Positions 1-64,000 of a DNA stretch of 64,000 bases are shown here, one piece after another; the first letter of the stretch is position 1; every line of letters begins with the position of its first letter. This DNA comes from Gammaproteobacteria bacterium (lineage in GTDB: Bacteria; Pseudomonadota; Gammaproteobacteria; UBA6429; Thiohalophilaceae). Both the position numbers and the translations under genes were made by a program. A model generated the notes under the pieces. That model had not been told where the DNA came from. It made no database searches and saw only the letters and a program-made list of their open reading frames with translations. The stretch covers positions 62,001 to 126,000 of the forward strand of contig JACQBC010000034.1 of NCBI GenBank assembly GCA_016194635.1. The letters are read 5' to 3'.

Positions 1-2
1 AA

Positions 3-335
3 TTGCAGTATGCAAAGAACTTCACGGAGGACTTATTGGGTAAGAACATTGATAGCCTATCGTTTCCAGGAGGACGCGGGGATGATCGCGTAATTGATAT
101 TGCAACAAGCCTTGGTTTCACCAAATTTTTCTCTTCTCGGCCAGGATGGTACCAGGCAAGAACCCGCGACATTCCCCGGGTCGTCATCCATCAACAAACC
201 TTGCTTCCTGATGTGTGCAAATATTTAACCTATCAAAAACCTGTTTTGTACAAAAGTATTGCCAAGTACCACGCGGGGCGACTATTAGTAAAGCTCGTTG
301 GCCAGCATTTTTACAATAGATTAAAGGTGGGCTAA
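3..335 (+). CDS. polysaccharide deacetylase family protein, C-terminal part (cut by window start)
   Basis: The reading frame is open at the left edge, so only the last 110 or so residues are seen and the true start lies outside the window. The segment SLSFPGGRGDDRVIDIA followed by a Gly-Phe-Thr-Lys stretch resembles the late 'FAYPxG...A...GF' part of NodB-type polysaccharide deacetylases, which remove acetyl groups from N-acetylhexosamines in polysaccharides. The stop codon touches the ATG of the glycosyltransferase downstream, so both are probably co-transcribed. The catalytic Asp/His motifs would lie upstream of the window, so the family call rests on a short C-terminal similarity. Confidence 0.55.
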   Translation: MQYAKNFTEDLLGKNIDSLSFPGGRGDDRVIDIATSLGFTKFFSSRPGWYQARTRDIPRVVIHQQTLLPDVCKYLTYQKPVLYKSIAKYHAGRLLVKLVGQHFYNRLKVG

Positions 336-1490
336 ATGTTGGAATTTCTCTTCTGGAGTGGGGTGATATTTATCGTTTATACTTACGTGGTGTTCCCGTT
401 ATTTATTCAGCTGTACCCGAAAACAACCGCGCCCATTCAAGAAAATTTAAATCCCACTTCAACAAAGTCGGTTACCGTAGTACTTGTTGTATTTAATGAA
501 GAAAAGACTATTGATCACAAAATTAATAACCTATTGGCTCAACAGCCACCAGGCTTGATTCATAACATTATTGTTGTGTCCGATGGTAGTACCGATAATA
601 CCAATGGTATTCTACAGAAAATTACCAAAGACCATCCACAAGTGAAAGCGATCTTTCAACCCGAAAACAGAGGAAAGGCCGCGGGGTTAAAGGCCGCATT
701 AGACGAGCCCGGCAATGGAATTATTGTGTTTTGTGATGCACGCCAAGTATTCCAGCCTAACACTATAGAATGTTTACTAGATAAATTAATCAATCCCAAC
801 GTCGGCGCAGTAGCGGGAAATTTAGTTTTTAACAATATTAATAACAATAATTCAGCCGGATCGGTGGGGTTATACTGGCAATATGAGACTTGGATCAGGG
901 CAAATGAAGCTGCTATGGATTCAGTAATCGGCTGCCCTGGTGCAATCTATGCGGTTAGACGCGAGTTGATTGTACCTCCCCCGACCGGATTAATTCTGGA
1001 TGATTTATGGATTCCGCTGCATGTTATTTTACATGGCAAGCGTGTGGTCTTTGCTCCCAATGCTATTGCAGTTGATTCCGCAGCGGAGAATGTGGGTAAT
1101 GAATTTAAGCGCAAGGTTAGAACGTTGGCCGGTAATTTTCAATTGCTTTCAAAAGCGCCTTATATTCTCCTCCCCACGCGGAACCGACTGTGGTGGATGT
1201 ACCTTTCGCATAAGGTTTTTCGCCTGTTCGTACCTTATGCCATGTTAACTGTACTATTCACTAACGCCTGCCTGATGATGGACAGTCGATTTTATAGTGT
1301 AGTATTCATCGGGCAAGTGATTTTTTATCTTCTCGCCTTGCTAGGCAAATTAGCGAACCAACAGTCACTTATATTTAATCATCGGTTATTTGCCGGTACT
1401 TATTTATTTGTAAGTATTAATTATGCGGCTGTCGTGGGTTTGTGGTATTTTTTTCTTTCAAAAGAACGTTCATTGTGGGTTAAACACTGA
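336..1490 (+). CDS. family 2 glycosyltransferase, membrane-anchored
   Basis: 384 aa. Likely adds a sugar to the growing exopolysaccharide repeat unit at the inner membrane. A GT-A fold of family GT2 is indicated by TVVLVVFNEEKTIDHKI near residue 48, the SDGSTD motif near residue 84, and the acidic CDAR and LDDLW motifs further on. The C-terminal third contains hydrophobic segments, as in processive or membrane-bound GT2 enzymes. The start is the ATG immediately after the preceding stop, and the next gene begins 9 nt downstream, so it is inside an operon. Donor and acceptor sugars cannot be read from the sequence. Confidence 0.85.
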   Translation: MLEFLFWSGVIFIVYTYVVFPLFIQLYPKTTAPIQENLNPTSTKSVTVVLVVFNEEKTIDHKINNLLAQQPPGLIHNIIVVSDGSTDNTNGILQKITKDHPQVKAIFQPENRGKAAGLKAALDEPGNGIIVFCDARQVFQPNTIECLLDKLINPNVGAVAGNLVFNNINNNNSAGSVGLYWQYETWIRANEAAMDSVIGCPGAIYAVRRELIVPPPTGLILDDLWIPLHVILHGKRVVFAPNAIAVDSAAENVGNEFKRKVRTLAGNFQLLSKAPYILLPTRNRLWWMYLSHKVFRLFVPYAMLTVLFTNACLMMDSRFYSVVFIGQVIFYLLALLGKLANQQSLIFNHRLFAGTYLFVSINYAAVVGLWYFFLSKERSLWVKH

Positions 1491-1499
1491 TACCACAGT

Positions 1500-2792
1500 A
1501 TGCCATTAAAAATCATTCTTGTAGTCATCCTTACCATTTTGATCGTGGTAATTTCGATACGTAAGCCTGTTATAGGTTTATTTTTTTATCTTGCCTTGGT
1601 TTTTATTCGACCGCAAGATGATCGCCCTAACATCGCGGACTTGCATCTTCCGTATATGATGATGATCGCATTGGTAGTGCTTTATTTCATTAAATTGAAC
1701 AAGACGCATCCCCTTGTTCCGAAAACAAGATTAATTACGCCATATTTGTATTTTTTTTTCGCGATGAGTATCTCCGCCTATTTTGGTGTTGAATCGTTAT
1801 CGGGATTCGACGATTGGAAGACGTTTGTAATCAATGTCATTACGTTTATTTTTATGTACTCCTTTATATCAAATACTAAGGACTTCCGTTCTATACTATT
1901 TCTAATGTTATTGTTCGGTTTATATTTTTGCTATCTTGCAATTTTTAATGGTTCTGACTGTATCCAAACCATCGATGGTCTAGGTTGCGATCGAAGAAAC
2001 TTTGTTAAAGTAAATATAAACTTCGGACAGCCCAATTATCTGGGTTTAACCATGGTGATCATGGTTTACTTGGCGTTACCGTTTTTATATGAATATAAGA
2101 GCAAACTGCTCAAACTGGGCATCTTAGCGGCTATTCTTCTGTACTTATTTATATTGATGAAATCCAATTCACGCGGTGCCTTCCTGGCGTTTTGTATATC
2201 GCTACTCTATTACATTTTCAAGAAACCTCACAGTATTAGAAACTATCTGGTGTTGATTATTATTGCGGTGATATCAGTGCTATTTCTACCCGACGATTTT
2301 ATGCAACGTATTGGAACCCTGGGAGAGATAGAGAATGATGAATCGGCTATGCATCGTGTTGAACTATGGAAGATTGGCTTTAGTTTAATCGAGAAATACC
2401 CGTTATTGGGAGTTGGGGTTGGGAATTTTGTTAATTTTGCCCCAAATTCGCCCCACAATGCATACCTACAAGTCGCCAGTGAAATGGGGCTAATTTCTTT
2501 GGCTATCTGGCTTTGGCTTTTATTCTCGACACTAAAATTATCAGAACGAATATACCAATTTAAGTTTAAAATGAACGAGATATTTTTAAGTAATGCCGCC
2601 TTGTCGGTTAAAACCGCGTTAATTGCCGTGTTGATACAAGGGATGACGACCGGCCTGGCACACCGTGAATTTTTGTATATTCTAATTGCATTGGTTGCCG
2701 TGTTGGACAGATTGTCAGGCGACTATTCACGTAATCTTAGTATGAATCATAACACTACCAACGTCGAAGCCAGGAAAGATGTCGCCCGCTAA
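1500..2792 (+). CDS. O-antigen ligase / polysaccharide polymerase-like membrane protein
   Basis: 430 aa with about ten to twelve predicted transmembrane segments. The Wzy_C/O-antigen-ligase signature lies near residues 280-345: RVELWKIGFSLIEKYPLLGVG, then GNF, then a periplasmic HNAYLQVASEMG with the conserved His. Such proteins polymerise repeat units or ligate glycans on the periplasmic side. The early motif FFYLALVFIRPQD resembles the O-glycosylation ligases of exosortase loci, but no exosortase is seen here. The 3' end overlaps the flippase gene by 14 nt, which suggests translational coupling. Polymerase versus ligase cannot be decided. Confidence 0.78.
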   Translation: MPLKIILVVILTILIVVISIRKPVIGLFFYLALVFIRPQDDRPNIADLHLPYMMMIALVVLYFIKLNKTHPLVPKTRLITPYLYFFFAMSISAYFGVESLSGFDDWKTFVINVITFIFMYSFISNTKDFRSILFLMLLFGLYFCYLAIFNGSDCIQTIDGLGCDRRNFVKVNINFGQPNYLGLTMVIMVYLALPFLYEYKSKLLKLGILAAILLYLFILMKSNSRGAFLAFCISLLYYIFKKPHSIRNYLVLIIIAVISVLFLPDDFMQRIGTLGEIENDESAMHRVELWKIGFSLIEKYPLLGVGVGNFVNFAPNSPHNAYLQVASEMGLISLAIWLWLLFSTLKLSERIYQFKFKMNEIFLSNAALSVKTALIAVLIQGMTTGLAHREFLYILIALVAVLDRLSGDYSRNLSMNHNTTNVEARKDVAR

Positions 2793-4245
2793 CCTAACAA
2801 CACGCACACTATTCCTATCCGTGGGCAGTATTTTGCAAAAGGCCAGCGGAATATTACTTATATTTTTTCTTGTTAGACTTCTAGATAAACAAACCTATGG
2901 AAGTTATCAGCAAGTGTTTTATATTGGGGGTATTGTGTATGGGCTGTTCGTTTCTGGCATTTCGTCTAGTCTATATTATTTTATCCCGCGACTAAAACAT
3001 ACTACTGAAAGAACTCAATTTGTTCGCCAAACAATACTATTAACCTTGAGTCTAGGCATCTTGTCTGGGATATTCCTGTGGGCATGTTCATTTTATATAA
3101 GCAAATATTTACATAATTTAGCGTTGATTACATATTTGAAGTATTATTCTGTATATATCGTGTTCTGGATTGGGTCAGACTATTTCATAAACTTCTTAAA
3201 TACGTATAACCGTTATTTTCAATCAATGTTATTTGCCATGGTTGAGTCCGCGGTTAATATGCTTGCGATATTATTGCCAATATATATGTTTAACGACTTG
3301 AGTTATTCTTTTATCGTATTAATGATGGTTGGTATATGCCGGTATATTGTTTACCTCATTTATTCATTGATGATACTTGGAGTAAGCTACCGGCGTCTAT
3401 TCATAAACTCGCGTGAGCAGATAAAGTATTCATTTCCATTAATGTTGTCGGGCTGGGCCGATCTGTTAGGTAATTATATCGATAAAGTTGTGGTATCGGT
3501 ATACTACTCTCCCGTTGTGTTAGCTATATATGCCATCGGCACCATTAGAATTCCGATTTGGGATATCCTGGTTAAACCAGTCAATATCGTACTACGGGTG
3601 AAATTCGCCGAACTGATCGAAAAACAGGATCTAGTCAAGGTACAGAAAATTTGGCGTGAGGCTATTAGAAAACAAGCTATCATTATTCTACCTGTTGTAT
3701 TTGGGCTGTGGATAATTGCGCCGCCATTATTTTCGCTATTTTTTACCGCTGAATATCGAGATAGCGCTGATATATTTCGTATTTATCTGCTGGATAAACC
3801 TATTATGGTTATCAGTTTTAGTGTATTCCCATTATCCATGGGAAGGTCGGATTTTTTATTTAAAGGTTCAACTATTTTTGCGTTAAGCAATATTGTGTTG
3901 GTGTTTTTGTTGCTTAAACCGTTGGGTATCTACGGTCCGATATCCGCCGTTGTGATCTCACAATACATTCAAGCGGTTTTTTATGTATTTATGATCAGTA
4001 AATATTTGCAAATAAAACCGCGGGAACTACTCCCTCCGGATATTATTATTCGCGCGTTGGTGGCAAATATTATTCCCGCTGGTATTGTTTATCTTGCCAC
4101 TAGATATATTCATGGCGCGGTTGCTTCAATTATTATATCCATTTCACTTTATATTATGTTTTATATTCCTATTCTAATAAAATCTAATTTGCTTTACAAA
4201 GAAGAAGTTAGTTTTGTTTTAAAGAAACTACGCATCTACGCATGA
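2779..4245 (+). CDS. Wzx-type polysaccharide flippase
   Basis: 488 aa, hydrophobic throughout, with roughly 12-14 membrane helices and short polar loops, matching the oligosaccharidyl-lipid flippase (MATE/MVF fold) superfamily. It would move undecaprenyl-linked repeat units across the inner membrane before polymerisation by the adjacent ligase/polymerase-like protein. It starts inside the upstream gene (14 nt overlap) and overlaps the next glycosyltransferase by 4 nt (ATGA). A Wzx-like and a Wzy-like protein side by side indicate a Wzy-dependent route of synthesis. Substrate unknown. Confidence 0.85.
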   Translation: MSPANLTTRTLFLSVGSILQKASGILLIFFLVRLLDKQTYGSYQQVFYIGGIVYGLFVSGISSSLYYFIPRLKHTTERTQFVRQTILLTLSLGILSGIFLWACSFYISKYLHNLALITYLKYYSVYIVFWIGSDYFINFLNTYNRYFQSMLFAMVESAVNMLAILLPIYMFNDLSYSFIVLMMVGICRYIVYLIYSLMILGVSYRRLFINSREQIKYSFPLMLSGWADLLGNYIDKVVVSVYYSPVVLAIYAIGTIRIPIWDILVKPVNIVLRVKFAELIEKQDLVKVQKIWREAIRKQAIIILPVVFGLWIIAPPLFSLFFTAEYRDSADIFRIYLLDKPIMVISFSVFPLSMGRSDFLFKGSTIFALSNIVLVFLLLKPLGIYGPISAVVISQYIQAVFYVFMISKYLQIKPRELLPPDIIIRALVANIIPAGIVYLATRYIHGAVASIIISISLYIMFYIPILIKSNLLYKEEVSFVLKKLRIYA

Positions 4246-5399
4246 CTTCTTTTCTTAAAATTAAATTGATGCACATTGTTAATCATTTAACCTTGACTGG
4301 TATGGAATATGGAGTTATTAAATTACTCAATGGACTACCAACCGATCGTTACCAGAAGTATATTTGCGTCCTATCTAAGGTTTACCCTGGTATTCGCGAT
4401 CTGGTATCTAGCGATATCGAAATAATTGAACTCAATAAAAGCCCAGGCTTTGATCTAAGGCTTGTTGGTAAAATACGCCGCATTATTTCAGTAAATAAAA
4501 TTACGATCGTACATTCCCATAACTGGGCAACTTACCCGTATGCGGTTATTTCGAAATTCTTTGCGCGTAACTGCACCTTAGTTCATGGTGAACATGGAAG
4601 GGAAACGATAGAATGGCACATGTCAAGGTTCCAGAAGCTATTTATTAAATTATCCAAGTATAGTACCGAATATTACACCACGGTCGCGAATCACTTGGCC
4701 GATGATATAAGCTCATTGTGGGAAGTTGATCGTAGAAAAATATTTGTGGTTTCTAATGGGATAGATACAACATTATTTAAGCCAATATTTGACAAACAAA
4801 CCGTTAGGAAGAATTTAGAAATCGACGATGCTAGCATTGTATTGGCAACAATTGCCGCATTCCGACCCGTCAAAGATCATGCGTGTATATTTAAGGCTGT
4901 GGGTAAATTCTCTTTATTGTACCCAAATAGTACGTTATTGGTTATAGGGGCCAGTTTCCACCAAGATTTGATTGACCAAATGAAGGCCTTGGCCAAAGAG
5001 CTCTGTGGCAAAGCAACTGTAAAATTCCTTGGACTACGTAAGGATATAGCGGATTTAATGCAGATCGTCGATGTATATATTAACGCATCCCATTATGAGG
5101 GTATGTCGAATACTGTTTTAGAAGCAATGGTGAGCAAAGTCCCGGTGATTGCATCTAACAATAAAGGCAACGCAGAGATCTTAAATGATCTACCATATAC
5201 ACAATTATTCAAAATAGGTGACCATGACGAGTTATATAATAAACTGTGCATATTATTTGCAGATAATGAAATCAGACGGCGGATTATATCCGAACAATTC
5301 ACCAAAGTTACCACAAAGTACCTATTAAAGAATTATATCAGCAATTTTGATGCTCTATACACTGGATTGCGTACCCATGCGAACAACCCATCACTATAA
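4242..5399 (+). CDS. family 4 glycosyltransferase
   Basis: 385 aa cytosolic GT-B enzyme. The N-terminal half has a HSHNWATYPYAV segment, typical of GT4 acceptor domains. The C-terminal half has a Rossmann-like donor domain with AAFRPVKDH and the retaining-enzyme EX7E motif in HYEGMSNTVLEAM. It likely transfers a nucleotide-activated sugar during assembly of the lipid-linked repeat unit. The ATG overlaps the flippase stop by 4 nt, and the downstream aminotransferase-like gene starts within its last 25 nt, so it is tightly coupled in the operon. Confidence 0.85.
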   Translation: MTSFLKIKLMHIVNHLTLTGMEYGVIKLLNGLPTDRYQKYICVLSKVYPGIRDLVSSDIEIIELNKSPGFDLRLVGKIRRIISVNKITIVHSHNWATYPYAVISKFFARNCTLVHGEHGRETIEWHMSRFQKLFIKLSKYSTEYYTTVANHLADDISSLWEVDRRKIFVVSNGIDTTLFKPIFDKQTVRKNLEIDDASIVLATIAAFRPVKDHACIFKAVGKFSLLYPNSTLLVIGASFHQDLIDQMKALAKELCGKATVKFLGLRKDIADLMQIVDVYINASHYEGMSNTVLEAMVSKVPVIASNNKGNAEILNDLPYTQLFKIGDHDELYNKLCILFADNEIRRRIISEQFTKVTTKYLLKNYISNFDALYTGLRTHANNPSL

Positions 5400-6525
5400 T
5401 ATCACTCCGTCGCTACATTTATCAGACATAATTACTTATGGCGATGACCGAGTGAATGTTATAAAGGAGGTAAATGCGAGAAACGCGCTTTGGTTTGCGT
5501 TCGGGCGCGACGCCTTGATTACCCTGGCAATATATCTGCGCGGAATGGGTGTAAAGAAAGTTTTGTTGCCAAGTTATATTTGTGATGTTGCGGTGTTGCC
5601 GTTCGCGGGTATTTTGCAACTGGATTTCTACGAAGTTAATCCAGATCTGATACTTACTGAAGAGTTAATTCTATCAAAACTTGGTGATGATGTGGGTTTG
5701 GTGCTTATTGTCGATTATTTTGGGTTTGAACAACCAAATAAAAATAGGATTATAAATCTATGTCAGTCCAAAGGAATTCGGGTGCTCGATGACCTAGCGC
5801 ACAAAGCTCCCTATGATAAAGTATCTGAGAGTCTTACGTTCAACATCCCCCCCGCGGCGGATTACGCGCTTTATTCATTACACAAACAGTTACCTATACC
5901 GGATGGATCGTTGTTATATGTTAGAAATTCAGATGAAACCCAGGAGATATCAAAACTATCAAATCGACCTCGTGGTTTGTATAGGTCGATGCGGTCCACT
6001 ATAAAGTTACTTAAACAAACGTATTTTGGTCCGGGTGCGGACGGAATTCCTATTGTTACTAGTAATTCAACCACGGTGAGCCATGAAGACCCAGGTGATC
6101 CGTGGGGCCGACGCGCACGCGCCGAAGGATATAGGATCTCATCAATTGCGAAACACCTGCTAAAGGCCTATCGACTAAAAACCATATTTGCACATCGTTG
6201 CGAGAATTACACAACCTACTTGGAAAATATCCAAACAAGTAATAGCTTTATTAAAATCCGTCCATTCATATCAAGAAATGACATGCCTTACATGTTTCCG
6301 TTATATTTGCGCTCGGTTAATACTAATATTAAACTACGATTAAAAACATTATTACCCGGTTATTTTTGGCCCAGACTGTATTTGCCCATTAAACAAGATA
6401 TTTCAAAATATTCGAGAACTATCGATCTTGCAGACAATGTGTTTTTATTGTCAATTCAACAAGATCTCGACAAACAGAAAATTCTATCTGTGGCTGAATT
6501 GTTTAATAAGATAATCGCGGGATAA
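5377..6525 (+). CDS. DegT/DnrJ-like PLP-dependent aminotransferase-like protein
   Basis: 382 aa from the ATG at 5377 (an earlier ATG at 5350 is possible). The fold order resembles the DegT/DnrJ/EryC1 sugar aminotransferases: VLLPSYICDVAVLPFAG near residue 60, a conserved Asp region VLIVDYFGFEQ, then LDDLAHKAP, and ALYSLHKQLPIPDG where the PLP-binding lysine normally sits. These enzymes make amino-sugars, which would fit the several deacetylases and the amidotransferase in this locus. The lysine motif is unusual (SLHK rather than SFHPTK with a Gly-Glu-Gly tail), so activity is inferred rather than certain. It overlaps the upstream glycosyltransferase. Confidence 0.65.
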   Translation: MRTTHHYNITPSLHLSDIITYGDDRVNVIKEVNARNALWFAFGRDALITLAIYLRGMGVKKVLLPSYICDVAVLPFAGILQLDFYEVNPDLILTEELILSKLGDDVGLVLIVDYFGFEQPNKNRIINLCQSKGIRVLDDLAHKAPYDKVSESLTFNIPPAADYALYSLHKQLPIPDGSLLYVRNSDETQEISKLSNRPRGLYRSMRSTIKLLKQTYFGPGADGIPIVTSNSTTVSHEDPGDPWGRRARAEGYRISSIAKHLLKAYRLKTIFAHRCENYTTYLENIQTSNSFIKIRPFISRNDMPYMFPLYLRSVNTNIKLRLKTLLPGYFWPRLYLPIKQDISKYSRTIDLADNVFLLSIQQDLDKQKILSVAELFNKIIAG

Positions 6526-6534
6526 TGACAGGTC

Positions 6535-7662
6535 ATGGATTATAACTTCAAAATTCACAATACCATTGCGGACTTGACCGAGTACAGGCTATTAATTAAT
6601 GATCTGTTAGATCGTCAGAAGCCGTACGGTTTCTTCTATGAATTAGATTGGTTGTCTACATGGATAAGCGAGTTGGGTAAAGGCAGTCAGTTTTATTTTA
6701 TATTAGTATTTAAAGGTTCTGTATTGGCGGGATTTATGCCACTAATCATTTGTACAAAGAAAATATACGGTATATCGTATCGGGTACTTGATATTATGGG
6801 ATCAAGGCAGGCAGGGTGGACAGGGATCCTAGCTCGTGACGGAGATACCCACATAGTGCAACTATATACCGAAATTATAGAAAAATATATTGACGGCTGG
6901 GATATTGCAATCCTGCAAAGATTACGGCCAAGAGATTCTGTGGTCGAGTTTTTTAAAACATTTAAAAACACTCGTTTAGACTATGTATATAACGTAATGG
7001 GCCGTGTTTACGGGATTGGCCGCTATGATGATTTTGAATCGTATATTAAATCACGCAGCTCAAAATTAATGAAGAATTATCGACGTTACCGTCGAAATAT
7101 TGAGAAAACCGGTGAATTACGTTTTATAGCAATTACATCGGGTTCGGAGCAAGCAACTGCTAATTTGAACATTATTCAGAAAATCGCCAATAACAGTTGG
7201 CAGGGAATGGATTCTAACAGTATTTTCTCACAGAATAATAAAATTGAAAACTTACCACAATTCCACGCAAATATATTTACCAGTCGCAATGAACGATTCC
7301 AATCACTAAGCTTTATCATTTTTCTCAACGACATTCCTGTTACATACCGTTATGGGTTTCTAACTGGCGACACTTACAGTAGTTACGCAATTGAATACGA
7401 TCAATCATTTCGGTCACTTGCCCCGGGTGTGGTTTTGCATTATATGTGTATTGAATATTTATTTAATAACAAGATCGGGAATATCGATTTTGGAATCGGA
7501 GACGGTCGACACAAGGATGAATGGACCGATTGGTGTGACGAATTATTTACCGTGTATATATTTAAGCGCACCATCAAATCATTAATCTATAAATATTTCA
7601 GAAAGCTTAAACTGATTATTAAGTTTATAGTCAATTATTTTAAGAAACCTACCGAGAAATAA
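6535..7662 (+). CDS. GNAT-fold (CelD/BcsL, FemAB-like) acyltransferase-like protein
   Basis: 375 aa. The layout matches the 'acetyltransferase involved in cellulose biosynthesis' family. There is an N-terminal GNAT-like half, a basic stretch KSRSSKLMKNYRRYRRNIEK near residue 180, and a C-terminal GNAT half with TYRYGFLTGDTYSSYAIEYD and the conserved end HYMCIEYLFNN, then IDFGIGDGRHKDEW. Members usually acylate sugars or transfer aminoacyl groups in extracellular polysaccharide loci. It lies 9 nt after the aminotransferase-like gene and 1 nt before the amidotransferase gene. The acyl donor is unknown. Confidence 0.72.
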   Translation: MDYNFKIHNTIADLTEYRLLINDLLDRQKPYGFFYELDWLSTWISELGKGSQFYFILVFKGSVLAGFMPLIICTKKIYGISYRVLDIMGSRQAGWTGILARDGDTHIVQLYTEIIEKYIDGWDIAILQRLRPRDSVVEFFKTFKNTRLDYVYNVMGRVYGIGRYDDFESYIKSRSSKLMKNYRRYRRNIEKTGELRFIAITSGSEQATANLNIIQKIANNSWQGMDSNSIFSQNNKIENLPQFHANIFTSRNERFQSLSFIIFLNDIPVTYRYGFLTGDTYSSYAIEYDQSFRSLAPGVVLHYMCIEYLFNNKIGNIDFGIGDGRHKDEWTDWCDELFTVYIFKRTIKSLIYKYFRKLKLIIKFIVNYFKKPTEK

Positions 7663-7663
7663 T

Positions 7664-9556
7664 ATGTGCGGAATCGCGGGCATCGTTGGAAATGTATCAG
7701 CATTATCTGGAAAAGATATTGTCACTAAGATGACTGCGGCAATGTCGTACCGTGGTCCGGATGATTCAGGTTGTTGGAGCCAGGACCATATCACACTGGG
7801 GCATAGGCGTTTAAGCATTATTGATTTAGGTGGCGGTCATCAACCCATGGTTGATGAGAAAACCGGTAATGTTATTGTATTTAACGGGGAGATTTACAAT
7901 TTTAACGAAATCAGGGCTGAGCTAATCCGCAATGGAGAGAGATTTGTAACCTCGAGTGATACAGAAGTCATTCTAAAGGCATATAGTATCTATAAAGAAC
8001 AGTGTCTTCAAAAATTCAATGGCATGTTTGTTTTTGCTTTGTGGGATTACGCAACTAAAAAGCTTTTTATTGCCAGAGATAGGTTAGGGGTAAAGCCGTT
8101 ATATTATAGCATTGATAAACAAACCAACTCCTTATATTTTTCTTCGGAATTTAAACCTATCGCCGATGTAATCACTAACAAAACTATAAATGATTCAGCG
8201 TTTATAGACTATATGAATTTTTTGTATATACCAACACCGCATACTATATTCAATCAAATTATGAAGTTTCCTCAGGCCACGTACGGCGTCTGGGAAAATG
8301 GGGTAATGCAGTTCCACCTTTATTGGAATCCATGGGATATCCCAGCCCAATCAACATTGAATGTAAATGAATTACGTGACGAACTAGATTCTAAGTTGCA
8401 TGAAGCCGTTCGCCTACGTTTGGTCAGTGATGTCCCGCTGGGCGCATTTTTAAGCGGTGGAATCGATTCCTCCGCGGTGGTGGCGCACATGGCGGAATTA
8501 ACATCCACTCCTGTCAAGACGTTTACCATTGGCTTTGAAGCCGACCCTGATAATGAATTGGACGATGCGAGGTTAATATCAAAATTATACGGTACTGAGC
8601 ATTACGAGCAAATTATAACACCGCTGGATATACCGGAGATACTTGCCAAGATTGTCGCTCATTTTGGAGAACCTTTTGCTGATTCTTCCGCGGTTCCAAC
8701 CTATTTTGTTTCTGCACTCGCGCGCGGCCACGTGACGGTTGCATTATCGGGTGACGGTGGAGATGAGTTATTCGCAGGGTATAATGCCTATCGTTATTAT
8801 AAAACGCTTTATGATCTAAAAAAATATTCGTGCGGGACAATTTCTATTGCCGGAAAAGCATTTAGATTTCTTCCGAGAAATATCACCCGTAAAAGCATTG
8901 GTGTTACAAAAGTCAGATCATTTCTTGAAAAATATGATCATACCCTTGCACAACAATGGTCTGTCTCTAGGAGCGTAATGAGCAGGGGTAGTGCGATCAA
9001 TGTATTCTCGCGAGATATGCGCGCGCGCATGTTATCGAAACAGTGGAATACTCACCTCGGCGATTACTTTCGCGAAAATTCACCGGCCGATATCGTTGGT
9101 AATTTAACCCGTGTTGATATGCAAACGTACCTGCCGGATGACCTCCTGGTTAAGGTGGATAGAATGAGTATGGCGGCTTCACTGGAGGTGCGTTCACCTT
9201 TTTTGGATTATAAACTATTAGAATTTACGTTAACAATTCCGTCAACACTAAAACTAAATCATAGCGCGGGCAAGTTGATTTTAAAAGACAGTTTAAAAAA
9301 ACGCTTGCCAACCTCTGTGTTAAATAAAAAGAAACAGGGTTTTGTTATGCCCATGGAAAAATGGTTTAGAAATGGTTTGCAGAATTATCTAGCGGAGACT
9401 TTATTAGAGGGTAAGTCGGTGGGTTACTTTTTTGATAAAAAAGGTATCGAAGACGTTATACAGGAGCATACCCATGGCAAGGTTGATCACGATGATCTAT
9501 TATGGGCCATGCTGATTTTTGAGAAATGGTATGAAAACCATACCAGGGCTGTCTAA
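7664..9556 (+). CDS. glutamine-dependent asparagine synthase-like amidotransferase
   Basis: 630 aa, full length for the AsnB family. The N-terminal Ntn glutaminase begins with MCG, whose Cys2 is the nucleophile, followed by YRGPDDSG, GHRRLSIIDL and VFNGEIYNF. The C-terminal synthetase domain carries the ATP pyrophosphatase loop LSGGIDSSAVV near residue 263. In polysaccharide loci, AsnB paralogues are thought to amidate a uronic or amino acid substituent rather than make free asparagine. That is inference here, based on its place in an exopolysaccharide operon. The stop shares one base with the ATG of the deacetylase gene downstream. Confidence 0.88.
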   Translation: MCGIAGIVGNVSALSGKDIVTKMTAAMSYRGPDDSGCWSQDHITLGHRRLSIIDLGGGHQPMVDEKTGNVIVFNGEIYNFNEIRAELIRNGERFVTSSDTEVILKAYSIYKEQCLQKFNGMFVFALWDYATKKLFIARDRLGVKPLYYSIDKQTNSLYFSSEFKPIADVITNKTINDSAFIDYMNFLYIPTPHTIFNQIMKFPQATYGVWENGVMQFHLYWNPWDIPAQSTLNVNELRDELDSKLHEAVRLRLVSDVPLGAFLSGGIDSSAVVAHMAELTSTPVKTFTIGFEADPDNELDDARLISKLYGTEHYEQIITPLDIPEILAKIVAHFGEPFADSSAVPTYFVSALARGHVTVALSGDGGDELFAGYNAYRYYKTLYDLKKYSCGTISIAGKAFRFLPRNITRKSIGVTKVRSFLEKYDHTLAQQWSVSRSVMSRGSAINVFSRDMRARMLSKQWNTHLGDYFRENSPADIVGNLTRVDMQTYLPDDLLVKVDRMSMAASLEVRSPFLDYKLLEFTLTIPSTLKLNHSAGKLILKDSLKKRLPTSVLNKKKQGFVMPMEKWFRNGLQNYLAETLLEGKSVGYFFDKKGIEDVIQEHTHGKVDHDDLLWAMLIFEKWYENHTRAV

Positions 9557-10569
9557 TGCTGGTAAAATATTTCGCGTTCTTTGTTTATTACTCTGGACTA
9601 GAGTATTTTCTAAGAAAAATCCTTCCACGCCGTTACCCGGCAATATTCATGCTGCACAGTGTCCAACCCGACAACATACTGACCGCGACAGCAAAATTCT
9701 CTATTGACCCGTGGTGTTTTGAAAGAAAACTGCGTTTTCTTACAAAATACAATGTTATATCAATGACAGAACTGGTATATGCCTTAGAAAACCATCGCCA
9801 GATTAAGGATGTTATTGTCCTCACGTTCGATGACGGTTATGAAGATAATTATACCATTGCTTACCCAATACTTAAAAAATATTCATTGCCTGCTATAATA
9901 TACCTAACAGCGAACTATATTGGTACCGAAAAGTGGCTACCCTTAAATAGGTTTTATTACGCAATTCTAAATACGCCGTTATTACGCATAAATGAATCTT
10001 TACTCAATAAATATTTATTTACACCACCTTCCGTGGATATTTCCACGCAAGAAAAACGCATGGCCTTTATCCGTGAGATGCGGCCACGATTGAAGATCTT
10101 GAATATAGCAACTTTACAAAAGTTTATAGAGGAACTCAGCGCGTCACTGGGTATTACCACCATACCCGATACTACCTTTGCCATGCTAAAATGGCATCAA
10201 ATTCGTTCCATGACGGACAGTATTGAATTTGGTTCACATACGATGAACCATAGTATTTTGGCAACATGCGATGCCACAACCCAGCACGACGAAATATTCA
10301 ACTCTAAGCAATGTATTGAAGATAACTTGAAGTTAACCGTTAACCACTTCGCCTATCCAAATGGACATAAGTCAGACTACACACCTGAAACCATTCGCTT
10401 GCTTAAACAAGCCGGTTACCAATCCGCTGTTTCAACTGAGCACGGCATCGCCTTTGACACCGAAAATCTTTTTGAACTACGCCGCATGTCACTCGACCTG
10501 CCGAATTATAGGCTGTCATTTGAACTGCTTGGAGTTACCGCCTGGATACGAAAATTATTAAAAAAATGA
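9556..10569 (+). CDS. polysaccharide deacetylase (NodB domain), first of three in a row
   Basis: 337 aa. The NodB catalytic core is seen as VLTFDDGYEDNY near residue 92 (catalytic and metal-binding Asp pair), SHTMNHSIL near residue 225 (metal His) and FAYPNG. It should remove N-acetyl or O-acetyl groups from a polysaccharide or its lipid-linked precursor. A long insertion of about 110 residues separates motif 1 from motif 2, as in the neighbouring paralogue. The start overlaps the amidotransferase stop by one base, and the end overlaps the next deacetylase by 4 nt. Confidence 0.85.
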   Translation: MLVKYFAFFVYYSGLEYFLRKILPRRYPAIFMLHSVQPDNILTATAKFSIDPWCFERKLRFLTKYNVISMTELVYALENHRQIKDVIVLTFDDGYEDNYTIAYPILKKYSLPAIIYLTANYIGTEKWLPLNRFYYAILNTPLLRINESLLNKYLFTPPSVDISTQEKRMAFIREMRPRLKILNIATLQKFIEELSASLGITTIPDTTFAMLKWHQIRSMTDSIEFGSHTMNHSILATCDATTQHDEIFNSKQCIEDNLKLTVNHFAYPNGHKSDYTPETIRLLKQAGYQSAVSTEHGIAFDTENLFELRRMSLDLPNYRLSFELLGVTAWIRKLLKK

Positions 10570-11603
10570 CAACCTATCGCCAACGGCTAAAACAAACATT
10601 CGGTTATTTATTTTCAGGTCTATCCTTCGATACTGTTTATTATAGCCGTCGTAACCTTCATTATGGTTATGTTATCTTAAGTTTTCACAAGATCGTCACC
10701 GAACCTTATTTTAGACCACAGATGACACTCGCACGCGATGTGTTCGCGGGCTTGTTAGATTATTTACATAGTCGCTACGAAATCCTAAGTTTAGAGCAAC
10801 TTGCCGAGCATGATGTCGACACTCCCCATGACGCTATTAAAATCGTACTAACCTTTGATGACGGGTACCGCGATAATTACACCAATGCCTATCCAGAACT
10901 AAAGATCCGGCGGCTGCCAGCCACTATATTTTTGTCCACCGGATACATAGGGAGCCAGCGTATTTTGTGGTGGGACTTGATTGATGGGATTGTCAGGAAT
11001 TATACAAGTTTTTCCCTTGCCGATAGAGCGATTATTGACGCGTTCATCTTTAATCTACTTAAAGTACAACGCGCCGAGATCCGCCCGGTGAACAATTTAA
11101 CCAATGTGCTCGTGAATAAAATAAAAACCATTTCCACCCACGACCGAACTATAATTGAGGAACAAGTCTTGCCGCTTTATCACAGTATTAAGAACACACA
11201 TGGCAATCGACTAATGCTCGATTGGTCCGAGGTTGTGGAAATGTCCGGCGATATGATTAACTTTGGTGGTCATACGGTGAACCACCCAAATTTAGATGAT
11301 ATATCCACCGCAACCCTGGAATATGAATTAATGCAGTGCAAACAAGCCATAGAAAACAAAATAGCCAGGCCGGTTACCACCTTTGCCTATCCAAGTGGCC
11401 GGCATTCGGCTACGATGTACCCATTGCTTCACAAACATGGTTACAGATTGGCGTGCACTACTAATAGTGGACTTTATCAGCCTTCAAAAGAAAACATCTA
11501 TTGCATCCCAAGGATCGATATTACCACACAGTCGGTATCGGTTGATGGGGTAAATTTTTCACCTGCGTTATGGAATTATCAGCTCTTTAAAAATATCCAA
11601 TAA
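10566..11603 (+). CDS. polysaccharide deacetylase (NodB domain), second in the row
   Basis: 345 aa paralogue of the preceding gene. The same motif set is present: VLTFDDGYRDNY near residue 98, GHTVNHPNL and FAYPSG, with a similar inserted segment between motifs 1 and 2. The ATG overlaps the previous stop by 4 nt, so the two are translationally coupled. The pair probably arose by an old tandem duplication, since motifs match but the rest has diverged. Two enzymes could act on different sugars or at different steps. Which polymer they modify is unknown. Confidence 0.85.
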   Translation: MTTYRQRLKQTFGYLFSGLSFDTVYYSRRNLHYGYVILSFHKIVTEPYFRPQMTLARDVFAGLLDYLHSRYEILSLEQLAEHDVDTPHDAIKIVLTFDDGYRDNYTNAYPELKIRRLPATIFLSTGYIGSQRILWWDLIDGIVRNYTSFSLADRAIIDAFIFNLLKVQRAEIRPVNNLTNVLVNKIKTISTHDRTIIEEQVLPLYHSIKNTHGNRLMLDWSEVVEMSGDMINFGGHTVNHPNLDDISTATLEYELMQCKQAIENKIARPVTTFAYPSGRHSATMYPLLHKHGYRLACTTNSGLYQPSKENIYCIPRIDITTQSVSVDGVNFSPALWNYQLFKNIQ

Positions 11604-11605
11604 CC

Positions 11606-12625
11606 ATGCGTACCGATATAGTAATTACGATTGATGTGGAATGTGCGCTGCCTGGTGGTGCGTTAGGTTTAGGTTCCAAACCCATCGGGGTTGACCGTAG
11701 GGTTTTTTGTAAATCACCCGCGGGTGAATTTGGCATTAAGTTAATTATAGATTTGCTCAATCACTTTAATATGAAGGGAAGTTTTTTTTGTGATTCCTCG
11801 ATTAAATATTTAACCAACGACGACGATTTTGCCAAGGTGGTTAATTATATTCATCATCGTCAACACGATGTTCAATTGCATACCCACCCCATTTATCGCT
11901 TATGGGCGACCAAGGGGGAGGCTGGCTCGTTTGCACCTGCTCATTGGTCGGATAATATCTGTGATTTACCCGTCTCGCTGCAACATACTATCCTCCAAGA
12001 GGGGGTGGAATTGCTGTATAAACACATTAATAAAACACCGATAGCCTACCGGGCGGGTAATTATGGCGCCAATGCGAAGACGCTTGATCTTCTGCGGCAA
12101 CTCGCAATACGCTTTGATAGCAGCTATAACATATGGGCTAGAAGCCACAAACGATATTCTAATCAGAACATCACCGATAAAATTTACAATACTCCATTTG
12201 ATGTTGGAGGTGTATTAGAAGTGCCAGTGACTAATTATTATTGCGGCTTGGGAAAAACCCATCGTTTTTTTGCTCCAGAAGGGGCTTCGGCAAAGGAAAT
12301 GGTGACGGCGTTGGATCTCTTACACGCTAATAATACTCCAATAATTGTTATTGTGCTGCATTCATTTTCGTTTGCTTTACACACAAAACAACCGGATAAA
12401 AATATAAAATTTAATTTTGTGACCTATAATAGGTTAAAAAAATTATTTAAATATATCAGCGTTAACCAGCACAAATTTAATGTTTTAACGTTTTCGGACA
12501 TTTTTTCCTCGCCACAGAAAATTGATAATTATCAAGCCACAACACCTCATCGTGAATTTGTGCGAGTGCCGAACTTGCACTTGCTGGGTAGGTTATTTGG
12601 TCAGGCCGTTCAAAAAATACTCTAA
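11606..12625 (+). CDS. polysaccharide deacetylase-superfamily protein, divergent
   Basis: 339 aa. The N-terminal motif VITIDVECALPGG replaces the usual TFDDG, and VQLHTHPIYRLW near residue 92 supplies the metal-binding His-x-His. This pattern matches the WalW/DUF-type branch of the polysaccharide deacetylase superfamily rather than classical NodB. A Fx5YRAGNYGAN segment follows, as in that branch. It starts 2 nt after the previous deacetylase stop and ends 4 nt before the next glycosyltransferase. It likely acts in the same polysaccharide pathway, but the exact reaction is not established. Confidence 0.7.
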   Translation: MRTDIVITIDVECALPGGALGLGSKPIGVDRRVFCKSPAGEFGIKLIIDLLNHFNMKGSFFCDSSIKYLTNDDDFAKVVNYIHHRQHDVQLHTHPIYRLWATKGEAGSFAPAHWSDNICDLPVSLQHTILQEGVELLYKHINKTPIAYRAGNYGANAKTLDLLRQLAIRFDSSYNIWARSHKRYSNQNITDKIYNTPFDVGGVLEVPVTNYYCGLGKTHRFFAPEGASAKEMVTALDLLHANNTPIIVIVLHSFSFALHTKQPDKNIKFNFVTYNRLKKLFKYISVNQHKFNVLTFSDIFSSPQKIDNYQATTPHREFVRVPNLHLLGRLFGQAVQKIL

Positions 12626-12629
12626 CCCA

Positions 12630-13784
12630 ATGAACATACTTGTGTATACAACCTTATTCCCTAATAACACCGAAACAACCAAAGGGATATTTGTCAAGCA
12701 ACGGGTTGACCGGCTTGCGAAATTTTTTAACACGATTGTTGTTGCGCCGGTACGTTACATTCCCGTGTTTAAAACCTGTAGTAAAATATCGCGGTCTGAG
12801 CATGGGAATATTGATGTTTATCATCCGCGTTATTTTGTATTACCAAAACTTGCAAAATGGACCGATGGAGTTTTTTTATTTCTAAGCACATTGTTTTTTA
12901 TCGGTAAAATACTAAAGCGTCATAAAGTCGATTTAATTGATGCTCATTGGGGTTATCCGGATGGTTTTGCTGCGTATCTCACTAGTATTGTATATAAAAT
13001 TCCATTCATCGTTACCCTGCGTGGTAGTGATGTTAATATTTTCTTACAGCGGGGCTTACGTAAACAAGTTATTCTGTGGTATCTGAGAAAATTGAAATAT
13101 ATTGTTACGGTAAGTAATTCGCTTAAAACCACCTTGATACACCATGGCATCGACCCGAAAATTATTACGGTGATCCGTAATGGGGTCGACCTGAATAGTT
13201 TTATTCCCATGGAAAGATCAAGCGCGCGTCAAAAACTTGGAATCGATCCGGATTCTAAAATTTTGTTGTGTGTCGGTAATATCGTGAAGATTAAGGGCCA
13301 AGACATCCTCGTTGAAGCCTTTGCAAATATTCGACATAAATCCGCTAAACTAATTTTTATTGGCGATGGAGAGATGCGTAATATACTAGAGAATAGTATA
13401 AAAAACCGGCTGGGCGCGACAACTCGAATTAGTTTTATGGGCAGGAAGCCACATGCGGAAGTTGGTTTATGGATGAATGCTTGTGACATTTATATTTTGC
13501 CGAGCCGCAACGAAGGAATGCCGAATGTTGTGTACGAAGCCTTGGCCTGTGGCATACCAGTTATTGCAACTAAGGTGGGTGATTTACACGACATTATTAC
13601 TTCCGAGCAACATGGGATCCTTGTTGCTCCAAACGATCCCACCGGATTAAGCCGTGCTATTGATCAGGCCCTGGCCACTTCCTGGGATAAGGGGTTTATA
13701 CGCAAACACGCGGAACAATTTGATTGGGATAAAACCATTTCTTTATGCCAATCGGTCTACACAACGTCAATAAAGAATCATTAA
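12630..13784 (+). CDS. family 4 glycosyltransferase
   Basis: 384 aa from the ATG at 12630. The open frame extends 108 nt further upstream, but that part lies inside the deacetylase gene and lacks family character. The start MNILVYTTLFPNNT and the segment IDAHWGYPDGFAAYL are typical of cytosolic GT4 enzymes. Later come LRGSDVN, a donor domain with VGNIVKIKGQD, and the EX7E motif in RNEGMPNVVYEALACG. It likely adds one sugar during repeat-unit assembly. It lies 4 nt after the deacetylase-like gene. Confidence 0.86.
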   Translation: MNILVYTTLFPNNTETTKGIFVKQRVDRLAKFFNTIVVAPVRYIPVFKTCSKISRSEHGNIDVYHPRYFVLPKLAKWTDGVFLFLSTLFFIGKILKRHKVDLIDAHWGYPDGFAAYLTSIVYKIPFIVTLRGSDVNIFLQRGLRKQVILWYLRKLKYIVTVSNSLKTTLIHHGIDPKIITVIRNGVDLNSFIPMERSSARQKLGIDPDSKILLCVGNIVKIKGQDILVEAFANIRHKSAKLIFIGDGEMRNILENSIKNRLGATTRISFMGRKPHAEVGLWMNACDIYILPSRNEGMPNVVYEALACGIPVIATKVGDLHDIITSEQHGILVAPNDPTGLSRAIDQALATSWDKGFIRKHAEQFDWDKTISLCQSVYTTSIKNH

Positions 13785-13786
13785 AC

Positions 13787-14962
13787 ATGTTACCTGCTAT
13801 GCGCGCGGTTTTATTCTTTTCATCTGATGATTGGAGTGACGATCTAAAAACCAGTAAATACCACATGGCAACGTGTCTCGCGAATGACGGTTACAGAGTA
13901 CTTTATATAAATAGTATTGGATTAAAGCAACAAAGCCTTGGTAGTCAGTTCTTGAAAAAGGTTTTTAATCGTTTAAAAACCGTATTCAAAGGATTGCGCC
14001 ACGTCAATGCAAATCTGTATGTCTTCACACCTTTTATTCTACCGTTTCATTCATCGAATATAGTTTCAAGACTCAACCAATTAATTTTAGTACTGAGCGT
14101 GAGGTTGCTTCAATATCGACTAAATATTTCCGAGCCAGAATTATGGGTATTTCTACCTAACCATGTGTCGTTGATCGGTAAATTCAATGAACGCGTGGCA
14201 CTGTATTATTGCGTGGATGAACATACTCTTTTTTCTGGCGTCGATACAAGCTTTATGCACAACCTAGAAGAAAAATTAATTAAACATGTTAATCTGGTGG
14301 TTGTCACGGCCAAGCCGTTGTACGAAAGCAAAAAACTGCACGCGAACAATATTCTATACCTACCCCATGGGGTTAATGTAGAGCATTTCTCACAGGCCGT
14401 GGTACAGAATTTTTCCGCTCCGGATGATATCGCCCGGATAACCGGTCCTAAGATCGGTTTTTTCGGTCTGATTGAAGATTGGATTGATTTGGATTTGGTG
14501 GCCTATGCGGCGTTAGAGTTACCCACGTATAGCTTTATTATGTTAGGCAAAATTAAAGTCAATATTGAGAATTTTGCCCCTATCAAAAACATGAAATTTC
14601 TTGGGCCTAAACCCTTCGGTCAACTCCCGCAATACTGCCGGCATTTTGATTGCGCTATCATGCCATTCAAAATTAATGCAATGACACTCAATGTAAATCC
14701 GCTTAAAATGCGCGAATACCTAGCAGCGGGATTACCTGTGGTATCAACCGCCTTGCCTGAGGCGCAAGGCCAAGGAAGTTATGTTAGGATTGCTCGTAGG
14801 CGCGAGGAATTCGTTACACTGTTAAGTAATACTATTGAAACTGAAGTGGATAGACGGGCTATTTCTTCGAGTGTTACGCAGGATAGCTGGGAGGGGAGGT
14901 ATCGTCAATTGCGTAATGAAATAGGCAGAATTGCGCCCGCCACTATTTTACCTTTGATTTAG
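13787..14962 (+). CDS. GT-B glycosyltransferase, last plus-strand gene of the exopolysaccharide operon
   Basis: 391 aa from the ATG at 13787, two bases after the previous stop. The C-terminal signature NPLKMREYLAAGLPVVST near residue 305, preceded by AIMPFK, is typical of glycosyltransferases in capsule and exopolysaccharide clusters. The N-terminal half resembles the FFSSDDWSDDLKTSKYHMA type of acceptor domain. Its last 20 nt overlap the 3' end of the convergent phosphoesterase gene on the minus strand, so the two transcripts must overlap. Substrate unknown. Confidence 0.8.
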   Translation: MLPAMRAVLFFSSDDWSDDLKTSKYHMATCLANDGYRVLYINSIGLKQQSLGSQFLKKVFNRLKTVFKGLRHVNANLYVFTPFILPFHSSNIVSRLNQLILVLSVRLLQYRLNISEPELWVFLPNHVSLIGKFNERVALYYCVDEHTLFSGVDTSFMHNLEEKLIKHVNLVVVTAKPLYESKKLHANNILYLPHGVNVEHFSQAVVQNFSAPDDIARITGPKIGFFGLIEDWIDLDLVAYAALELPTYSFIMLGKIKVNIENFAPIKNMKFLGPKPFGQLPQYCRHFDCAIMPFKINAMTLNVNPLKMREYLAAGLPVVSTALPEAQGQGSYVRIARRREEFVTLLSNTIETEVDRRAISSSVTQDSWEGRYRQLRNEIGRIAPATILPLI

Positions 14963-15791
14963 AGTGTTCCATTCTAGTTGATACTTTTGCCAAGGTTGAG
15001 TGATCGTCGTCAACCGCAACCAGTTTGCGTTTTACCCTGAATAAAAAATGCACTATAGAGTAATAATATAAAATATATTGATTATAAATACGTGATTTTT
15101 GTTTTATCGAGCGCGCATAACTGGCCGCGTGGTCATAATGCAATTGTATGAATTCGATTTGCAGTTGATCGCGATCAAAAACACAATATTCTATAATTTT
15201 ATGCTCACTGCGCGGTTCACCTACCGTACCCACGTTGATCATATACGTACCATCACGCTGTAACATTACAATATTATCACGCGATACTGTTAGCCCGTGA
15301 TGGTAGTGATATACAACGGAGTTATGTGTGTGTCCAAAAAATATGTATTTTGCGTCAATGTTTTGCTCTCTGAGGAAATCAATCGCACGCGTGATCCGTT
15401 GCTCGGATGATAAATATTCATCTACCTTGGCGGGGGAGGCATGGAAGGCATAGATATCTTGGTCGTGGTAGGTTAACGGTAGTCGTTGAATATGGTGACG
15501 CCATTCGCTGGGTAGGTGCTTTCTCGCACGTAATGCCGCGTATAAAGCCTTGGGACTGCAATTGATCGGTTCGAGTAAATTCGCCGCCATTAAATCATGA
15601 TTTCCCGCTATCCAGACAATATCCGGGTTTTCGCTCAGCAGTTTATAGCAGGCTTCTGGTTCGGCGTTATAACTGGCCACGTCGCCTAGGCAAACGATTT
15701 TGCTAATTTTGCGTGATTTAATATCTTGCAACGTAATACGTAATGCATCTATATTTCCATGAATGTCGGAGATGAACGCAATTTTATTCAT
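14943..15791 (-). CDS. calcineurin-like metallophosphoesterase
   Basis: 282 aa from the ATG at 15791, which overlaps the upstream ATP-grasp stop by 4 nt (ATGA). A longer open frame starting at 15881 lies inside the ATP-grasp gene and is rejected. The binuclear metal motifs are all present in order: ISDIHGN at residue 6, CLGDVASYN, WIAGNHD, FHAS, and FFGHTHNSV. It should hydrolyse phosphomono- or diesters in the cytosol. Pairing with an ATP-grasp gene suggests a shared small-molecule or cell-surface modification step, which is inference. It converges on the exopolysaccharide operon with a 20-nt overlap. Confidence 0.82.
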   Translation of the reverse strand: MNKIAFISDIHGNIDALRITLQDIKSRKISKIVCLGDVASYNAEPEACYKLLSENPDIVWIAGNHDLMAANLLEPINCSPKALYAALRARKHLPSEWRHHIQRLPLTYHDQDIYAFHASPAKVDEYLSSEQRITRAIDFLREQNIDAKYIFFGHTHNSVVYHYHHGLTVSRDNIVMLQRDGTYMINVGTVGEPRSEHKIIEYCVFDRDQLQIEFIQLHYDHAASYARSIKQKSRIYNQYILYYYSIVHFLFRVKRKLVAVDDDHSTLAKVSTRMEHSKSKVK

Positions 15792-16972
15792 GACCGTATT
15801 TTTCCACCAAATAATGCAGTGATCCGATTGCGCGTAAAAAGTATAAACCCCATTATGCCAGGCAGTGGATCGCGCCAACAAAATTTATCGAATATGGTGT
15901 TGGGAAAATAACTGGCCAGCCACTCAATCAAGGTAATTTCCTTGTTTTTATAATATTTATATCCGGAGGGGAAGTCGATCCTAAACTTTACCCATTTATA
16001 TTTTGTAGCGTAGTGAGATTGATGTGTTGCAGGTTGACCCGTTAAATACAAAAATGCCTGCCTGGGGAGATTAATACCCGCTTTCATGCCCAGATAATGC
16101 CACATATTAAAACGTGGGTTGATCTCAAGTAAATAATATTTACCATCATTTGGGTTTAGCTTGAAGTCAATCTTTATCGCACCATAGAGACCGAGTTGTT
16201 TCACCATGCTATCACCAAGTGATAGTAGCGCATTATTTTCTACCAATTCGACGGCAGAACTATAACCGTTGACGACTGGATTGCAGCGTATCTTCCTGCC
16301 ACAATACTTTCCTAAACAAGTCCCTTCTTCGGTATGATAGGCATGATAACTGTATATCAAATCGTCTTTTCCTGGGATAAATTGCTGTATTACAAAATCT
16401 TTATCCGCATCGATTGTCGCGAGGATTTCTTCCAGCCGCGATGGGTTTTCAACTAAAATAACCTTTTGTTGTGGATCAACCCCGTTTACCCGCCACAGGA
16501 ATCGCGTAGTGGGCTTTATGATGCAAGGGTAGGGTATTGAGTCTCGCGACTGGGCTGATGTAATCTCGGCTTTGTCCAGCGTTAATGGCAGGGGGAAATT
16601 ATTTTCTTCTGACAAATTTATAAAAGTTTTCTTATCCAGGCAGGCAGTCACTAACTTTTCATCCGGCAGATAGAAACGGAAGTATTGACTCAGTTCGGCG
16701 CGAAAACTCGATACCATCAATAGTTGTTGATCATTGCTATAAAACAAAACCGGTCGGTGTTGTTTGTCGCCGGCGAACGTGATGAGATCATCCTTGGCCG
16801 TTTGCAGTGATTGCAATGGATCAGTAATTTTCACAACCCGCAGGGCACCGCGTGAATATAGGATTAAGGTGCTATTGGTGGTCGCGACGGGAATATACGG
16901 GACGCGGCCGAGTGAAAAACAGCGGACTAGATTCAGGTCACCCATCACCACGGCATGGTTATTACTGGTCAT
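15788..16972 (-). CDS. ATP-grasp family carboxylate-amine ligase-like protein
   Basis: 394 aa. The ATP-grasp core is seen in the mid part: a DKKTFINLSEEN segment, then PCIIKPTTRFLW, then VIQQFIPGKDDLIYSYHAY. Next comes GAIKIDFKLNPNDGKYYLLEINPRFN near residue 265, containing the metal-binding Glu/Asn pair of the family. Such proteins form an amide bond at the cost of ATP, for example D-aspartate ligase-like enzymes that decorate cell-surface glycans. It is divergent from the exported lyase-like gene at 17078, with a 105-nt shared upstream region. The actual substrates are unknown. Confidence 0.75.
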   Translation of the reverse strand: MTSNNHAVVMGDLNLVRCFSLGRVPYIPVATTNSTLILYSRGALRVVKITDPLQSLQTAKDDLITFAGDKQHRPVLFYSNDQQLLMVSSFRAELSQYFRFYLPDEKLVTACLDKKTFINLSEENNFPLPLTLDKAEITSAQSRDSIPYPCIIKPTTRFLWRVNGVDPQQKVILVENPSRLEEILATIDADKDFVIQQFIPGKDDLIYSYHAYHTEEGTCLGKYCGRKIRCNPVVNGYSSAVELVENNALLSLGDSMVKQLGLYGAIKIDFKLNPNDGKYYLLEINPRFNMWHYLGMKAGINLPRQAFLYLTGQPATHQSHYATKYKWVKFRIDFPSGYKYYKNKEITLIEWLASYFPNTIFDKFCWRDPLPGIMGFILFTRNRITALFGGKIRS

Positions 16973-17077
16973 GTTTATTTCCTGTTAAAATTGTCTATAC
17001 TACGCAGCTACTGCGAGGAGTATACCTTAATTTTACAGATACCGTTATCTGTAACCGGCGTCAAGGAGCCTTACACA

Positions 17078-19576
17078 GTGCATGCGCGGTTATCCGGCTA
17101 TTTCTATCTGCTCATCTGGGGTGTGGTTCTGTCGTGGAGCAATACACCCGCGCAACTTCCTGAAGCCAGTGGGCTTTCCTCTAAGCCTGCGGTGGCGCCA
17201 CCCGCTGGCAATGTGCTACTGCAGTTTGCAATTAAAAATCGCCTTGCCTTCGCGCGTTCTGAAATTGTTACTTCCGGGTTTCCACTGGCCGATACATTGA
17301 AGGTATTCAACACCGATGATTTAGCTGTCGTGAATTCTGAAGGGTCGCCTGTGCCCAGCGTGCTCCTGCCATTGACATATTGGCCCGCCAAATCGAGCAA
17401 TACCCCGCCCAGCATTAAGTGGTTGCAAATCAATCTTGATGTGTCGCTTGCTGGAAGTACGCATGGGATATTTTATTTGATGCGCTCGCAGCACACAAAA
17501 GAGAACTTGAAAAATACGCCAATCGCCACCCAGACCCGCAATTCAATTCAGGTGGCTACCGAGCATTTTATTTATACTGTAACTCAACGCGGCACGCTTG
17601 AAGTCACTGAGAAATCGCGGCCATCGTCTAAGCCTATGGCCAGGGAATATGATCTATTTAACACTCAAAGGCAAGGTGCGGGTAATTCAAAAAACGTACT
17701 TTTGCTTAACACGCCTTTGTTGGCGGTAATACGCACTGAAAAAACCCTCTTTAAGCAACCACGGTGTGATTTATCGGTTATTCGGCATATGTATTTTTAC
17801 CGCAGTAAAGACTATGTGCGAGTGTTGCATACATTGCGTAATTATGCCGCCAGCGATGAAACCAATCCTGCTGTTGACATACGTAAAACCTGTGAAATAA
17901 AAAATCTCGGCGTGACGTGGGATCTTTCATTGACCGAAAAAACGCGGCAAGTTATGGTTGGAACGGAATCCGGTGGCGAGAAAATTGAATTTAAATATCC
18001 GGCGGATACTGTTAAATTGTATCAAGATTCCAGCGGTAATAAAGCCTGGAAGGTTCCTGGAGGGCCCTATCAATTCAGCGGTTATAAAATTTTTAATAAT
18101 CAAGATGCCGTCGCAGGTGGCCGTCATGCGCCCGGATGGATTCACCTGGGGGACTCGAACTTTGGGTTAACGGTTGCCACTCGTTATTTCTGGCAGAACA
18201 ATCCTAAAAAACTCCAAGTCGATGCCGATGGAAAATTAACCGTGGCATTATGGCCAGAAGAATTCTCAATACCGCATTGGATTTTTGGTGGTTATCAAAA
18301 AACCCATGAACTGCTGTATTTATTTCATACTGCGGGAACTTCAGTGACCGTGCTTGCAAATCAAAACCAAGCATTCCAGTCTCCTATGTTTGCACAGGCC
18401 AAGCCCGCGTATTACTTGTCGACCGGTGTGTTTGATACAACCGCGGTGGAAAATACCACGTTATTCCCCGATTATGAACGTCTGATCGATGCTCAAATCG
18501 ACCCGCGTCAAGGCGACACGCCGCGGAGTATTTTTATAAATAATATCGACCGGCTAAACGTCTATGGAATTGATTTTTTTGGCGATACCGATCAGGAAAC
18601 GGATGAATGGACCTGGACGAAACGGCAAATGTCGAATCTTGAACAGGATACAACCTGGGGTATGTTATTGGCTTTTTTGCGAAAAGGAAATCTGGACTTT
18701 TTAGATACTGCCATCCCCATGGCCAGGCATAGCTACGATATCGATGTGAATCATGCGACCGGTGGGCAAGATTATGATCAGAAATATGCAGGCTCGAATT
18801 GTAAACACGGTACCTATCACATCGCGAATGGGGCTGAGCTGTCCCATACCTGGCTACAGGGTATATTAAATTACTACTATCTTACTGGCGATGTTTTAGC
18901 GTTGGGTAGCGCGCAGAAAATTGCTGATAATGCCGTGTACCGGATAAAGTCTAATCGTGATGCCGCGGATGATTCCGCGCGCATCCCAGGGTGGGCGATA
19001 AAGTTACTTTTGCAATATTATCAAGTGAACTATGATCAGAAATATTTGAATGCCGCGATTCTTATGAAGAATAAAGTGTTAAAGTTGCAACACCCCAGCG
19101 GATATTTTAATGGTACATCCGACGGTATCAATCCATGGATGCACGGCGTATTGGTCGAGGCCTTGTACGATCTGTGGATTATTACTGGTAAAACCGATAC
19201 GAAACTTAAAAATGCCATCATCAAAATGGTCACCTGGTTACGTGATTCAACCTGGAATGAAACCTTTGCGAGCTTCCCGCGCGGCTGGATACCAAAATCC
19301 GGCCGGTATGATTTTAGTAAAAGCGACGCGACCGTCAATAACTTGGTTATGGTTGATGCCATGGTGATTGGTTATTGGATGACTCAAGATCAATCGTTCA
19401 TGGATATCGCCACCAAGGCCTTTACCACTGGGGCTCATTATCCGTGGGGTGACTATTATATCGGCTTCTCCGATCCGAAGATTTGTGCTAAACAATTGCG
19501 TTTTGGGCATCGGTATTTATACCAACAAGAATTGACGTCACGAACTGCGCTCAAAGATCCGCAGAATACCCCATAA
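17078..19576 (+). CDS. exported polysaccharide lyase/hydrolase-like protein, large
   Basis: 832 aa from a GTG at 17078, chosen because AAGGAG at 17063-17068 is well placed and the product then begins with a signal-peptide-like segment (VHARLSGYFYLLIWGVVLSW). The C-terminal half (about residue 500 on) has repeated helical Trp/Tyr-rich motifs such as NGAELSHTWLQGILNYY, PGWAIKLLLQYYQ and NPWMHGVLVEALYDLW. These are typical of (alpha/alpha)-toroid sugar-degrading enzymes. The N-terminal half looks like beta-sandwich material, as in exo-rhamnogalacturonan-lyase-like proteins. A role in trimming the exopolysaccharide made by the upstream locus is inference. No catalytic residue could be assigned with certainty. 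Confidence 0.55.
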   Translation: MHARLSGYFYLLIWGVVLSWSNTPAQLPEASGLSSKPAVAPPAGNVLLQFAIKNRLAFARSEIVTSGFPLADTLKVFNTDDLAVVNSEGSPVPSVLLPLTYWPAKSSNTPPSIKWLQINLDVSLAGSTHGIFYLMRSQHTKENLKNTPIATQTRNSIQVATEHFIYTVTQRGTLEVTEKSRPSSKPMAREYDLFNTQRQGAGNSKNVLLLNTPLLAVIRTEKTLFKQPRCDLSVIRHMYFYRSKDYVRVLHTLRNYAASDETNPAVDIRKTCEIKNLGVTWDLSLTEKTRQVMVGTESGGEKIEFKYPADTVKLYQDSSGNKAWKVPGGPYQFSGYKIFNNQDAVAGGRHAPGWIHLGDSNFGLTVATRYFWQNNPKKLQVDADGKLTVALWPEEFSIPHWIFGGYQKTHELLYLFHTAGTSVTVLANQNQAFQSPMFAQAKPAYYLSTGVFDTTAVENTTLFPDYERLIDAQIDPRQGDTPRSIFINNIDRLNVYGIDFFGDTDQETDEWTWTKRQMSNLEQDTTWGMLLAFLRKGNLDFLDTAIPMARHSYDIDVNHATGGQDYDQKYAGSNCKHGTYHIANGAELSHTWLQGILNYYYLTGDVLALGSAQKIADNAVYRIKSNRDAADDSARIPGWAIKLLLQYYQVNYDQKYLNAAILMKNKVLKLQHPSGYFNGTSDGINPWMHGVLVEALYDLWIITGKTDTKLKNAIIKMVTWLRDSTWNETFASFPRGWIPKSGRYDFSKSDATVNNLVMVDAMVIGYWMTQDQSFMDIATKAFTTGAHYPWGDYYIGFSDPKICAKQLRFGHRYLYQQELTSRTALKDPQNTP

Positions 19577-19608
19577 CGCCTTATGCTGTTGACTAAATAT
19601 AAAATAGG

Positions 19609-20733
19609 ATGATGATGAAAATACTACACGTTGTTGGCGCCCGGCCTAATTTTATGAAAATCGCACCGATTATTTCGGCATTTAATACCTATAATCAACA
19701 GCACAGGAGCAATCATGCACAGGTGCTGGTGCATACTGGTCAGCACTACGATCATAAAATGTCACAATTATTTTTTGATCAGCTTGGTATCCCAAAGCCC
19801 GACATTAATCTTGAAATTGGGTCGGGCTCGCATGCGCAACAAACCGGTCAAATCATGCTGGCTTTTGAATCGGTCTTAGTGCAACAACAGCCTGATTTGG
19901 TCGTGGTAGTAGGTGATGTGAACTCCACCATGGCTTGCGCGATCGATAGCAAAAAACTGAATATCCCGGTGGCACATGTTGAAGCGGGTCTACGCAGCCG
20001 TGACATGAGCATGCCAGAGGAGATTAATCGCCTGCTTACCGACGCCATTTCCGATATTTTGTTTACTACCGATAAAGGAGCAAGCCTAAATCTTAGGAAT
20101 GAAGGTATTGCCGAGAAGAAAATTAAATTTGTCGGCAACGTCATGATCGACACGTTGTTGTTGCACAAAAACCGCGCCTTGCAGCAACCCACACTTGATG
20201 ATCTCGAATTAAAACGCGCTGGGGTTGTTATGCCCTATGCTGTGCTTACCTTGCATCGGCCCTCGAATGTTGATGATGAATCCACGTTGGCGGAATTGTC
20301 GCGCGCCTTGCTGCACATCGGCAAAGACATGCCGATTATTTTTCCGGTGCATCCACGTACCATGCTCAATTTGAAAAAATTCAACTACCATACCGTCTTT
20401 ACCATGGCGAATAATATTCGACTTATTGAGCCGCTTGGGTATTTGGATTTTCTGAATCTTACCGCCAACGCCAAGCTTGTGTTAACGGACAGTGGCGGGA
20501 TTCAAGAAGAAACCACGATCTTAGGGGTGCCATGTCTGACATTACGCAACAACACCGAACGTCCCGTGACAGTCGAACACGGTACCAACCGTCTAGTGGG
20601 AACACAATCAAAGGCCATTTTGGCGGCTTATACGCAAATACTAAACGCTGTTACTAAAAAGTGCTCAACGCCGGAATATTGGGACGGTTCTGCCGCAAAA
20701 CGCATCGTCGACGAGATTGTAAACTGGTGTTGA
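19609..20733 (+). CDS. wecB: UDP-N-acetylglucosamine 2-epimerase (non-hydrolysing)
   Basis: 374 aa, the usual family length. Converts UDP-GlcNAc to UDP-ManNAc, a precursor for surface polysaccharides. Diagnostic segments: VVGARPNFMKIAPI at the start, HTGQHYDHKMSQ, VVGDVNSTMA, HVEAGLRSRDMSMPEEINR, and TDSGGIQEETTILGVPCLTLR near residue 285. Three ATG codons in a row (19609, 19612, 19615) leave the exact start open, and the third matches the common N-terminus MKILHVVGAR. It faces galE, whose stop is 13 nt away on the other strand. Confidence 0.93.
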   Translation: MMMKILHVVGARPNFMKIAPIISAFNTYNQQHRSNHAQVLVHTGQHYDHKMSQLFFDQLGIPKPDINLEIGSGSHAQQTGQIMLAFESVLVQQQPDLVVVVGDVNSTMACAIDSKKLNIPVAHVEAGLRSRDMSMPEEINRLLTDAISDILFTTDKGASLNLRNEGIAEKKIKFVGNVMIDTLLLHKNRALQQPTLDDLELKRAGVVMPYAVLTLHRPSNVDDESTLAELSRALLHIGKDMPIIFPVHPRTMLNLKKFNYHTVFTMANNIRLIEPLGYLDFLNLTANAKLVLTDSGGIQEETTILGVPCLTLRNNTERPVTVEHGTNRLVGTQSKAILAAYTQILNAVTKKCSTPEYWDGSAAKRIVDEIVNWC

Positions 20734-20746
20734 ACAATCGTCTATG

Positions 20747-21751
20747 TTATTTTATAAAACCGCGCGGGTCTTTGAGTAACCGCTGTTCCCATAAATACGC
20801 GCTGCTGACAATGGTTTTGAGGTCATCATAACGGGCCTTCCATCCTAAACGGGAGCTTAGCTTGTCACAATTGGCGATTAACGAGGGTGGATCGCCTGCA
20901 CGGCGCGGTTCTTGTTTAATGGTTAATGCAACACCACTGACGTTTTCCACCATCTGCAAAACTTCTTTAACGCTATAACCGTGTCCGTAGCCGACGTTGA
21001 ATACATCGGAGTTTCCACCGTCACGTAAATACGCCAGCGCGCGTAAATGCGCGTCGGCCAAATCTTCAACGTGGATGTAATCGCGCACCCCGGTTCCATC
21101 CGGCGTTGCGTAATCATTTCCAAAGATCGCCACCCATGGACGTTTACCCACCGCGGTTTCACAGGCGACTTTAACCAGCAGGGTTGCTTTGGGCGTTGAT
21201 TGGCCAATTCGGGTGTATGGATCACACCCGGCCACATTAAAATAGCGCAGGGCGACAAAACGTAGATCAGAGGCCGTGCTCAGATCACGTAACATCCATT
21301 CACTCATGAGCTTGGACGTTCCATAGGGGTTGATGGGTAGCGTCGGTGTGGTTTCAATCGCAATTCCGGTCGCAGGTATCCCGTATACCGCCGCGGTCGA
21401 TGAAAAGATAAAGTGTTTCACCCCCTGGCGTTGACATTGCTCAAGCAGCTGGCGTGTGCTGCAGGTATTATTGGCGTAATACTTCAATGGATTGCTCACC
21501 GATTCCGGGACCACGGTGTGCGCCGCGAAGTGCATGACCGTATCGACCGCGTGTTCGGTCAACAACCGCGCCACCAAGCTGGAATCATTGGTATCTCCCA
21601 GTACGAATTTTCCCGATAACACCGCGGCCTCAAAACCGGTGGAAAGATTATCGAGGGTGATGACCGATTCTCCGGCCTCACCTAATTGCCGCACCACGTG
21701 GCTGCCGATGTAACCGGCACCGCCGGTGACCAGGATAGAATGACGACGCAT
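20747..21751 (-). CDS. galE: UDP-glucose 4-epimerase
   Basis: 334 aa, standard length. Interconverts UDP-glucose and UDP-galactose using tightly bound NAD. The NAD motif VTGGAGYIGSHVVRQL is at the N-terminus, the catalytic Ser is in FSSTAAVYG, and the catalytic Tyr/Lys pair in NPYGTSKLM. The C-terminal DVFNVGYGHGYSVKEV is typical of the family. It presumably feeds the exopolysaccharide locus. About 130 nt separate its start from the gene at 21886, which is on the same strand but separated by a terminator-like hairpin. Confidence 0.95.
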   Translation of the reverse strand: MRRHSILVTGGAGYIGSHVVRQLGEAGESVITLDNLSTGFEAAVLSGKFVLGDTNDSSLVARLLTEHAVDTVMHFAAHTVVPESVSNPLKYYANNTCSTRQLLEQCQRQGVKHFIFSSTAAVYGIPATGIAIETTPTLPINPYGTSKLMSEWMLRDLSTASDLRFVALRYFNVAGCDPYTRIGQSTPKATLLVKVACETAVGKRPWVAIFGNDYATPDGTGVRDYIHVEDLADAHLRALAYLRDGGNSDVFNVGYGHGYSVKEVLQMVENVSGVALTIKQEPRRAGDPPSLIANCDKLSSRLGWKARYDDLKTIVSSAYLWEQRLLKDPRGFIK

Positions 21752-21842
21752 GGGAATGGATTGAATTGTGTGTTTGTCTAATGAGTAATTTTTAAAGTGA
21801 ATTGTATTTTATGGGATTTACCCCCAGGATTGCAAAAGAATA

Positions 21843-21861
21843 GGCGGCCTATTCGGCCGCC
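21843..21861 (-). terminator. rho-independent terminator-like hairpin
   Basis: A 7-bp perfect GC-rich stem (GGCGGCC / GGCCGCC) with a 5-nt loop. On the minus strand it is followed by TATTCTTTTG, a T-rich tract. It lies 24 nt downstream of the stop of the minus-strand membrane-protein gene and upstream of galE, so it likely ends that transcript. Confidence 0.6.
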
Positions 21862-21885
21862 CTGGTCCCGTAGAATGGATTGTTA

Positions 21886-22398
21886 TTAGGGGAAGGCGGG
21901 GATCTGCGGATCGATACCCCGCATATCCGCTTCGGGATGGTGGCCTTCGATTAATAGGGTGATTTCCTTGAGCCGGTGGATGGGGACATCGACCATAAAC
22001 AAAATCCGCCCTTGCTCCACATCGGGTAAGAAAGATTTTAGGCGTGTATTGCTGACGTTTACCGCGATCATGCTGGAGGCAAATGCGCCGAACAGCGCGC
22101 CCCCAAAGACCAAGGAACCCACCGACCAGACTTCCAGCCCATGCACAATAAAATTCATCATCAGGGCGAGGGTACTTAAAAACATACCGGTAAATCCCCC
22201 CAGCACCAGGCCAATTTGGAGACCGTGGACAAGATCGGTTTTTTGGCGGATACCGGCCTCGGGGAGATCATCGAGTGTGGTCCCCTCCTTGGCAATGACA
22301 TGCATATAACGTTCTTCAATTTTGGCTAACAGTAGCTCGTTATGGACGACTTTGGCGCTACGTACATCTGGCAACAGGAAATACATACGACGACGCAT
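21886..22398 (-). CDS. small membrane protein, DUF1269-like
   Basis: 170 aa. Two strongly hydrophobic segments at about residues 58-82 and 90-115 are rich in Gly and Ala (GLVLGGFTGMF, GGALFGAFASSMIAVNV), resembling glycine-zipper membrane proteins of the DUF1269 type. Flanking soluble parts contain VRSAKVVHNELL and a C-terminal VPIHRLKEITLLIEGHHPEA ferredoxin-like region. A strong AAAGGAGG ribosome site lies 7 nt upstream of the start. A TATACT -10-like hexamer lies on this strand at 22466-22461. Function is unknown. The neighbours (galE, cysG) give no clear hint. Confidence 0.6.
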   Translation of the reverse strand: MRRRMYFLLPDVRSAKVVHNELLLAKIEERYMHVIAKEGTTLDDLPEAGIRQKTDLVHGLQIGLVLGGFTGMFLSTLALMMNFIVHGLEVWSVGSLVFGGALFGAFASSMIAVNVSNTRLKSFLPDVEQGRILFMVDVPIHRLKEITLLIEGHHPEADMRGIDPQIPAFP

Positions 22399-22597
22399 AG
22401 CAACTCCTCCTTTAGTGTGACTTTAAGACTATCCGTGGGTTCTGATCCCCACTCTAGTTCAGTATAGCCAAAATTGCCCTGCTAATGACCTTATGAATTT
22501 TAGGTCTTCCTATCTCCCCTGAGAGTGGGGACGCTACTCAGATCCAGGGTTATGATACGCCCCCAGCTTATGGATTTTATTGAGGAAAAGCCCACCA

Positions 22598-24019
22598 ATG
22601 CCGTTTTTACCCATATTCATGAATATCCGTAATAAATCCTGCTTGGTGGTGGGGGCTGGCTCGGTAGCGGCACGCAAGGTGTATTCCCTGCAGCGCGCTG
22701 GTGCGCGTGTCTCCTTGGTAAGCCCTGAGATTTGTGCGGAATTGCTTCGCTGGGTCAATACCGGGGATATAACGTATAGCGCGCGCGAGTTTCAGCCTCA
22801 GGACATCCAAGATCAAACCCTGGTGATTGCCGCTACCAATCAATCGCAGGTAAATCAGCAAGTGGCAACCCTGGCCAAGCAACACGGGATCCCAGTGAAT
22901 GTGGTGGACAGTCCGGAAACGGGGAGTTTTATTATGCCTTCGATTATCGATCGTTCTCCGGTTCAGATTGCCATCAGCACCGGCGGAGCATCCCCCGTGT
23001 TGGCTCGACTGTTGCGCGCAAAGTTGGAAACGTTTATCCCGGCGGCCTACGGACGCCTGGCGGAATTATTAGCGCGCTACCGGCAACAAGCTAAACAGCG
23101 CTTCGGTACTGGGGACGATTTACGCCGTTTCTGGGAAGACATTATTGAAGGACCGGTAGCGGAAATGCTGGTGGCTGGCAAGGACAAAGCGGCGCAGTCC
23201 GCCTTAGATCAGGCCATTCAAGCAGGGCATGCCCCCGCTCCACGGGGAGAGGTGTATTTAGTCGGCGCCGGTCCAGGGGATCCAGATTTACTCACGTTTC
23301 GGGCCCTGCGTTTAATGCAGCGTGCCGACGTGGTGGTCTATGACCGCTTGGTCACCTCCGCTGTTCTTGATTTAGTCCGCCACGACGCCGAATTTATTTA
23401 TGCGGGTAAAGAACGCGACAAGCATACCTTGCCGCAAGAAGGGATTAATGCTTTATTGGTGCGGCTGGCCAAGGAGGGTAAAAAGGTCCTGCGTTTGAAG
23501 GGGGGGGATCCGTTTATCTTCGGGCGCGGGGGGGAAGAAATCGAAACCCTGATGCAAGAAGGTATACCGTTCCAAGTGGTCCCTGGGATCACCGCTGCCG
23601 CGGGATGTGCCGCTTACGCAGGGATACCCCTGACCCACCGCGATTACGTCCAGTCCTGTGTGTTTGTCACCGGGCATTTAAAAGACGGTAGCGTAAACCT
23701 CAATTGGCCGGCCCTGGTCCAAGCCAAGCAAACCGTGGTGTTTTACATGGGGCTACAGGCGTTAGCGGAGATCTGCCGGCAGTTAATCGCACACGGCATG
23801 CCTGCGAACACACCGGCAGCCTTGGTGGAACAGGGGACCACCCAGAATCAACGCGTACACGTAGGGGATCTAGGCTCGTTACCACCGATCGTACAGCAAC
23901 GCGCTATTCAGCCACCCACATTGATTATCGTCGGTGAAGTGGTGAAGTTGCATAACAAGTTACATTGGTTCGAGCCGGTGGGCGAGGTCGATACACACTA
24001 TCCAACGGCGGGGCGTTAA
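22598..24019 (+). CDS. cysG: siroheme synthase (multifunctional CysG)
   Basis: 473 aa from the ATG at 22598, whose product begins MPFLPIFMNIRNKS like other CysG proteins (an in-frame TTG 18 nt upstream is less likely). The N-terminal precorrin-2 dehydrogenase/ferrochelatase domain has VVGAGSVAARKV. The C-terminal SAM uroporphyrinogen-III methyltransferase domain has YLVGAGPGDPDLLTFRALRL near residue 218, then VLRLKGGDPFIFGRGGEE. It turns uroporphyrinogen III into siroheme, the cofactor of DsrAB encoded in this window. The stop TAA is directly followed by the ABC transporter ATG, so the two form an operon. Confidence 0.96.
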   Translation: MPFLPIFMNIRNKSCLVVGAGSVAARKVYSLQRAGARVSLVSPEICAELLRWVNTGDITYSAREFQPQDIQDQTLVIAATNQSQVNQQVATLAKQHGIPVNVVDSPETGSFIMPSIIDRSPVQIAISTGGASPVLARLLRAKLETFIPAAYGRLAELLARYRQQAKQRFGTGDDLRRFWEDIIEGPVAEMLVAGKDKAAQSALDQAIQAGHAPAPRGEVYLVGAGPGDPDLLTFRALRLMQRADVVVYDRLVTSAVLDLVRHDAEFIYAGKERDKHTLPQEGINALLVRLAKEGKKVLRLKGGDPFIFGRGGEEIETLMQEGIPFQVVPGITAAAGCAAYAGIPLTHRDYVQSCVFVTGHLKDGSVNLNWPALVQAKQTVVFYMGLQALAEICRQLIAHGMPANTPAALVEQGTTQNQRVHVGDLGSLPPIVQQRAIQPPTLIIVGEVVKLHNKLHWFEPVGEVDTHYPTAGR

Positions 24020-25858
24020 ATGCATTTTACCCCGCATACCGAAAATCCCCAGGGTAGCCGCCGCGATCGGCAGAATCTGCAAAAGATGTTCCCGTACATC
24101 TGGGAATACCGTGGCCGGGTGATCTTTGCATTGATCTGTTTGGTGGTCGCCAAACTCGCCACGGTCGGTGTGCCATTTATCCTCAAAAAAATAGTCGATG
24201 ATCTGAACTTACCGCAGAACAATCTGTTGGTATTGCCGTTACTGCTGTTGCTCGGCTACGGTGCATTAAAGCTGGTGGGTAGTTTGTTTAACGAACTACG
24301 CGATGCGGTTTTCGCGCGCGTCCGCTACCGCGCGATGCGGCGTATTGCCGATGCGGTGCTCGAGCATTTGCACGTGTTATCACTGCGCTATCATTTAGAA
24401 AAACGTACCGGGGGTGTCGCACGCGATCTGGAACGCGGTACCTCCAGTGTTAGCACCATATTAAATTACATGGTGTTTAATATCTTACCCAGTTTGGCGG
24501 AATTTATTCTGGTCGCGGTGTTGTTATTAGGCGGCTATGAACCGCGCTTCACTCTGGCGGTGTTCGCAACAGTCGTGCTGTATTTTATTTTTACCTTTTG
24601 GATGACGGAATGGCGGATGCACTTTCGGCACGAAATGAACACGCTGGATTCCAAGGCCAATGCACAGGCGATTGACAGCCTGATTAATTATGAAACGGTA
24701 AAATATTTCAATAACGAAAAATTAGAAATGCGGCAATACGACGCCACCATGACGGATTGGGAAAACGTCGCGGTTAAAACCCAAACCTCGATGGCCTTGC
24801 TCAATTTCGGCCAGGCCTCGATTATCGCCATCGGTGTAACCCTGATCATGGTGTTCGCGGGGCAAGGGGTTGTTGCCGGTACAATGTCGTTGGGTGATTT
24901 AGTATTGATTAATACCTTGATGTTGCAGTTGTTCATCCCGCTGGGTTTTTTAGGTATCGTCTACCGGCAACTAAAATACGCCCTGGCCGATATGGACATG
25001 TTGTTCAAATTGCTCGAACGTTCACCGGAAATTAGCGACGCTAAAGATGCCGTGGGCTTACAAATCCGTCAAGGGCATGTGCGCTTCGAACAGGTAAGTT
25101 TTTATTACCAAGCAGAACGACCGATACTCAACAATGTCAGTTTTGAAATCCCACCCGGTCACAAGGTTGCCGTGGTCGGACCGTCCGGCGCAGGTAAATC
25201 CACCTTGGCGCGGTTATTGTTTCGATTTTACGATATCCAAACCGGAAAAATTTTCATTGATGATCAGGATATCGCGCAGGTTACCCAAGACAGTTTGCGT
25301 CGCGCCATTGGTATGGTGCCGCAAGACACGGTGTTGTTTAATGATACTATTTATTACAACATTCACTACGCACAGCCGGAGGCTGGCCGCAGCGAGGTAG
25401 TACAGGCCGCCAAATTAGCACATATTCATGAGTTTATCCAACGTCTACCCCAAGGCTATGACACCCTGGTGGGGGAGCGTGGCTTAAAACTTTCCGGTGG
25501 AGAGAAGCAACGCATGGCGATTGCGCGGGTCATCTTGAAAAATCCCAAGATCCTGATTTTTGACGAGGCCACCTCTAATCTTGATTCACAATCCGAACAA
25601 GCGATTTTAAAATCGCTGGAAGAAATCGCGGTGTCGCACACCACACTGGTGATAGCCCATCGATTGTCGACGATTGTCGATGCGGACCGGATTTATGTGT
25701 TAGATCATGGCCAAATTACCGAGGAGGGCACGCATACGCAGCTGTTGGCCCACAAGGGGCTGTATGCGAAATTATGGCACTTGCAACAAGAGGAGCGTCA
25801 GCGTCAAAGCGTGGTTCCAGCCTCTGTTTCGGCGGGAGCTACAACGCATTATAATTGA
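24020..25858 (+). CDS. Atm1/HMT-type ABC exporter (fused membrane and ATPase domains)
   Basis: 612 aa half-transporter. The N-terminal ABC membrane domain has about six helices (residues 30-320). The C-terminal ATPase has Walker A GPSGAGKST near residue 390, the signature LSGGEKQR, Walker B ILIFDEATSNLD and the switch His in VIAHRLST. The sequence class matches Atm1/heavy-metal-tolerance exporters, which move glutathione-bound sulfur or metal species. The N-terminal HPHTENPQGSRRDRQNL-like leader is hydrophilic. It starts right after cysG, so a role in sulfur or Fe-S metabolism is plausible, but this is inferred. Confidence 0.88.
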   Translation: MHFTPHTENPQGSRRDRQNLQKMFPYIWEYRGRVIFALICLVVAKLATVGVPFILKKIVDDLNLPQNNLLVLPLLLLLGYGALKLVGSLFNELRDAVFARVRYRAMRRIADAVLEHLHVLSLRYHLEKRTGGVARDLERGTSSVSTILNYMVFNILPSLAEFILVAVLLLGGYEPRFTLAVFATVVLYFIFTFWMTEWRMHFRHEMNTLDSKANAQAIDSLINYETVKYFNNEKLEMRQYDATMTDWENVAVKTQTSMALLNFGQASIIAIGVTLIMVFAGQGVVAGTMSLGDLVLINTLMLQLFIPLGFLGIVYRQLKYALADMDMLFKLLERSPEISDAKDAVGLQIRQGHVRFEQVSFYYQAERPILNNVSFEIPPGHKVAVVGPSGAGKSTLARLLFRFYDIQTGKIFIDDQDIAQVTQDSLRRAIGMVPQDTVLFNDTIYYNIHYAQPEAGRSEVVQAAKLAHIHEFIQRLPQGYDTLVGERGLKLSGGEKQRMAIARVILKNPKILIFDEATSNLDSQSEQAILKSLEEIAVSHTTLVIAHRLSTIVDADRIYVLDHGQITEEGTHTQLLAHKGLYAKLWHLQQEERQRQSVVPASVSAGATTHYN

Positions 25859-25936
25859 GTGATCGAGCGGCTGTGGTTTGGTGCTCCTTAGTGACGGCAA
25901 GACAAATTTCAGAATCTTTTGCGTAGAGGTTTTAGT

Positions 25937-26278
25937 ATGGACTTAGGTGGTTGTGGTAATAGCGAGCCGTTTGCGCTGCAGGTGATTGACGATAGCATGG
26001 AGCCGGAATTTAAACGCGGCTGTATTATTATTATTGATCCCAGCGGGGTGGTCGAACACCATTGTTATGTGTTGGCGATGGTGGAGAACGGTTATATCTT
26101 TCGGCAGCTTTGCATCGAGTCCGGTGGCTATTATTTGCAGCCGCTTAACGAAGACTATCTACATGAAAAACGCGCGATAACCCAAGATGCGATTAAAGGG
26201 GTGATCGTGCAGCAAGCTGGCTCAACCGGTAAACGAGCCGATCGTAAGAATTATGTGTCGTTTCATAAACCGAATTAG
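25937..26278 (+). CDS. S24-peptidase-like protein without DNA-binding domain
   Basis: 113 aa from the ATG at 25937, preceded by AGAGGT. The whole protein is one LexA/UmuD-type S24 domain: FALQVIDDSMEPEFKRGCII carries the catalytic Ser of the S-M-E-P motif. The segment where LexA/UmuD have the catalytic Lys (VKRL / VKKL) reads YIFRQL here, so the Lys appears replaced by Arg. LQPLNEDY follows as in UmuD. There is no helix-turn-helix. It may be a sensor or protein-binding relic rather than an active autoprotease. It lies 78 nt after the ABC exporter. Confidence 0.72.
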   Translation: MDLGGCGNSEPFALQVIDDSMEPEFKRGCIIIIDPSGVVEHHCYVLAMVENGYIFRQLCIESGGYYLQPLNEDYLHEKRAITQDAIKGVIVQQAGSTGKRADRKNYVSFHKPN

Positions 26279-26354
26279 GTTGCGTCGGCTCTTGTGATTA
26301 CTTCCTTAGTCTGGAAATCGAAAACAACATCTCTATCGGCACAGGCCGTGGTGA

Positions 26355-26476
26355 TGCGGGCGATTGCCGATGACCTCGCTGCGGGTAACTCGCCGTGAAT
26401 ACGTCCTTGTAGGCTCGACGGCCGCATCCCTGCGGCCGACGGTTACCCGCAGCGAGGTCATCGGCAATCACCCGCA
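26355..26476 (+). repeat. private-arm palindrome, copy A (core on plus strand)
   Basis: Two 35-nt arms, 26355-26389 and 26442-26476, are inverted repeats of each other with one mismatch. They enclose a 52-nt core at 26390-26441. The core holds the shared 20-nt motif (TRAATACNTCCYTGTASGCT) and an inner hairpin CGGCCGC-ATCCCT-GCGGCCG. It lies in the 490-nt gap between the S24-like gene and the convergent rhodanese gene. The arm sequence is shared with no other copy apart from the innermost few bases (GGTRAC type). Confidence 0.93.
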
Positions 26477-26628
26477 GGGATAATATGGCTTTGTGAGATA
26501 TTAAAATCGAGTACTAAATCATGCCTTATAGTCGAATTTCATTGAAGATAAAACACGGTTTGTGATTCCTCAAATTTTTTGGCTTAACTGCAAAACAAAA
26601 GTTAATTCCAATCGTCTCCATGGTCGCC

Positions 26629-26748
26629 GTTGGTGGTTGTTAGGATAACCAGTGCGGGTGACCGTCGGCGGCAGGGATGCCGCCGTCGAGCCTACAGGGA
26701 GGTATTCACGGCGAGTCACCCGCACTGGTTATCCTGACAACCACCAAC
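26629..26748 (-). repeat. private-arm palindrome, copy B (core on minus strand)
   Basis: Arms of 34 nt at 26629-26662 and 26715-26748 pair with one mismatch around a 52-nt core at 26663-26714. Read on the minus strand, the core has the same 20-nt motif as copy A, and its inner hairpin is CGGCGGC-ATCCCT-GCCGCCG. It begins 20 nt downstream of the rhodanese stop on that strand, so it may end that transcript. The rest of the 26279-26768 gap, outside copies A and B, is AT-richer and shows nothing I recognise. Confidence 0.93.
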
Positions 26749-26768
26749 TACATTGTCCCCGCAGGGTG

Positions 26769-27230
26769 TTATCGAGGCTTGCGTTGTGCCGCACGAACTT
26801 TAGTAGCCAGAAATTCTTCTGCAAAGTCCGCATCAATCACGCGATTATTAGTATCGACGAGCGGACTCTCATTATCATTCCAGCCACGCAAACCGGTTTT
26901 TAACGACCATACCTGTTGATAACCCAGTTGCTGCATCACATCGGCGGCGAAGATACTACGATTACCCGAACGGCATACCACTACCACGGGTTTATCGCGG
27001 GCCTGGACTAATTGCGGAACGGTCTCATCAAAATCGTATTCACAGGCGGTTTCCAAAATTCCGCGCGGTATGTTGATCGAACCTTGGATATGCAAGGCCT
27101 GGAATTCAGCCGGTTCGCGTACATCAACGATCAGTAACGGCATATTGCGCAAGCGTTCGCTCAAATCCCAGGGGTATAGCTCCTTGACCCGTTGTTGGCA
27201 CTCCGCAACGAGTTGCACAAAGGTCTTCAT
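26769..27230 (-). CDS. rhodanese-domain sulfurtransferase
   Basis: 153 aa from the ATG at 27230. The single rhodanese domain spans about residues 30-130: LLIVDVREPAEFQALHI, then the active-site loop VVVCRSGNRS with the catalytic Cys, then GYQQVWSLKTGLRGW. It could bind or move sulfane sulfur, fitting a place at the downstream end of a dsr operon where DsrEFH and DsrC also relay sulfur. The start lies 2 nt after the stop of the response regulator, so both are co-transcribed. Substrate not determinable. Confidence 0.9.
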   Translation of the reverse strand: MKTFVQLVAECQQRVKELYPWDLSERLRNMPLLIVDVREPAEFQALHIQGSINIPRGILETACEYDFDETVPQLVQARDKPVVVVCRSGNRSIFAADVMQQLGYQQVWSLKTGLRGWNDNESPLVDTNNRVIDADFAEEFLATKVRAAQRKPR

Positions 27231-27232
27231 GG

Positions 27233-27895
27233 TCAATGGGCGTGCTGTTTGGAGAGCCCGTTTTCAACCGCCATGACCGCCGCCTCGACACGCGAGTGCA
27301 CATTGAGTTTACGCAGAATAGCCTTGACGTGTAACTTCACCGTGCCATCGGAAATACCTAAGTTACGCGCAATGGCTTTGTTACTCTGGCCTTCGGCCAA
27401 CAAACCCAGAATCTCGGTTTCGCGCGGGGTTAATTCCGAAAATGGACTGTCGACCGGGGCAGGGGGGGCATCATTTTTACCTTTAACGGCTTTGGCCAGT
27501 ACCTGCGCTAAGTCCGGAGCCACCACGGTTTTACCCGCGACAATATCCCGCAGCGCGATGACCAGGGCATCGGGTTCCATGTCTTTTAACAGATAGCCTT
27601 GCGCGCCGGCGCGTAGGGATTCAACCAAATCGGCTTCTTCGGTGCTGGTGGTGAGCATTACAATCGGCATGGCCATGTTTTGGGCGCGCAAGCTACGTAA
27701 TACCGATAGACCATCGAGGTCGGGCATACGCATATCAAGCAGCACCACGTCGGGTTTGATCTCGTTAATCAGCGGTATGCAATCCGTACCGCTATCGATC
27801 GAGGCGGCGATTTCGATACCGCGACTCGCCAACAGACCCTCAAGTCCGGCGCGGAATAAGGTGTGATCATCAATTAATACAACGCGCAGACTCAT
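27233..27895 (-). CDS. NarL/FixJ-family response regulator
   Basis: 220 aa. The receiver domain (residues 3-120) has acidic residues in LIDDH, the phospho-acceptor Asp in VVLLDMRMPDLDG, the Thr in MLTTST, and the Lys in LLKDMEPD. A C-terminal LuxR-type helix-turn-helix is given by LTPRETEILGLLAEGQSNKA and DGTVKLHVKAILRKL. It should bind DNA when phosphorylated by the adjacent kinase, whose gene overlaps its start by 4 nt. A NarL-type 7-2-7 site upstream of dsrA (42391-42406) is a candidate target. Confidence 0.93.
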   Translation of the reverse strand: MSLRVVLIDDHTLFRAGLEGLLASRGIEIAASIDSGTDCIPLINEIKPDVVLLDMRMPDLDGLSVLRSLRAQNMAMPIVMLTTSTEEADLVESLRAGAQGYLLKDMEPDALVIALRDIVAGKTVVAPDLAQVLAKAVKGKNDAPPAPVDSPFSELTPRETEILGLLAEGQSNKAIARNLGISDGTVKLHVKAILRKLNVHSRVEAAVMAVENGLSKQHAH

Positions 27896-29538
27896 AGTTT
27901 TACCTGTCGTGTCGGTATTAGTACCGGTACGGAATGGGTGGATTGATTGGTGGAAATGGGTTGTGTGGTGGGTGAATAACGGAAGGTCAAATTAATTTGT
28001 GTACCTTCACCCGGTTCACTCTCGATGCGTAATTCCGCATTAATACGTTTGGCGCGTTCCGCCATGATATGTAGGCCGTAATGGTCGCGATGGGTGTCGG
28101 GGTCGGCATTAATATCCATGCCAATACCATCATCTTCCAGTAGGATATCACACTCTCCCTGCGGGGTGCTGCGTAGAATCACCCGCACGTTTTGTGCTTG
28201 GCTGTGTTTACGGATGTTGTTTAAGGACTCTTGAATAATACGTAATACCTCGACCTCGATCGACGCGGGTAATTGCACGATATTCCATTCTTGTTGTAAG
28301 AAAGTGGCGATACCGGTTTGATTACGGAAACGGTTTACCAATTGCTGTACCGCCGGTACCAGACCGCGTTTATCGATCGGCGCGCGGAAATGGGTGATCA
28401 ATTCACGCAATTCCGCATAGGCCTCGTCAAGATTGATTTCAATTTTTTCCAACTCATGCCACACCGCGGGCTCATCACCGGTACGTAAGTTTTCGTCCAA
28501 CACACGTACTTGAAAACGTAAACTGGCCAGGGTTTGCGCCAGGGAATCGTGCAGTTCATGGGCGATACGGGTGCGTTCTTCCATGATCGATAAACGATTG
28601 GCCTCATCATCCAGGCGCGATTTCTCAATCGCCATGCCCAGGTGACGGCCGATACTGGTGAGTAATTCATTGAGTTCATCGGATTCGATCAACGTGTCGT
28701 TGTCAACGAAGAGGTTATAAACACCCAGGGTACGGTCGCGGTATTGTAGTGGCACGGCGATCATTCCGATACTGTCTTTGCCTTTGAAGAAATCATAACC
28801 GATAATTTTATTGCAACGTCCAACATCGTGTTCATACAGCACCACGCCCTTGTTATACGCGGTGCCACACAGGCAGGTGTCGGCGGGGATAAATTGTTCA
28901 CGCTGGATGACCTCTTCATCCAGCCCGGTGCTGGCCACGAGGCGCATTTGATTGTTATCGGTAACCAGGCGCACCACCGCGGCGCGGGCATCCACCACCT
29001 CTTTGAGCGTGTGTAAAAACCGGGTCAGCAAATCTTCTAAGTCCCGCGAGACATTGATACTGGCGGCCACGTCGTAGATGATTTCCAACGACAGGGTTTT
29101 TTGCGCGATACGGTGGGTTTGCTCGTGTACCTGGCTTTGCATGTCTTCGGTCAGGGACTGTAATTTGTCGCTGAGGTGGTTGATATCGGTCGCCAGCGCA
29201 TTAAAACTTGGGGAGCCGGTGGTTGGTAGGCGGCTGGAAAGTTTTCCCTGGTGTAAGTCGTCCGCCCACCGGCGCAAGGCCTCCAGTGGCCGGAGGAGGT
29301 TTTTATTTAATTGTTGCCATAACACCACCACCAAGCTGAATATTATGCCTATAAATAGGATAAGCAGGGGGGCGCGGTCTTGTAACGGCCGATCGTGCAG
29401 CAGATACCCCAGCAGACTACCGGCGATTCCAAACAGCGCGATTACCAATACGAACATTAGCAGCAAAACACCTTTACGGCCCACGGGTAGTTGGCCTTGG
29501 GGGTGAGGTGTAGCCGGTTGTGGTTTTAGCTCGGGCAT
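27892..29538 (-). CDS. NarX-like sensor histidine kinase (TM-HAMP-GAF-HisKA_3-HATPase)
   Basis: 548 aa. Two membrane helices (about residues 27-47 and 57-78) leave a periplasmic loop of only about ten residues, so the large NarX nitrate sensor domain is absent. HAMP follows (LRPLEALRRWADDL), then a GAF domain (about 155-310) with cysteines in DTCLCGTAYNKG and GRCNKI. Next are the HisKA_3 box RIAHELHDSLAQTLAS with the phospho-His and a HATPase with IRKHSQAQNV and LEDDGIGM. It probably senses a cytoplasmic or redox signal. The start lies 57 nt downstream of dsrR. A GTAGGCCTAC palindrome sits at 29558-29567, just upstream. Confidence 0.9.
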   Translation of the reverse strand: MPELKPQPATPHPQGQLPVGRKGVLLLMFVLVIALFGIAGSLLGYLLHDRPLQDRAPLLILFIGIIFSLVVVLWQQLNKNLLRPLEALRRWADDLHQGKLSSRLPTTGSPSFNALATDINHLSDKLQSLTEDMQSQVHEQTHRIAQKTLSLEIIYDVAASINVSRDLEDLLTRFLHTLKEVVDARAAVVRLVTDNNQMRLVASTGLDEEVIQREQFIPADTCLCGTAYNKGVVLYEHDVGRCNKIIGYDFFKGKDSIGMIAVPLQYRDRTLGVYNLFVDNDTLIESDELNELLTSIGRHLGMAIEKSRLDDEANRLSIMEERTRIAHELHDSLAQTLASLRFQVRVLDENLRTGDEPAVWHELEKIEINLDEAYAELRELITHFRAPIDKRGLVPAVQQLVNRFRNQTGIATFLQQEWNIVQLPASIEVEVLRIIQESLNNIRKHSQAQNVRVILRSTPQGECDILLEDDGIGMDINADPDTHRDHYGLHIMAERAKRINAELRIESEPGEGTQINLTFRYSPTTQPISTNQSTHSVPVLIPTRQVKL

Positions 29539-29595
29539 GGTTTTCGCTGTAGGAAAGGTAGGCCTACTGTAGATGAGTCTGGCTATTAATCCAAG

Positions 29596-29922
29596 TCATT
29601 GTTGAGTCGCATGGGCGGCGGGTTGATAATTTGGGTCATTGGGGTTGCGGAAAATGAAATGATATTCACCATCGTCCAATTGTACGTAATCCAACACAGT
29701 GTTCTTTAACAGTTCCAGGCTAAAGGGCGATACTACAATTTCAATGCCTTCAGTTTGGTAGCGCATATCGCCTTCTTGTTCATCGTCGGCAAACCCCATT
29801 GCATAGTGGAATTCCCCTTGGGGATCGCGTTTGGCGGCAAGGCGTAGCGGTAAACCTTCCATCCGGCCTTGTTTGGCGGCATGGCGTATTTGCTTGGCGG
29901 CGTCGTGGGTGACCGTAATCAT
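29596..29922 (-). CDS. dsrR: DsrR, A-type carrier-like protein without cysteines
   Basis: 108 aa from the ATG at 29922, which overlaps the dsrN stop by 4 nt. The IscA/HesB-like fold is indicated by MITVTHDAAKQIRHAA, the central FADDEQEGDMRY region and GIEIVVSPFSLELLKN. The iron-sulfur ligand cysteines of IscA are missing: there is no Cys in the protein. Lack of these cysteines is known for Allochromatium vinosum DsrR, which is needed for normal sulfur-globule oxidation. Its place directly after dsrN matches that operon. Confidence 0.9.
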   Translation of the reverse strand: MITVTHDAAKQIRHAAKQGRMEGLPLRLAAKRDPQGEFHYAMGFADDEQEGDMRYQTEGIEIVVSPFSLELLKNTVLDYVQLDDGEYHFIFRNPNDPNYQPAAHATQQ

Positions 29923-31313
29923 GAGTTTTTTACCTGTACGTGGGGTCGGTGATAGCGCTGAATGAATTCTACAAATTGGGTTGCCCAAGGGCTTTGTTGG
30001 GTATGGCGTAAGTGGGTATAACACGCGAGAAGGTTCTTATAAACGATTCCATCGTGCTGGCCATCCACACCGCGGCCGCGTACAACCTTAAAGGCAAATT
30101 GGGTGTGGGTAGAGAGGTTTTCAATGCTGGAATAGTGAAATTCGTGGGCCGCGATGGGGCTTGAGAGCGGTTGGGAACGCGGGCGCCACGGCGCGTGACC
30201 GGTTTCTTGCAACATAACATAACCTCGCCCTTGAGGTTTGTCGTGCATCACAATATCCCCGGGAATGATCCCCACCATCGCATGCGATTGCCTGCCCCAC
30301 TGTAGGCGACGCGCCAAATACATCAATCCGCCGCATTCTGCGTAGGCAGGTAAACCCTGTTCGATCGCCTGTTGAATGGAATAACGCATCGAATGGTTGG
30401 CCTCCAACCCGGCCATTTGGGTTTCCGGGAAGCCCCCGCCGATAAATAAGCCGTGTACCGCCGGCAGCTGCGGGTCCTGCAAGGTATCGAAAAATACCAG
30501 TTCTGCTCCCGCCTGTTGTAAGGCGGTTAGATCATCATTGTAATAAAATCCAAAAGCGGCATCACGCGCGATGCCGATCCGCACCGTGGGTTGAATACTT
30601 GGAGGGGGGCACGGTGTTACCCCAAAATTGCCGGCGGCCTTGGCGATGCGCAGTAAGGCATCCAGATCGGTTTGATCCGCAATTGTTTGTCCCAGTTGCG
30701 CAATTTTTTTATCGACCGCGTGCGCCTCGTTAGAGGGGATTAATCCCAAATGGCGTTCAAGAATGGCAAGCTTGTCGTCGTGTTGAATCGCGCCCAGGAC
30801 GTTGACCGCGGTGTAATGTTCAATCACCGCACGCAGTTTTTGTTCGTGCCGATGTCCGCCCAACTGGTTGAGAATGATCCCGGCGATCTGGATATTACGA
30901 TCAAATTGCTGGTAGCCCAAAATCAGCGGTGCGATACCGCGGGTCATGCCACGGGCGTCAATTACCAGGATCACCGGGCTGTTTAATTGCTTGGCCAGGG
31001 CGGCGTTGCTGTTACTGCCATCAAGGTCTAAACCATCATAGAGGCCTTTATTGCCCTCGATCAGGGCGAGGTCCGCGTCCTGCGAGTGTTGGGCGAAGCT
31101 GGACTCAATCTCCTTGGTTCCCATGGTATGGAAGTCAAGGTTGTAACAAGGCCGTTGTGCGGCGCGGCTTAACCACATGGGGTCGATATAATCAGGGCCT
31201 TTTTTAAACGGGGCGACCCGTAAACCGCGCGCGGCGAGTGCAGCGCACAGCCCTATTGTGAGGGTGGTTTTACCGGAAGATTTATGCGCGGCGGAGATAA
31301 ACAATCGAGCCAT
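29919..31313 (-). CDS. dsrN: DsrN, siro(heme)amide synthase, CbiA/CobB-like
   Basis: 464 aa from the ATG at 31313 (product begins MARLFISAAHKSSGKTT). An in-frame ATG at 31349 would add 12 residues. The N-terminal P-loop AAHKSSGKTT and FKKGPDYIDPMW match cobyrinic acid a,c-diamide synthases. The C-terminal class-I glutaminase-like domain has LFIGGGFPETQM and AYAECGGLMYL with the nucleophilic Cys. In dsr operons DsrN is thought to amidate siroheme to the form found in DsrAB. It lies between dsrP and dsrR and overlaps dsrR by 4 nt. Confidence 0.92.
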   Translation of the reverse strand: MARLFISAAHKSSGKTTLTIGLCAALAARGLRVAPFKKGPDYIDPMWLSRAAQRPCYNLDFHTMGTKEIESSFAQHSQDADLALIEGNKGLYDGLDLDGSNSNAALAKQLNSPVILVIDARGMTRGIAPLILGYQQFDRNIQIAGIILNQLGGHRHEQKLRAVIEHYTAVNVLGAIQHDDKLAILERHLGLIPSNEAHAVDKKIAQLGQTIADQTDLDALLRIAKAAGNFGVTPCPPPSIQPTVRIGIARDAAFGFYYNDDLTALQQAGAELVFFDTLQDPQLPAVHGLFIGGGFPETQMAGLEANHSMRYSIQQAIEQGLPAYAECGGLMYLARRLQWGRQSHAMVGIIPGDIVMHDKPQGRGYVMLQETGHAPWRPRSQPLSSPIAAHEFHYSSIENLSTHTQFAFKVVRGRGVDGQHDGIVYKNLLACYTHLRHTQQSPWATQFVEFIQRYHRPHVQVKNS

Positions 31314-31378
31314 ATTAATCCCGCTGCAGGGTAGAACGTGACGGGTCATTGCCTTGGCAGTGACCCGTCAAACCGAGA

Positions 31379-32614
31379 TCACGCCGCGGGTTGTGGCTCA
31401 CTATAATGCGGATCGATTTCACGATCAGCCAAGCTTTGCGGGAGGATACGTAACACCTTAATTGCAAATACCACCAAGAATAACGCGATGGCAACCCCGC
31501 CCAAGCCTAACATGGCTTCGGGCAAGCTGGGCGAGTAGGCATTAACGACACCGTCATGGAAACTGCTTTCGATGACTTCCTTGCCGGGGAAGATTTCTAA
31601 TGGAAAGGCCTGCCCGCCGATGATGGTGACATACATTTGACTTAGGCCGCCTAGAATAACCAAACTAGAGGCAAGTATCATGCTGGTCCGGCCTTTTAAT
31701 GCGGGGGCATAGATCAACAGCAAGGGGATGATCCCACCGATCAGGATTTGTCCCAGCCAGAATACCTTCATGTAGATTTTATTCGTATCACCGCTGCCCA
31801 ACAGGATGAAGGATTCTACGCCGTGGTGTTGGGTGATATAGATATTGGTAAGGTGGTAGACGGCAACAAAGTACAGACCGGCGGCGATGAAAAGTCCTAA
31901 CAAACGCCGTAATTTCATTAACAGCGCGGCGCCTAATTCGCGCTTGGACCAACTATACGCGGCGACGACAACGATATTAAAAATCGCCAGGCCATAGGCA
32001 AACGACAACACAATAAACATCGGCGCCATGATCGCGGCGTTATACGCCGAACGTGCCACCAGAAAACCAAATATCGAACCGGTACCGGTGGTAAGGATCA
32101 ACCGCCACAAAAACGCGAACAGCCCCGCGAATTTGCTGTATTGATTGAAGCGGCGTTCCATCATCATCCATAAATAAACGATGACAATCGCAAAGAAGCC
32201 GTTGTACAAGATAATGTTCCACGCGAAGATCGATTTAAAGTTGTAATAGGTCATGGCGATGATAACGCGTTCCGGGCGGCCTAGATCCAATACTAATACC
32301 GCTAACCCCCCCGCGAGCAAGGCGATGGCCAATAACGCCGATAACGGCGCAAGGGGTTTGTATATCGCCTTTCCAAACACCGAGGAGATCGAGGCGATAT
32401 TCAAGGCACCCGAGGCCGCTACGATCAAGAATACCGCAAATACATGCGGCGTACCCCACACGATCTGATTATCCATACGGGTTACCCAATGCCCCTCATG
32501 TTCCATATAGAGGAAGGCTGCAAGTCCAGTGGCAATAAAACACCCTAAAATGACCAGCAATAAGTAATAACCAAAGCTACGTCCTTCCAATTCTAAATAA
32601 CGTGGTTTTTTCAT
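31379..32614 (-). CDS. dsrP: DsrP, NrfD/PsrC-like integral membrane subunit
   Basis: 411 aa with about ten transmembrane helices. It belongs to the NrfD/HybB/PsrC family that exchanges electrons with the quinone pool. Typical segments are LDLGRPERVIIAMTYYNF near residue 110 and IYAPALKGRTSM in the C-terminal half. In the DsrMKJOP complex it partners DsrO in the membrane. dsrO lies 11 nt upstream and dsrN 65 nt downstream, all on the minus strand. The C-terminus is a short hydrophilic tail. Confidence 0.94.
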   Translation of the reverse strand: MKKPRYLELEGRSFGYYLLLVILGCFIATGLAAFLYMEHEGHWVTRMDNQIVWGTPHVFAVFLIVAASGALNIASISSVFGKAIYKPLAPLSALLAIALLAGGLAVLVLDLGRPERVIIAMTYYNFKSIFAWNIILYNGFFAIVIVYLWMMMERRFNQYSKFAGLFAFLWRLILTTGTGSIFGFLVARSAYNAAIMAPMFIVLSFAYGLAIFNIVVVAAYSWSKRELGAALLMKLRRLLGLFIAAGLYFVAVYHLTNIYITQHHGVESFILLGSGDTNKIYMKVFWLGQILIGGIIPLLLIYAPALKGRTSMILASSLVILGGLSQMYVTIIGGQAFPLEIFPGKEVIESSFHDGVVNAYSPSLPEAMLGLGGVAIALFLVVFAIKVLRILPQSLADREIDPHYSEPQPAA

Positions 32615-32625
32615 GCGTGAATAAC

Positions 32626-33402
32626 TCAGTTGATGCCTTGATAGCGAACACCGGTATTGAGCTGCAAATCAGGGCGTAATTGTTGGCCGCCGTGTTTTTG
32701 CAATTCAGCGACGATTTCACTGTTGGGATCTTTTAGATCACCAAACCACATGGCCTTATGCCCGTTATTATTGCAGGCCTCGACGCAGGCCGGATCGCGG
32801 TGCTTGGTTTTGTCCTCTTCACCGCGGTTGGCGTCAACCCGCTGGACGCACATCGTGCAGCTTTCGACGGTACCCTTACCGCGCGGCGCAACCGCCTTTT
32901 GTTCGTCGAGTACTTCGTGGATGAATGAACGGGCCTTGTACGGACAGGCCATCATGCAGTAGCGGCAGCCGATACAAATATGTTTATCGACCAGGACAAT
33001 GCCGTCTGCGCGCTTCATCGAGGCGCCGGTTGGGCAGACATCAACGCAAGGAGGATTTTCACAATGTTGGCACAACAAGGGTAAGGATTGCACATAACCG
33101 GTGAGTTTATCGCGCAACGTGACCTTACGTATCCATTGGGCGTCGGTGGCGGTGCCGTGGATTCCGCTGATGCCGTTTTCTTTATTACACGCGGTTACAC
33201 AATCGTTACAACCGCTGGCGCATTTGCTGGTGTCGATCAACATCCCCCAGCGATTTTGATCGGAAGCGGCTTGGGTCGCCACGGCGCGGGCGGATTTTAC
33301 TTGGCTCAAGAATACGCCGGGGGCCACCGCCAGACTCGCCATGGCAGCCGTCATTCCGAAAAACTGTCGGCGATCGCGATTAATAGCCTGATCATCGCTC
33401 AT
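32626..33402 (-). CDS. dsrO: DsrO, periplasmic ferredoxin-like iron-sulfur subunit with Tat signal
   Basis: 258 aa. A Tat-type leader RDRRQFFGMTAAMASLAVAP occupies residues 9-28. Several [4Fe-4S] Cys motifs follow, such as CASGCNDCVTAC, CQHCENPPCVDVC, CIGCRYCMMAC and CTMCVQRVD, giving four clusters as in NrfC-like proteins. It passes electrons between DsrJ and DsrP in the DsrMKJOP complex. Its ATG overlaps the dsrJ stop by 4 nt, and dsrP follows after 11 nt. Confidence 0.94.
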   Translation of the reverse strand: MSDDQAINRDRRQFFGMTAAMASLAVAPGVFLSQVKSARAVATQAASDQNRWGMLIDTSKCASGCNDCVTACNKENGISGIHGTATDAQWIRKVTLRDKLTGYVQSLPLLCQHCENPPCVDVCPTGASMKRADGIVLVDKHICIGCRYCMMACPYKARSFIHEVLDEQKAVAPRGKGTVESCTMCVQRVDANRGEEDKTKHRDPACVEACNNNGHKAMWFGDLKDPNSEIVAELQKHGGQQLRPDLQLNTGVRYQGIN

Positions 33403-33923
33403 GGTTGTTTATCTCCTTTGGGCGCAACACCGTCCAAGCTCAGCTGATTGAGCAATTGTTCGGAATCAAAACCGCTTTGCTGGGACAGTTTTTTATCCGC
33501 CAGGGGATTACGATATACCGCGTTGGCGGGTTTATCCGCATGGCAGTCGAAGCAATCAATTTTAACCGCAACATAGCGGTGACAGGCGTTGCAAAAATGA
33601 TCAGGCTCGTCATGCCGCGCTACCTTGCCATATTTATCCGGCGCGTTGTGACACTCGATACATTCCTTCAGGCTCTCACCCTGGAAACGCTCTGTGCGAA
33701 TACCCTGGCGCAGCGTTTCATCGCGTTGATGCAGTAAATACTGCATATGGTGTTTACGCATATCCTCCACCGGCCGTACACATTTAGTCGCCGGGTTGGC
33801 CATTTCCTTGGCCTTGGGGATCTCGGGACGGGGAATATCCGCCATCGAGGTCGACCCCAGGCACGCCAACAACAGGACTGTGCCAAGGAAGTAGACACGT
33901 CGCCGGGTAGATAACAACCGCAC
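33399..33923 (-). CDS. dsrJ: DsrJ, triheme cytochrome c
   Basis: 174 aa from a GTG at 33923, supported by AAGGAG placed about 7 nt upstream. A longer frame from 33986 would run into dsrL and lacks support. The N-terminus (VRLLSTRRRVYFLGTVLLLA) is an uncleaved anchor or signal peptide. Three heme-binding motifs are seen: CIECH, CNACH and CFDCH. It forms the periplasmic part of DsrMKJOP. The stop overlaps the dsrO start. The upstream dsrL stop lies 20 nt before its start. Confidence 0.94.
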   Translation of the reverse strand: MRLLSTRRRVYFLGTVLLLACLGSTSMADIPRPEIPKAKEMANPATKCVRPVEDMRKHHMQYLLHQRDETLRQGIRTERFQGESLKECIECHNAPDKYGKVARHDEPDHFCNACHRYVAVKIDCFDCHADKPANAVYRNPLADKKLSQQSGFDSEQLLNQLSLDGVAPKGDKQP

Positions 33924-33942
33924 AATAAACTCCTTTTTTATT

Positions 33943-35895
33943 TTAGTCACCCATCGCCATGTCGATGTATCCGGTCGGGCAAACATCCGCGCAGATATGG
34001 CAGCCGATACACTTGTTATAATCGGTATCGACGTAACGCCCCATTGTGGCTTCGGACTTCTTGACGCGGAAGATAGCGGTTTGCGGGCAGTAGATAACGC
34101 AGTTATCGCACTCGAAGCACATACCGCAGCTCATGCAGCGATTGGCTTCTTCCACCGCTTGTTCTTCAGACAGTCCTTTCATACGTTCACGGAAATGACC
34201 TAGCACTTCATCGGCACTGGGAACACTTTCTTCGCGGCGTAAACGCGGGGTGAACGGGAAGTGGGCTAAGAACAATTTCTCGGCCGGAATGATTTCATTG
34301 GCTGAGCGATCTTCATAGTTATGGATGGCCCATTTGCCACTGTCCGTACCGCGCATTTCGGGGGTGGCCACGGGCTTGAAGTCAATGGGTTGTAGGCCTG
34401 TTTCACGCAATTTAGACAACAGATTGAAATGGTGTTTATCCACCTTCGGGCGTTTACTGAGTTCTTGGTGCTTGAGGTAATACTCGATACTTTCAACCGC
34501 CACCGAGGCCTGTCCAATCGCGGTGGTGAGCAGGTGCGGACGGATCACATCACCCGCGACGAAATGCCCAGGTTTACCCGGCACCTGATAATGTTGATCG
34601 GCGCTCATGAAACCACGGTCGTTAGTAAATCCATCAATACCGGTCATGTCCGCGCCTTGACCGATGGCCGAGACGATCAAGTCGGCTTCGATATCGAATT
34701 CCGATCCGGGTATCACCGATTTACCGTCTTCGCTCAACTCTTGCACACGCAGGGCGATGGCGCGACCATTGTTATCCAGGATAACCTCGGTTGGATTGAT
34801 ACGGCCGCGGATCTGCACACCTTCACGTAAGGCATCGTGCACTTCGTGTTGCGCGGCGTTCATTTTTTCGATGGCGGCACGGGATAACAAGGTCACCTTG
34901 GCGCCATTACGCGTGGCGGACGAGGCCACGTCATGTGCGGTGTGGCCGAGCACGATGTTTTCGGGGCGATCTTTTTCGTTAATCGTGGTGATATGTCCCA
35001 GGCGACGGGCCACCGAGGCCACGTCGATCGAGGTATCACCACCACCCACGACTACGACACGCTCGGAAACTAATTTCAGGCGACCTTCATTAAACGCGGA
35101 CAGGAAATCCACACCGGTTAAACAGTTGGGGGCCTTGTCCGCGCCAGGCACGGGCAGTTGACGGCCTTTTTGCGCGCCCAGGGCCCACAGGATGGCATCG
35201 AATTCTTTTTCTAATTGTTCAACCGGTATATCCACGCCCACCTTGGTTTGCATTTTGGTGGTGACGCCCATGTCGATAATGCGTTTGATTTCGCCATCAA
35301 GCACATCACGCGGGGTACGATAACCGGGGATGCCGTAACGCATCATACCGCCGAGTTCTTTGCGATCATCAAAAATGGTGACTGCGTGACCACGCCGACG
35401 TAACTGATAGGCCGCGGCCAAACCGGCGGGACCACCGCCAATCACTGCAATCTTTTTACCGGTGGATTCACCGACCACAAAGGTATATTTATTGTTGAGA
35501 GCGCTGTCACCGATATATTGTTCAACCGAGTTGATCCCGACATGGTCTTCCACTTCGTTGCGGTTACAACCGTCCTCACAAGGCGCGGGGCAGACACGGC
35601 CCATGATGGAGGGGAAGGGATTGGCATCGGTCGAACGGCGGAAGGCATATTCCTGCATGCTGACGCCCTTGGGAGGTTTTTCAATACCACGCACGATGTC
35701 CAGCCAACCGCGGATATCTTCACCCGAAGGGCAGCTACCTTGACAGGGCGGGGTACGATGCACATAGGTGGGGCACTTGTGTGTCGCATCACCTTTAAAG
35801 ATTTGCTCGACATTGGATTCCCATTCGTATTCACCATCCTTGAATTTACGGAAGGTGAGTTTATTGTCCTTCATATCGTGACTAGAGGTTGCCAT
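33943..35895 (-). CDS. dsrL: DsrL, NAD(P)H:acceptor iron-sulfur flavoprotein
   Basis: 650 aa. Related to the small subunit of glutamate synthase: an N-terminal Cys-rich part (CQGSCPSGEDIRGW, GRVCPAPCEDGCNR), an FAD-binding motif VIGGGPAGLAAAYQLRRRG near residue 150, and an NAD-binding motif VVVGGGDTSIDVA. A C-terminal ferredoxin domain has CMSCGMCFECDNC and CIGCHICADVC. It takes electrons from DsrAB during sulfite formation and passes them to NAD+. Its presence marks the oxidative Dsr pathway. A good AGGAG lies upstream of the start. Confidence 0.96.
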   Translation of the reverse strand: MATSSHDMKDNKLTFRKFKDGEYEWESNVEQIFKGDATHKCPTYVHRTPPCQGSCPSGEDIRGWLDIVRGIEKPPKGVSMQEYAFRRSTDANPFPSIMGRVCPAPCEDGCNRNEVEDHVGINSVEQYIGDSALNNKYTFVVGESTGKKIAVIGGGPAGLAAAYQLRRRGHAVTIFDDRKELGGMMRYGIPGYRTPRDVLDGEIKRIIDMGVTTKMQTKVGVDIPVEQLEKEFDAILWALGAQKGRQLPVPGADKAPNCLTGVDFLSAFNEGRLKLVSERVVVVGGGDTSIDVASVARRLGHITTINEKDRPENIVLGHTAHDVASSATRNGAKVTLLSRAAIEKMNAAQHEVHDALREGVQIRGRINPTEVILDNNGRAIALRVQELSEDGKSVIPGSEFDIEADLIVSAIGQGADMTGIDGFTNDRGFMSADQHYQVPGKPGHFVAGDVIRPHLLTTAIGQASVAVESIEYYLKHQELSKRPKVDKHHFNLLSKLRETGLQPIDFKPVATPEMRGTDSGKWAIHNYEDRSANEIIPAEKLFLAHFPFTPRLRREESVPSADEVLGHFRERMKGLSEEQAVEEANRCMSCGMCFECDNCVIYCPQTAIFRVKKSEATMGRYVDTDYNKCIGCHICADVCPTGYIDMAMGD

Positions 35896-35946
35896 GTCTA
35901 TATCTCCTGTCTGCTCGTCGGTTAACCGATTTCAACGTTTTAAACA

Positions 35947-37449
35947 TTATTGACGCGTTAGTACAATCGCGTCGCTCACTAATTGATGCACGCTGACGAT
36001 CTGATCCATCGTGAATCCATAATACGGTATTACTTTGGTAAATTGGCTCTTACAAATCGCGCAGATCGCCGCCATGTGAGTGACGCCGTGATTTTCCACC
36101 ACCTGTTTGAGGGCTTCCATGCGCGGCAGCGCGCCTTTCACCCGCAGTTCGATCAAGTCATCAGTCAACAAGCCGCCGCCACCGCCGCAGCAATAGGTCG
36201 CTTCGCCGATCGTATCGGGGGGCATGTCATAGAAATGGTTGCAGGTGGCCTGAATAATCGCGCGAGGGATTTTAAATTGACCGCCGGGGGTATTTCCCAT
36301 GCGTGAGGCACGGGCGACATTACAGGAATCATGATAGGTCATGACGCGGTGATCATTGGCGGTTTTATCGAATTTAATCGCGCCTTTTTGAATCAGGTCG
36401 TAGGTAAATTCACAAATATGTTGTGGTATGGGGTAGTTCTGATCCAAGAAATCAAACGGTCCGGCCAGGGTATTTAAAAAACTATAGGCCACACGCCAGG
36501 CATGCCCGCACTCACCAAACACGATGCGTTTGACGCCCAGCTCTAGCGCCGCCTCACGAATCCGCAGCGAGACTTTACGCATGTTTTCATAACTGCCAAT
36601 AAACATTCCGAAATTGGCGGCTTCACTGGCATAGGAACTCACGGTCCAGCTCACGCCGGCTTCATGGAAGACCTTGGCGTAACCCATTAAACCATCGACG
36701 TGCGGCTCGGCAAAAAAATCCGCCGACGGTGTGACTAAGAGTACTTCCGCGCCTTTTTGATCCAGCGGGAATTTCACGTTAAAACCTGTCGCGGCCTTGA
36801 CGTCTTCTTCCAGACCTAGCAGGGTATCTTCCAAGGCGGGTTGGGGCAGGCCCAGGTTATTACCCACTTTAAAGACCTTACCGATAATTTCATTGCAATA
36901 CTTCTGGCCAACACCCACCGAGTCCATGATCTCACGCGCCGCCATGGAAATTTCCGCCGTGTCGATGCCATAGGGACAATACACCGAACACCGCCGACAT
37001 TGCGAACATTGATGGTAATAACTATACCAATCATCGAGAACTTCTTTATTCATTTCTTTTGCGCCGACAAACCCAGGAATACCGAGTTTGCCGAAGAATT
37101 TACCCGCGAAAGTGTAATAACGCCGGTAGACTTGGCGCAATAAATCCTGACGCGCCACGGGCATGTTCTTGGGGTCGGTTGTACCAAGATAATAATGGCA
37201 CTTATCGGTACAAGCACCGCATTTGACGCAAGAATCCAGGAATACGCGCAGCGAACGGTATTTGCCGGTGAGCTCGCCCAATTTGTCGACGGCTTTTTGT
37301 TCCCAGTTTTCAACCAACTCGCCTGGGAAGCTCAACGATTTTTGAAAATCGGCTTTGGCCACGAATGGTTTTAAATGCGCGCTCACCCCCGGTTGTAGAT
37401 GTGGGATAACCGGGTATTCCTTGATGGTTGGTATTTCAAAATCCGCCAC
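35947..37449 (-). CDS. dsrK: DsrK, HdrD-like iron-sulfur subunit
   Basis: 500 aa. Two ferredoxin-type motifs (CVKCGACTDKCHYY near residue 73 and CSQCRRCSVYCPYG near 146) precede two CCG-type regions that bind the catalytic [4Fe-4S] centre, seen as CGHAWR and YCCGGGGGL. It is the cytoplasmic face of the DsrMKJOP complex and is thought to act on the DsrC disulfide or trisulfide. dsrM lies 24 nt upstream and dsrL about 50 nt downstream. Confidence 0.95.
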   Translation of the reverse strand: MADFEIPTIKEYPVIPHLQPGVSAHLKPFVAKADFQKSLSFPGELVENWEQKAVDKLGELTGKYRSLRVFLDSCVKCGACTDKCHYYLGTTDPKNMPVARQDLLRQVYRRYYTFAGKFFGKLGIPGFVGAKEMNKEVLDDWYSYYHQCSQCRRCSVYCPYGIDTAEISMAAREIMDSVGVGQKYCNEIIGKVFKVGNNLGLPQPALEDTLLGLEEDVKAATGFNVKFPLDQKGAEVLLVTPSADFFAEPHVDGLMGYAKVFHEAGVSWTVSSYASEAANFGMFIGSYENMRKVSLRIREAALELGVKRIVFGECGHAWRVAYSFLNTLAGPFDFLDQNYPIPQHICEFTYDLIQKGAIKFDKTANDHRVMTYHDSCNVARASRMGNTPGGQFKIPRAIIQATCNHFYDMPPDTIGEATYCCGGGGGLLTDDLIELRVKGALPRMEALKQVVENHGVTHMAAICAICKSQFTKVIPYYGFTMDQIVSVHQLVSDAIVLTRQ

Positions 37450-37473
37450 GTGTGTCCCCTTCGTTCCAGCCGA

Positions 37474-38229
37474 TTAGCTCGTAGTGCCTGTTTCAAGACG
37501 CCGCGCCCATGCTGCCAGATGGCGTTGTTCGCGCGGGTTATCCACTTGGTTACGCGTCGGGCTGAAAAATACCCCCGGTGCATGCAGTAATTTACTGACA
37601 GGAAATATCACCATCAAAATCAATACCAAACTCAGATGCGTGAGTAACACGGCATCGCTGGGTAAGGGCTGCCATGCGAAATAAAATAGCCCCAGTACAA
37701 ATTCTCGGAGTTCCAAAATATCCACACGGCTAATAAAAGACATGTACATGCCCGATCCGGCAATCCCGAGGATCAGGACTAACATTAAATAATCCGAAGG
37801 GCTGGAGATATACCGCACGCGGTCCACCAAAAAACGCCGCGCCAATAAACCTAACAGGCCGATCAACATGGCATAGGCTCCGTATTTGCCAGCATTGAGT
37901 ACCAGCCAGTTATTGACCAACGGCCAGAAGATTGAATCCGGCGCAAGGGCGTAACGCAGATGGCGAAAGAAGGCTAATAACAAAGCAAAATGAAATAACC
38001 AGCCAAAGATCCAAATCCAGCGGTTGGCTTTAAATAAGCTGTTGAATAGCACAACTTCAGTGATCATACGCCACACCACGCCGGCTTTAGTGGTCGGCGC
38101 GGGGGTGGTGGGTATTTTTAAGGGCGCAGGGGTCCGTGCATATTGGATTATCTTGCGGGTGACGCCGACAAACAAAATCAGCATAGCAAGATAAAACATT
38201 ATTACATATGCCCACGATAACGCCGTCAT
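37474..38229 (-). CDS. dsrM: DsrM, membrane cytochrome b subunit
   Basis: 251 aa with five to six transmembrane helices, similar to NarI-type heme b proteins. Histidines in FHFALLLAFFRHLRYAL and LLTHLSLVLILM are likely heme ligands. It anchors DsrK and exchanges electrons with quinones. It lies 24 nt upstream of dsrK and 68 nt downstream of dsrC. The C-terminal SKLLHAPGVFFSPTRNQVD matches the NarI-like end of the family. Confidence 0.94.
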   Translation of the reverse strand: MTALSWAYVIMFYLAMLILFVGVTRKIIQYARTPAPLKIPTTPAPTTKAGVVWRMITEVVLFNSLFKANRWIWIFGWLFHFALLLAFFRHLRYALAPDSIFWPLVNNWLVLNAGKYGAYAMLIGLLGLLARRFLVDRVRYISSPSDYLMLVLILGIAGSGMYMSFISRVDILELREFVLGLFYFAWQPLPSDAVLLTHLSLVLILMVIFPVSKLLHAPGVFFSPTRNQVDNPREQRHLAAWARRLETGTTS

Positions 38230-38297
38230 GCGCTAAATCCCTCGCGTTCTGGTTGAAAAAAGTGAGGGGAGTAACTCTCCCCCTCACCTAGGTTGGA

Positions 38298-38630
38298 TTA
38301 GACGCAACCCGTTGGTTTCGGCAGGCCCGCGTATTTACAGGCTTGTTTGCCAGGTCCGTAGGGGAACAGCTCGTACAAGTATTTGCTGTTGCCTTTATCC
38401 GGACCTAATTTCTTACCAATGGCCTTGGTTAACACGCGAACCGCAGGAGCAATCTGATACTCTTCGTAATATTCGCGCAGGAAGTTGATTACTTCCCAGT
38501 GGCTATCGGTTAGCTCGCAATTGTCGAGTTTCGCCATAATACCGGCGACGGCGGGTTCCCATTCGGTAAGATTGGAAAGATAGCCTTCTTCGTCGGTTTC
38601 CAGTGTTTTACCATTTACTTCGATTGGCAT
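38298..38630 (-). CDS. dsrC: DsrC, sulfur carrier protein with both C-terminal cysteines
   Basis: 110 aa from the ATG at 38630, which has GAGGAG upstream. An in-frame extension to 38723 runs into dsrH and is rejected. The DsrC/TusE fold is clear (MPIEVNGKTLETDEEGYLSN, SHWEVINFLREYYEEY). The flexible C-terminal arm reads QACKYAGLPKPTGCV, with both redox cysteines, so it can carry a persulfide or form the trisulfide handed to DsrMKJOP. It sits between dsrH and dsrM as in A. vinosum. Confidence 0.97.
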   Translation of the reverse strand: MPIEVNGKTLETDEEGYLSNLTEWEPAVAGIMAKLDNCELTDSHWEVINFLREYYEEYQIAPAVRVLTKAIGKKLGPDKGNSKYLYELFPYGPGKQACKYAGLPKPTGCV

Positions 38631-38676
38631 AGTACATTCTCCTCGTGCTGGTGAACAATAATGTTCCCGGTAGTGT

Positions 38677-38985
38677 TTAAAGCCAAGCTTGCACCTTGTC
38701 GTTTTCGACTGATAACTTAACAAAATCGTTGTAGTTCACAACTTTGATGCCATCGAGCACTTTAGCAGCATCAAGTCCACGTGCTTTTAAATCCGGTCCT
38801 AAAACATAAAATTGCAGGTTGCTCATCGCACCTTTAACCAAATTAGCAACCGCTGTATTTTTTAGTGCACCGTATACGCCGTCTTCATACATTAAAACAG
38901 CATTGCCTTTGGAGGCGAGTCGTACACAGGTTTCAAGCGAATTTTTTTCAAATGGCGATTTATTTACAGTATGTAAAGTTGACAT
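38677..38985 (-). CDS. dsrH: DsrH, TusB-like subunit of the DsrEFH sulfurtransferase
   Basis: 102 aa. TusB/DsrH fold: MSTLHTVNKSPFEKNSLETC at the start and LMYEDGVYGALKNT near residue 33. It forms the DsrE2F2H2 hexamer with the two preceding gene products. That complex passes persulfide sulfur to DsrC, encoded 46 nt downstream. dsrF ends 15 nt upstream. The Cys in LETC is near the N-terminus. Confidence 0.93.
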   Translation of the reverse strand: MSTLHTVNKSPFEKNSLETCVRLASKGNAVLMYEDGVYGALKNTAVANLVKGAMSNLQFYVLGPDLKARGLDAAKVLDGIKVVNYNDFVKLSVENDKVQAWL

Positions 38986-39000
38986 CAGTTAATCTCAAAA

Positions 39001-39408
39001 TTAGAAGTTCAGCAACACGTCTTGTTCTTCAAGTACTTTAACAAGATCACTGGCGCTGACAAGTTTGATGGAATCTTTCTCGGCATAGTTATCATTCTCG
39101 TCTTCGTATTTCAGCGGAATGAGATCGGCCACGGTTAGACCACGTTTTTCCAACGATTCTTTCTCAACAAAAATATTAGTGATGCCATAATCACCGAGCG
39201 CTGAGAAAGTCGGGGAGAAGTTTTTAATACCGAGTTGAGTGGTGTCTTGACCCTTGGTAATTTGATATACGCCGTCATCCAGGAAAGCAAGGCTGACTTG
39301 CTGATCAAAAGCGGCGCCGATCAAGACCACTTCGAGTGATTCCCATGCGTACACCGTGCCATACGGAGCGCGACGGTTTACATACATAAATTTTTTGATA
39401 TCCGACAT
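39001..39408 (-). CDS. dsrF: DsrF, TusC-like subunit of the DsrEFH sulfurtransferase
   Basis: 135 aa from the ATG at 39408, which has AAGGGGGG upstream. A start at 39435 would overlap dsrE and lacks a ribosome site. TusC/DsrF features: KKFMYVNRRAPYGTVYAWES near the start and VSLAFLDDGVYQITKGQD. It has no Cys at the usual persulfide site, as is normal for DsrF, where the active Cys lies in DsrE. It is followed by dsrH after 15 nt. Confidence 0.93.
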   Translation of the reverse strand: MSDIKKFMYVNRRAPYGTVYAWESLEVVLIGAAFDQQVSLAFLDDGVYQITKGQDTTQLGIKNFSPTFSALGDYGITNIFVEKESLEKRGLTVADLIPLKYEDENDNYAEKDSIKLVSASDLVKVLEEQDVLLNF

Positions 39409-39418
39409 AAGTCCCCCC

Positions 39419-39811
39419 TTAATCGCCAAACACAACGAGGCGATCGCACTGAATGGCGGCTTCGATCAATTGCCCAAGACCCGATATGCGGAATCCTTCG
39501 GCAATATTATTGCCATCTTTGCCATTACGTTTCTGCTCACCTTCATCAACGATACCGCGGCGTTGTGCCGCGGCAACGCAAACCACCAAATCAATTTTAT
39601 GTTCTTTGGCGAGTTTGGACCAGGTGTTAACGATATTCACATCATCTTGGGGTGGGCTGGCATAACGCGTGCCGTTATTAACACCGTCATGATAAAAGAA
39701 TACCCGAAATATCTCGTGTCCCGCCGCAAGTGCGGCCTTGATGTAATTCAAGGCCGACACGGAAGCTTCATGGGTATAGGGTCCTTCATTTATTTGAATA
39801 CCTAACTTCAT
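39419..39811 (-). CDS. dsrE: DsrE, TusD-like catalytic subunit of the DsrEFH sulfurtransferase
   Basis: 130 aa from the ATG at 39811, preceded by AAGGAA. The longer frame to 39853 overlaps dsrB and is rejected. TusD/DsrE features: MKLGIQINEGPYTH, ALAAGHEIFRVFFYHDGV near residue 25, and the active-site Cys in LVVCVAAAQRRG near residue 78, which carries the persulfide to DsrC. It begins 16 nt after the dsrB stop and ends 10 nt before the dsrF start. Confidence 0.94.
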   Translation of the reverse strand: MKLGIQINEGPYTHEASVSALNYIKAALAAGHEIFRVFFYHDGVNNGTRYASPPQDDVNIVNTWSKLAKEHKIDLVVCVAAAQRRGIVDEGEQKRNGKDGNNIAEGFRISGLGQLIEAAIQCDRLVVFGD

Positions 39812-39827
39812 GTACCATTCCTTATAT

Positions 39828-40907
39828 TTAGAAGCGGATATGGGTTGAGGCATTCAAGCTGTTACGCGCGCCTTTCCAGTTATCGATGTGGTACTTGGTG
39901 AAGGGCAAACCGGTCTTTTCAAAGAACCGCGGCCAACCGATACGTTCGATCCAATCATTGATACGCTCCCAATCACGCGCGTCTTCTTTGTAGGCCTTGA
40001 GGATCTGTTTAACGATCGCGGTCGCTTCTGGCCAACGGGGTGGATTGTTGGGAATACCGGCGGCCACCAATTTCTGGAAGGTGGGTTTACCGCGTGCATT
40101 GGAGTGGTTACCACCGACCCAGATGGCCAGTTTGGTATGTTCAGGATCATTGATCTGCATTGGAGGGCAGGGAGGATAACAGGCGCCACAACAGATACAT
40201 TTCTTTTCATCCACTTCCAGCGAAGGTTTACCATTCACCTGCGCGGGACGGATCGCGGCGACCGGGCAGCGCGCCACCACCGAAGGACGTTCACACACAT
40301 TGGCCACTAAGTTGTGATTGATCTTGGGTGGTTTGGTGTGTTGCACGTTAATCGCAATGTCACCTTGTCCACCGCAGTTGATCTGGCAGCAGGAGGTGGT
40401 CATGTGCACGCGGTTGGGCATATTATGATTTTTGAACTCGTCGATCAGTTCATCCATCATAGCCTTGACCACGCCCGAGGCGTCGGTGCCGGGGATGTCA
40501 CAGTGTAACCAGCCCTGGGTATGCGAGATCATCGATACCGAGTTGGCCGTGCCGCCCACAACAAAACCCGCGTCTTCCAAAGTTTTGATCAAGGGCTCGA
40601 CTTTCTTAGCATCGGCTAGCATATATTCGATGTTGGAACGAATGGTGAAACGCACATAGCCATCGGCATATTTTTCACCAATGTCGCATAACGTACGCAA
40701 GGTAAACACATCAAGGATACGTTGGGTACCGGCCTTTACGGTCCAGATCACATCGCCGTTATGCGCGACGTGTTTGAGCACACCCGGACGGGGGTGTTCA
40801 TGGTACGACCACTGGCCGTAGTTCTTACGCATCACCGGATGCATGTACTGGAAGCCATCGGGGCAACCGGTTTCAATCGGTGGGCGTAACTTGGGTTTGT
40901 CCGACAT
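39828..40907 (-). CDS. dsrB: DsrB, dissimilatory sulfite reductase beta subunit (reverse type)
   Basis: 359 aa. Siroheme/[4Fe-4S] motifs include TTSCCQINCGGQGD near residue 175 and CERPSVVARCPVAAIRP. A ferredoxin-like insert follows with CICCGACYPPCPP and the end segment WVGGNHSNARGKP. With DsrA it forms the alpha2beta2 enzyme that oxidises DsrC-bound or stored sulfur to sulfite. It lies 55 nt downstream of dsrA. Confidence 0.97.
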   Translation of the reverse strand: MSDKPKLRPPIETGCPDGFQYMHPVMRKNYGQWSYHEHPRPGVLKHVAHNGDVIWTVKAGTQRILDVFTLRTLCDIGEKYADGYVRFTIRSNIEYMLADAKKVEPLIKTLEDAGFVVGGTANSVSMISHTQGWLHCDIPGTDASGVVKAMMDELIDEFKNHNMPNRVHMTTSCCQINCGGQGDIAINVQHTKPPKINHNLVANVCERPSVVARCPVAAIRPAQVNGKPSLEVDEKKCICCGACYPPCPPMQINDPEHTKLAIWVGGNHSNARGKPTFQKLVAAGIPNNPPRWPEATAIVKQILKAYKEDARDWERINDWIERIGWPRFFEKTGLPFTKYHIDNWKGARNSLNASTHIRF

Positions 40908-40962
40908 TGTTCTGTTCTCCTAGATACTGCGTTAAAGGGTTACGAAAAGGTGACCATGGGAA

Positions 40963-42231
40963 TTAACCCGCCGCGGCCGCTTTTTCTTCAGCTTTACGTT
41001 GGAACCATTTCTCGGCTTCTTCATCCCAGCCGTCGGTACGTACATACGACGAGGTACGTGGGTGGTTTACCATGTTCGGATCGACCTCAATACCGACACC
41101 TTCCAAGAAGTTCACCAGACCGATACGCTCGATCATTTCACCGGTACGTTCGTGTTCCAGGGCATTTTCAGCGAAGAAGTCGATGGTGTTTTGTCCCAGC
41201 TCGACGATCTTTTCATAGTCTTCCGGAGTATCCAGTTTCATGAAGGGGACAATTACGGTTCCCATCAGGTCACCGATCTTCAAGGTGCGTTTACCACCGA
41301 TTAAAATGGTGACGCCTTTGTCATCACCAGGCGACAAGGCCTTGGGCATGACGTTCAAACAATGCATGCAACGCACGCAGTTCTTGTTGTCCACCACCAA
41401 GGTGTCATCGTCTTTTAAACTCAAGCACTGGGTGGGGCAACGGGTAACCACGTTATCGATCATGTATTGGCGGCCTTTCTTTTTCACAAAGGCTTTAACT
41501 TCGGTTTGATCGATCTTCATATCATCGCGCCACGTACCAATTACCGCGAAGTCCGAGCGTTCGATGGAATTCACACAGTCATTGGGGCAGCCGGATACTT
41601 TAAATTTAAATTTGTAGGGCAGGGCAGGGCGATGGACGTCATCGGTAAAGGTATTCACCAAGTGACGATGGATCGCTTGTTCGTTACAACAGGATTGTTC
41701 ACAACGGGCGGAGCCGACACAGGACATGGCGGTACGCACGCAAGGACCCGCCCCGCCTAAGTCCCAACCGTAGTCGTTAATTTCATCGAAAAAGTGTTGA
41801 GTATTTTCGGTGGTGGTGCCAATAAACATGATGTTGCCGGTTTGACCGTGAAAGGTCACCATACCGGAACCGAACTTTTCCCAGCTGTCCGCCAATTGGC
41901 GCAGCATCGCGGTGGTGTAGAAATTACCTGCGGGCGGTTGCACGCGCAGGGTATGGAATTCTTTAGATTCGGGGAAGGCTGCGCCTACTTCGGAGAACCG
42001 TGGAATAATACCGCCACCATATCCGAAGACGGATACTGTGCCGCCTTTCCAATAACCCTTGCGTGTTTCGTAGGAGTGTTCTAGCTGGCCTAACAGGGAA
42101 TTGGCCATTTCATTAATGCGTTTTTCAGGGTGTTTATCACGTAGACGCTTGAATCCAGCAATAAAACTGGGCCAAGGGCCTTCTTCGAGCACATCGAGCA
42201 TCGGGGTAGGGTGAATCTTCTTTTGATCCAT
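40963..42231 (-). CDS. dsrA: DsrA, dissimilatory sulfite reductase alpha subunit (reverse type)
   Basis: 422 aa from the ATG at 42231, preceded by GGAGAA. An in-frame start at 42258 is possible but lacks a ribosome site. Siroheme/Fe-S ligands are in AMSCVGSARCEQSCCNEQ near residue 185 and SGCPNDCVN. A ferredoxin insert follows with CVRCMHCLNVMPKAL. The neighbouring dsrEFH and dsrL mark the oxidative branch. It is the first gene of the operon dsrABEFHCMKLJOPNR, whose order matches A. vinosum up to dsrR. Confidence 0.98.
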   Translation of the reverse strand: MDQKKIHPTPMLDVLEEGPWPSFIAGFKRLRDKHPEKRINEMANSLLGQLEHSYETRKGYWKGGTVSVFGYGGGIIPRFSEVGAAFPESKEFHTLRVQPPAGNFYTTAMLRQLADSWEKFGSGMVTFHGQTGNIMFIGTTTENTQHFFDEINDYGWDLGGAGPCVRTAMSCVGSARCEQSCCNEQAIHRHLVNTFTDDVHRPALPYKFKFKVSGCPNDCVNSIERSDFAVIGTWRDDMKIDQTEVKAFVKKKGRQYMIDNVVTRCPTQCLSLKDDDTLVVDNKNCVRCMHCLNVMPKALSPGDDKGVTILIGGKRTLKIGDLMGTVIVPFMKLDTPEDYEKIVELGQNTIDFFAENALEHERTGEMIERIGLVNFLEGVGIEVDPNMVNHPRTSSYVRTDGWDEEAEKWFQRKAEEKAAAAG

Positions 42232-42592
42232 GGCGTTCTCCTCTGAGAAATTAACCAAGTTTATGCCGGCGTTAAGGTTAAATTGCTCTTACGCGGGACG
42301 GTAATAATCCCCGTAATCGCGCAGCGAAGTCTAGGCGTCGCATCCCCTCGGGGAGAACCCCACTGATGGGAGTGGCACTGTATTGATGTTTACCCACAAA
42401 GGGGTAGATACTTATTCATCGCAGGGTTTATTGGCCCTACGGGGTTGATTAAAAATAGTACCAATCACGCTTAAAACTGTTATGGTTCAATCGGTTGGAT
42501 AAAGTGTGCTTACCCGATAAAAATCACCACGCCAGCGTCTATCCGTTCTGGGGATGGGCAAGATCAGCGGGCACATTACAATACCACCTACC
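42232..42592. other. divergent upstream region between dsrA and the TauD-like gene
   Basis: 361 nt with no gene. It contains the NarL-type heptamer pair and an AT-rich stretch at 42448-42480 around GATTAAAAATAG that could hold promoters for either side. A GC-rich piece near 42330-42365 has short self-complementary segments. I could not place a convincing -35/-10 pair for dsrA. Confidence 0.5.
42391..42406. promoter_or_regulatory. NarL-type 7-2-7 inverted heptamer upstream of dsrA
   Basis: TACCCAC-AA-AGGGGTA: two heptamers in inverted orientation with a 2-bp gap. One matches the NarL/NarP consensus TACYYMT fully (read on the minus strand) and the other in six of seven positions. It is centred about 168 bp upstream of the dsrA start and about 195 bp upstream of the divergent dioxygenase gene. 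The NarL-like regulator encoded at the downstream end of the dsr cluster is the obvious candidate ligand. Binding is inferred. Confidence 0.5.
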
Positions 42593-43501
42593 ATGTCCAT
42601 CCTGTCGTTATCTCATTCTGATCCGAGTAGCCCATTTTTAGTGGCGAACCAGGCCCACTATCGCGCATGGCGGGAACAGAAACTGCGTGATTACCCGCAA
42701 CAGGCCGAGGCTTTATGCGTTGCTATCCGTGATCCCTATCGTTTAAGTCCAAGCGAGCATCACGACTTGCTGCAGCGTCTACACAAAACCAACCTGGTTT
42801 TTTACCGCATTACGGCATCGTTACCGATGGATAAATCCGCGCTTCGTCAGCTCGGTCGGCAATTGGGGCTACAACGGCTGGATAATAATTTATGCGCCGA
42901 TGAAGACAGCATCACTTCCTTGCGGGTGGTCGAAGACGGACGCCAGCGCAGTTACATCCCCTATACCAATCGCCGCCTAACCTGGCACACCGACGGTTAT
43001 TACAATCCACTCGATAAACAGATCCGCGGTATCATCATGCACTGTGTTGTGCCGGCGTTGCAGGGCGGTGAGAATAACTATCTCGACCATGAAGTGCTTT
43101 ATCTCCTCTTGCGGGATCAAAACCCGGCCTATATATCCGCCCTCATGCACCCCCAGGCCATGACGATCCCGCCCAACCGTGAAGAGGGTGAGGAGATCCG
43201 CGCGGCACAAACCGGGCCGGTATTTTCAATTGACGAAACAGGCCATTTGCACATGCGTTATTCCGCCCGCAGCCGCCACATCGTATGGCGAGAGGATCCG
43301 CTCCTCGCCCAGGCCGTTGCTGCAATCAACGAATTGCTGCAACCTGCGCTGCCCTATATGTTTCGCTACCGGCTGGAGGCCAACCACGGGGTGATCTGTA
43401 ACAACGTGCTGCATAACCGTAGCGGATTCACCGATGGTGATGCCACCCACAACCAGCGTTTATTGTATCGTGCGCGGTATTTTGATCGTGCCGCAGAATA
43501 A
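42593..43501 (+). CDS. TauD/TfdA-like Fe(II)/2-oxoglutarate dioxygenase-like protein
   Basis: 302 aa from the ATG at 42593. An in-frame ATG at 42554 would add 13 residues, and neither start has a strong ribosome site. The TauD fold is suggested by LTWHTDGYYNP near residue 145 (His-x-Asp iron ligands) and NNVLHNRSGF near 280 (distal His and Arg). It would hydroxylate an unknown substrate using 2-oxoglutarate. It is divergent from dsrA and heads a run of plus-strand genes with the 64-aa protein and the Cas6-like gene. A link to organosulfur use is speculative. Confidence 0.75.
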   Translation: MSILSLSHSDPSSPFLVANQAHYRAWREQKLRDYPQQAEALCVAIRDPYRLSPSEHHDLLQRLHKTNLVFYRITASLPMDKSALRQLGRQLGLQRLDNNLCADEDSITSLRVVEDGRQRSYIPYTNRRLTWHTDGYYNPLDKQIRGIIMHCVVPALQGGENNYLDHEVLYLLLRDQNPAYISALMHPQAMTIPPNREEGEEIRAAQTGPVFSIDETGHLHMRYSARSRHIVWREDPLLAQAVAAINELLQPALPYMFRYRLEANHGVICNNVLHNRSGFTDGDATHNQRLLYRARYFDRAAE

Positions 43502-43526
43502 TCCCAACCCGCAGGTGATACTACCC

Positions 43527-43721
43527 ATGTTATGGTTAAGCGAAGTGTTACTCCAACAGTACGAAATCACATCTTTTGAACAATTAAAAACCGTCATTGC
43601 CGCGCGCGCCGCGCAAGGGGAAATGTTTTTCCGTATGGATGTTAAACCACCCTACGGTGATACCCCGGCCAATTGGGAAGACCAATTAGAATCGGCCTTT
43701 ACCAGTGGTCAACGACGCTAA
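43527..43721 (+). CDS. 64-aa conserved-looking small protein
   Basis: 64 aa from the ATG at 43527, with AGGTGA about 9 nt upstream. The sequence LWLSEVLLQQYEITSFEQLK, then GEMFFRMDVKPPYGDTPANW, is well formed and acidic, with no Cys. I recall similar small proteins beside dsr genes in other sulfur oxidisers, sometimes labelled as sulfur relay proteins, but cannot confirm it here. It lies between the TauD-like gene and the Cas6-like gene (11 nt gap), so it is probably co-transcribed. Function unknown. Confidence 0.65.
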   Translation: MLWLSEVLLQQYEITSFEQLKTVIAARAAQGEMFFRMDVKPPYGDTPANWEDQLESAFTSGQRR

Positions 43722-43732
43722 GGAAACACCGC

Positions 43733-44422
43733 ATGTTTTGGAATGATGACAATGCCGACAATAACCAGTTTGTGGTCCCCGATGATATCGTGGATATCGT
43801 CTACAAACTGGAGTGCAAAGCCTTGCCCTTGGATCACGCGTGGGCCTTGTCGCAGGGACTGGCACAGGCCCTGCCCTGGTTCCAGGGAGAACCCGCGGCG
43901 GGTGTGCATTTGATCCATGTCGCAGAATCCGGCAACGGCTGGTACCGTCCGGTTGATCCCGAGAAGGGTGTGTTGTATTTATCCAAACGAACCCGGCTCA
44001 CCCTGCGTATCCCCAAGCACCGCCTTGAAGACGCGCAACGGCTCACGGGCAGCACCCTGGATATCGACGGTAACCCGCTGACCGTCGGGCAAAGTTCCGT
44101 CAAACCGTTGAGCCCTTTAACGACCTTATTCTCGCGTTATGTCCTGTGTGATAACCCATGGGATGAGCTGCAGTTTTTAACCCAGGCGGCCGAGCAATTG
44201 CAAGCCATGGAGATCACCGCTAAAAAACTCATGGCAGGAAAACACACCACCTTCCGGATGCCGTCCGGACCGGTATCGGCCCGTAGCCTGATGGTGGCGG
44301 ATCTGACTGCGCAAACATCGGTCCGCTTGCAACAACAGGGTTTAGGCGCCGGGCGCCACTTCGGTTGTGGGCTATTCCTTCCCCAAAAAGGGATAAAAGC
44401 CGTCAATGCTGAAACGGACTAG
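43733..44422 (+). CDS. Cas6/Cmx6-like RNA-endonuclease-family protein, orphan
   Basis: 229 aa from the ATG at 43733, with AAGGAA upstream. Resembles the I-MYXAN type Cas6 (Cmx6) group. Features are ALPLDHAWALSQGLAQALPW near residue 33, GVHLIHVAESGNGWYRP, a repeated RAMP-like segment YLSKRTRLTLRIPKHRL, and the glycine-rich loop GLGAGRHFGCGLFLP at the C-terminus. Cas6 proteins cut CRISPR precursor RNA at repeat hairpins. Here it lies in a dsr-linked gene run with no array nearby, so an RNA role outside CRISPR is possible. His38 could be catalytic, but this is unproven. Confidence 0.72.
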   Translation: MFWNDDNADNNQFVVPDDIVDIVYKLECKALPLDHAWALSQGLAQALPWFQGEPAAGVHLIHVAESGNGWYRPVDPEKGVLYLSKRTRLTLRIPKHRLEDAQRLTGSTLDIDGNPLTVGQSSVKPLSPLTTLFSRYVLCDNPWDELQFLTQAAEQLQAMEITAKKLMAGKHTTFRMPSGPVSARSLMVADLTAQTSVRLQQQGLGAGRHFGCGLFLPQKGIKAVNAETD

Positions 44423-44517
44423 TTGATTCTCGAATTGAAATACAGATAATAAGCACCCTTTGTAGTTCATATTTGGCATTCGGGCTTCACAGCAACAACA
44501 ATTGAGAGGAAACGGCG

Positions 44518-44856
44518 ATGGCCTATGAGATTAATGGTAAAACCGTCGAGACTACTGCGAATGGTTACTTGGTTAATACCGAGGACTGGAACAAAGAAGT
44601 GGCAGAGCGAATCGCGGTACAAGAAGGTATTATGGAATTAACCCCACGGCATTGGGACATTATTAATTATCTACGCGAAGAATATTTCAATAATAACCAG
44701 AATCAACCCAACGAACGCACCATCCTAAAAGCCATGAACGATAAGTGGGGCAAGGCAACCTCCAAAGATACCTACGACTTATTTCCACAGATGCCCTCGA
44801 AACAAGGCGGAAAGATCGCGGGTCTACCCGAGAGTCGCCGCAAAGGGGGTTATTAA
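44518..44856 (+). CDS. DsrC/TusE-family protein lacking the C-terminal cysteines
   Basis: 112 aa. Clearly a DsrC fold (MAYEINGKTVETTANGYLVN, RHWDIINYLREEYFNN), but the arm reads PSKQGGKIAGLPESRRKGGY. The first redox Cys is Gly and the last is gone, and there is no Cys in the protein. DsrC homologues without these cysteines have been called RspA and suggested to be regulatory. It cannot carry sulfur on the arm, so it may compete with or sense DsrC partners. It lies 95 nt after the Cas6-like gene and has GAGAGGAAA upstream of its start. Confidence 0.9.
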   Translation: MAYEINGKTVETTANGYLVNTEDWNKEVAERIAVQEGIMELTPRHWDIINYLREEYFNNNQNQPNERTILKAMNDKWGKATSKDTYDLFPQMPSKQGGKIAGLPESRRKGGY

Positions 44857-44978
44857 TTTCTCGTTTCTATCCAAATTGGATATAGGTTAGGGGTTGGAGC
44901 CGGTGCTATATTTTCGGCTCACGTGGGTCTTGATTTAGCAACGACCTGGAACGAATTACACTTCAATGCGAGGTAGCC

Positions 44979-45185
44979 ATGAGCGACAAGACAGACAAGA
45001 TTCAGAAAATGCTCGAATTGCAAAAGAAATTTATGCAGTTTGAACACGAACACGGCGTGGATTCCGAAACTTATTATGCCGCGTCCGCTGAACACCCGCT
45101 GCACAACTATCGCCAGCAGTACCAGGAGTTAGCCAATGCCGTATGTAATCTGGCCCACGGCGAAAAAGGCTCAAAACGCGATTAG
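44979..45185 (+). CDS. 68-aa small helical protein of unknown function
   Basis: 68 aa. The sequence MSDKTDKIQKMLELQKKFMQ, then EHPLHNYRQQYQELANAVC, is strongly helical and charged with one Cys near the C-terminus. It begins with GAGG about 9 nt upstream. It lies 122 nt downstream of the DsrC-like gene and 28 nt before a terminator, so it is the last gene of this run. I do not recognise a family. Confidence 0.6.
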   Translation: MSDKTDKIQKMLELQKKFMQFEHEHGVDSETYYAASAEHPLHNYRQQYQELANAVCNLAHGEKGSKRD

Positions 45186-45213
45186 GGGTAAGGCTACAAG
45201 GTTAGTTCGAGAC

Positions 45214-45238
45214 AAAGCCGCAGAAATGCGGCTTTTTG
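45214..45238 (+). terminator. rho-independent terminator
   Basis: Stem AGCCGCA / TGCGGCT (7 bp) with a GAAA loop, followed by TTTTT on the plus strand and preceded by AAA. It ends the plus-strand run that begins at the TauD-like gene, 28 nt after the 68-aa gene. Confidence 0.85.
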
Positions 45239-45324
45239 ATTTATTATCAATGAGTTATCGGATGATCTTAAAGTAAGTCGTATTTACATTAGAATAGCAA
45301 TATAACCTGCTGTTATTTCTATAG

Positions 45325-45999
45325 TTATAGCTCAGACCACATCCTAACCAAGTTCACATAGGTGTGGTCGATTTTTTGGGTATCCGGATCCGCAGGCGAG
45401 GTTTTTAACCACCGTTCACGCACATGATTGAGTTCATAGAGTAACTCGCGTTGCGCAGGATTGCGGATCAAGCTTTGTACCCAAGTGACGGCCACCAGCC
45501 GTTGCCCTGCGCGAACCGGAGTGACTTGATGCAGGCTTGAGGCCGGGTAGATCACCGCGTGTCCGGCCGGGCATTTGATGCGCTCTTGGCCGTACTGGGT
45601 TGCGATCACCAATTCACCACCGTCGTACTCCTGGGGTGCATTTAAAAATACGGTGACCGCGATATCGGAACGGTAACGCTGACCGGCAGGCCCCATGACG
45701 GGGTCGTCGATATGCTCGCCATAGGCTTGGCCAACCGTGTAACGGGCATAAAACGGCATGGCGATACGGTGTGGCAGCACCGCCGACTGAAATTGCGGGT
45801 GCTGGACCAATACCGACATTACCAGATGATTGAGGCGATTAAGCTGCGCAGCGGTGTGCTGCATTTCAGAATTATTTTTAACCTGTCGTGCTACATCGCC
45901 GGCCGAGAGTTTCCCATCGACAAACGGCGCCGCCGCGAGCAATTTTTGAATCTCGGTGAGGTTCTCGGCGGGCAAGACCGCGGGTATTTCCACCAGCAT
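45325..45999 (-). CDS. PKHD-type Fe(II)/2-oxoglutarate hydroxylase (PiuC/YbiX family)
   Basis: 224 aa, the usual PiuC length. The double-stranded beta-helix core has the HxD motif in YGEHIDDPV near residue 97 and the distal His in SSLHQVTPVRAGQR near 158 with the 2-oxoglutarate Arg. Family members are often iron-regulated and hydroxylate an unknown substrate. Its 5' end is 66 nt from the divergent 106-aa gene. The C-terminal QKIDHTYVNLVRMWSEL matches the PiuC end. Confidence 0.9.
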   Translation of the reverse strand: MLVEIPAVLPAENLTEIQKLLAAAPFVDGKLSAGDVARQVKNNSEMQHTAAQLNRLNHLVMSVLVQHPQFQSAVLPHRIAMPFYARYTVGQAYGEHIDDPVMGPAGQRYRSDIAVTVFLNAPQEYDGGELVIATQYGQERIKCPAGHAVIYPASSLHQVTPVRAGQRLVAVTWVQSLIRNPAQRELLYELNHVRERWLKTSPADPDTQKIDHTYVNLVRMWSEL

Positions 46000-46064
46000 A
46001 TGCGCTATAGGGGGAGGGATGATTTCCCGTTACAATAGATTGACCCAGTGTATAGGAATTTAAA

Positions 46065-46385
46065 ATGAAACTAAATGTACAAATCGATGACAGCCTGTAT
46101 CAAGTTGAAGTGCCGGACGATATGCTCAGCGAAGCCAAGGCTGTTTTTCAAAAAATAGATCGTGATCTCGACGCGGGCTGGCAAATGAGCCGTGAATGGA
46201 TAAGCAGCCTTGATGCCGCGCAGCGTTGTCAGGTGGCTGCCGATCGGTTATTAACCGCGATTGAAAATAATAATCAAGCCAGTATAACCATGATGGCGGG
46301 TTACATTCTGAATAAACTACCCACTATCCGCAGTATCCATATCGACACCACCGGCGATATGACCCAAACCCAGATTATTTTGTGA
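46065..46385 (+). CDS. 106-aa protein of unknown function
   Basis: 106 aa. It begins with a short beta-rich part (MKLNVQIDDSLYQVEVPDDM). A helical middle follows with DRDLDAGWQMSREWISSLD and AADRLLTAIENNNQASITMM, then a beta-like end (IRSIHIDTTGDMTQTQI). The composition looks like a genuine soluble protein. No family recognised. It is followed by 174 nt without a gene, then palindrome copy C. Confidence 0.65.
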   Translation: MKLNVQIDDSLYQVEVPDDMLSEAKAVFQKIDRDLDAGWQMSREWISSLDAAQRCQVAADRLLTAIENNNQASITMMAGYILNKLPTIRSIHIDTTGDMTQTQIIL

Positions 46386-46559
46386 AACAACCCTGATCCT
46401 AGCGGGAAAAATTTCGATTCTTGGTTCTTCGCCTGGCTAAAACCGCTGTGGTTTAATTCTACCCCTGTGTTTGATCAACAATAGCGCCACGCGTATGAAG
46501 CTGATTATCAAGCGTTCTGCAAGTAATCCCATTGAATATCATAATCCTGAATCCAGTGG

Positions 46560-46687
46560 TGACGTTGGTGGTGGGCGGCTGTCGCGGTGCAGGTGACTCG
46601 CTGTGAATACATCCTTGTACGCTCGGGGGCGGCATCCCTGCCGCCCACGGTCACCTGCACCGCGACAGCCGCCCACCACCAACGTCA
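46560..46687 (+). repeat. private-arm palindrome, copy C (core on plus strand)
   Basis: Perfect 38-nt arms at 46560-46597 and 46650-46687 enclose a 52-nt core at 46598-46649, the longest arms of the five copies. The core has the 20-nt motif with GTAC instead of GTAG, and the inner hairpin GGGCGGC-ATCCCT-GCCGCCC. The last three bases of the right arm (46685-46687) are the stop codon of the convergent hydroxylase gene on the minus strand, so the arm reaches the end of that gene. Confidence 0.95.
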
Positions 46688-47302
46688 GGCAAATACCACC
46701 CAGGTGGTTGCAATGTATTTAATCCCCTGTTGCAGGGTGACACCGCGGTGTTCGTGAGTCCAGAAGGGGGGGAATAAAATTAATTTGCCGGCTTCGGGTT
46801 TTATTGCGACCTGCTGATAAAAAAATTCGGTCTCTCCCCCCGGGCCGGGGACATCGTTGAGATACCAAAGCGCCACCAGTTGACGCTGGCTGAACTCGTG
46901 GCTGCCCCCGTCGATATGCCAGTGATAATGTTCACCCGGCGCGGTGCGTTGCAGGGCGTAACCCAGGTCTTTAAATTTACCTTTAAAATATGGGAAGGTC
47001 TCGCGGAATTCGACGATCGCCTGACCCAGGGATTGAAACAGGGCGCGATCCACGTCTTTCCAGTGGGGTTTCCCGCTGACGACTAAATCGGTGGATTTTT
47101 TAATGCTACGGTCTTGGGTGGCGCGTTGGCCTACCCGGCCCAAGTAGTGTTCGTCTTGATGGGTTTCAAATCGGGTGATGATTTGCTGGCAAAATTCCGC
47201 ACTCAAGGACTGCCGTTTTTCAAAGATAAAACTATTGGGCGTTACTTCAACCAGGGTTTTTAAAGGCAACAGCTGTTTTTCACTGCTCGGTTCGGATGAC
47301 AT
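46685..47302 (-). CDS. prolyl-hydroxylase-like Fe(II)/2-oxoglutarate dioxygenase
   Basis: 205 aa. P4H-type fold: YHWHIDGGSHEF near residue 127 carries the His-x-Asp pair, and FWTHEHRGVTLQQGIKY carries the distal His. GGETEFFYQQVAIKP between them is typical. Its substrate, possibly a protein or small molecule, is unknown. It ends inside the right arm of palindrome copy C and starts 11 nt after the stop of the upstream 347-aa gene, so those two are probably an operon. Confidence 0.82.
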   Translation of the reverse strand: MSSEPSSEKQLLPLKTLVEVTPNSFIFEKRQSLSAEFCQQIITRFETHQDEHYLGRVGQRATQDRSIKKSTDLVVSGKPHWKDVDRALFQSLGQAIVEFRETFPYFKGKFKDLGYALQRTAPGEHYHWHIDGGSHEFSQRQLVALWYLNDVPGPGGETEFFYQQVAIKPEAGKLILFPPFWTHEHRGVTLQQGIKYIATTWVVFA

Positions 47303-47313
47303 AGCGCAAGCGA

Positions 47314-48357
47314 CTATAAACGGTGTTGTTCGATCATGCTCACCAGGGCTTGATTAAACGACTCTGGATTGTCCTGTGCATAGGCCAGCACGTCATGACA
47401 GAGTTTACCCCAATGCTCAGCCCCTTCTTCCGCGATGGCATTTAGGGGACCACGGTCAGCGCAGCGATGCCAGGTGTCATAGGCGCTAACCAACCCCGGA
47501 AACAGGTGTTTACGCATCGGAGTGAGATTTGCCAGGAAAAAATGCAGTGACCCCGGTTGTTGCAACGCCAATATCTGTGGTAGCGTTGAAATACAATCGG
47601 CATACAGGTCACGGATCGCGCGTAACATAACTTCCAGTTTAGAGCGCGGTGTTTTGAGTAATAATTCTTCCCAGGCCCCGCCAAAGCGGTGATGCGCCAT
47701 GACCTCGCCGATCTCGTGCCACAACGCCGCCTTTAACTCCGAATGGGTCATCTTGTCGAGGGCCTGATCAACATCCGTACTAAAATCGTATTCGGCGAGC
47801 GCTCGGCCGAGGGCATTGTCGGGTTTGTTCCATAACCATTGCTCGTATTTTTCCCACAACATGCGGCGCAGGGCATCACGCCGGAGGTAAATCGTTTTGC
47901 CCTGACTCATCGCCGGGGGCGAGGTCAAGTCACAGGCGTATTCATCGCCGGCGACGTAAATATCGTATCCTTGGTGTTGTTCATGGGTCTCCAGCACGCC
48001 TAAAAAGAAATGCGGCTTCACGTTGTAACCAAAACCACCGCTGTAGATCAAGTGATGGGGTTGCAGCGCGGCATTAATCGCGGTGCAATCGAAGGGATCG
48101 TGGCTGTGGTCGTCGATGCGGATCGGGGCGAACTGTTCTTCCTCAAGGGCTTGCCAGAGTTTTTCTCGGTTCCGAAGCCATTCGCCCACGGCGTGGTTTG
48201 GTAAATTATCCCCGTAGTTAAACCCGTGTTCCCAGCGGTAATACTCGCGCATTTTCATCAAATAGATACACAGGGTATAGTCGCTGGCCGTATTGGCATC
48301 GGCGATGTGGCAATTTTTCTGTACGGTTTGTTTAATACTGCTAAGGTCGAGGTTCAT
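47314..48357 (-). CDS. 347-aa conserved-looking protein of unknown function (Sfum_1244-like?)
   Basis: 347 aa, soluble. Notable segments are NTASDYTLCIYLMKMREYYR near residue 20, NAALQPHHLIYSGGFGYNVK near 97, and AALWHEIGEVMAHHRFGGAW with a HEIGE motif like a metal site near residue 215. It resembles what I recall as the Sfum_1244 family found with sulfur-metabolism genes, but I could not check this. It is the first gene of a minus-strand pair with the prolyl-hydroxylase-like gene. Confidence 0.6.
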   Translation of the reverse strand: MNLDLSSIKQTVQKNCHIADANTASDYTLCIYLMKMREYYRWEHGFNYGDNLPNHAVGEWLRNREKLWQALEEEQFAPIRIDDHSHDPFDCTAINAALQPHHLIYSGGFGYNVKPHFFLGVLETHEQHQGYDIYVAGDEYACDLTSPPAMSQGKTIYLRRDALRRMLWEKYEQWLWNKPDNALGRALAEYDFSTDVDQALDKMTHSELKAALWHEIGEVMAHHRFGGAWEELLLKTPRSKLEVMLRAIRDLYADCISTLPQILALQQPGSLHFFLANLTPMRKHLFPGLVSAYDTWHRCADRGPLNAIAEEGAEHWGKLCHDVLAYAQDNPESFNQALVSMIEQHRL

Positions 48358-48529
48358 AGTGAAGAGTGTAGGTGGTTTTAGGGTTGTTAGTTACTTGTGG
48401 CGACAGCGACAATCCAAGTAAACTATGCTTACTTCTAGGCTAGCACGGCCTTTGTCGCGATGCCAGTGACCTGGTTCGCTATCCGGTAAACCTAACATCT
48501 GCGCGTGAATTACACGCGGGAGCGGCTCA

Positions 48530-49078
48530 ATGCGTGTCAAGAGTAAGTGGAATGTTAAGGACAAAACCCATAGCATCGAAGAAGTCGCCGGCGCCTTGGC
48601 CTATATCGCCTGGCGAATTGCCCAAAACGCGGTGTTGAACCTCGAAAACAACGATTTTCAAACCGATACCAATCAACAACGCCTGAGCATCATGGCGGAA
48701 TTCTTGTGTTTCACCCTGCACATTATTGATCGCATGACCATCGAGCGTTTCGATGCCGACGAACGCGTGCGATTTATGACGGAAATGGCGAATAAATCCG
48801 CCAAAAACATCCACGACAATACGAAGGAAATGTTAGGCGAGGGGGAATACCGTAAACCGTTTATCGAACTGCTCAATAACCGGATGGCGGAATACGCCGA
48901 GTTTCAATACGATGAAAAAGAAGGGCCGAGTTTTCCCATGCGACGTTACTTTGGTAACTTTGTCACCGCCCAGATGGGGGAAAAAAACCAACGTTGGGTA
49001 GGGGACCAGATCATCGACGTTGAAGCCCCCGACATTGTCGCAACACTTACGCGCTCGGTACCGAATTTATTCATGTAA
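48530..49078 (+). CDS. 182-aa mostly helical protein of unknown function
   Basis: 182 aa. Helix-rich sequence with EEVAGALAYIAWRIAQNAVL near residue 18, EFLCFTLHIIDRMTIERFD, and a C-terminal FGNFVTAQMGEKNQRWVG. No signal peptide or membrane helix. GGGAGC lies upstream of the start. It is followed by a terminator at 49108. I do not recognise a family. Its position among dsr-linked genes is the only clue. Confidence 0.6.
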   Translation: MRVKSKWNVKDKTHSIEEVAGALAYIAWRIAQNAVLNLENNDFQTDTNQQRLSIMAEFLCFTLHIIDRMTIERFDADERVRFMTEMANKSAKNIHDNTKEMLGEGEYRKPFIELLNNRMAEYAEFQYDEKEGPSFPMRRYFGNFVTAQMGEKNQRWVGDQIIDVEAPDIVATLTRSVPNLFM

Positions 49079-49107
49079 ACCACCGGCGGGTTAACCACCC
49101 TGCCGCT

Positions 49108-49132
49108 AAAAAGCCGGGTTACCCCGGCTTTT
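49108..49132 (+). terminator. rho-independent terminator
   Basis: Stem AGCCGGG / CCCGGCT with a short TTAC-type loop, followed by TTTTC on the plus strand and preceded by AAAA. It ends the 182-aa gene transcript and, read on the other strand, may also serve the 69-aa gene at 49158. Confidence 0.8.
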
Positions 49133-49157
49133 CTGAGGGACGCACACCGAATATTAA

Positions 49158-49367
49158 TTATTTCTTAGCCCACTTCTTGAAGTTAGTGGTTTCGTGTGCT
49201 GTACCGTCTTCGTAGCCGGCGTCATAGGCTTCATTGGTACGTTGCTCTTCACGCTTGGGGTTTATCAGAAAACCACCTTGCCAACCCTGGATGTATTCCG
49301 GATCGGTACCGGCTTTTTCCATCACAGTGATATGTGCATTGTACGTTTTCAGATCAGCTGCCTTCAT
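49158..49367 (-). CDS. 69-aa small protein of unknown function
   Basis: 69 aa. MKAADLKTYNAHITVMEKAG, then EYIQGWQGGFLINPKREEQR and EAYDAGYEDGTAHETTNFKK. The GYxxG...AYxxGYxDG pattern recalls ribosome-modulation-factor-like small proteins but lacks clear signature residues. A GGAG lies upstream of the start. It lies 45 nt downstream of the TrpD-like gene's stop on the same strand, so it is upstream-independent or read through. Confidence 0.55.
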   Translation of the reverse strand: MKAADLKTYNAHITVMEKAGTDPEYIQGWQGGFLINPKREEQRTNEAYDAGYEDGTAHETTNFKKWAKK

Positions 49368-49412
49368 TCGTCTTCTCCTGTTTACTGTCTATTAAAAATG
49401 AACCTGAGTTAT

Positions 49413-50543
49413 TTAACCGGCGGTGAAATGCGCGAGCGCCTTGCCATTATCCAATACCTGCCGAACCCGCGTGGCCGCCGTGGTTAAGTCGGCGGCGCGT
49501 CCTAAGTGGCGTAACACCAGGGCCGCGGCATATATCAGTGAATCACGCGCCGGCCCGGGTTTACCGTGCAGCGCCTCCAGCCCGACTTCGGCGGTACGCG
49601 CGGCCACGGCATCGGGATCAAAGGGGTTGGCCACGGCGTCGGGTTTGTGTTCACTGGGTTGCAGATCTTTGGGCAGGGGGATGGCCCGGGTAGTCTGGTG
49701 TATCCCTAGTAATTTAGGATCAAGATCGGATTCCTGTTCTTGACCGCGATCGTGATAGCTGTAGAGTTTTGCGGTTTGCTGTAACGATGGGATCACCCCC
49801 CCCTCTACACCGCGTACCACCATGGCGCTGTCGAATCCGGCAAAACGCGCCAGTTCTGAATAAATCGGGGGGTAGGCCTTGTGGACATAACCGGTTAATA
49901 AATGGGTTTTACGCCGACCGCGGATCGGTCCGACCAAGACTTCAACCGTGGTGAGCACTTGGCGTTTAATCATACGCGCACGCAAACTGGACAGGTTGTG
50001 CAACCGAGGCGCGAAGCGATGTTGATCGACATAGGCCCAGGCGAGGTCCGGTTGTGCTAAACGTGCCGCCGCTTGCGAGGGACTCAGATCAACCGTTTTG
50101 CCTGCCGCGCGTAATACCTTGCGTTGGGTCACGCCGTACTTCGGCCCCATCAGTTCAACCCCGTGCGATACGGTGGGCACACCGAGCGCGCCCAACACCG
50201 CGGGAAGAAACGCCACCACCGGTAGACCGCGCGAGTGTCCATCGTAGGGATCACCGATATCGAACACTTCATCCACCGGGGCTTGGGTGAGCGTCATTGC
50301 CTCAAGAATGGCCTTGAGCACACCTTTATTCTCATTATCGGTTTCACGCTTCATGCGTAAGGCAATAAAAAACACCGCGGTTTGCACCGGATCGGCATTG
50401 TCGGACAACACCTGTGCCATAGCCGCATGCGCCTCATCCAACGAGAGGTCCTTGCTATACTCGGGGCCGGTGGCAACCTTTTGAATGCTGGTACGCATCG
50501 CCAGTTGACCGGGTGTCAGGGCAGTGACCGGAATCGCGGTCAT
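49413..50543 (-). CDS. anthranilate phosphoribosyltransferase-like protein (TrpD/YbiB-type)
   Basis: 376 aa. TrpD-like layout: an N-terminal helical bundle, then FDIGDPYDGHSRGLPVVAFL near residue 98, where TrpD has its GTGGD phosphate loop, so the loop is altered. Later LRARMIKRQVLTTVEVLVGP and VVRGVEGGVIPSLQQ follow. No trp genes are near. The altered loop suggests a substrate other than anthranilate, possibly a nucleic-acid or nucleotide role as for YbiB. It is the first gene of a minus-strand pair with the 69-aa gene. Confidence 0.75.
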   Translation of the reverse strand: MTAIPVTALTPGQLAMRTSIQKVATGPEYSKDLSLDEAHAAMAQVLSDNADPVQTAVFFIALRMKRETDNENKGVLKAILEAMTLTQAPVDEVFDIGDPYDGHSRGLPVVAFLPAVLGALGVPTVSHGVELMGPKYGVTQRKVLRAAGKTVDLSPSQAAARLAQPDLAWAYVDQHRFAPRLHNLSSLRARMIKRQVLTTVEVLVGPIRGRRKTHLLTGYVHKAYPPIYSELARFAGFDSAMVVRGVEGGVIPSLQQTAKLYSYHDRGQEQESDLDPKLLGIHQTTRAIPLPKDLQPSEHKPDAVANPFDPDAVAARTAEVGLEALHGKPGPARDSLIYAAALVLRHLGRAADLTTAATRVRQVLDNGKALAHFTAG

Positions 50544-50717
50544 ATCATCATCTCACCTGCAAAGGGTGGCGGAAGTATAGTGATGCCCTCCAGTGGCCTA
50601 CATATCCCGATGGGGTAAGAACTAGGGGCATTCCCAATCGGGATATGTTCCGTCGGCAGACTGCGGGTTATGGTGGAATAGGTTGATAGATGAAGCAGTT
50701 ACATAAGGGCAGGATTA

Positions 50718-51143
50718 ATGACGGTCACCAACGATATCAATTTAGCCAGTGCAATGGCCGCCTTTGAAGCCAAGCATTTTTCGCGCGCGATGCAGCTGTT
50801 TACCCCGATTGCCGAATCCGGAGATGCCGATGCGCAACACCGCGTGGCCATCATGTTTCAAAACGGTCTAGGGGTAGCACGTAATTGTCCCCAAGCGGTG
50901 AAATGGATGAAGGCGGCGGCAGAGCAAGGTCATGCCTTGGCGCAACACGGGGTGGGGTTTATGTACCTTGAGGGTGAATGTGTCGATCAAAACAGTGCCG
51001 AGGCCGTCAAGTGGTTTCGTCTGGCAGCGGAGCAGGGCTTGGCCGGGTCGCAAACCACCTTGGCGATGATGTATGAGCAAGGCAATGGAATCGCCCAGGA
51101 TCTGGAGGAAGCCAAGAAGTGGTACGCCAAGGCGGGGTTTTGA
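50718..51143 (+). CDS. Sel1-repeat protein
   Basis: 141 aa with about three Sel1-like (TPR-type) repeats: VAIMFQNGLGVARNCPQAVK, GVGFMYLEGECVDQNSAEAV and LAMMYEQGNGIAQDLEEAKK. Sel1 proteins usually act as scaffolds for protein contacts. No signal peptide. It lies 174 nt from the divergent TrpD-like gene, and palindrome copy D begins 31 nt after its stop. Partner unknown. Confidence 0.85.
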   Translation: MTVTNDINLASAMAAFEAKHFSRAMQLFTPIAESGDADAQHRVAIMFQNGLGVARNCPQAVKWMKAAAEQGHALAQHGVGFMYLEGECVDQNSAEAVKWFRLAAEQGLAGSQTTLAMMYEQGNGIAQDLEEAKKWYAKAGF

Positions 51144-51174
51144 TTATCGTTATTGAATATTGTTGAGCAGGACC

Positions 51175-51273
51175 GCGAGGCTAAACCTTCACAGGTGACT
51201 CGCCGTGAATACGTCCCTGTAGGCTCGGCGACATCCCTGTCGCCGACGGTCACCTGTGAAGGTTTAGCCTCGC
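51175..51273 (+). repeat. private-arm palindrome, copy D (core on plus strand)
   Basis: Perfect 25-nt arms at 51175-51199 and 51249-51273 around a 49-nt core at 51200-51248. The core has the 20-nt motif with GTAG and the inner hairpin CGGCGAC-ATCCCT-GTCGCCG. TCCCTG occurs twice in the core, 20 nt apart. It lies just downstream of the Sel1 gene and could end its transcript. Confidence 0.94.
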
Positions 51274-51435
51274 AAGTCCGTTACCTGGGGTGATAATTGC
51301 ATCAAAAAAGCTCAACACACATAACAACTTCTACCGTATCTGACGCACCCAAAAGACGTTTATGCCCGGAATATAGAGAGTGGATACGAGTGCTAGGTCG
51401 GTTTTATGTTGGGCGTGTAAATTCATACTTGTAAA

Positions 51436-51549
51436 GAACTTGCGCAGCAAACCCAGTTTATGTAACAGGCGGCCGCAGGGATGCGGCCGCCCAGCGTACA
51501 GGGATGTATTTACAGCGTGTCACATAAACTGGGTTTGCTGCGCAAGTTC
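51436..51549 (-). repeat. private-arm palindrome, copy E (core on minus strand)
   Basis: Arms of 31 nt at 51436-51466 and 51519-51549 pair with one mismatch around a 52-nt core at 51467-51518. Read on the minus strand, the core has the 20-nt motif with GTAC, and the inner hairpin GGCGGCCGC-ATCCCT-GCGGCCGCC is 9 bp. It lies 162 nt from copy D in the opposite orientation. The 51144-51629 gap holds copies D and E and nothing else I recognise. Confidence 0.93.
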
Positions 51550-51629
51550 GCAACCTCCATAATGTGCTGCACGGTAATACATAACAATGATGTAATCACA
51601 GAATATAATCAAATCGACAGAGGATCTAA

Positions 51630-52676
51630 ATGCGTCCGGCGTTATTAGCACAAGTACTAGAGCGTGAATTCAACAGCACCCAACAGGGACATCATACCCC
51701 GGTGATGTTGTGGGGGCCGCCGGGAGTGGGTAAATCGCAGATGATCGCGCAAGTGGCCAAGCGCAATGACGCCATGTTGATCGATATCCGCTTATCGCAG
51801 ATGGAACCCTCGGATCTACGCGGCATCCCGTTTCGGCAGGGAGAGTTGGTGGAATGGGCGATTCCCGCGATGTTACCCGACGCCAAACGTCATGGGGCGC
51901 GGGGGATATTATTTTTGGATGAAATCACCTCGGCTCCGCCCAGCGTGTCGGCGGCGGCCTATCAATTGATCTTGGATCGACGCCTCGGTGCGTATCAAAT
52001 CCCAGAGGGCTGGGCGATTTTCGCGGCGGGCAACCGCCAAGGGGATCGCGGGGTGACCTATTCAATGCCTTCACCCTTGGCCAACCGGTTTTCACATTTT
52101 GACGTGGATATCAATGTGGATGATTGGGTGGCCTGGGCCTACGCTAATAATATCGACGATCGTATCATCGCGTTTATCCGCTTTCGTCCCGAATTAATTT
52201 TTGATTTTGATCCGGCGCACAATCCTGCGGCGTTTCCCTCGCCGCGATCCTGGGAATTCGCGCATCGGGCGATACAAAAATTTGAACAGCGGCCCGAATT
52301 ATTATTGGGAGCGCTGCAAGCCTGTGTTGGTCAAGCCGCGGGCATAGAACTAAAAGCGTTTATCGATAATTTGGATCAAATGCCCGACTTGGATGCCATT
52401 GTGCGCGGCGAAGCCGTGCCCGCGCCCAAGGCGATTGATCTGCAATACGCGGTGGCCACCGCCTTGGTCGGGCGCGCGATTCGCGCCAAGAGCACCCAAG
52501 AGGCGTCACACGTGCAAGGCCACATCTTGAATTATGCCGGTATGTTCCCGCAACGCGAGATGGGGGTGATGATGGTGACCGACATGCACCGCGCGATCGG
52601 TGAGTCGATCTTTAGCGTGCCGCAATTCGCCAAGTGGGCGAACGACGTGGCGGAATTAATGTTATACGATGCCTGA
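51630..52676 (+). CDS. MoxR-type AAA+ ATPase
   Basis: 348 aa. Walker A GPPGVGKSQMIAQVAK near residue 30, Walker B ILFLDEITSAPPSV near 90, sensor-like ANRQGDRGVTYSMPSPLANR near 133. MoxR ATPases usually work with a VWA-domain partner to remodel or activate a protein complex, and such a gene follows after 5 nt. AGAGGA lies upstream of the start. The C-terminus lacks extra domains. Confidence 0.9.
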   Translation: MRPALLAQVLEREFNSTQQGHHTPVMLWGPPGVGKSQMIAQVAKRNDAMLIDIRLSQMEPSDLRGIPFRQGELVEWAIPAMLPDAKRHGARGILFLDEITSAPPSVSAAAYQLILDRRLGAYQIPEGWAIFAAGNRQGDRGVTYSMPSPLANRFSHFDVDINVDDWVAWAYANNIDDRIIAFIRFRPELIFDFDPAHNPAAFPSPRSWEFAHRAIQKFEQRPELLLGALQACVGQAAGIELKAFIDNLDQMPDLDAIVRGEAVPAPKAIDLQYAVATALVGRAIRAKSTQEASHVQGHILNYAGMFPQREMGVMMVTDMHRAIGESIFSVPQFAKWANDVAELMLYDA

Positions 52677-52681
52677 GTAGT

Positions 52682-53914
52682 ATGGAACGGCTCGATATCG
52701 AAACCAAATTGGCGGCGGCGCGCACGCGATTAATTGTCGACAAACCGTTTTTAGGCGCCTTGGTGTTGCGTTTGCCGTTGGTAATGGCCGATCCCGCCTG
52801 GTGCCAGACCACGGCCACCGACGCGCGACAATTTTATTACAATCCGGACTATATCCAACAATTAACCCTGGCCGAAACCCAATTTATTTTGGCGCACGAG
52901 GCGTTACATTGCGCCCTGTCGCATTTTGCGCGGCGCGAGCACCGCATCAAACACCGCTGGGATCTGGCCTGTGATTATGCCATCAATCCCTTGTTGATCA
53001 ACGACGGTTTAACCGCGCCGCCGGGTACCCTGTATGAAAAAACCTACGACGGCATGACCGCCGAAGAGATCTATCCGTATATTAAAGATAACGAAAACGA
53101 TCAGACACTGGACCTGCACGTGTATGATCGCCCAGAAGAACAGTCGTCTAAACCCAACGATCGCCCACCGCCACCGCCGCCACCCGAACCCAAAAACCCA
53201 TCGACCGCGGGACAAAATCCGCAGTCGCAAGCCGATGACTCCAGCGGCGGCGCGCCGCAACCCCCACCCTTAGATCACGATGAACGCGAAAACCTAAGCG
53301 TGCAATGGCAGCAACGCTTGGCCGGTGCGGCGCAACAGGCACAACAAGCCGGTAAACTCAGCGGCGACCTGGCGCGCTTAGTGGATTTTCTGTTGCAACC
53401 CAAATTACCCTGGCGAATGTTGTTGGCGCGTTACATGAGCGTGATGGCGCGCGATGATTACAGTTATACCCGGCCATCGTCGCGTCGGGGAGACCCGGCG
53501 GTATTTCCCAGTATGCGCAGCAGTCAACTGGAAGTCGTCGTCGTGATCGATACCAGCGGCTCGATCGCGGCCATGGAAATGCAGGAATTCATTACCGAGA
53601 TCGATGCCATCAAGGGTCAGATGCGGGCGCGGATTATATTACACGCCTGTGATGCCGTATTAGCGGCTGATGGTCCCTGGTCGTACGAACCCTGGGAAGA
53701 ATTCTCCTTACCGCGCGATTTCAAAGGCGGCGGCGGCACGGATTTTCGTCCGGTATTTCACTGGGCCGCGGGTTTGGATCGCGCGCCCGATCTGCTCATT
53801 TATTTCACCGATGCACAAGGGCAATTCCCGGCGACCGCGGCGTACTTTCCGGTGCTGTGGCTGGTGAAGGGTAAAACACCGGTTCCGTGGGGACAGCGGA
53901 TTCAATTAAATTAA
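52682..53914 (+). CDS. metallopeptidase-like plus VWA domain protein (DUF2201-type)
   Basis: 410 aa from the ATG at 52682 (the longer frame from 52634 overlaps the MoxR gene). The N-terminal part has a zinc-peptidase-like motif, FILAHEALHCALSHFARREH, near residue 77. A Pro-rich linker (PPPPPPPEPKNPS) spans about residues 155-205. The C-terminal VWA-like domain has the MIDAS motif VVIDTSGSIAAM near residue 285 and later GGGGTDFRPV. It is the expected partner of the MoxR ATPase and starts 5 nt after it. Confidence 0.88.
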   Translation: MERLDIETKLAAARTRLIVDKPFLGALVLRLPLVMADPAWCQTTATDARQFYYNPDYIQQLTLAETQFILAHEALHCALSHFARREHRIKHRWDLACDYAINPLLINDGLTAPPGTLYEKTYDGMTAEEIYPYIKDNENDQTLDLHVYDRPEEQSSKPNDRPPPPPPPEPKNPSTAGQNPQSQADDSSGGAPQPPPLDHDERENLSVQWQQRLAGAAQQAQQAGKLSGDLARLVDFLLQPKLPWRMLLARYMSVMARDDYSYTRPSSRRGDPAVFPSMRSSQLEVVVVIDTSGSIAAMEMQEFITEIDAIKGQMRARIILHACDAVLAADGPWSYEPWEEFSLPRDFKGGGGTDFRPVFHWAAGLDRAPDLLIYFTDAQGQFPATAAYFPVLWLVKGKTPVPWGQRIQLN

Positions 53915-53918
53915 AATT

Positions 53919-54004
53919 AAGGCGGTGATGCCGAGCTAAAACCTATTCTTCTATACCGATCCAGCTACACTTCCTAAATCTCTATTAATCAATCTCACCG
54001 CCTT
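53919..54004. repeat. 10-bp inverted repeat ahead of the WYL regulator
   Basis: AAGGCGGTGA at 53919-53928 and its exact reverse complement at 53995-54004, 66 nt apart. The space between is AT-rich and gene-free. The right half ends 30 nt before the WYL gene start, so it could be an operator or the ends of a small hairpin-like element. Low certainty. Confidence 0.35.
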
Positions 54005-54034
54005 TGGGGAGACGGTATATTAAGAATTATTCGC

Positions 54035-55048
54035 ATGGAACGTACCCACCGCATTCACAAGATCATCACGCTGCTGCACCAACGCCGTACCCCTATTCCC
54101 GAACGGGAATTATGCGAAGTATTAGCCGTCAGCCGCGCCACCGTGCAGCGTGATATTCAGTATTTGCGTGACGCGTTCAGTGCGCCGATCATGGGGATCA
54201 GCGGTCGTGGCTATTGTTTTGATCCCACCAAACCCGCCTTTGAATTACCAGGATTGTGGTTTACCCCGGGCGAAGCCCATGCCTTGATCACCTTGCAGCA
54301 GATGCTCAAGGGTATTGAACCCGGGTTATTAGAACCGGTGTTACGCCCAGTCCAAGAACGTATCGCGCGCTTGCTGCGGAAATCCGACCATACGCTCGAC
54401 GAAATTAAACGCCGTATCCGCATCTTGAAAATGGGGCAACGCCGTATCGAACCCCGCTATTTTGAATTGATCAGCCACGCGGTATTGGCGCGCCAGCGGC
54501 TGTTCATCCACTATTATAACCGCGAGCTGGACCAAGACTCGCAACGGGAAATTTCACCGCAACGCCTGGTGCATTACCGCGACAATTGGTACCTGGACGC
54601 GTATTGCCACGTAAAAAACGGTATCCGCATCTTTGCACTGGAGTGCATTCAAAAAGTGGAGTTACGCGAACCCGCGGCGCGCACCATCGCGGATACAAAA
54701 CTCGATACGGAACTGGCGAGCAGCTACGGTATCTTCGCGGGGCGTTGCACCCAGACCGCTGTATTACGCTTTAACGCCCACCGCGCCCGCTGGGTGGCCG
54801 GTGAAATCTGGCATCCCAACCAACGGGGCTACACTGAACCCGACGGTTGTTACCGACTGGAGATTCCTTATTCCGATGATAGGGAATTGCTCATGGACAT
54901 TCTCAAGTATGGCCCGGAAGTGGAAGTTCTCGCTCCCAAAAACCTGCGTGCCCGCGTGCGCCAAAGCCACGCCGACGCCTTGCAACACTACCAAAAACCA
55001 CCCGACCCGGCCTCACCGCATGAGACTGGGAGTGTGGTACAACGGTAA
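54035..55048 (+). CDS. WYL-domain transcriptional regulator (HTH-WYL)
   Basis: 337 aa. An N-terminal DeoR-like helix-turn-helix (residues 1-60: IITLLHQRRTPIPERELCEV, then SRATVQRDIQYLRDAF) is followed by a WYL domain with LFIHYYNRELDQ and the signature HYRDNWYLDAYCHVKNG near residue 180. A WCX-like C-terminus follows. WYL regulators bind small ligands or nucleic acids and often control defence systems, including CRISPR-Cas and BREX. A link to the cas operon 2.4 kb downstream is inferred from position only. Confidence 0.9.
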   Translation: MERTHRIHKIITLLHQRRTPIPERELCEVLAVSRATVQRDIQYLRDAFSAPIMGISGRGYCFDPTKPAFELPGLWFTPGEAHALITLQQMLKGIEPGLLEPVLRPVQERIARLLRKSDHTLDEIKRRIRILKMGQRRIEPRYFELISHAVLARQRLFIHYYNRELDQDSQREISPQRLVHYRDNWYLDAYCHVKNGIRIFALECIQKVELREPAARTIADTKLDTELASSYGIFAGRCTQTAVLRFNAHRARWVAGEIWHPNQRGYTEPDGCYRLEIPYSDDRELLMDILKYGPEVEVLAPKNLRARVRQSHADALQHYQKPPDPASPHETGSVVQR

Positions 55049-55084
55049 CTGCCCGATGGGGGTTTGGTGCGGCAAAATCGAATC

Positions 55085-56827
55085 ATGACTCAAAAATTAC
55101 AAACACAACTCACGCCATCCCGCCTCAAATCTCTGGCAGGCGAACGCGGCTATGACCGCGGTGTGGAGTATTTCAACTGCGGCGCGGTAACCGATCTGGT
55201 AGACACCGGCACCGCCATCAAGGCGATCGTGATGGGGAGCTATGAATATCACGCCAGTTTGTTCATGACCGGCAAGCAATTAGACTATGACTGCGACTGT
55301 CCGGTGGGTGCGGACGGCGAGTGCTGCAAACACGTGGTTGCCACGGGGCTGACCTGGCTGGCACAGGGGGAGACGGGCACAAAAACCACATCGCAAACTA
55401 AAACAGCTAAACAGGACGAGCCGCTAACCGCCATCCGAAATTATCTTGCCAACGCCAGTAAGGAACAGCTCATCGCTATCATCGCCGAGCAGGTGGAAAA
55501 CGATCCCGGTCTGCGCAACCAACTGCACGCCAAAGCCCTGAGTTCACAAACCGTAACCGATATCGACAGTCACAAGGCATTTATCCGCAATGCCATACAA
55601 ACCAAGGATTTCATTGATCACCACGGCATGCACCGCTATATCCAATCCGCATGGGCTGTTATCACCCTGCTGGAAGAATTGATGCGTGATGGCGCAGTTG
55701 CGCAGGTCGTCGAACTGGCGGACTACGCACTGTCACTGGGTTACACCGCATACCAAAACGTCGACGATTCGGCGGGCGACTTCGGCCAGATAATGCGCAC
55801 TATTGCCGCGCTGCATCTCAAGGCCTGTCTGCAGGCGCAACCTGATCCTACGTCATTGGCGAACAGCCTGTTCAAACTCGAAATGAAAGATGACTGGGCA
55901 TTGGTGCAGTTCGAACAGTATGAGACCCTGCTGGGTAAAACAGGCTTGAAACAATTCAAACAACAGGCACAAGGGCAATGGCAAAAAGTCCCCGCCGGCA
56001 CTATAAAAGCGGAAGACAGGTTTGCCATCAACCAACACTTCGGCATCACCCGGCTCATGGAACGTATTGCCAAACTCGAAGGCGATATTGATGGGTTGGT
56101 TGGTATCAAGAAACGCGACCTCAATTGCGCGTATCGCTACTATGAAATCGCCACTATCTATGCCGAGGCAAAACGCCATGACGAAGCCCTGCAATGGGCG
56201 CAACAAGGCTATCACGTCTTCGACACCAAACCGGATCCCCGCCTCACCGAATTTCTTATTACCGAACATCAGCGCCGTAATCAACACGACAACGCGATTC
56301 ACTTGGCCTGGCAACAATTTACCCGGCAACTGAGCCTGGCACACTACCAGCGGTTGCAGTCGTGCGCTGACAAAGCCGGTGCCTGGGAATTCTGGCGTAC
56401 AAAAACCTGGCAATGGCTGCGCAAGGATTATCTGGTGCCGCAAAAACCCCCTAAGCATCCTCGCTGGGGCTGGGGGCACGAAGGCCATTCACTGTTAGTG
56501 GAAATTCTGTTGTGGGAAAAAGATATCGGCGGTGCGCTGCAGGAAGCAACGCAAGGTGGCTGCACAGAATCGCTGTGGCTGCAACTGGCCAACGCGAGTG
56601 AAACCACTCATCCAGACGCCGCCCTGAAAATATACCAGGACCGCATCGGTGGCATCATCGGCCAAACCAACAACCAAGCCTACGATCACGCCGCATCACT
56701 GTTGGCGAAGATTAAAAAACTCATGCACCAACTCAAACAAACACCGCAATTTGACGAGTACATTGCGCAACTGCGCAAGGACTACAAACAGAAACGAAAT
56801 TTTATCAAGAAGATAGAGACGCTATGA
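55085..56827 (+). CDS. SWIM zinc-finger protein with helical repeats
   Basis: 580 aa from the ATG at 55085. The SWIM finger is in CDCPVGADGECCKHVVATGL near residue 70 (CxCx6-nCxH type), preceded by SLAGERGYDRGVEYFNCGAV. The rest (residues 120-580) is helical, with TPR-like parts such as RYYEIATIYAEAKRHDEALQ and a C-terminal KNRFIKK-type basic end. SWIM proteins bind DNA or proteins and often occur with MoxR/VWA genes. The stop overlaps the 93-aa gene start by 4 nt. Confidence 0.85.
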   Translation: MTQKLQTQLTPSRLKSLAGERGYDRGVEYFNCGAVTDLVDTGTAIKAIVMGSYEYHASLFMTGKQLDYDCDCPVGADGECCKHVVATGLTWLAQGETGTKTTSQTKTAKQDEPLTAIRNYLANASKEQLIAIIAEQVENDPGLRNQLHAKALSSQTVTDIDSHKAFIRNAIQTKDFIDHHGMHRYIQSAWAVITLLEELMRDGAVAQVVELADYALSLGYTAYQNVDDSAGDFGQIMRTIAALHLKACLQAQPDPTSLANSLFKLEMKDDWALVQFEQYETLLGKTGLKQFKQQAQGQWQKVPAGTIKAEDRFAINQHFGITRLMERIAKLEGDIDGLVGIKKRDLNCAYRYYEIATIYAEAKRHDEALQWAQQGYHVFDTKPDPRLTEFLITEHQRRNQHDNAIHLAWQQFTRQLSLAHYQRLQSCADKAGAWEFWRTKTWQWLRKDYLVPQKPPKHPRWGWGHEGHSLLVEILLWEKDIGGALQEATQGGCTESLWLQLANASETTHPDAALKIYQDRIGGIIGQTNNQAYDHAASLLAKIKKLMHQLKQTPQFDEYIAQLRKDYKQKRNFIKKIETL

Positions 56828-57105
56828 AAACAACGACAACATCGAAAGATAACTATCCGTATGGCGGCCAAGCCGCCACGGTTACTCCAGCCGCCGGAGT
56901 CAAAGGAACGATCATCCGTACCTTCGACGGCGGCTGTGCTTTTCGCGTGTATCACGATCAAAACACGTTTACGGATTATGACATACGCCACGATGATCTG
57001 AATGTCACCATCGATGCCGATGCAATGGCGGCGTTTTACAAGGTGGGTGAGCACAACATTCTTGACCACAGTCCGCAGGTACTGGGGTTGAGGGAAGTGG
57101 AGTAG
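56824..57105 (+). CDS. 93-aa protein of unknown function
   Basis: 93 aa. It starts at an ATG overlapping the SWIM gene stop (ATGA), so it is probably co-translated. The composition is beta-rich: GGQAATVTPAAGVKGTIIRT, then GGCAFRVYHDQNTFTDYDI. It resembles a small SH3-like barrel protein, but no family can be named. The next 2 nt lead into the DUF1016 remnant. Confidence 0.55.
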   Translation: MKTTTTSKDNYPYGGQAATVTPAAGVKGTIIRTFDGGCAFRVYHDQNTFTDYDIRHDDLNVTIDADAMAAFYKVGEHNILDHSPQVLGLREVE

Positions 57106-57106
57106 G

Positions 57107-57400
57107 GTGTGCTTTAAACTTAGGGCAAGCATGGTAAGCAAAATAATGAAAAGCCAGCAACAAAAAAGGTATATCAATGCGTCGCAAGTTACTGTATTCC
57201 CACTGCCCTGGTCAGCCTATGTCCACTTGCTCGCCATCAAAGACCAGCACGCCCGCACATTCTACGAAACCGAAGCCCTGCGTGCGGGCTGGCCGGTGCG
57301 TCAGCTCGACTGGCAAATCAACAGCCAGTTTTATGAACGCATTACCGAGAACGTTCTATTTGACGTAGTTCTTAGAGTAGATCTGCCACGCAATGGCTGA
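57107..57400 (+). pseudogene. DUF1016 (YhcG-type PDDEXK nuclease) N-terminal-domain remnant
   Basis: The frame encodes LPWSAYVHLLAIKDQHARTF and then YETEALRAGWPVRQLDWQIN, characteristic of the DUF1016 N-terminal domain of YhcG-like PDDEXK nucleases. Those proteins are normally over 300 aa, but here only about 50 matching residues remain, and the part after QFYERI is unrelated. The nuclease domain is absent. It lies directly upstream of cas5 (57468). It is likely a deletion scar left when the defence genes here were exchanged. Confidence 0.68.
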
Positions 57401-57467
57401 CGAATCTAGGATCACCAGTTATTATTTTACTAGTATTTTGTCGGTTGCATTTATTAGAGGAGTCGAT

Positions 57468-58136
57468 ATGAGTAAATACGAAATATCAATGGAAATAGCC
57501 GGGCCATTTGCTATGTGGTCACGTCCTGATACAGGTGCAACACCAACAAGCTACCCTATTCCAACATGGTCTGCGGCGAAAGGTATTTTTGAATCTATCG
57601 CATTCTTTAACGATGGCAAAGCCTGGATAAGACCCACACGAGTGCACATATGCAAGCGGAAAGGCGCTATCGGTGGAGGGCTTAGTTTTCAGAAATATAC
57701 CAATAACTATCGTGGTATTTTAAGGTCTGCAAAAAGCATCAAAGAAAATAATAGTTTTCAATTTACAAGTCTCATACTTGCTGATGTATGTTATCGGCTA
57801 TATGGGGTAATTGAAAACGGGAGTGGTGCGCATTTACAGAATGGCGATAACCCATGCCATGCGCTCCAGGCGATATTTCAGCGCAGACTCAGAAATGGGC
57901 AGTGCCATAAAACGCCAACGCTAGGCTGGAATGAGTTTGTTCCGAGTTATTGGGGGCCGGTAAGAGATGCCGATAATCCAATGCCTTGTCAGACAGAGGT
58001 TGATAAAGCGATAAATATTGATCTTGTTTCCATGTTGCAGCAAACATTTGACAGGGCGGTATCCGGCAATTATCAGCCTAGTTTTGTACAAGCCGAAAAG
58101 GCAATTATTAAGGACGGAGAGTACAACTATGCTTAA
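57468..58136 (+). CDS. cas5: Cas5, type I-C-like (Cas5d) pre-crRNA processing/backbone protein
   Basis: 222 aa from the ATG at 57468, which has AGAGGAG upstream (a longer frame from 57393 is unlikely). MSKYEISMEIAGPFAMWSRP and YPIPTWSAAKGIFESIAF match type I-C Cas5. In that subtype Cas5 cuts the CRISPR transcript itself, so Cas6 is not needed. It is the first gene of the operon and overlaps cas8 by 8 nt. No array is visible upstream. Confidence 0.88.
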   Translation: MSKYEISMEIAGPFAMWSRPDTGATPTSYPIPTWSAAKGIFESIAFFNDGKAWIRPTRVHICKRKGAIGGGLSFQKYTNNYRGILRSAKSIKENNSFQFTSLILADVCYRLYGVIENGSGAHLQNGDNPCHALQAIFQRRLRNGQCHKTPTLGWNEFVPSYWGPVRDADNPMPCQTEVDKAINIDLVSMLQQTFDRAVSGNYQPSFVQAEKAIIKDGEYNYA

Positions 58137-60333
58137 TGAACTCTACAGCATGCAAAGGGGGTTGGAAAAAATCGGTGTGTTGCCACCCGTTAAGCATAAT
58201 GATATCAAATCACCCGGAATGGGTACCACATTCAGAGTTCGTCTTGATTTGGATGGATGTGTGGAACGCGTCGAGTGGATAGATAAAGACAAAATCAAGG
58301 ATACATGGTCGCTTAGAAATGGAAATAAAAATCAGTTTCCTGCAATTAAACTTGCCTTTCCTTTAATTCCAGAGGCGCATGGAAAATACAAACAATGGAA
58401 GGAAAACAATAAAAAACCTAAAGAAAATGCCTACAGAGGATTTATTCACGAACGAATTAAGGAATTTGGCATACTTTTAGAGGATATTACAGAATGGCCT
58501 GGCTACAGGAATAAGATTCTCGAAAGAAAAGAACAATTTAGCAATAATTACAAAGACGAGAATTTCTATCAGATATTCGATCGATATAGCAAATCCGGTA
58601 ACAACGGCACCAATATCGTGCGTCAAGTGTATGCGTTAATAAGAGCGGGGTTAGACAATTTTGATCTAAAGGAGCTTAGCGCAGTAAGCGATGTCTTGTT
58701 TGGGACTGAACTTGATAATAAAGGGGTAGTTAAAGATGGGAAACGTGTAACCTTATTGCTTGACGTTATTCCAAGTAATGATATAGATCACTACGCCTCA
58801 TCAAGACGAGAGGTTTTGGCTCTTTCCAAAGCATTATTCGAAATCGAAAGTCAAAATGCCGGAAATGAATCTACATGTGCTTTAACTGGTAAAAAGTGCC
58901 ATGTTGTAGATGTTGCGTTTCCTGAAGAGAAACTTAGCATTGTCGGAGGCACCAAACTTTATGCTAAAAATTCTGAAACGAGTGGGCCAACTGTAGAACG
59001 ATATAATAAATCCGGGGCGGGTTCGTACCACCTCTCCGATGAACTCAGTAAGAAGCTTGCGGCAAGTATCTCCCTAATTTCATCAGAAAAATATAAAGGA
59101 AAAACATGGTCAAAAATACCATCATCAACCGGTCGCGCACCCAGTTTGTTGCTGGCCTATTGTAAAGACGATTTGAGTCTTACACTGCCACGATTAATAA
59201 CGGGCGAAGCTGGTATTGAAGATTTCGAGGATTATCAGGATGCTACCAAGACCGTGTTGGATTTATTCGACAGGAGCAACTGCACGCCTGATGCAATAGT
59301 TGAGATTGCAGAAATCATAGTCCTCGATAAGGTGAATAGGAAAATAAATTATTCAACAACATCCAGTATCGGCAGAATTAGGCAGGCGGCGGATGAGTGG
59401 CTGTCTGCATGTGAGAATGTGCCGGATTTTAAAATACGCGCACTGGTTGGAAAGGAAAGTAAACGTTTGTGTCCATGGCCAATAGCGCCAAGTTCGCTGG
59501 TTGACTTGTCAAGGAATAGATTTAAAACAAAAGGTAACGATATAGAAGTATTGATGCTTAATAGGAATGGAAGAAAAGTAAAACCAAATCCTTCAATTGT
59601 TTTTTCTGACTCAATGAAGATTTTCTTTTCCTTTAAACAGAGTAATGAACAATTGGCGTCACGTTCTCTTGCAAAGATATCGAATCAGTTTGAGCCTCTT
59701 ATTTCCCATTGCGCATTGAGCAAAACGAATTCCGTTTTGGGCGACAAGAGCGCAAGGGTAAAAATGAATCCGAAGAACAACACGCAAGCACTGAACGCCG
59801 TCACTGTAATGTCGGCGCTCCTGTACAAACTTGGAAGAAAAAGTGAGGTGTATATGAACGAATTTGCATATCAATTGGGTCAGCTTTGTTCTGCCGTGGA
59901 TGAATTGCATATAGGCTACTGCAAAAGCATGCGAGGTGGTGATATACCGAATACGCTGATTGGCAATCTAACTTATGGTATGGCTTTGCAAAGTCCTACA
60001 AAGGCACTGGCCGTACTGGCCACACGCATCAAACCTTATGAGACATGGGCTAAAAAGTCATTTGATAGAAAAGCGTGGATTGTCAAAAAAGACGGTAAAG
60101 TTACTGAAGATAAGGACGGTAAGCCACTCGAAGACAAAGCCATTAAAGCAGGAGTTTATGCTAATAGATGGCTTTCCGGGCAATCTAAAAAAATACACTC
60201 GCACTTTGCTGACAATACCCCGTTAATTACAGATACCTATAAAACTGAGTTAATGCTGGGCTATTTGGCGGGTAGACCATGCGAAAGCGAAATCAAGCAA
60301 ACAAATACTAATGATACACAAGGAGAAATGTAA
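58129..60333 (+). CDS. cas8c: Cas8c-like large subunit of the Cascade complex
   Basis: 734 aa from the ATG at 58129, with GGAG upstream. This is longer than usual Cas8c (about 570-600 aa). It has a CALTGKKCHVVDVAFPEEKL Cys pair near residue 245, then a C-terminal part resembling Csd1, such as MNEFAYQLGQLCSAVDELHI and TYGMALQSPTKALAVLATRI. It should recognise the PAM and position Cas3. The last 159 codons can be read as a separate Cas11-like subunit from an internal start (see that entry). Confidence 0.8.
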   Translation: MLNELYSMQRGLEKIGVLPPVKHNDIKSPGMGTTFRVRLDLDGCVERVEWIDKDKIKDTWSLRNGNKNQFPAIKLAFPLIPEAHGKYKQWKENNKKPKENAYRGFIHERIKEFGILLEDITEWPGYRNKILERKEQFSNNYKDENFYQIFDRYSKSGNNGTNIVRQVYALIRAGLDNFDLKELSAVSDVLFGTELDNKGVVKDGKRVTLLLDVIPSNDIDHYASSRREVLALSKALFEIESQNAGNESTCALTGKKCHVVDVAFPEEKLSIVGGTKLYAKNSETSGPTVERYNKSGAGSYHLSDELSKKLAASISLISSEKYKGKTWSKIPSSTGRAPSLLLAYCKDDLSLTLPRLITGEAGIEDFEDYQDATKTVLDLFDRSNCTPDAIVEIAEIIVLDKVNRKINYSTTSSIGRIRQAADEWLSACENVPDFKIRALVGKESKRLCPWPIAPSSLVDLSRNRFKTKGNDIEVLMLNRNGRKVKPNPSIVFSDSMKIFFSFKQSNEQLASRSLAKISNQFEPLISHCALSKTNSVLGDKSARVKMNPKNNTQALNAVTVMSALLYKLGRKSEVYMNEFAYQLGQLCSAVDELHIGYCKSMRGGDIPNTLIGNLTYGMALQSPTKALAVLATRIKPYETWAKKSFDRKAWIVKKDGKVTEDKDGKPLEDKAIKAGVYANRWLSGQSKKIHSHFADNTPLITDTYKTELMLGYLAGRPCESEIKQTNTNDTQGEM
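59854..60333 (+). CDS. predicted internal Cas11-like subunit within cas8c
   Basis: In the type I-C system, Cas11c is known to be translated from an internal start in cas8c. Here an in-frame ATG at 59854 is preceded by GAGGTG with about 5 nt spacing, giving a 159-aa product beginning MNEFAYQLGQLCSAVDELHI. Another in-frame ATG at 59764 has AAGGG in front and would give 189 aa. The region is helical. This is inferred from family knowledge and the ribosome-site-like bases. Confidence 0.45.
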   Translation: MNEFAYQLGQLCSAVDELHIGYCKSMRGGDIPNTLIGNLTYGMALQSPTKALAVLATRIKPYETWAKKSFDRKAWIVKKDGKVTEDKDGKPLEDKAIKAGVYANRWLSGQSKKIHSHFADNTPLITDTYKTELMLGYLAGRPCESEIKQTNTNDTQGEM

Positions 60334-61259
60334 TGAGCGCACCATTTAATCGTCATGTCGGCCTAATCATCCTGGATGTCACCATGTCCAATCCCAATGG
60401 TGATCCAGATATGGAATCAGAACCAAGAACCAGAGAACTTGACGGTCTTGGCATGATATCTCCGGTATCGTTTAAAAGAAAATTTCGTGATCTGGTCGAA
60501 GATAGGTCAGAAGTTTTTGAGAAAGCAGAAGAACAGTTGAAGCTTGGCTCAGAAACAAAAAATTGTTTTGAAATTCTAGAGCATCGTCATCGTAATGCAG
60601 AAAAACGAAAAGAAATAAAGTCAATGAATAAGGAATTATTTAAAAATAAATTCTGGGATGGTAGATTGTTTGGTAACACATTTTTAGAATCACTAAAAGA
60701 TGCCGACTTATCCGATGAAGAAAAGGAAAAGAAAAAAGATGGTGGTTTTGACCATTTAATTAACACTGGGGCGCTTCAAATTGGCGTGGGCTTGTCGGTT
60801 GCACTAATCGACGTGGTTCGAATGACAACCACCAATAAATCTGGTGTTGAAGCTGACAAAGATCGTGGCATGGCACCCTTGGCATTCAGAGTGGTGCAAC
60901 ATGGCATCTACTGTATTCCGATTTACGCCAACCCAAGTATTGCAATGAAAACTGGTGCAACTTCAGAAGACCTGGAGCTGTTTAAGTTTATTCTTCCTTA
61001 TGTTTATCAACATACTGCATCAGCAATTCGACCTCAGATTTCCATCCTGCATGCCTGGTTTGCCGAACACAAGAATACCTTGGGTTCATGCCCTGAACAT
61101 CTTTTCATTAATGCGTTAACACCAAAGGTTAAAGAGGATGTCAGAAAACAAAAATTAAAACCAAAATCAGCAGCTGATTATGATATCCCAACAAAAAAAG
61201 ATTTAGGTGATTTGTTAAGTCGCTTTAGTAAGGTTGAGGATCTGATGGATAACATATGA
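60333..61259 (+). CDS. cas7: Cas7, type I-C-like (Csd2) backbone protein
   Basis: 308 aa. Family start HVGLIILDVTMSNPNGDPDM with the NPNGDPD motif, then LDGLGMISPVSFKRKFRD near residue 38, and a mid segment FDHLINTGALQIGVGLSVAL. C-terminal HAWFAEHK follows. Several copies would coat the crRNA. The ATG shares one base with the cas8 stop and has AGGAG upstream. It overlaps cas3 by 4 nt. Confidence 0.88.
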   Translation: MSAPFNRHVGLIILDVTMSNPNGDPDMESEPRTRELDGLGMISPVSFKRKFRDLVEDRSEVFEKAEEQLKLGSETKNCFEILEHRHRNAEKRKEIKSMNKELFKNKFWDGRLFGNTFLESLKDADLSDEEKEKKKDGGFDHLINTGALQIGVGLSVALIDVVRMTTTNKSGVEADKDRGMAPLAFRVVQHGIYCIPIYANPSIAMKTGATSEDLELFKFILPYVYQHTASAIRPQISILHAWFAEHKNTLGSCPEHLFINALTPKVKEDVRKQKLKPKSAADYDIPTKKDLGDLLSRFSKVEDLMDNI

Positions 61260-63649
61260 GTTACATCGCTCATACACCGCCAAAAGATAACCCACACCTT
61301 GCGCCTCATTTATACGCGGATCACATAAATGAGGCGCTTAAGTATGGACTGGCCTTGCTTGATTATGTTTTGTCATTTTCGAATTCTGGTGCAACAGAGA
61401 GAGATGCGTTCAGAAAAGCATTGACGATAGCTATTATGCTGCATGATCTTGGCAAACTGGATGAAGGCAACCAAAAGGTATTCAGGGGTGATATTCATGG
61501 GCGATTACCTGTAGATCATATTGAAGCCGGTGTGGCGATTGCTGCCGAGATGGAAAATGAACTGATAGGTTGGCTTATTCGAGGTCACCATGCTCCCGGT
61601 TTGCCGAGCAAAAAAGCCGAGAAGTATTTTATAAAGCAACTTGTAAGAGAAACTGGCTGCCAACTATCGGCCACATGCTTACGTGGTTTGCGTCATCGCC
61701 GAACAAAAGAAGAGGCCACTACTAAAGATGACTATGGCAAGCATTTTTGTGCTATTCAGGAGACCGACAAGAAGCTGGATTCATATAAAGAAAGACAGCG
61801 ATCAGTCTGTGGACAATGGCCTGAAATACCGATGCCATTGCCTGACAGCGGACTGGCGACAAGACTAATGTTGTCGTGTCTTGTAGAAGCGGATCATCTG
61901 AGCGCCGCAAGCTACAGCAAAGGTGAATCCATGCCAGATTTTCATTCTGCGAATACCCAATGGGAAAAACGTCTAGTTGCACTTGACTGTTATGTTACTG
62001 GATTGGCGAAAAAGGGTGATGATCCAGGGAGTGCCCGCAATAAACTGCGCGCTGAATTCTATCAGCGATGTTATTCCGGCAATTTACTTGATTCCAGACT
62101 GGTAGCTTGTTCGGCCCCTGTGGGGCTGGGCAAGACAACGTCTGTAATGGTGTATTTGTTAAGAAAAGCAATTCAAGATGGCTCCAGCAGAATATTCGTA
62201 ATAGCGCCCTTTTCCAATATCATTGACCAAACCGTCAAGGTGTTGAGAAAAGCCTTGATTCTGGAACACGAGTCTCCCGCAGAAATTATTGCAGCACATC
62301 ATCACAAGGCGGAATTCAGTAACAAAAACATGCGACAGTATGCGGCTAGCTGGCATGCGCCGGTTGTGGTCACCACTGCGGTACAGTTTTTTGAAACCCT
62401 GGCTTCTGCGAACCCATCCAAATTAAGAAAATTGCACGCTGTTGTTGGCGCTTCAATCTTTATTGATGAGTCCCATGCTTGTTTGCCGCCAGAATTGTTG
62501 AGCGTAAGCTGGCATTGGCTGAAAAAGCTATCGGAGGATTGGGGCTGTAACGTCGTTTTTTCATCCGGCTCTATGGTCGAGTACTGGAATGACTCGTACT
62601 TGATCGGTGATGAAACAATGCACATACCCGATTTGCTCTCAGAGAGACTGAGACTAAAAGCACAGAAACAAGAATCGCACAGGCTTGAATACAGAAAGGT
62701 AGAAAATTCGTTCAATCTAGTGGAGCTTGTTGAATTTCTTAAATCCGAAGAGACATGGAGCGAGATTAATGAAGAGTGCAAACCATCTTGTCTGGTTATT
62801 TTAAACACAGTACAGTCTGCGGCAGTTGTAGCGGATGCGCTCGCAGAAGAGTTAGGAGATAAAAGCAGAGTACTCTGTGATAAGGCAGTGCTACATTTGT
62901 CAACGTCTTTGGCACCAAAGGACCGAGACAATATGCTGAAGGAGGTCACGCGACGCCAGGGTGAGACTGAATGGGATACCAAACATTGGTATCTTATTGC
63001 AACGAGTTGCGTAGAGGCCGGTGTTGATCTGGATTTTGCTGTTGGTTATCGAGAACAATGTTCAGTAACCAGTTTCTTGCAGGTTGCAGGACGAATTAAC
63101 CGACACGATGTGCGTAACATCGCAGTTTTAAAGAACTTTACAATAAAACCAGAAGATGGACTAAGCCACCATCCAGGCTTTAAAGAATCATCAATAGTTT
63201 TCGATGACCTGTGGGCTGAAATTATAGATCCTAAAAATACGATCAATTCACTATGTACTAGAGCAATCCGAAAGGAATTCTCTAGATTTCCTGAGAAAAA
63301 GGAATTGTCTGAAGAATTATTGAAAAATGAGTCAAGCTGTAATTTTCAGCAGATCAATGATGACTATAGGGTAATTAAATCGAATACCATTACAGTTGTC
63401 GTTGATGCAGATATAGTTAAAAAGCTGGAATCTGGCGTGCCCGTTAATTGGCAACATATTCAGGAAAACTCTGTACAGCTTTGGGTGAATAAAGTTAATA
63501 AACTAGGTCTAAATGCTATCCAAGGATGTTCACAGGATAACATCTACTCGTGGATTGATATTTACGAATATGATCCTCACTTCTTGGGAATAATGGCTGG
63601 GCTTATTAAGCCTAATAAATTCTTTGAAGAAACCGGGGGTGTATTATGA
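61256..63649 (+). CDS. cas3: Cas3 HD nuclease-helicase, placed last in the operon
   Basis: 797 aa. The HD domain has IMLHDLGKLDEGN near residue 63 and RGHHAPGLPS near 107. The helicase has Walker A SAPVGLGKTTSVM near 285, DEAD-box variant IFIDESHACLP near 405, VFSSGSM, and motif VI QVAGRINRHD near 617. It degrades target DNA after Cascade binding. In ordinary type I-C loci cas3 comes first. Here it follows cas7, and no cas4, cas1 or cas2 follows in the window. Confidence 0.9.
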   Translation: MSYIAHTPPKDNPHLAPHLYADHINEALKYGLALLDYVLSFSNSGATERDAFRKALTIAIMLHDLGKLDEGNQKVFRGDIHGRLPVDHIEAGVAIAAEMENELIGWLIRGHHAPGLPSKKAEKYFIKQLVRETGCQLSATCLRGLRHRRTKEEATTKDDYGKHFCAIQETDKKLDSYKERQRSVCGQWPEIPMPLPDSGLATRLMLSCLVEADHLSAASYSKGESMPDFHSANTQWEKRLVALDCYVTGLAKKGDDPGSARNKLRAEFYQRCYSGNLLDSRLVACSAPVGLGKTTSVMVYLLRKAIQDGSSRIFVIAPFSNIIDQTVKVLRKALILEHESPAEIIAAHHHKAEFSNKNMRQYAASWHAPVVVTTAVQFFETLASANPSKLRKLHAVVGASIFIDESHACLPPELLSVSWHWLKKLSEDWGCNVVFSSGSMVEYWNDSYLIGDETMHIPDLLSERLRLKAQKQESHRLEYRKVENSFNLVELVEFLKSEETWSEINEECKPSCLVILNTVQSAAVVADALAEELGDKSRVLCDKAVLHLSTSLAPKDRDNMLKEVTRRQGETEWDTKHWYLIATSCVEAGVDLDFAVGYREQCSVTSFLQVAGRINRHDVRNIAVLKNFTIKPEDGLSHHPGFKESSIVFDDLWAEIIDPKNTINSLCTRAIRKEFSRFPEKKELSEELLKNESSCNFQQINDDYRVIKSNTITVVVDADIVKKLESGVPVNWQHIQENSVQLWVNKVNKLGLNAIQGCSQDNIYSWIDIYEYDPHFLGIMAGLIKPNKFFEETGGVL

Positions 63650-63779
63650 TATTTACCCTTCCCAACTCCTCATCTACCAAACCCATGACGGCAAAACTCG
63701 TCCGGAGGTGTGGCTGGCTGAGGAGCAGGTTTGCCTATCGCAAAATAAGATTCGTGTCATAAACAAGGCATGCGCATGA
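63648..63779 (+). pseudogene. RhuM-family N-terminal remnant
   Basis: In the frame from 63648 the translation reads QLLIYQTHDGKTRPEVWLAE, then QVCLSQNK, ending at a stop overlapping the KilA-N start. RhuM (virulence protein) family members begin IIIYQTxDGKTRIEVRLxxxTVWLTQ, so about 30 residues of the N-terminus match, and the rest of the roughly 330-aa protein is missing. It has no start codon of its own before the Cas3 stop. It is a truncated relic. Confidence 0.62.
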
Positions 63780-64000
63780 ACCCCAAACTCCAGGTACTCG
63801 ACCACGAAATCGCCACCGATATCCGGGATGGTATTGAATATATCTGCATCACCGACATTGCCCGATATAAAAACCCGGAACGGACGGACATCATTATTGG
63901 AAACTGGCTGCGTAACCGCAACACCATAGAGTTTCTCGGGATTTGGGAGCAGCTTAACAATTCGGATTTTAAACCCATCGAATTCGACGGGTTTAGAAAA
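63776..64000 (+). CDS. KilA-N domain protein, 5' part (cut by window end)
   Basis: 75 residues seen, open at the right edge. MNPKLQVLDHEIATDIRDG, then YICITDIARYKNPERTDIII and NWLRNRNTIEFLGIWEQLNN, match the KilA-N DNA-binding domain, found in phage and defence-island proteins. It starts at an ATG overlapping the RhuM relic's stop by 4 nt. The remainder, which may carry an effector domain, lies beyond the window. Confidence 0.8.
   Translation, partial: MNPKLQVLDHEIATDIRDGIEYICITDIARYKNPERTDIIIGNWLRNRNTIEFLGIWEQLNNSDFKPIEFDGFRK

Follow-up and report, generated by a model that had tools for sequence, protein, structure and literature searches.

The gene at positions 43733–44422 (+) of the window, which is the whole analysed stretch of 64,000 nucleotides from a gammaproteobacterial contig, encodes a Cas6/Cmx6-like protein of 229 amino acids and belongs to a widespread Cas6 clade outside CRISPR that is linked, in Gammaproteobacteria, with reverse-Dsr sulfur oxidation (hereafter, dsr-type Cas6). 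The presence of Cas6 commonly counts as a sign of CRISPR immunity, and TIGR02807, a profile that the gene passes, names it as a CRISPR gene; yet the clade follows a metabolic pathway, with dsrA found in 111 of the 118 sampled genomes that carry it. In sulfur oxidisers, a Cas6/Cmx6 call should not be read as evidence of a CRISPR system. The reading that fits best, with a probability of roughly 60%, is that a domesticated Cas6 serves the dsr pathway by acting on a fixed RNA of the cell. Because the clade tracks dsrA and is kept in five genomes of 1.0–1.1 Mb that have no Cas1 match, it suggests that one of the main pathways of sulfur oxidation includes an RNA step so far undiscovered, and it would provide a concrete case of CRISPR machinery made a core metabolic component. 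In the open literature searched, no description of a Cas6 in a dsr locus was found.

Family membership and relatives of the protein

The assignment to the Cas6 family relies on two lines of evidence, profile scores and a predicted structure. PF09559 matches the protein with 210.2 bits against a cut-off of 26.7 (E = 3.5e-62), and TIGR02807 with 131.6 bits against 98.85 (E = 3.4e-38), both curated cut-offs being exceeded; the Cas6 profile of PADLOC matches as well (E = 7.6e-62). When the single protein was searched against the PDB sequences, the Cas6 of a type I-B CAST was the sole match up to an E of 10 (E = 3e-8). With a profile of the family, this match reached an E of 1.3e-27, and the second-best match lay at 0.24. 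The structural model (pLDDT 91.4, pTM 0.87) is predicted to have the double ferredoxin-like fold of Cas6 and aligns with the CAST Cas6 (8fcj_B) at a Z of 25.3 (rmsd 2.2 over 198 residues, 23% identity). The further Cas6-type PDB entries reach a Z of 17 or less (5yi6, 16.8), and the top structural matches bear the titles Cas6, Cse3 or Cascade. Since the profiles exceed their cut-offs and the model has the Cas6 fold, the protein belongs to the Cas6 family. The suggestion of a Cas6/Cmx6-like protein, made in an earlier note from the sequence, is thereby borne out by PF09559, TIGR02807, PADLOC and the fold of the model; that note had proposed the TIGR02807 search as a check that could have returned no Cas6 match. 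The glycine-rich loop that it had seen at the C-terminus is present, and is conserved among the dsr-type proteins too.

The two nearest known systems differ from the dsr-type proteins in different ways. The fold of 8fcj_B is alike from end to end and the glycine-rich C-terminal motif is common to both, but 8fcj_B is part of a Cascade, according to its PDB title, whereas the dsr-type proteins have none of the tested cas genes nearby. It also has an Asn aligned to H35 and a gap opposite the ESGNGW loop of the dsr-type. The cyanobacterial type I-MYXAN Cas6/Cmx6 is described by TIGR02807, the cut-off of which the dsr-type protein passes, and it shares H35, R92, R135 and the glycine-rich loop; nevertheless, the identity is only 22–29%, and it stands on the opposite side of the tree (100/97). 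That tree of 98 proteins, which is read without a root and in which the bootstrap is not fully settled, sets 92 dsr-type proteins apart from six cyanobacterial plasmid ones with a support of 100/97. Of these six, five have cas3, cas8/cmx8 and cas5 as neighbours, the exception being a copy on a Gloeobacter plasmid. Counted over all seven plasmid relatives, six adjoin cas3, cas8/cmx8 and cas5, compared with none of the 118 dsr-type loci within the flanks that were fetched. The label of a type I-MYXAN CRISPR Cas6 does not fit the dsr-type proteins: the tested cas genes stand beside none of the 118 loci in the flanks fetched, no clear association with Cas1 was seen, and arrays, looked for in the window's genome, lie with its two CRISPR loci. 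On the Gloeobacter morelensis plasmid (L144, 5974–8172), the Cas6/Cmx6 gene lies one gene from a PAPS-reductase family gene, and no cas genes are listed within 6 kb in the PLSDB gene tables, which are incomplete.

The extent to which Cas6 and dsrA share a history was estimated from 41 loci. The Cas6 and dsrA distances correlate with an r of 0.51, a value as high as this being reached in 0 of 999 permutations, and dsrA and dsrB with an r of 0.84; on average, Cas6 distances are roughly threefold those of dsrA. The Cas6 and dsrA distances agree only moderately, which leaves room for some transfer or for rapid evolution.

Gene neighbourhood and co-occurrence with dsrA

In the window, Cas6 is the third of five genes on the same strand, in the order TauD, p64, Cas6, DsrC2 and p68, and this operon starts just upstream of dsrA, from which it diverges at a distance of 295 nt by the listed ORF starts. 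The gaps between the genes are 25 nt (TauD–p64), 11 nt (p64–Cas6) and 95 nt (Cas6–DsrC2). In the earlier note, the gene was placed inside a dsr accessory gene run, between a 64-residue protein and a DsrC that has no cysteine. The two neighbours are as described (ORFs 43527–43721 and 44518–44856) and the gene is part of a sulfur locus; it is not inside the dsrABEFHC run, as the Cas6 operon is co-directional in itself and divergent from that run. The frequencies given below refer to 80 named loci, which were kept out of 222 relatives from a scan of genome contigs, and to the 118 Cas6 loci of a sample from the class.

The first module gene (42554–43501, +) is divergent from dsrA and encodes a TauD/TfdA-family Fe(II)/2OG dioxygenase (PF02668, 1.8e-17), which was found in 73/80 named loci and in 82/118 class loci, some of the latter being cut short. 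The commonest neighbour of Cas6 is the 64-residue p64 (43527–43721, +; an ORF), present in 76/80 and 98/118, and on the Parabeggiatoa/Marithrix contigs L090, L109 and L123 the p64–Cas6 pair alone is left of the genes tested. No match to p64 was found in Pfam, NCBIfam or PADLOC. Its model consists of three helices (pLDDT 88) and gave no PDB match with an E below 2, a result with which a known fold is still compatible. The gap between p64 and Cas6 is 46 nt or less in 96 of 146 relatives, from collections in which loci overlap. In 46 of these 146 gaps there is an extra gene of 220–272 residues, mostly about 235, as in L165 between p64 (7207) and Cas6 (8143); one such gene was scanned and had no Pfam match over the cut-off.

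DsrC2 (44518–44856, +), found in 75/80 named loci, is a paralogue of the DsrC/TusE family, with which it shares PF04358 (3.2e-32) and TIGR03342. It differs from DsrC/TusE in lacking the penultimate redox cysteine, a residue described as strictly conserved in DsrC in PMC3397948; it has no cysteine at all and ends in RKGGY. The KGGY C-terminus was found in 112 of 112 relatives of DsrC2, and 11 of these 112 have a cysteine elsewhere. A DsrC-like gene near a dsr cluster, THSYN_22565 of Thiodictyon, is mentioned in PMC5944118, and no Cas6 is named in that passage. The final module gene, p68 (44979–45185, +), an ORF for which an alignment was made, encodes 68 residues; it had no match in Pfam and a match at chance level in NCBIfam, and it was found in 58/80 named loci. 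It is followed by a terminator-like hairpin and T run (45214–45238, +), seen from sequence and folding. A PKHD-type hydroxylase gene on the opposite strand (45325–45999, −; NF003974, 2.3e-72) is a frequent neighbour (55/80). Beyond the module, in the region 45325–48357, a second further Fe(II)/2OG oxygenase (36/80) and a Sfum_1244-family protein (39/80) were also observed.

On the other side, dsrA (40963–42258, −) begins the divergent dsrABEFHC operon and gives 626 bits with TIGR02064 at C36:102987–104198. The ORFs at 38298–40907 (−) are presumably dsrB, dsrE, dsrF, dsrH and dsrC, names that we assign by gene order. Among the 80 named loci, dsrA is present in 63 and the dsrABEFHC order is the same in 51.

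The link with dsrA holds across the class. Among 369 genomes drawn from Gammaproteobacteria, with dsrA called at an E below 1e-30, Cas6 was found in 118 and dsrA in 119; 111 have both, seven Cas6 only, eight dsrA only and 243 neither (Fisher p = 7e-75). Cas1, by comparison, matched in 51 of the 118 genomes with Cas6 and in 85 of the 251 others, which is no clear association (p = 0.08), and dsrA itself is slightly associated with Cas1 (p = 0.04). The comparison of dsr against CRISPR that the earlier note had called for therefore shows a gene that tracks dsrA, and neither Cas1 nor cas operons. Its orphan status is also upheld: no tested I-MYXAN or I-C cas protein was found beside any of the 118 loci in the flanks fetched, which span 0–9 kb per side (median 4.6 kb; at most 1.6 kb on each side in 27 loci). 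In the order to which the window's genome belongs, Cas6 is a single-copy gene in 30 of 40 genomes and in all 18 genera; of the ten genomes lacking it, seven have no dsrA match and three have a contig end at dsrA or TauD. Five genomes of 1.0–1.1 Mb (G078, G180, G292, G324 and G387) carry Cas6 with dsrA, TauD, p64 and DsrC2, and the Cas1 search gave no match in them. In a phylum draw of 398 genomes (two draws of this size, taken as identical, are combined in the figures), dsrA was found in 53. Five of these are in the class, and all five have Cas6, compared with 0 of the 48 outside Gammaproteobacteria; in this sample, the recruitment of Cas6 is therefore a gammaproteobacterial event.

The 118 loci are dominated by the expected arrangement. 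Cas6 lies by dsrAB and the module in 60, by the module in 47 (some on short contigs) and by dsrAB only in three, making 110 beside dsrAB and/or module genes. Of the remainder, G126 has Cas6 beside accessory genes only, and seven genomes (G071, G136, G362, G264, G148, G081 and G215) carry it elsewhere, apart from the dsr and module genes tested; all seven have dsrA. All seven genomes with Cas6 only have at least two of TauD, p64, DsrC2 and p68 adjoining Cas6, and one of their loci (L153) has a piece of dsrA where its contig begins. In six of the eight genomes with dsrA only (G245, G162, G276, G109, G118 and G149), the contig ends before the expected place of Cas6; in G162, TauD and p64 are present and the contig stops where Cas6 is expected. 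The other two are exceptions that contig ends do not explain: G391 has 1.7 kb upstream of dsrA on its contig and G249, with a single dsrA, more than 7 kb, in both cases with no module gene. In the four most distant loci (L171–L174; Cas6 33–38% identical), Cas6 adjoins dsrA; next come a DsrC-family gene, a p182-like gene and TauD, and p64 was not detected.

No common partner was found for the moved Cas6 of the seven genomes. In L157 (7779–9174) and L158 (7638–9037), whose genomes measure 1.4 and 1.6 Mb, the moved gene diverges from what we take to be an RNase III gene and from era. Its position in L198 is upstream of a presumed YeeE/YedE-like protein, and in L050 it follows a presumed RlmB-like gene, all these names being assigned from the sequences.

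Conserved residues and possible functions

The residue counts come from 191 unique sequences of the dsr-type. H35 is present in 188 of them and replaced by Asn in three; in the model, it stands just before the helix of residues 36–46, where the catalytic histidines of Cas6e, Cas6f and Cas6A are located. H35 is a putative catalytic residue on account of this position, since 8fcj_B and three of the 191 carry Asn. The glycine-rich loop is that of a Cas6 (G203 in 190, G205 in 187, G211 in 189 and G213 in 191). R86 and R92 are invariant (191/191), E145 is found in 189, K165 in 181 (Arg in eight) and K219 in 184, with Arg in the other seven, so that Lys or Arg occupies this position throughout. H59 is less strict (178/191). 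All seven plasmid relatives have H35, and R92, R135 and the greater part of the glycine-rich loop are common to both groups; E145, K165 and Lys219 occur in none of them (Arg219 in one) and R86 in one. An AESGNGWxRP-like loop is also absent from these seven, G69 excepted; within the dsr-type, its E65 is kept in 143/191 and the loop is reduced in distant loci. With E145, K165 and R86, this loop marks the dsr-type and fits one fixed ligand; a basic residue set that is constant across many families suggests, as far as sequences can tell, one conserved RNA ligand.

The steady presence of Cas6 in a dsr neighbourhood, away from CRISPR, suggests that it was recruited for an RNA-related job in sulfur metabolism. 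We infer that a Cas6/Cmx6-type protein was captured in Gammaproteobacteria and then lost its CRISPR context. Its gene would now persist in single copy as an accessory of the reverse-Dsr pathway, within the TauD/p64/DsrC2/p68 operon. To judge by its residues, the protein most likely still binds RNA and probably cuts it in the metal-independent way of Cas6; His35 would serve as general base or acid, and the glycine-rich loop would hold the RNA in place. Instead of a CRISPR repeat, its target would be a single, fixed RNA of the cell; p64 may be the partner, and the output may help to tune the Dsr pathway or to assemble it, for instance through an RNA that is matured or silenced under a DsrC2/TauD signal. 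A bolder and rather doubtful extension is that a ribonuclease of CRISPR origin stands at the core of gammaproteobacterial reverse-Dsr oxidation and forms, with p64, DsrC2 and the dioxygenase, an RNA-level switch that reads the status of the sulfur relay, such as by cutting or guarding Tus-thiolated tRNA or dsr mRNA. If so, this would be, to our knowledge, the first case of a Cas6 acting on a housekeeping substrate. The sole hint at tRNA comes from TusE, a DsrC relative that is said, in PMC3397948, to serve tRNA thiolation.

The same residues can be read in other ways. A domesticated Cas6 that binds RNA without cutting it, as a regulator or chaperone of the dsr system, is a possible, though less than even, alternative: R86, R92, K219 (as Lys/Arg) and the glycine-rich loop are all stricter than His59, and the Asn that replaces H35 in three of 191 proteins is also found in the Cascade-bound 8fcj_B. 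However, retention of H35 in 188/191 and in all seven plasmid relatives would be needless for a pure binder, unless H35 itself binds. A reuse of the fold without RNA, as a protein–protein adaptor for p64, DsrC2 or the TauD-like enzyme, for example, would agree with the metabolic neighbours, of which p64 is the commonest, and with the new conserved AESGNGWxRP-like loop that is missing from the seven plasmid relatives. The entire RNA-gripping C-terminal motif is retained, though, and the adaptor is decidedly unlikely.

Two readings that keep the gene within CRISPR biology carry far less weight. It is very improbable that the protein is a solo Cas6 serving arrays elsewhere in the genome, even though 51 of the 118 Cas6 genomes have a Cas1 match and there are two CRISPR loci in the window's genome. 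The nearest cas gene is a Cas5c-like ORF from 57393, about 13 kb away (TIGR01876, 44 bits, under the cut-off of 85), in keeping with the earlier observation that no array or cas gene lies within 13 kb. The cas set near 57.5 kb is type I-C-like, as had been proposed, and its array lies beyond the window, at the end of contig C36. The second locus, on C31, has its own array and the second Cas1 match, and it is of what we take, from the sequence, to be a Cas9-Cas1-Cas2 type. A Cas9 system matures its RNA by RNase III with tracrRNA and type I-C by Cas5, so neither locus needs the dsr-type Cas6. In addition, 67/118 genomes have no Cas1 match, there is no clear link to Cas1, and the gene linkage is to dsr. 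That the gene is a decaying CRISPR remnant or a hitch-hiker next to dsr is scarcely credible. Tested cas genes are indeed missing from the flanks, but no internal stop was found in any listed match of the 118 genomes (G301 has two overlapping matches), the residues are strictly conserved, and the gene is kept in genomes of 1.0–1.1 Mb and in relocated copies.

RNA and regulatory elements of the locus

No RNA substrate for the dsr-type Cas6 was found among palindromes, by spacer folding or in Rfam. The palindromes nearby had been put forward as possible RNA substrates in the earlier note, a proposal that was not supported. The element, with the core AGGGATGTATTYACAGCG, occurs at ~46550–46690 and ~51440–51560, its outer inverted arms differing between the two. 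Its core has 69 dispersed copies in the window's genome (up to two mismatches). With up to one mismatch, at least one copy was found in 12 of the 40 genomes of the order, three of which (G007, G024 and G034) have no Cas6, and at least six copies in seven of the 40; 21 of the 30 Cas6 genomes have none. The palindromes were rejected as a general Cas6 substrate given this dispersal and their absence from 21/30 Cas6 genomes.

Rfam gave no match at gathering score in the whole window, one match at chance level in 44400–45400, and two tRNAs only in four relatives. RNAalifold returned 0.0 for real and shuffled MAFFT alignments alike in 11 locus regions (25 relatives each, 14 for dsrE–dsrF), so that this comparison had no power to tell them apart. 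In a folding-energy survey of up to 45 sequences per region, the mean z was −3.7 in the region 3′ of p68 (45 of 81 relatives) and −2.56 in that 3′ of dsrC (43 relatives). Low folding energies after p68 and dsrC are as expected for terminators or attenuators. Between dsrC and the next gene (38230–38297) there is a strong hairpin followed by a T run, which is attenuator-like.

A motif in the spacer between DsrC2 and p68 (44871–44913) was considered as an RNA hairpin and dropped because it looks like a promoter: a conserved promoter-like box, CCAAAKTGGATATRG, is followed, after ~18 nt, by an extended −10-like TGCTATATT. With a strict pattern, it was found in 45 of 177 loci, and in 45 of 45 between dsrC2 and p68. 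Upstream of dsrC2, at ~44445–44465, a motif like TAATAAGCRCCCTTT was seen by eye in several relatives and may be a regulator site or a promoter.
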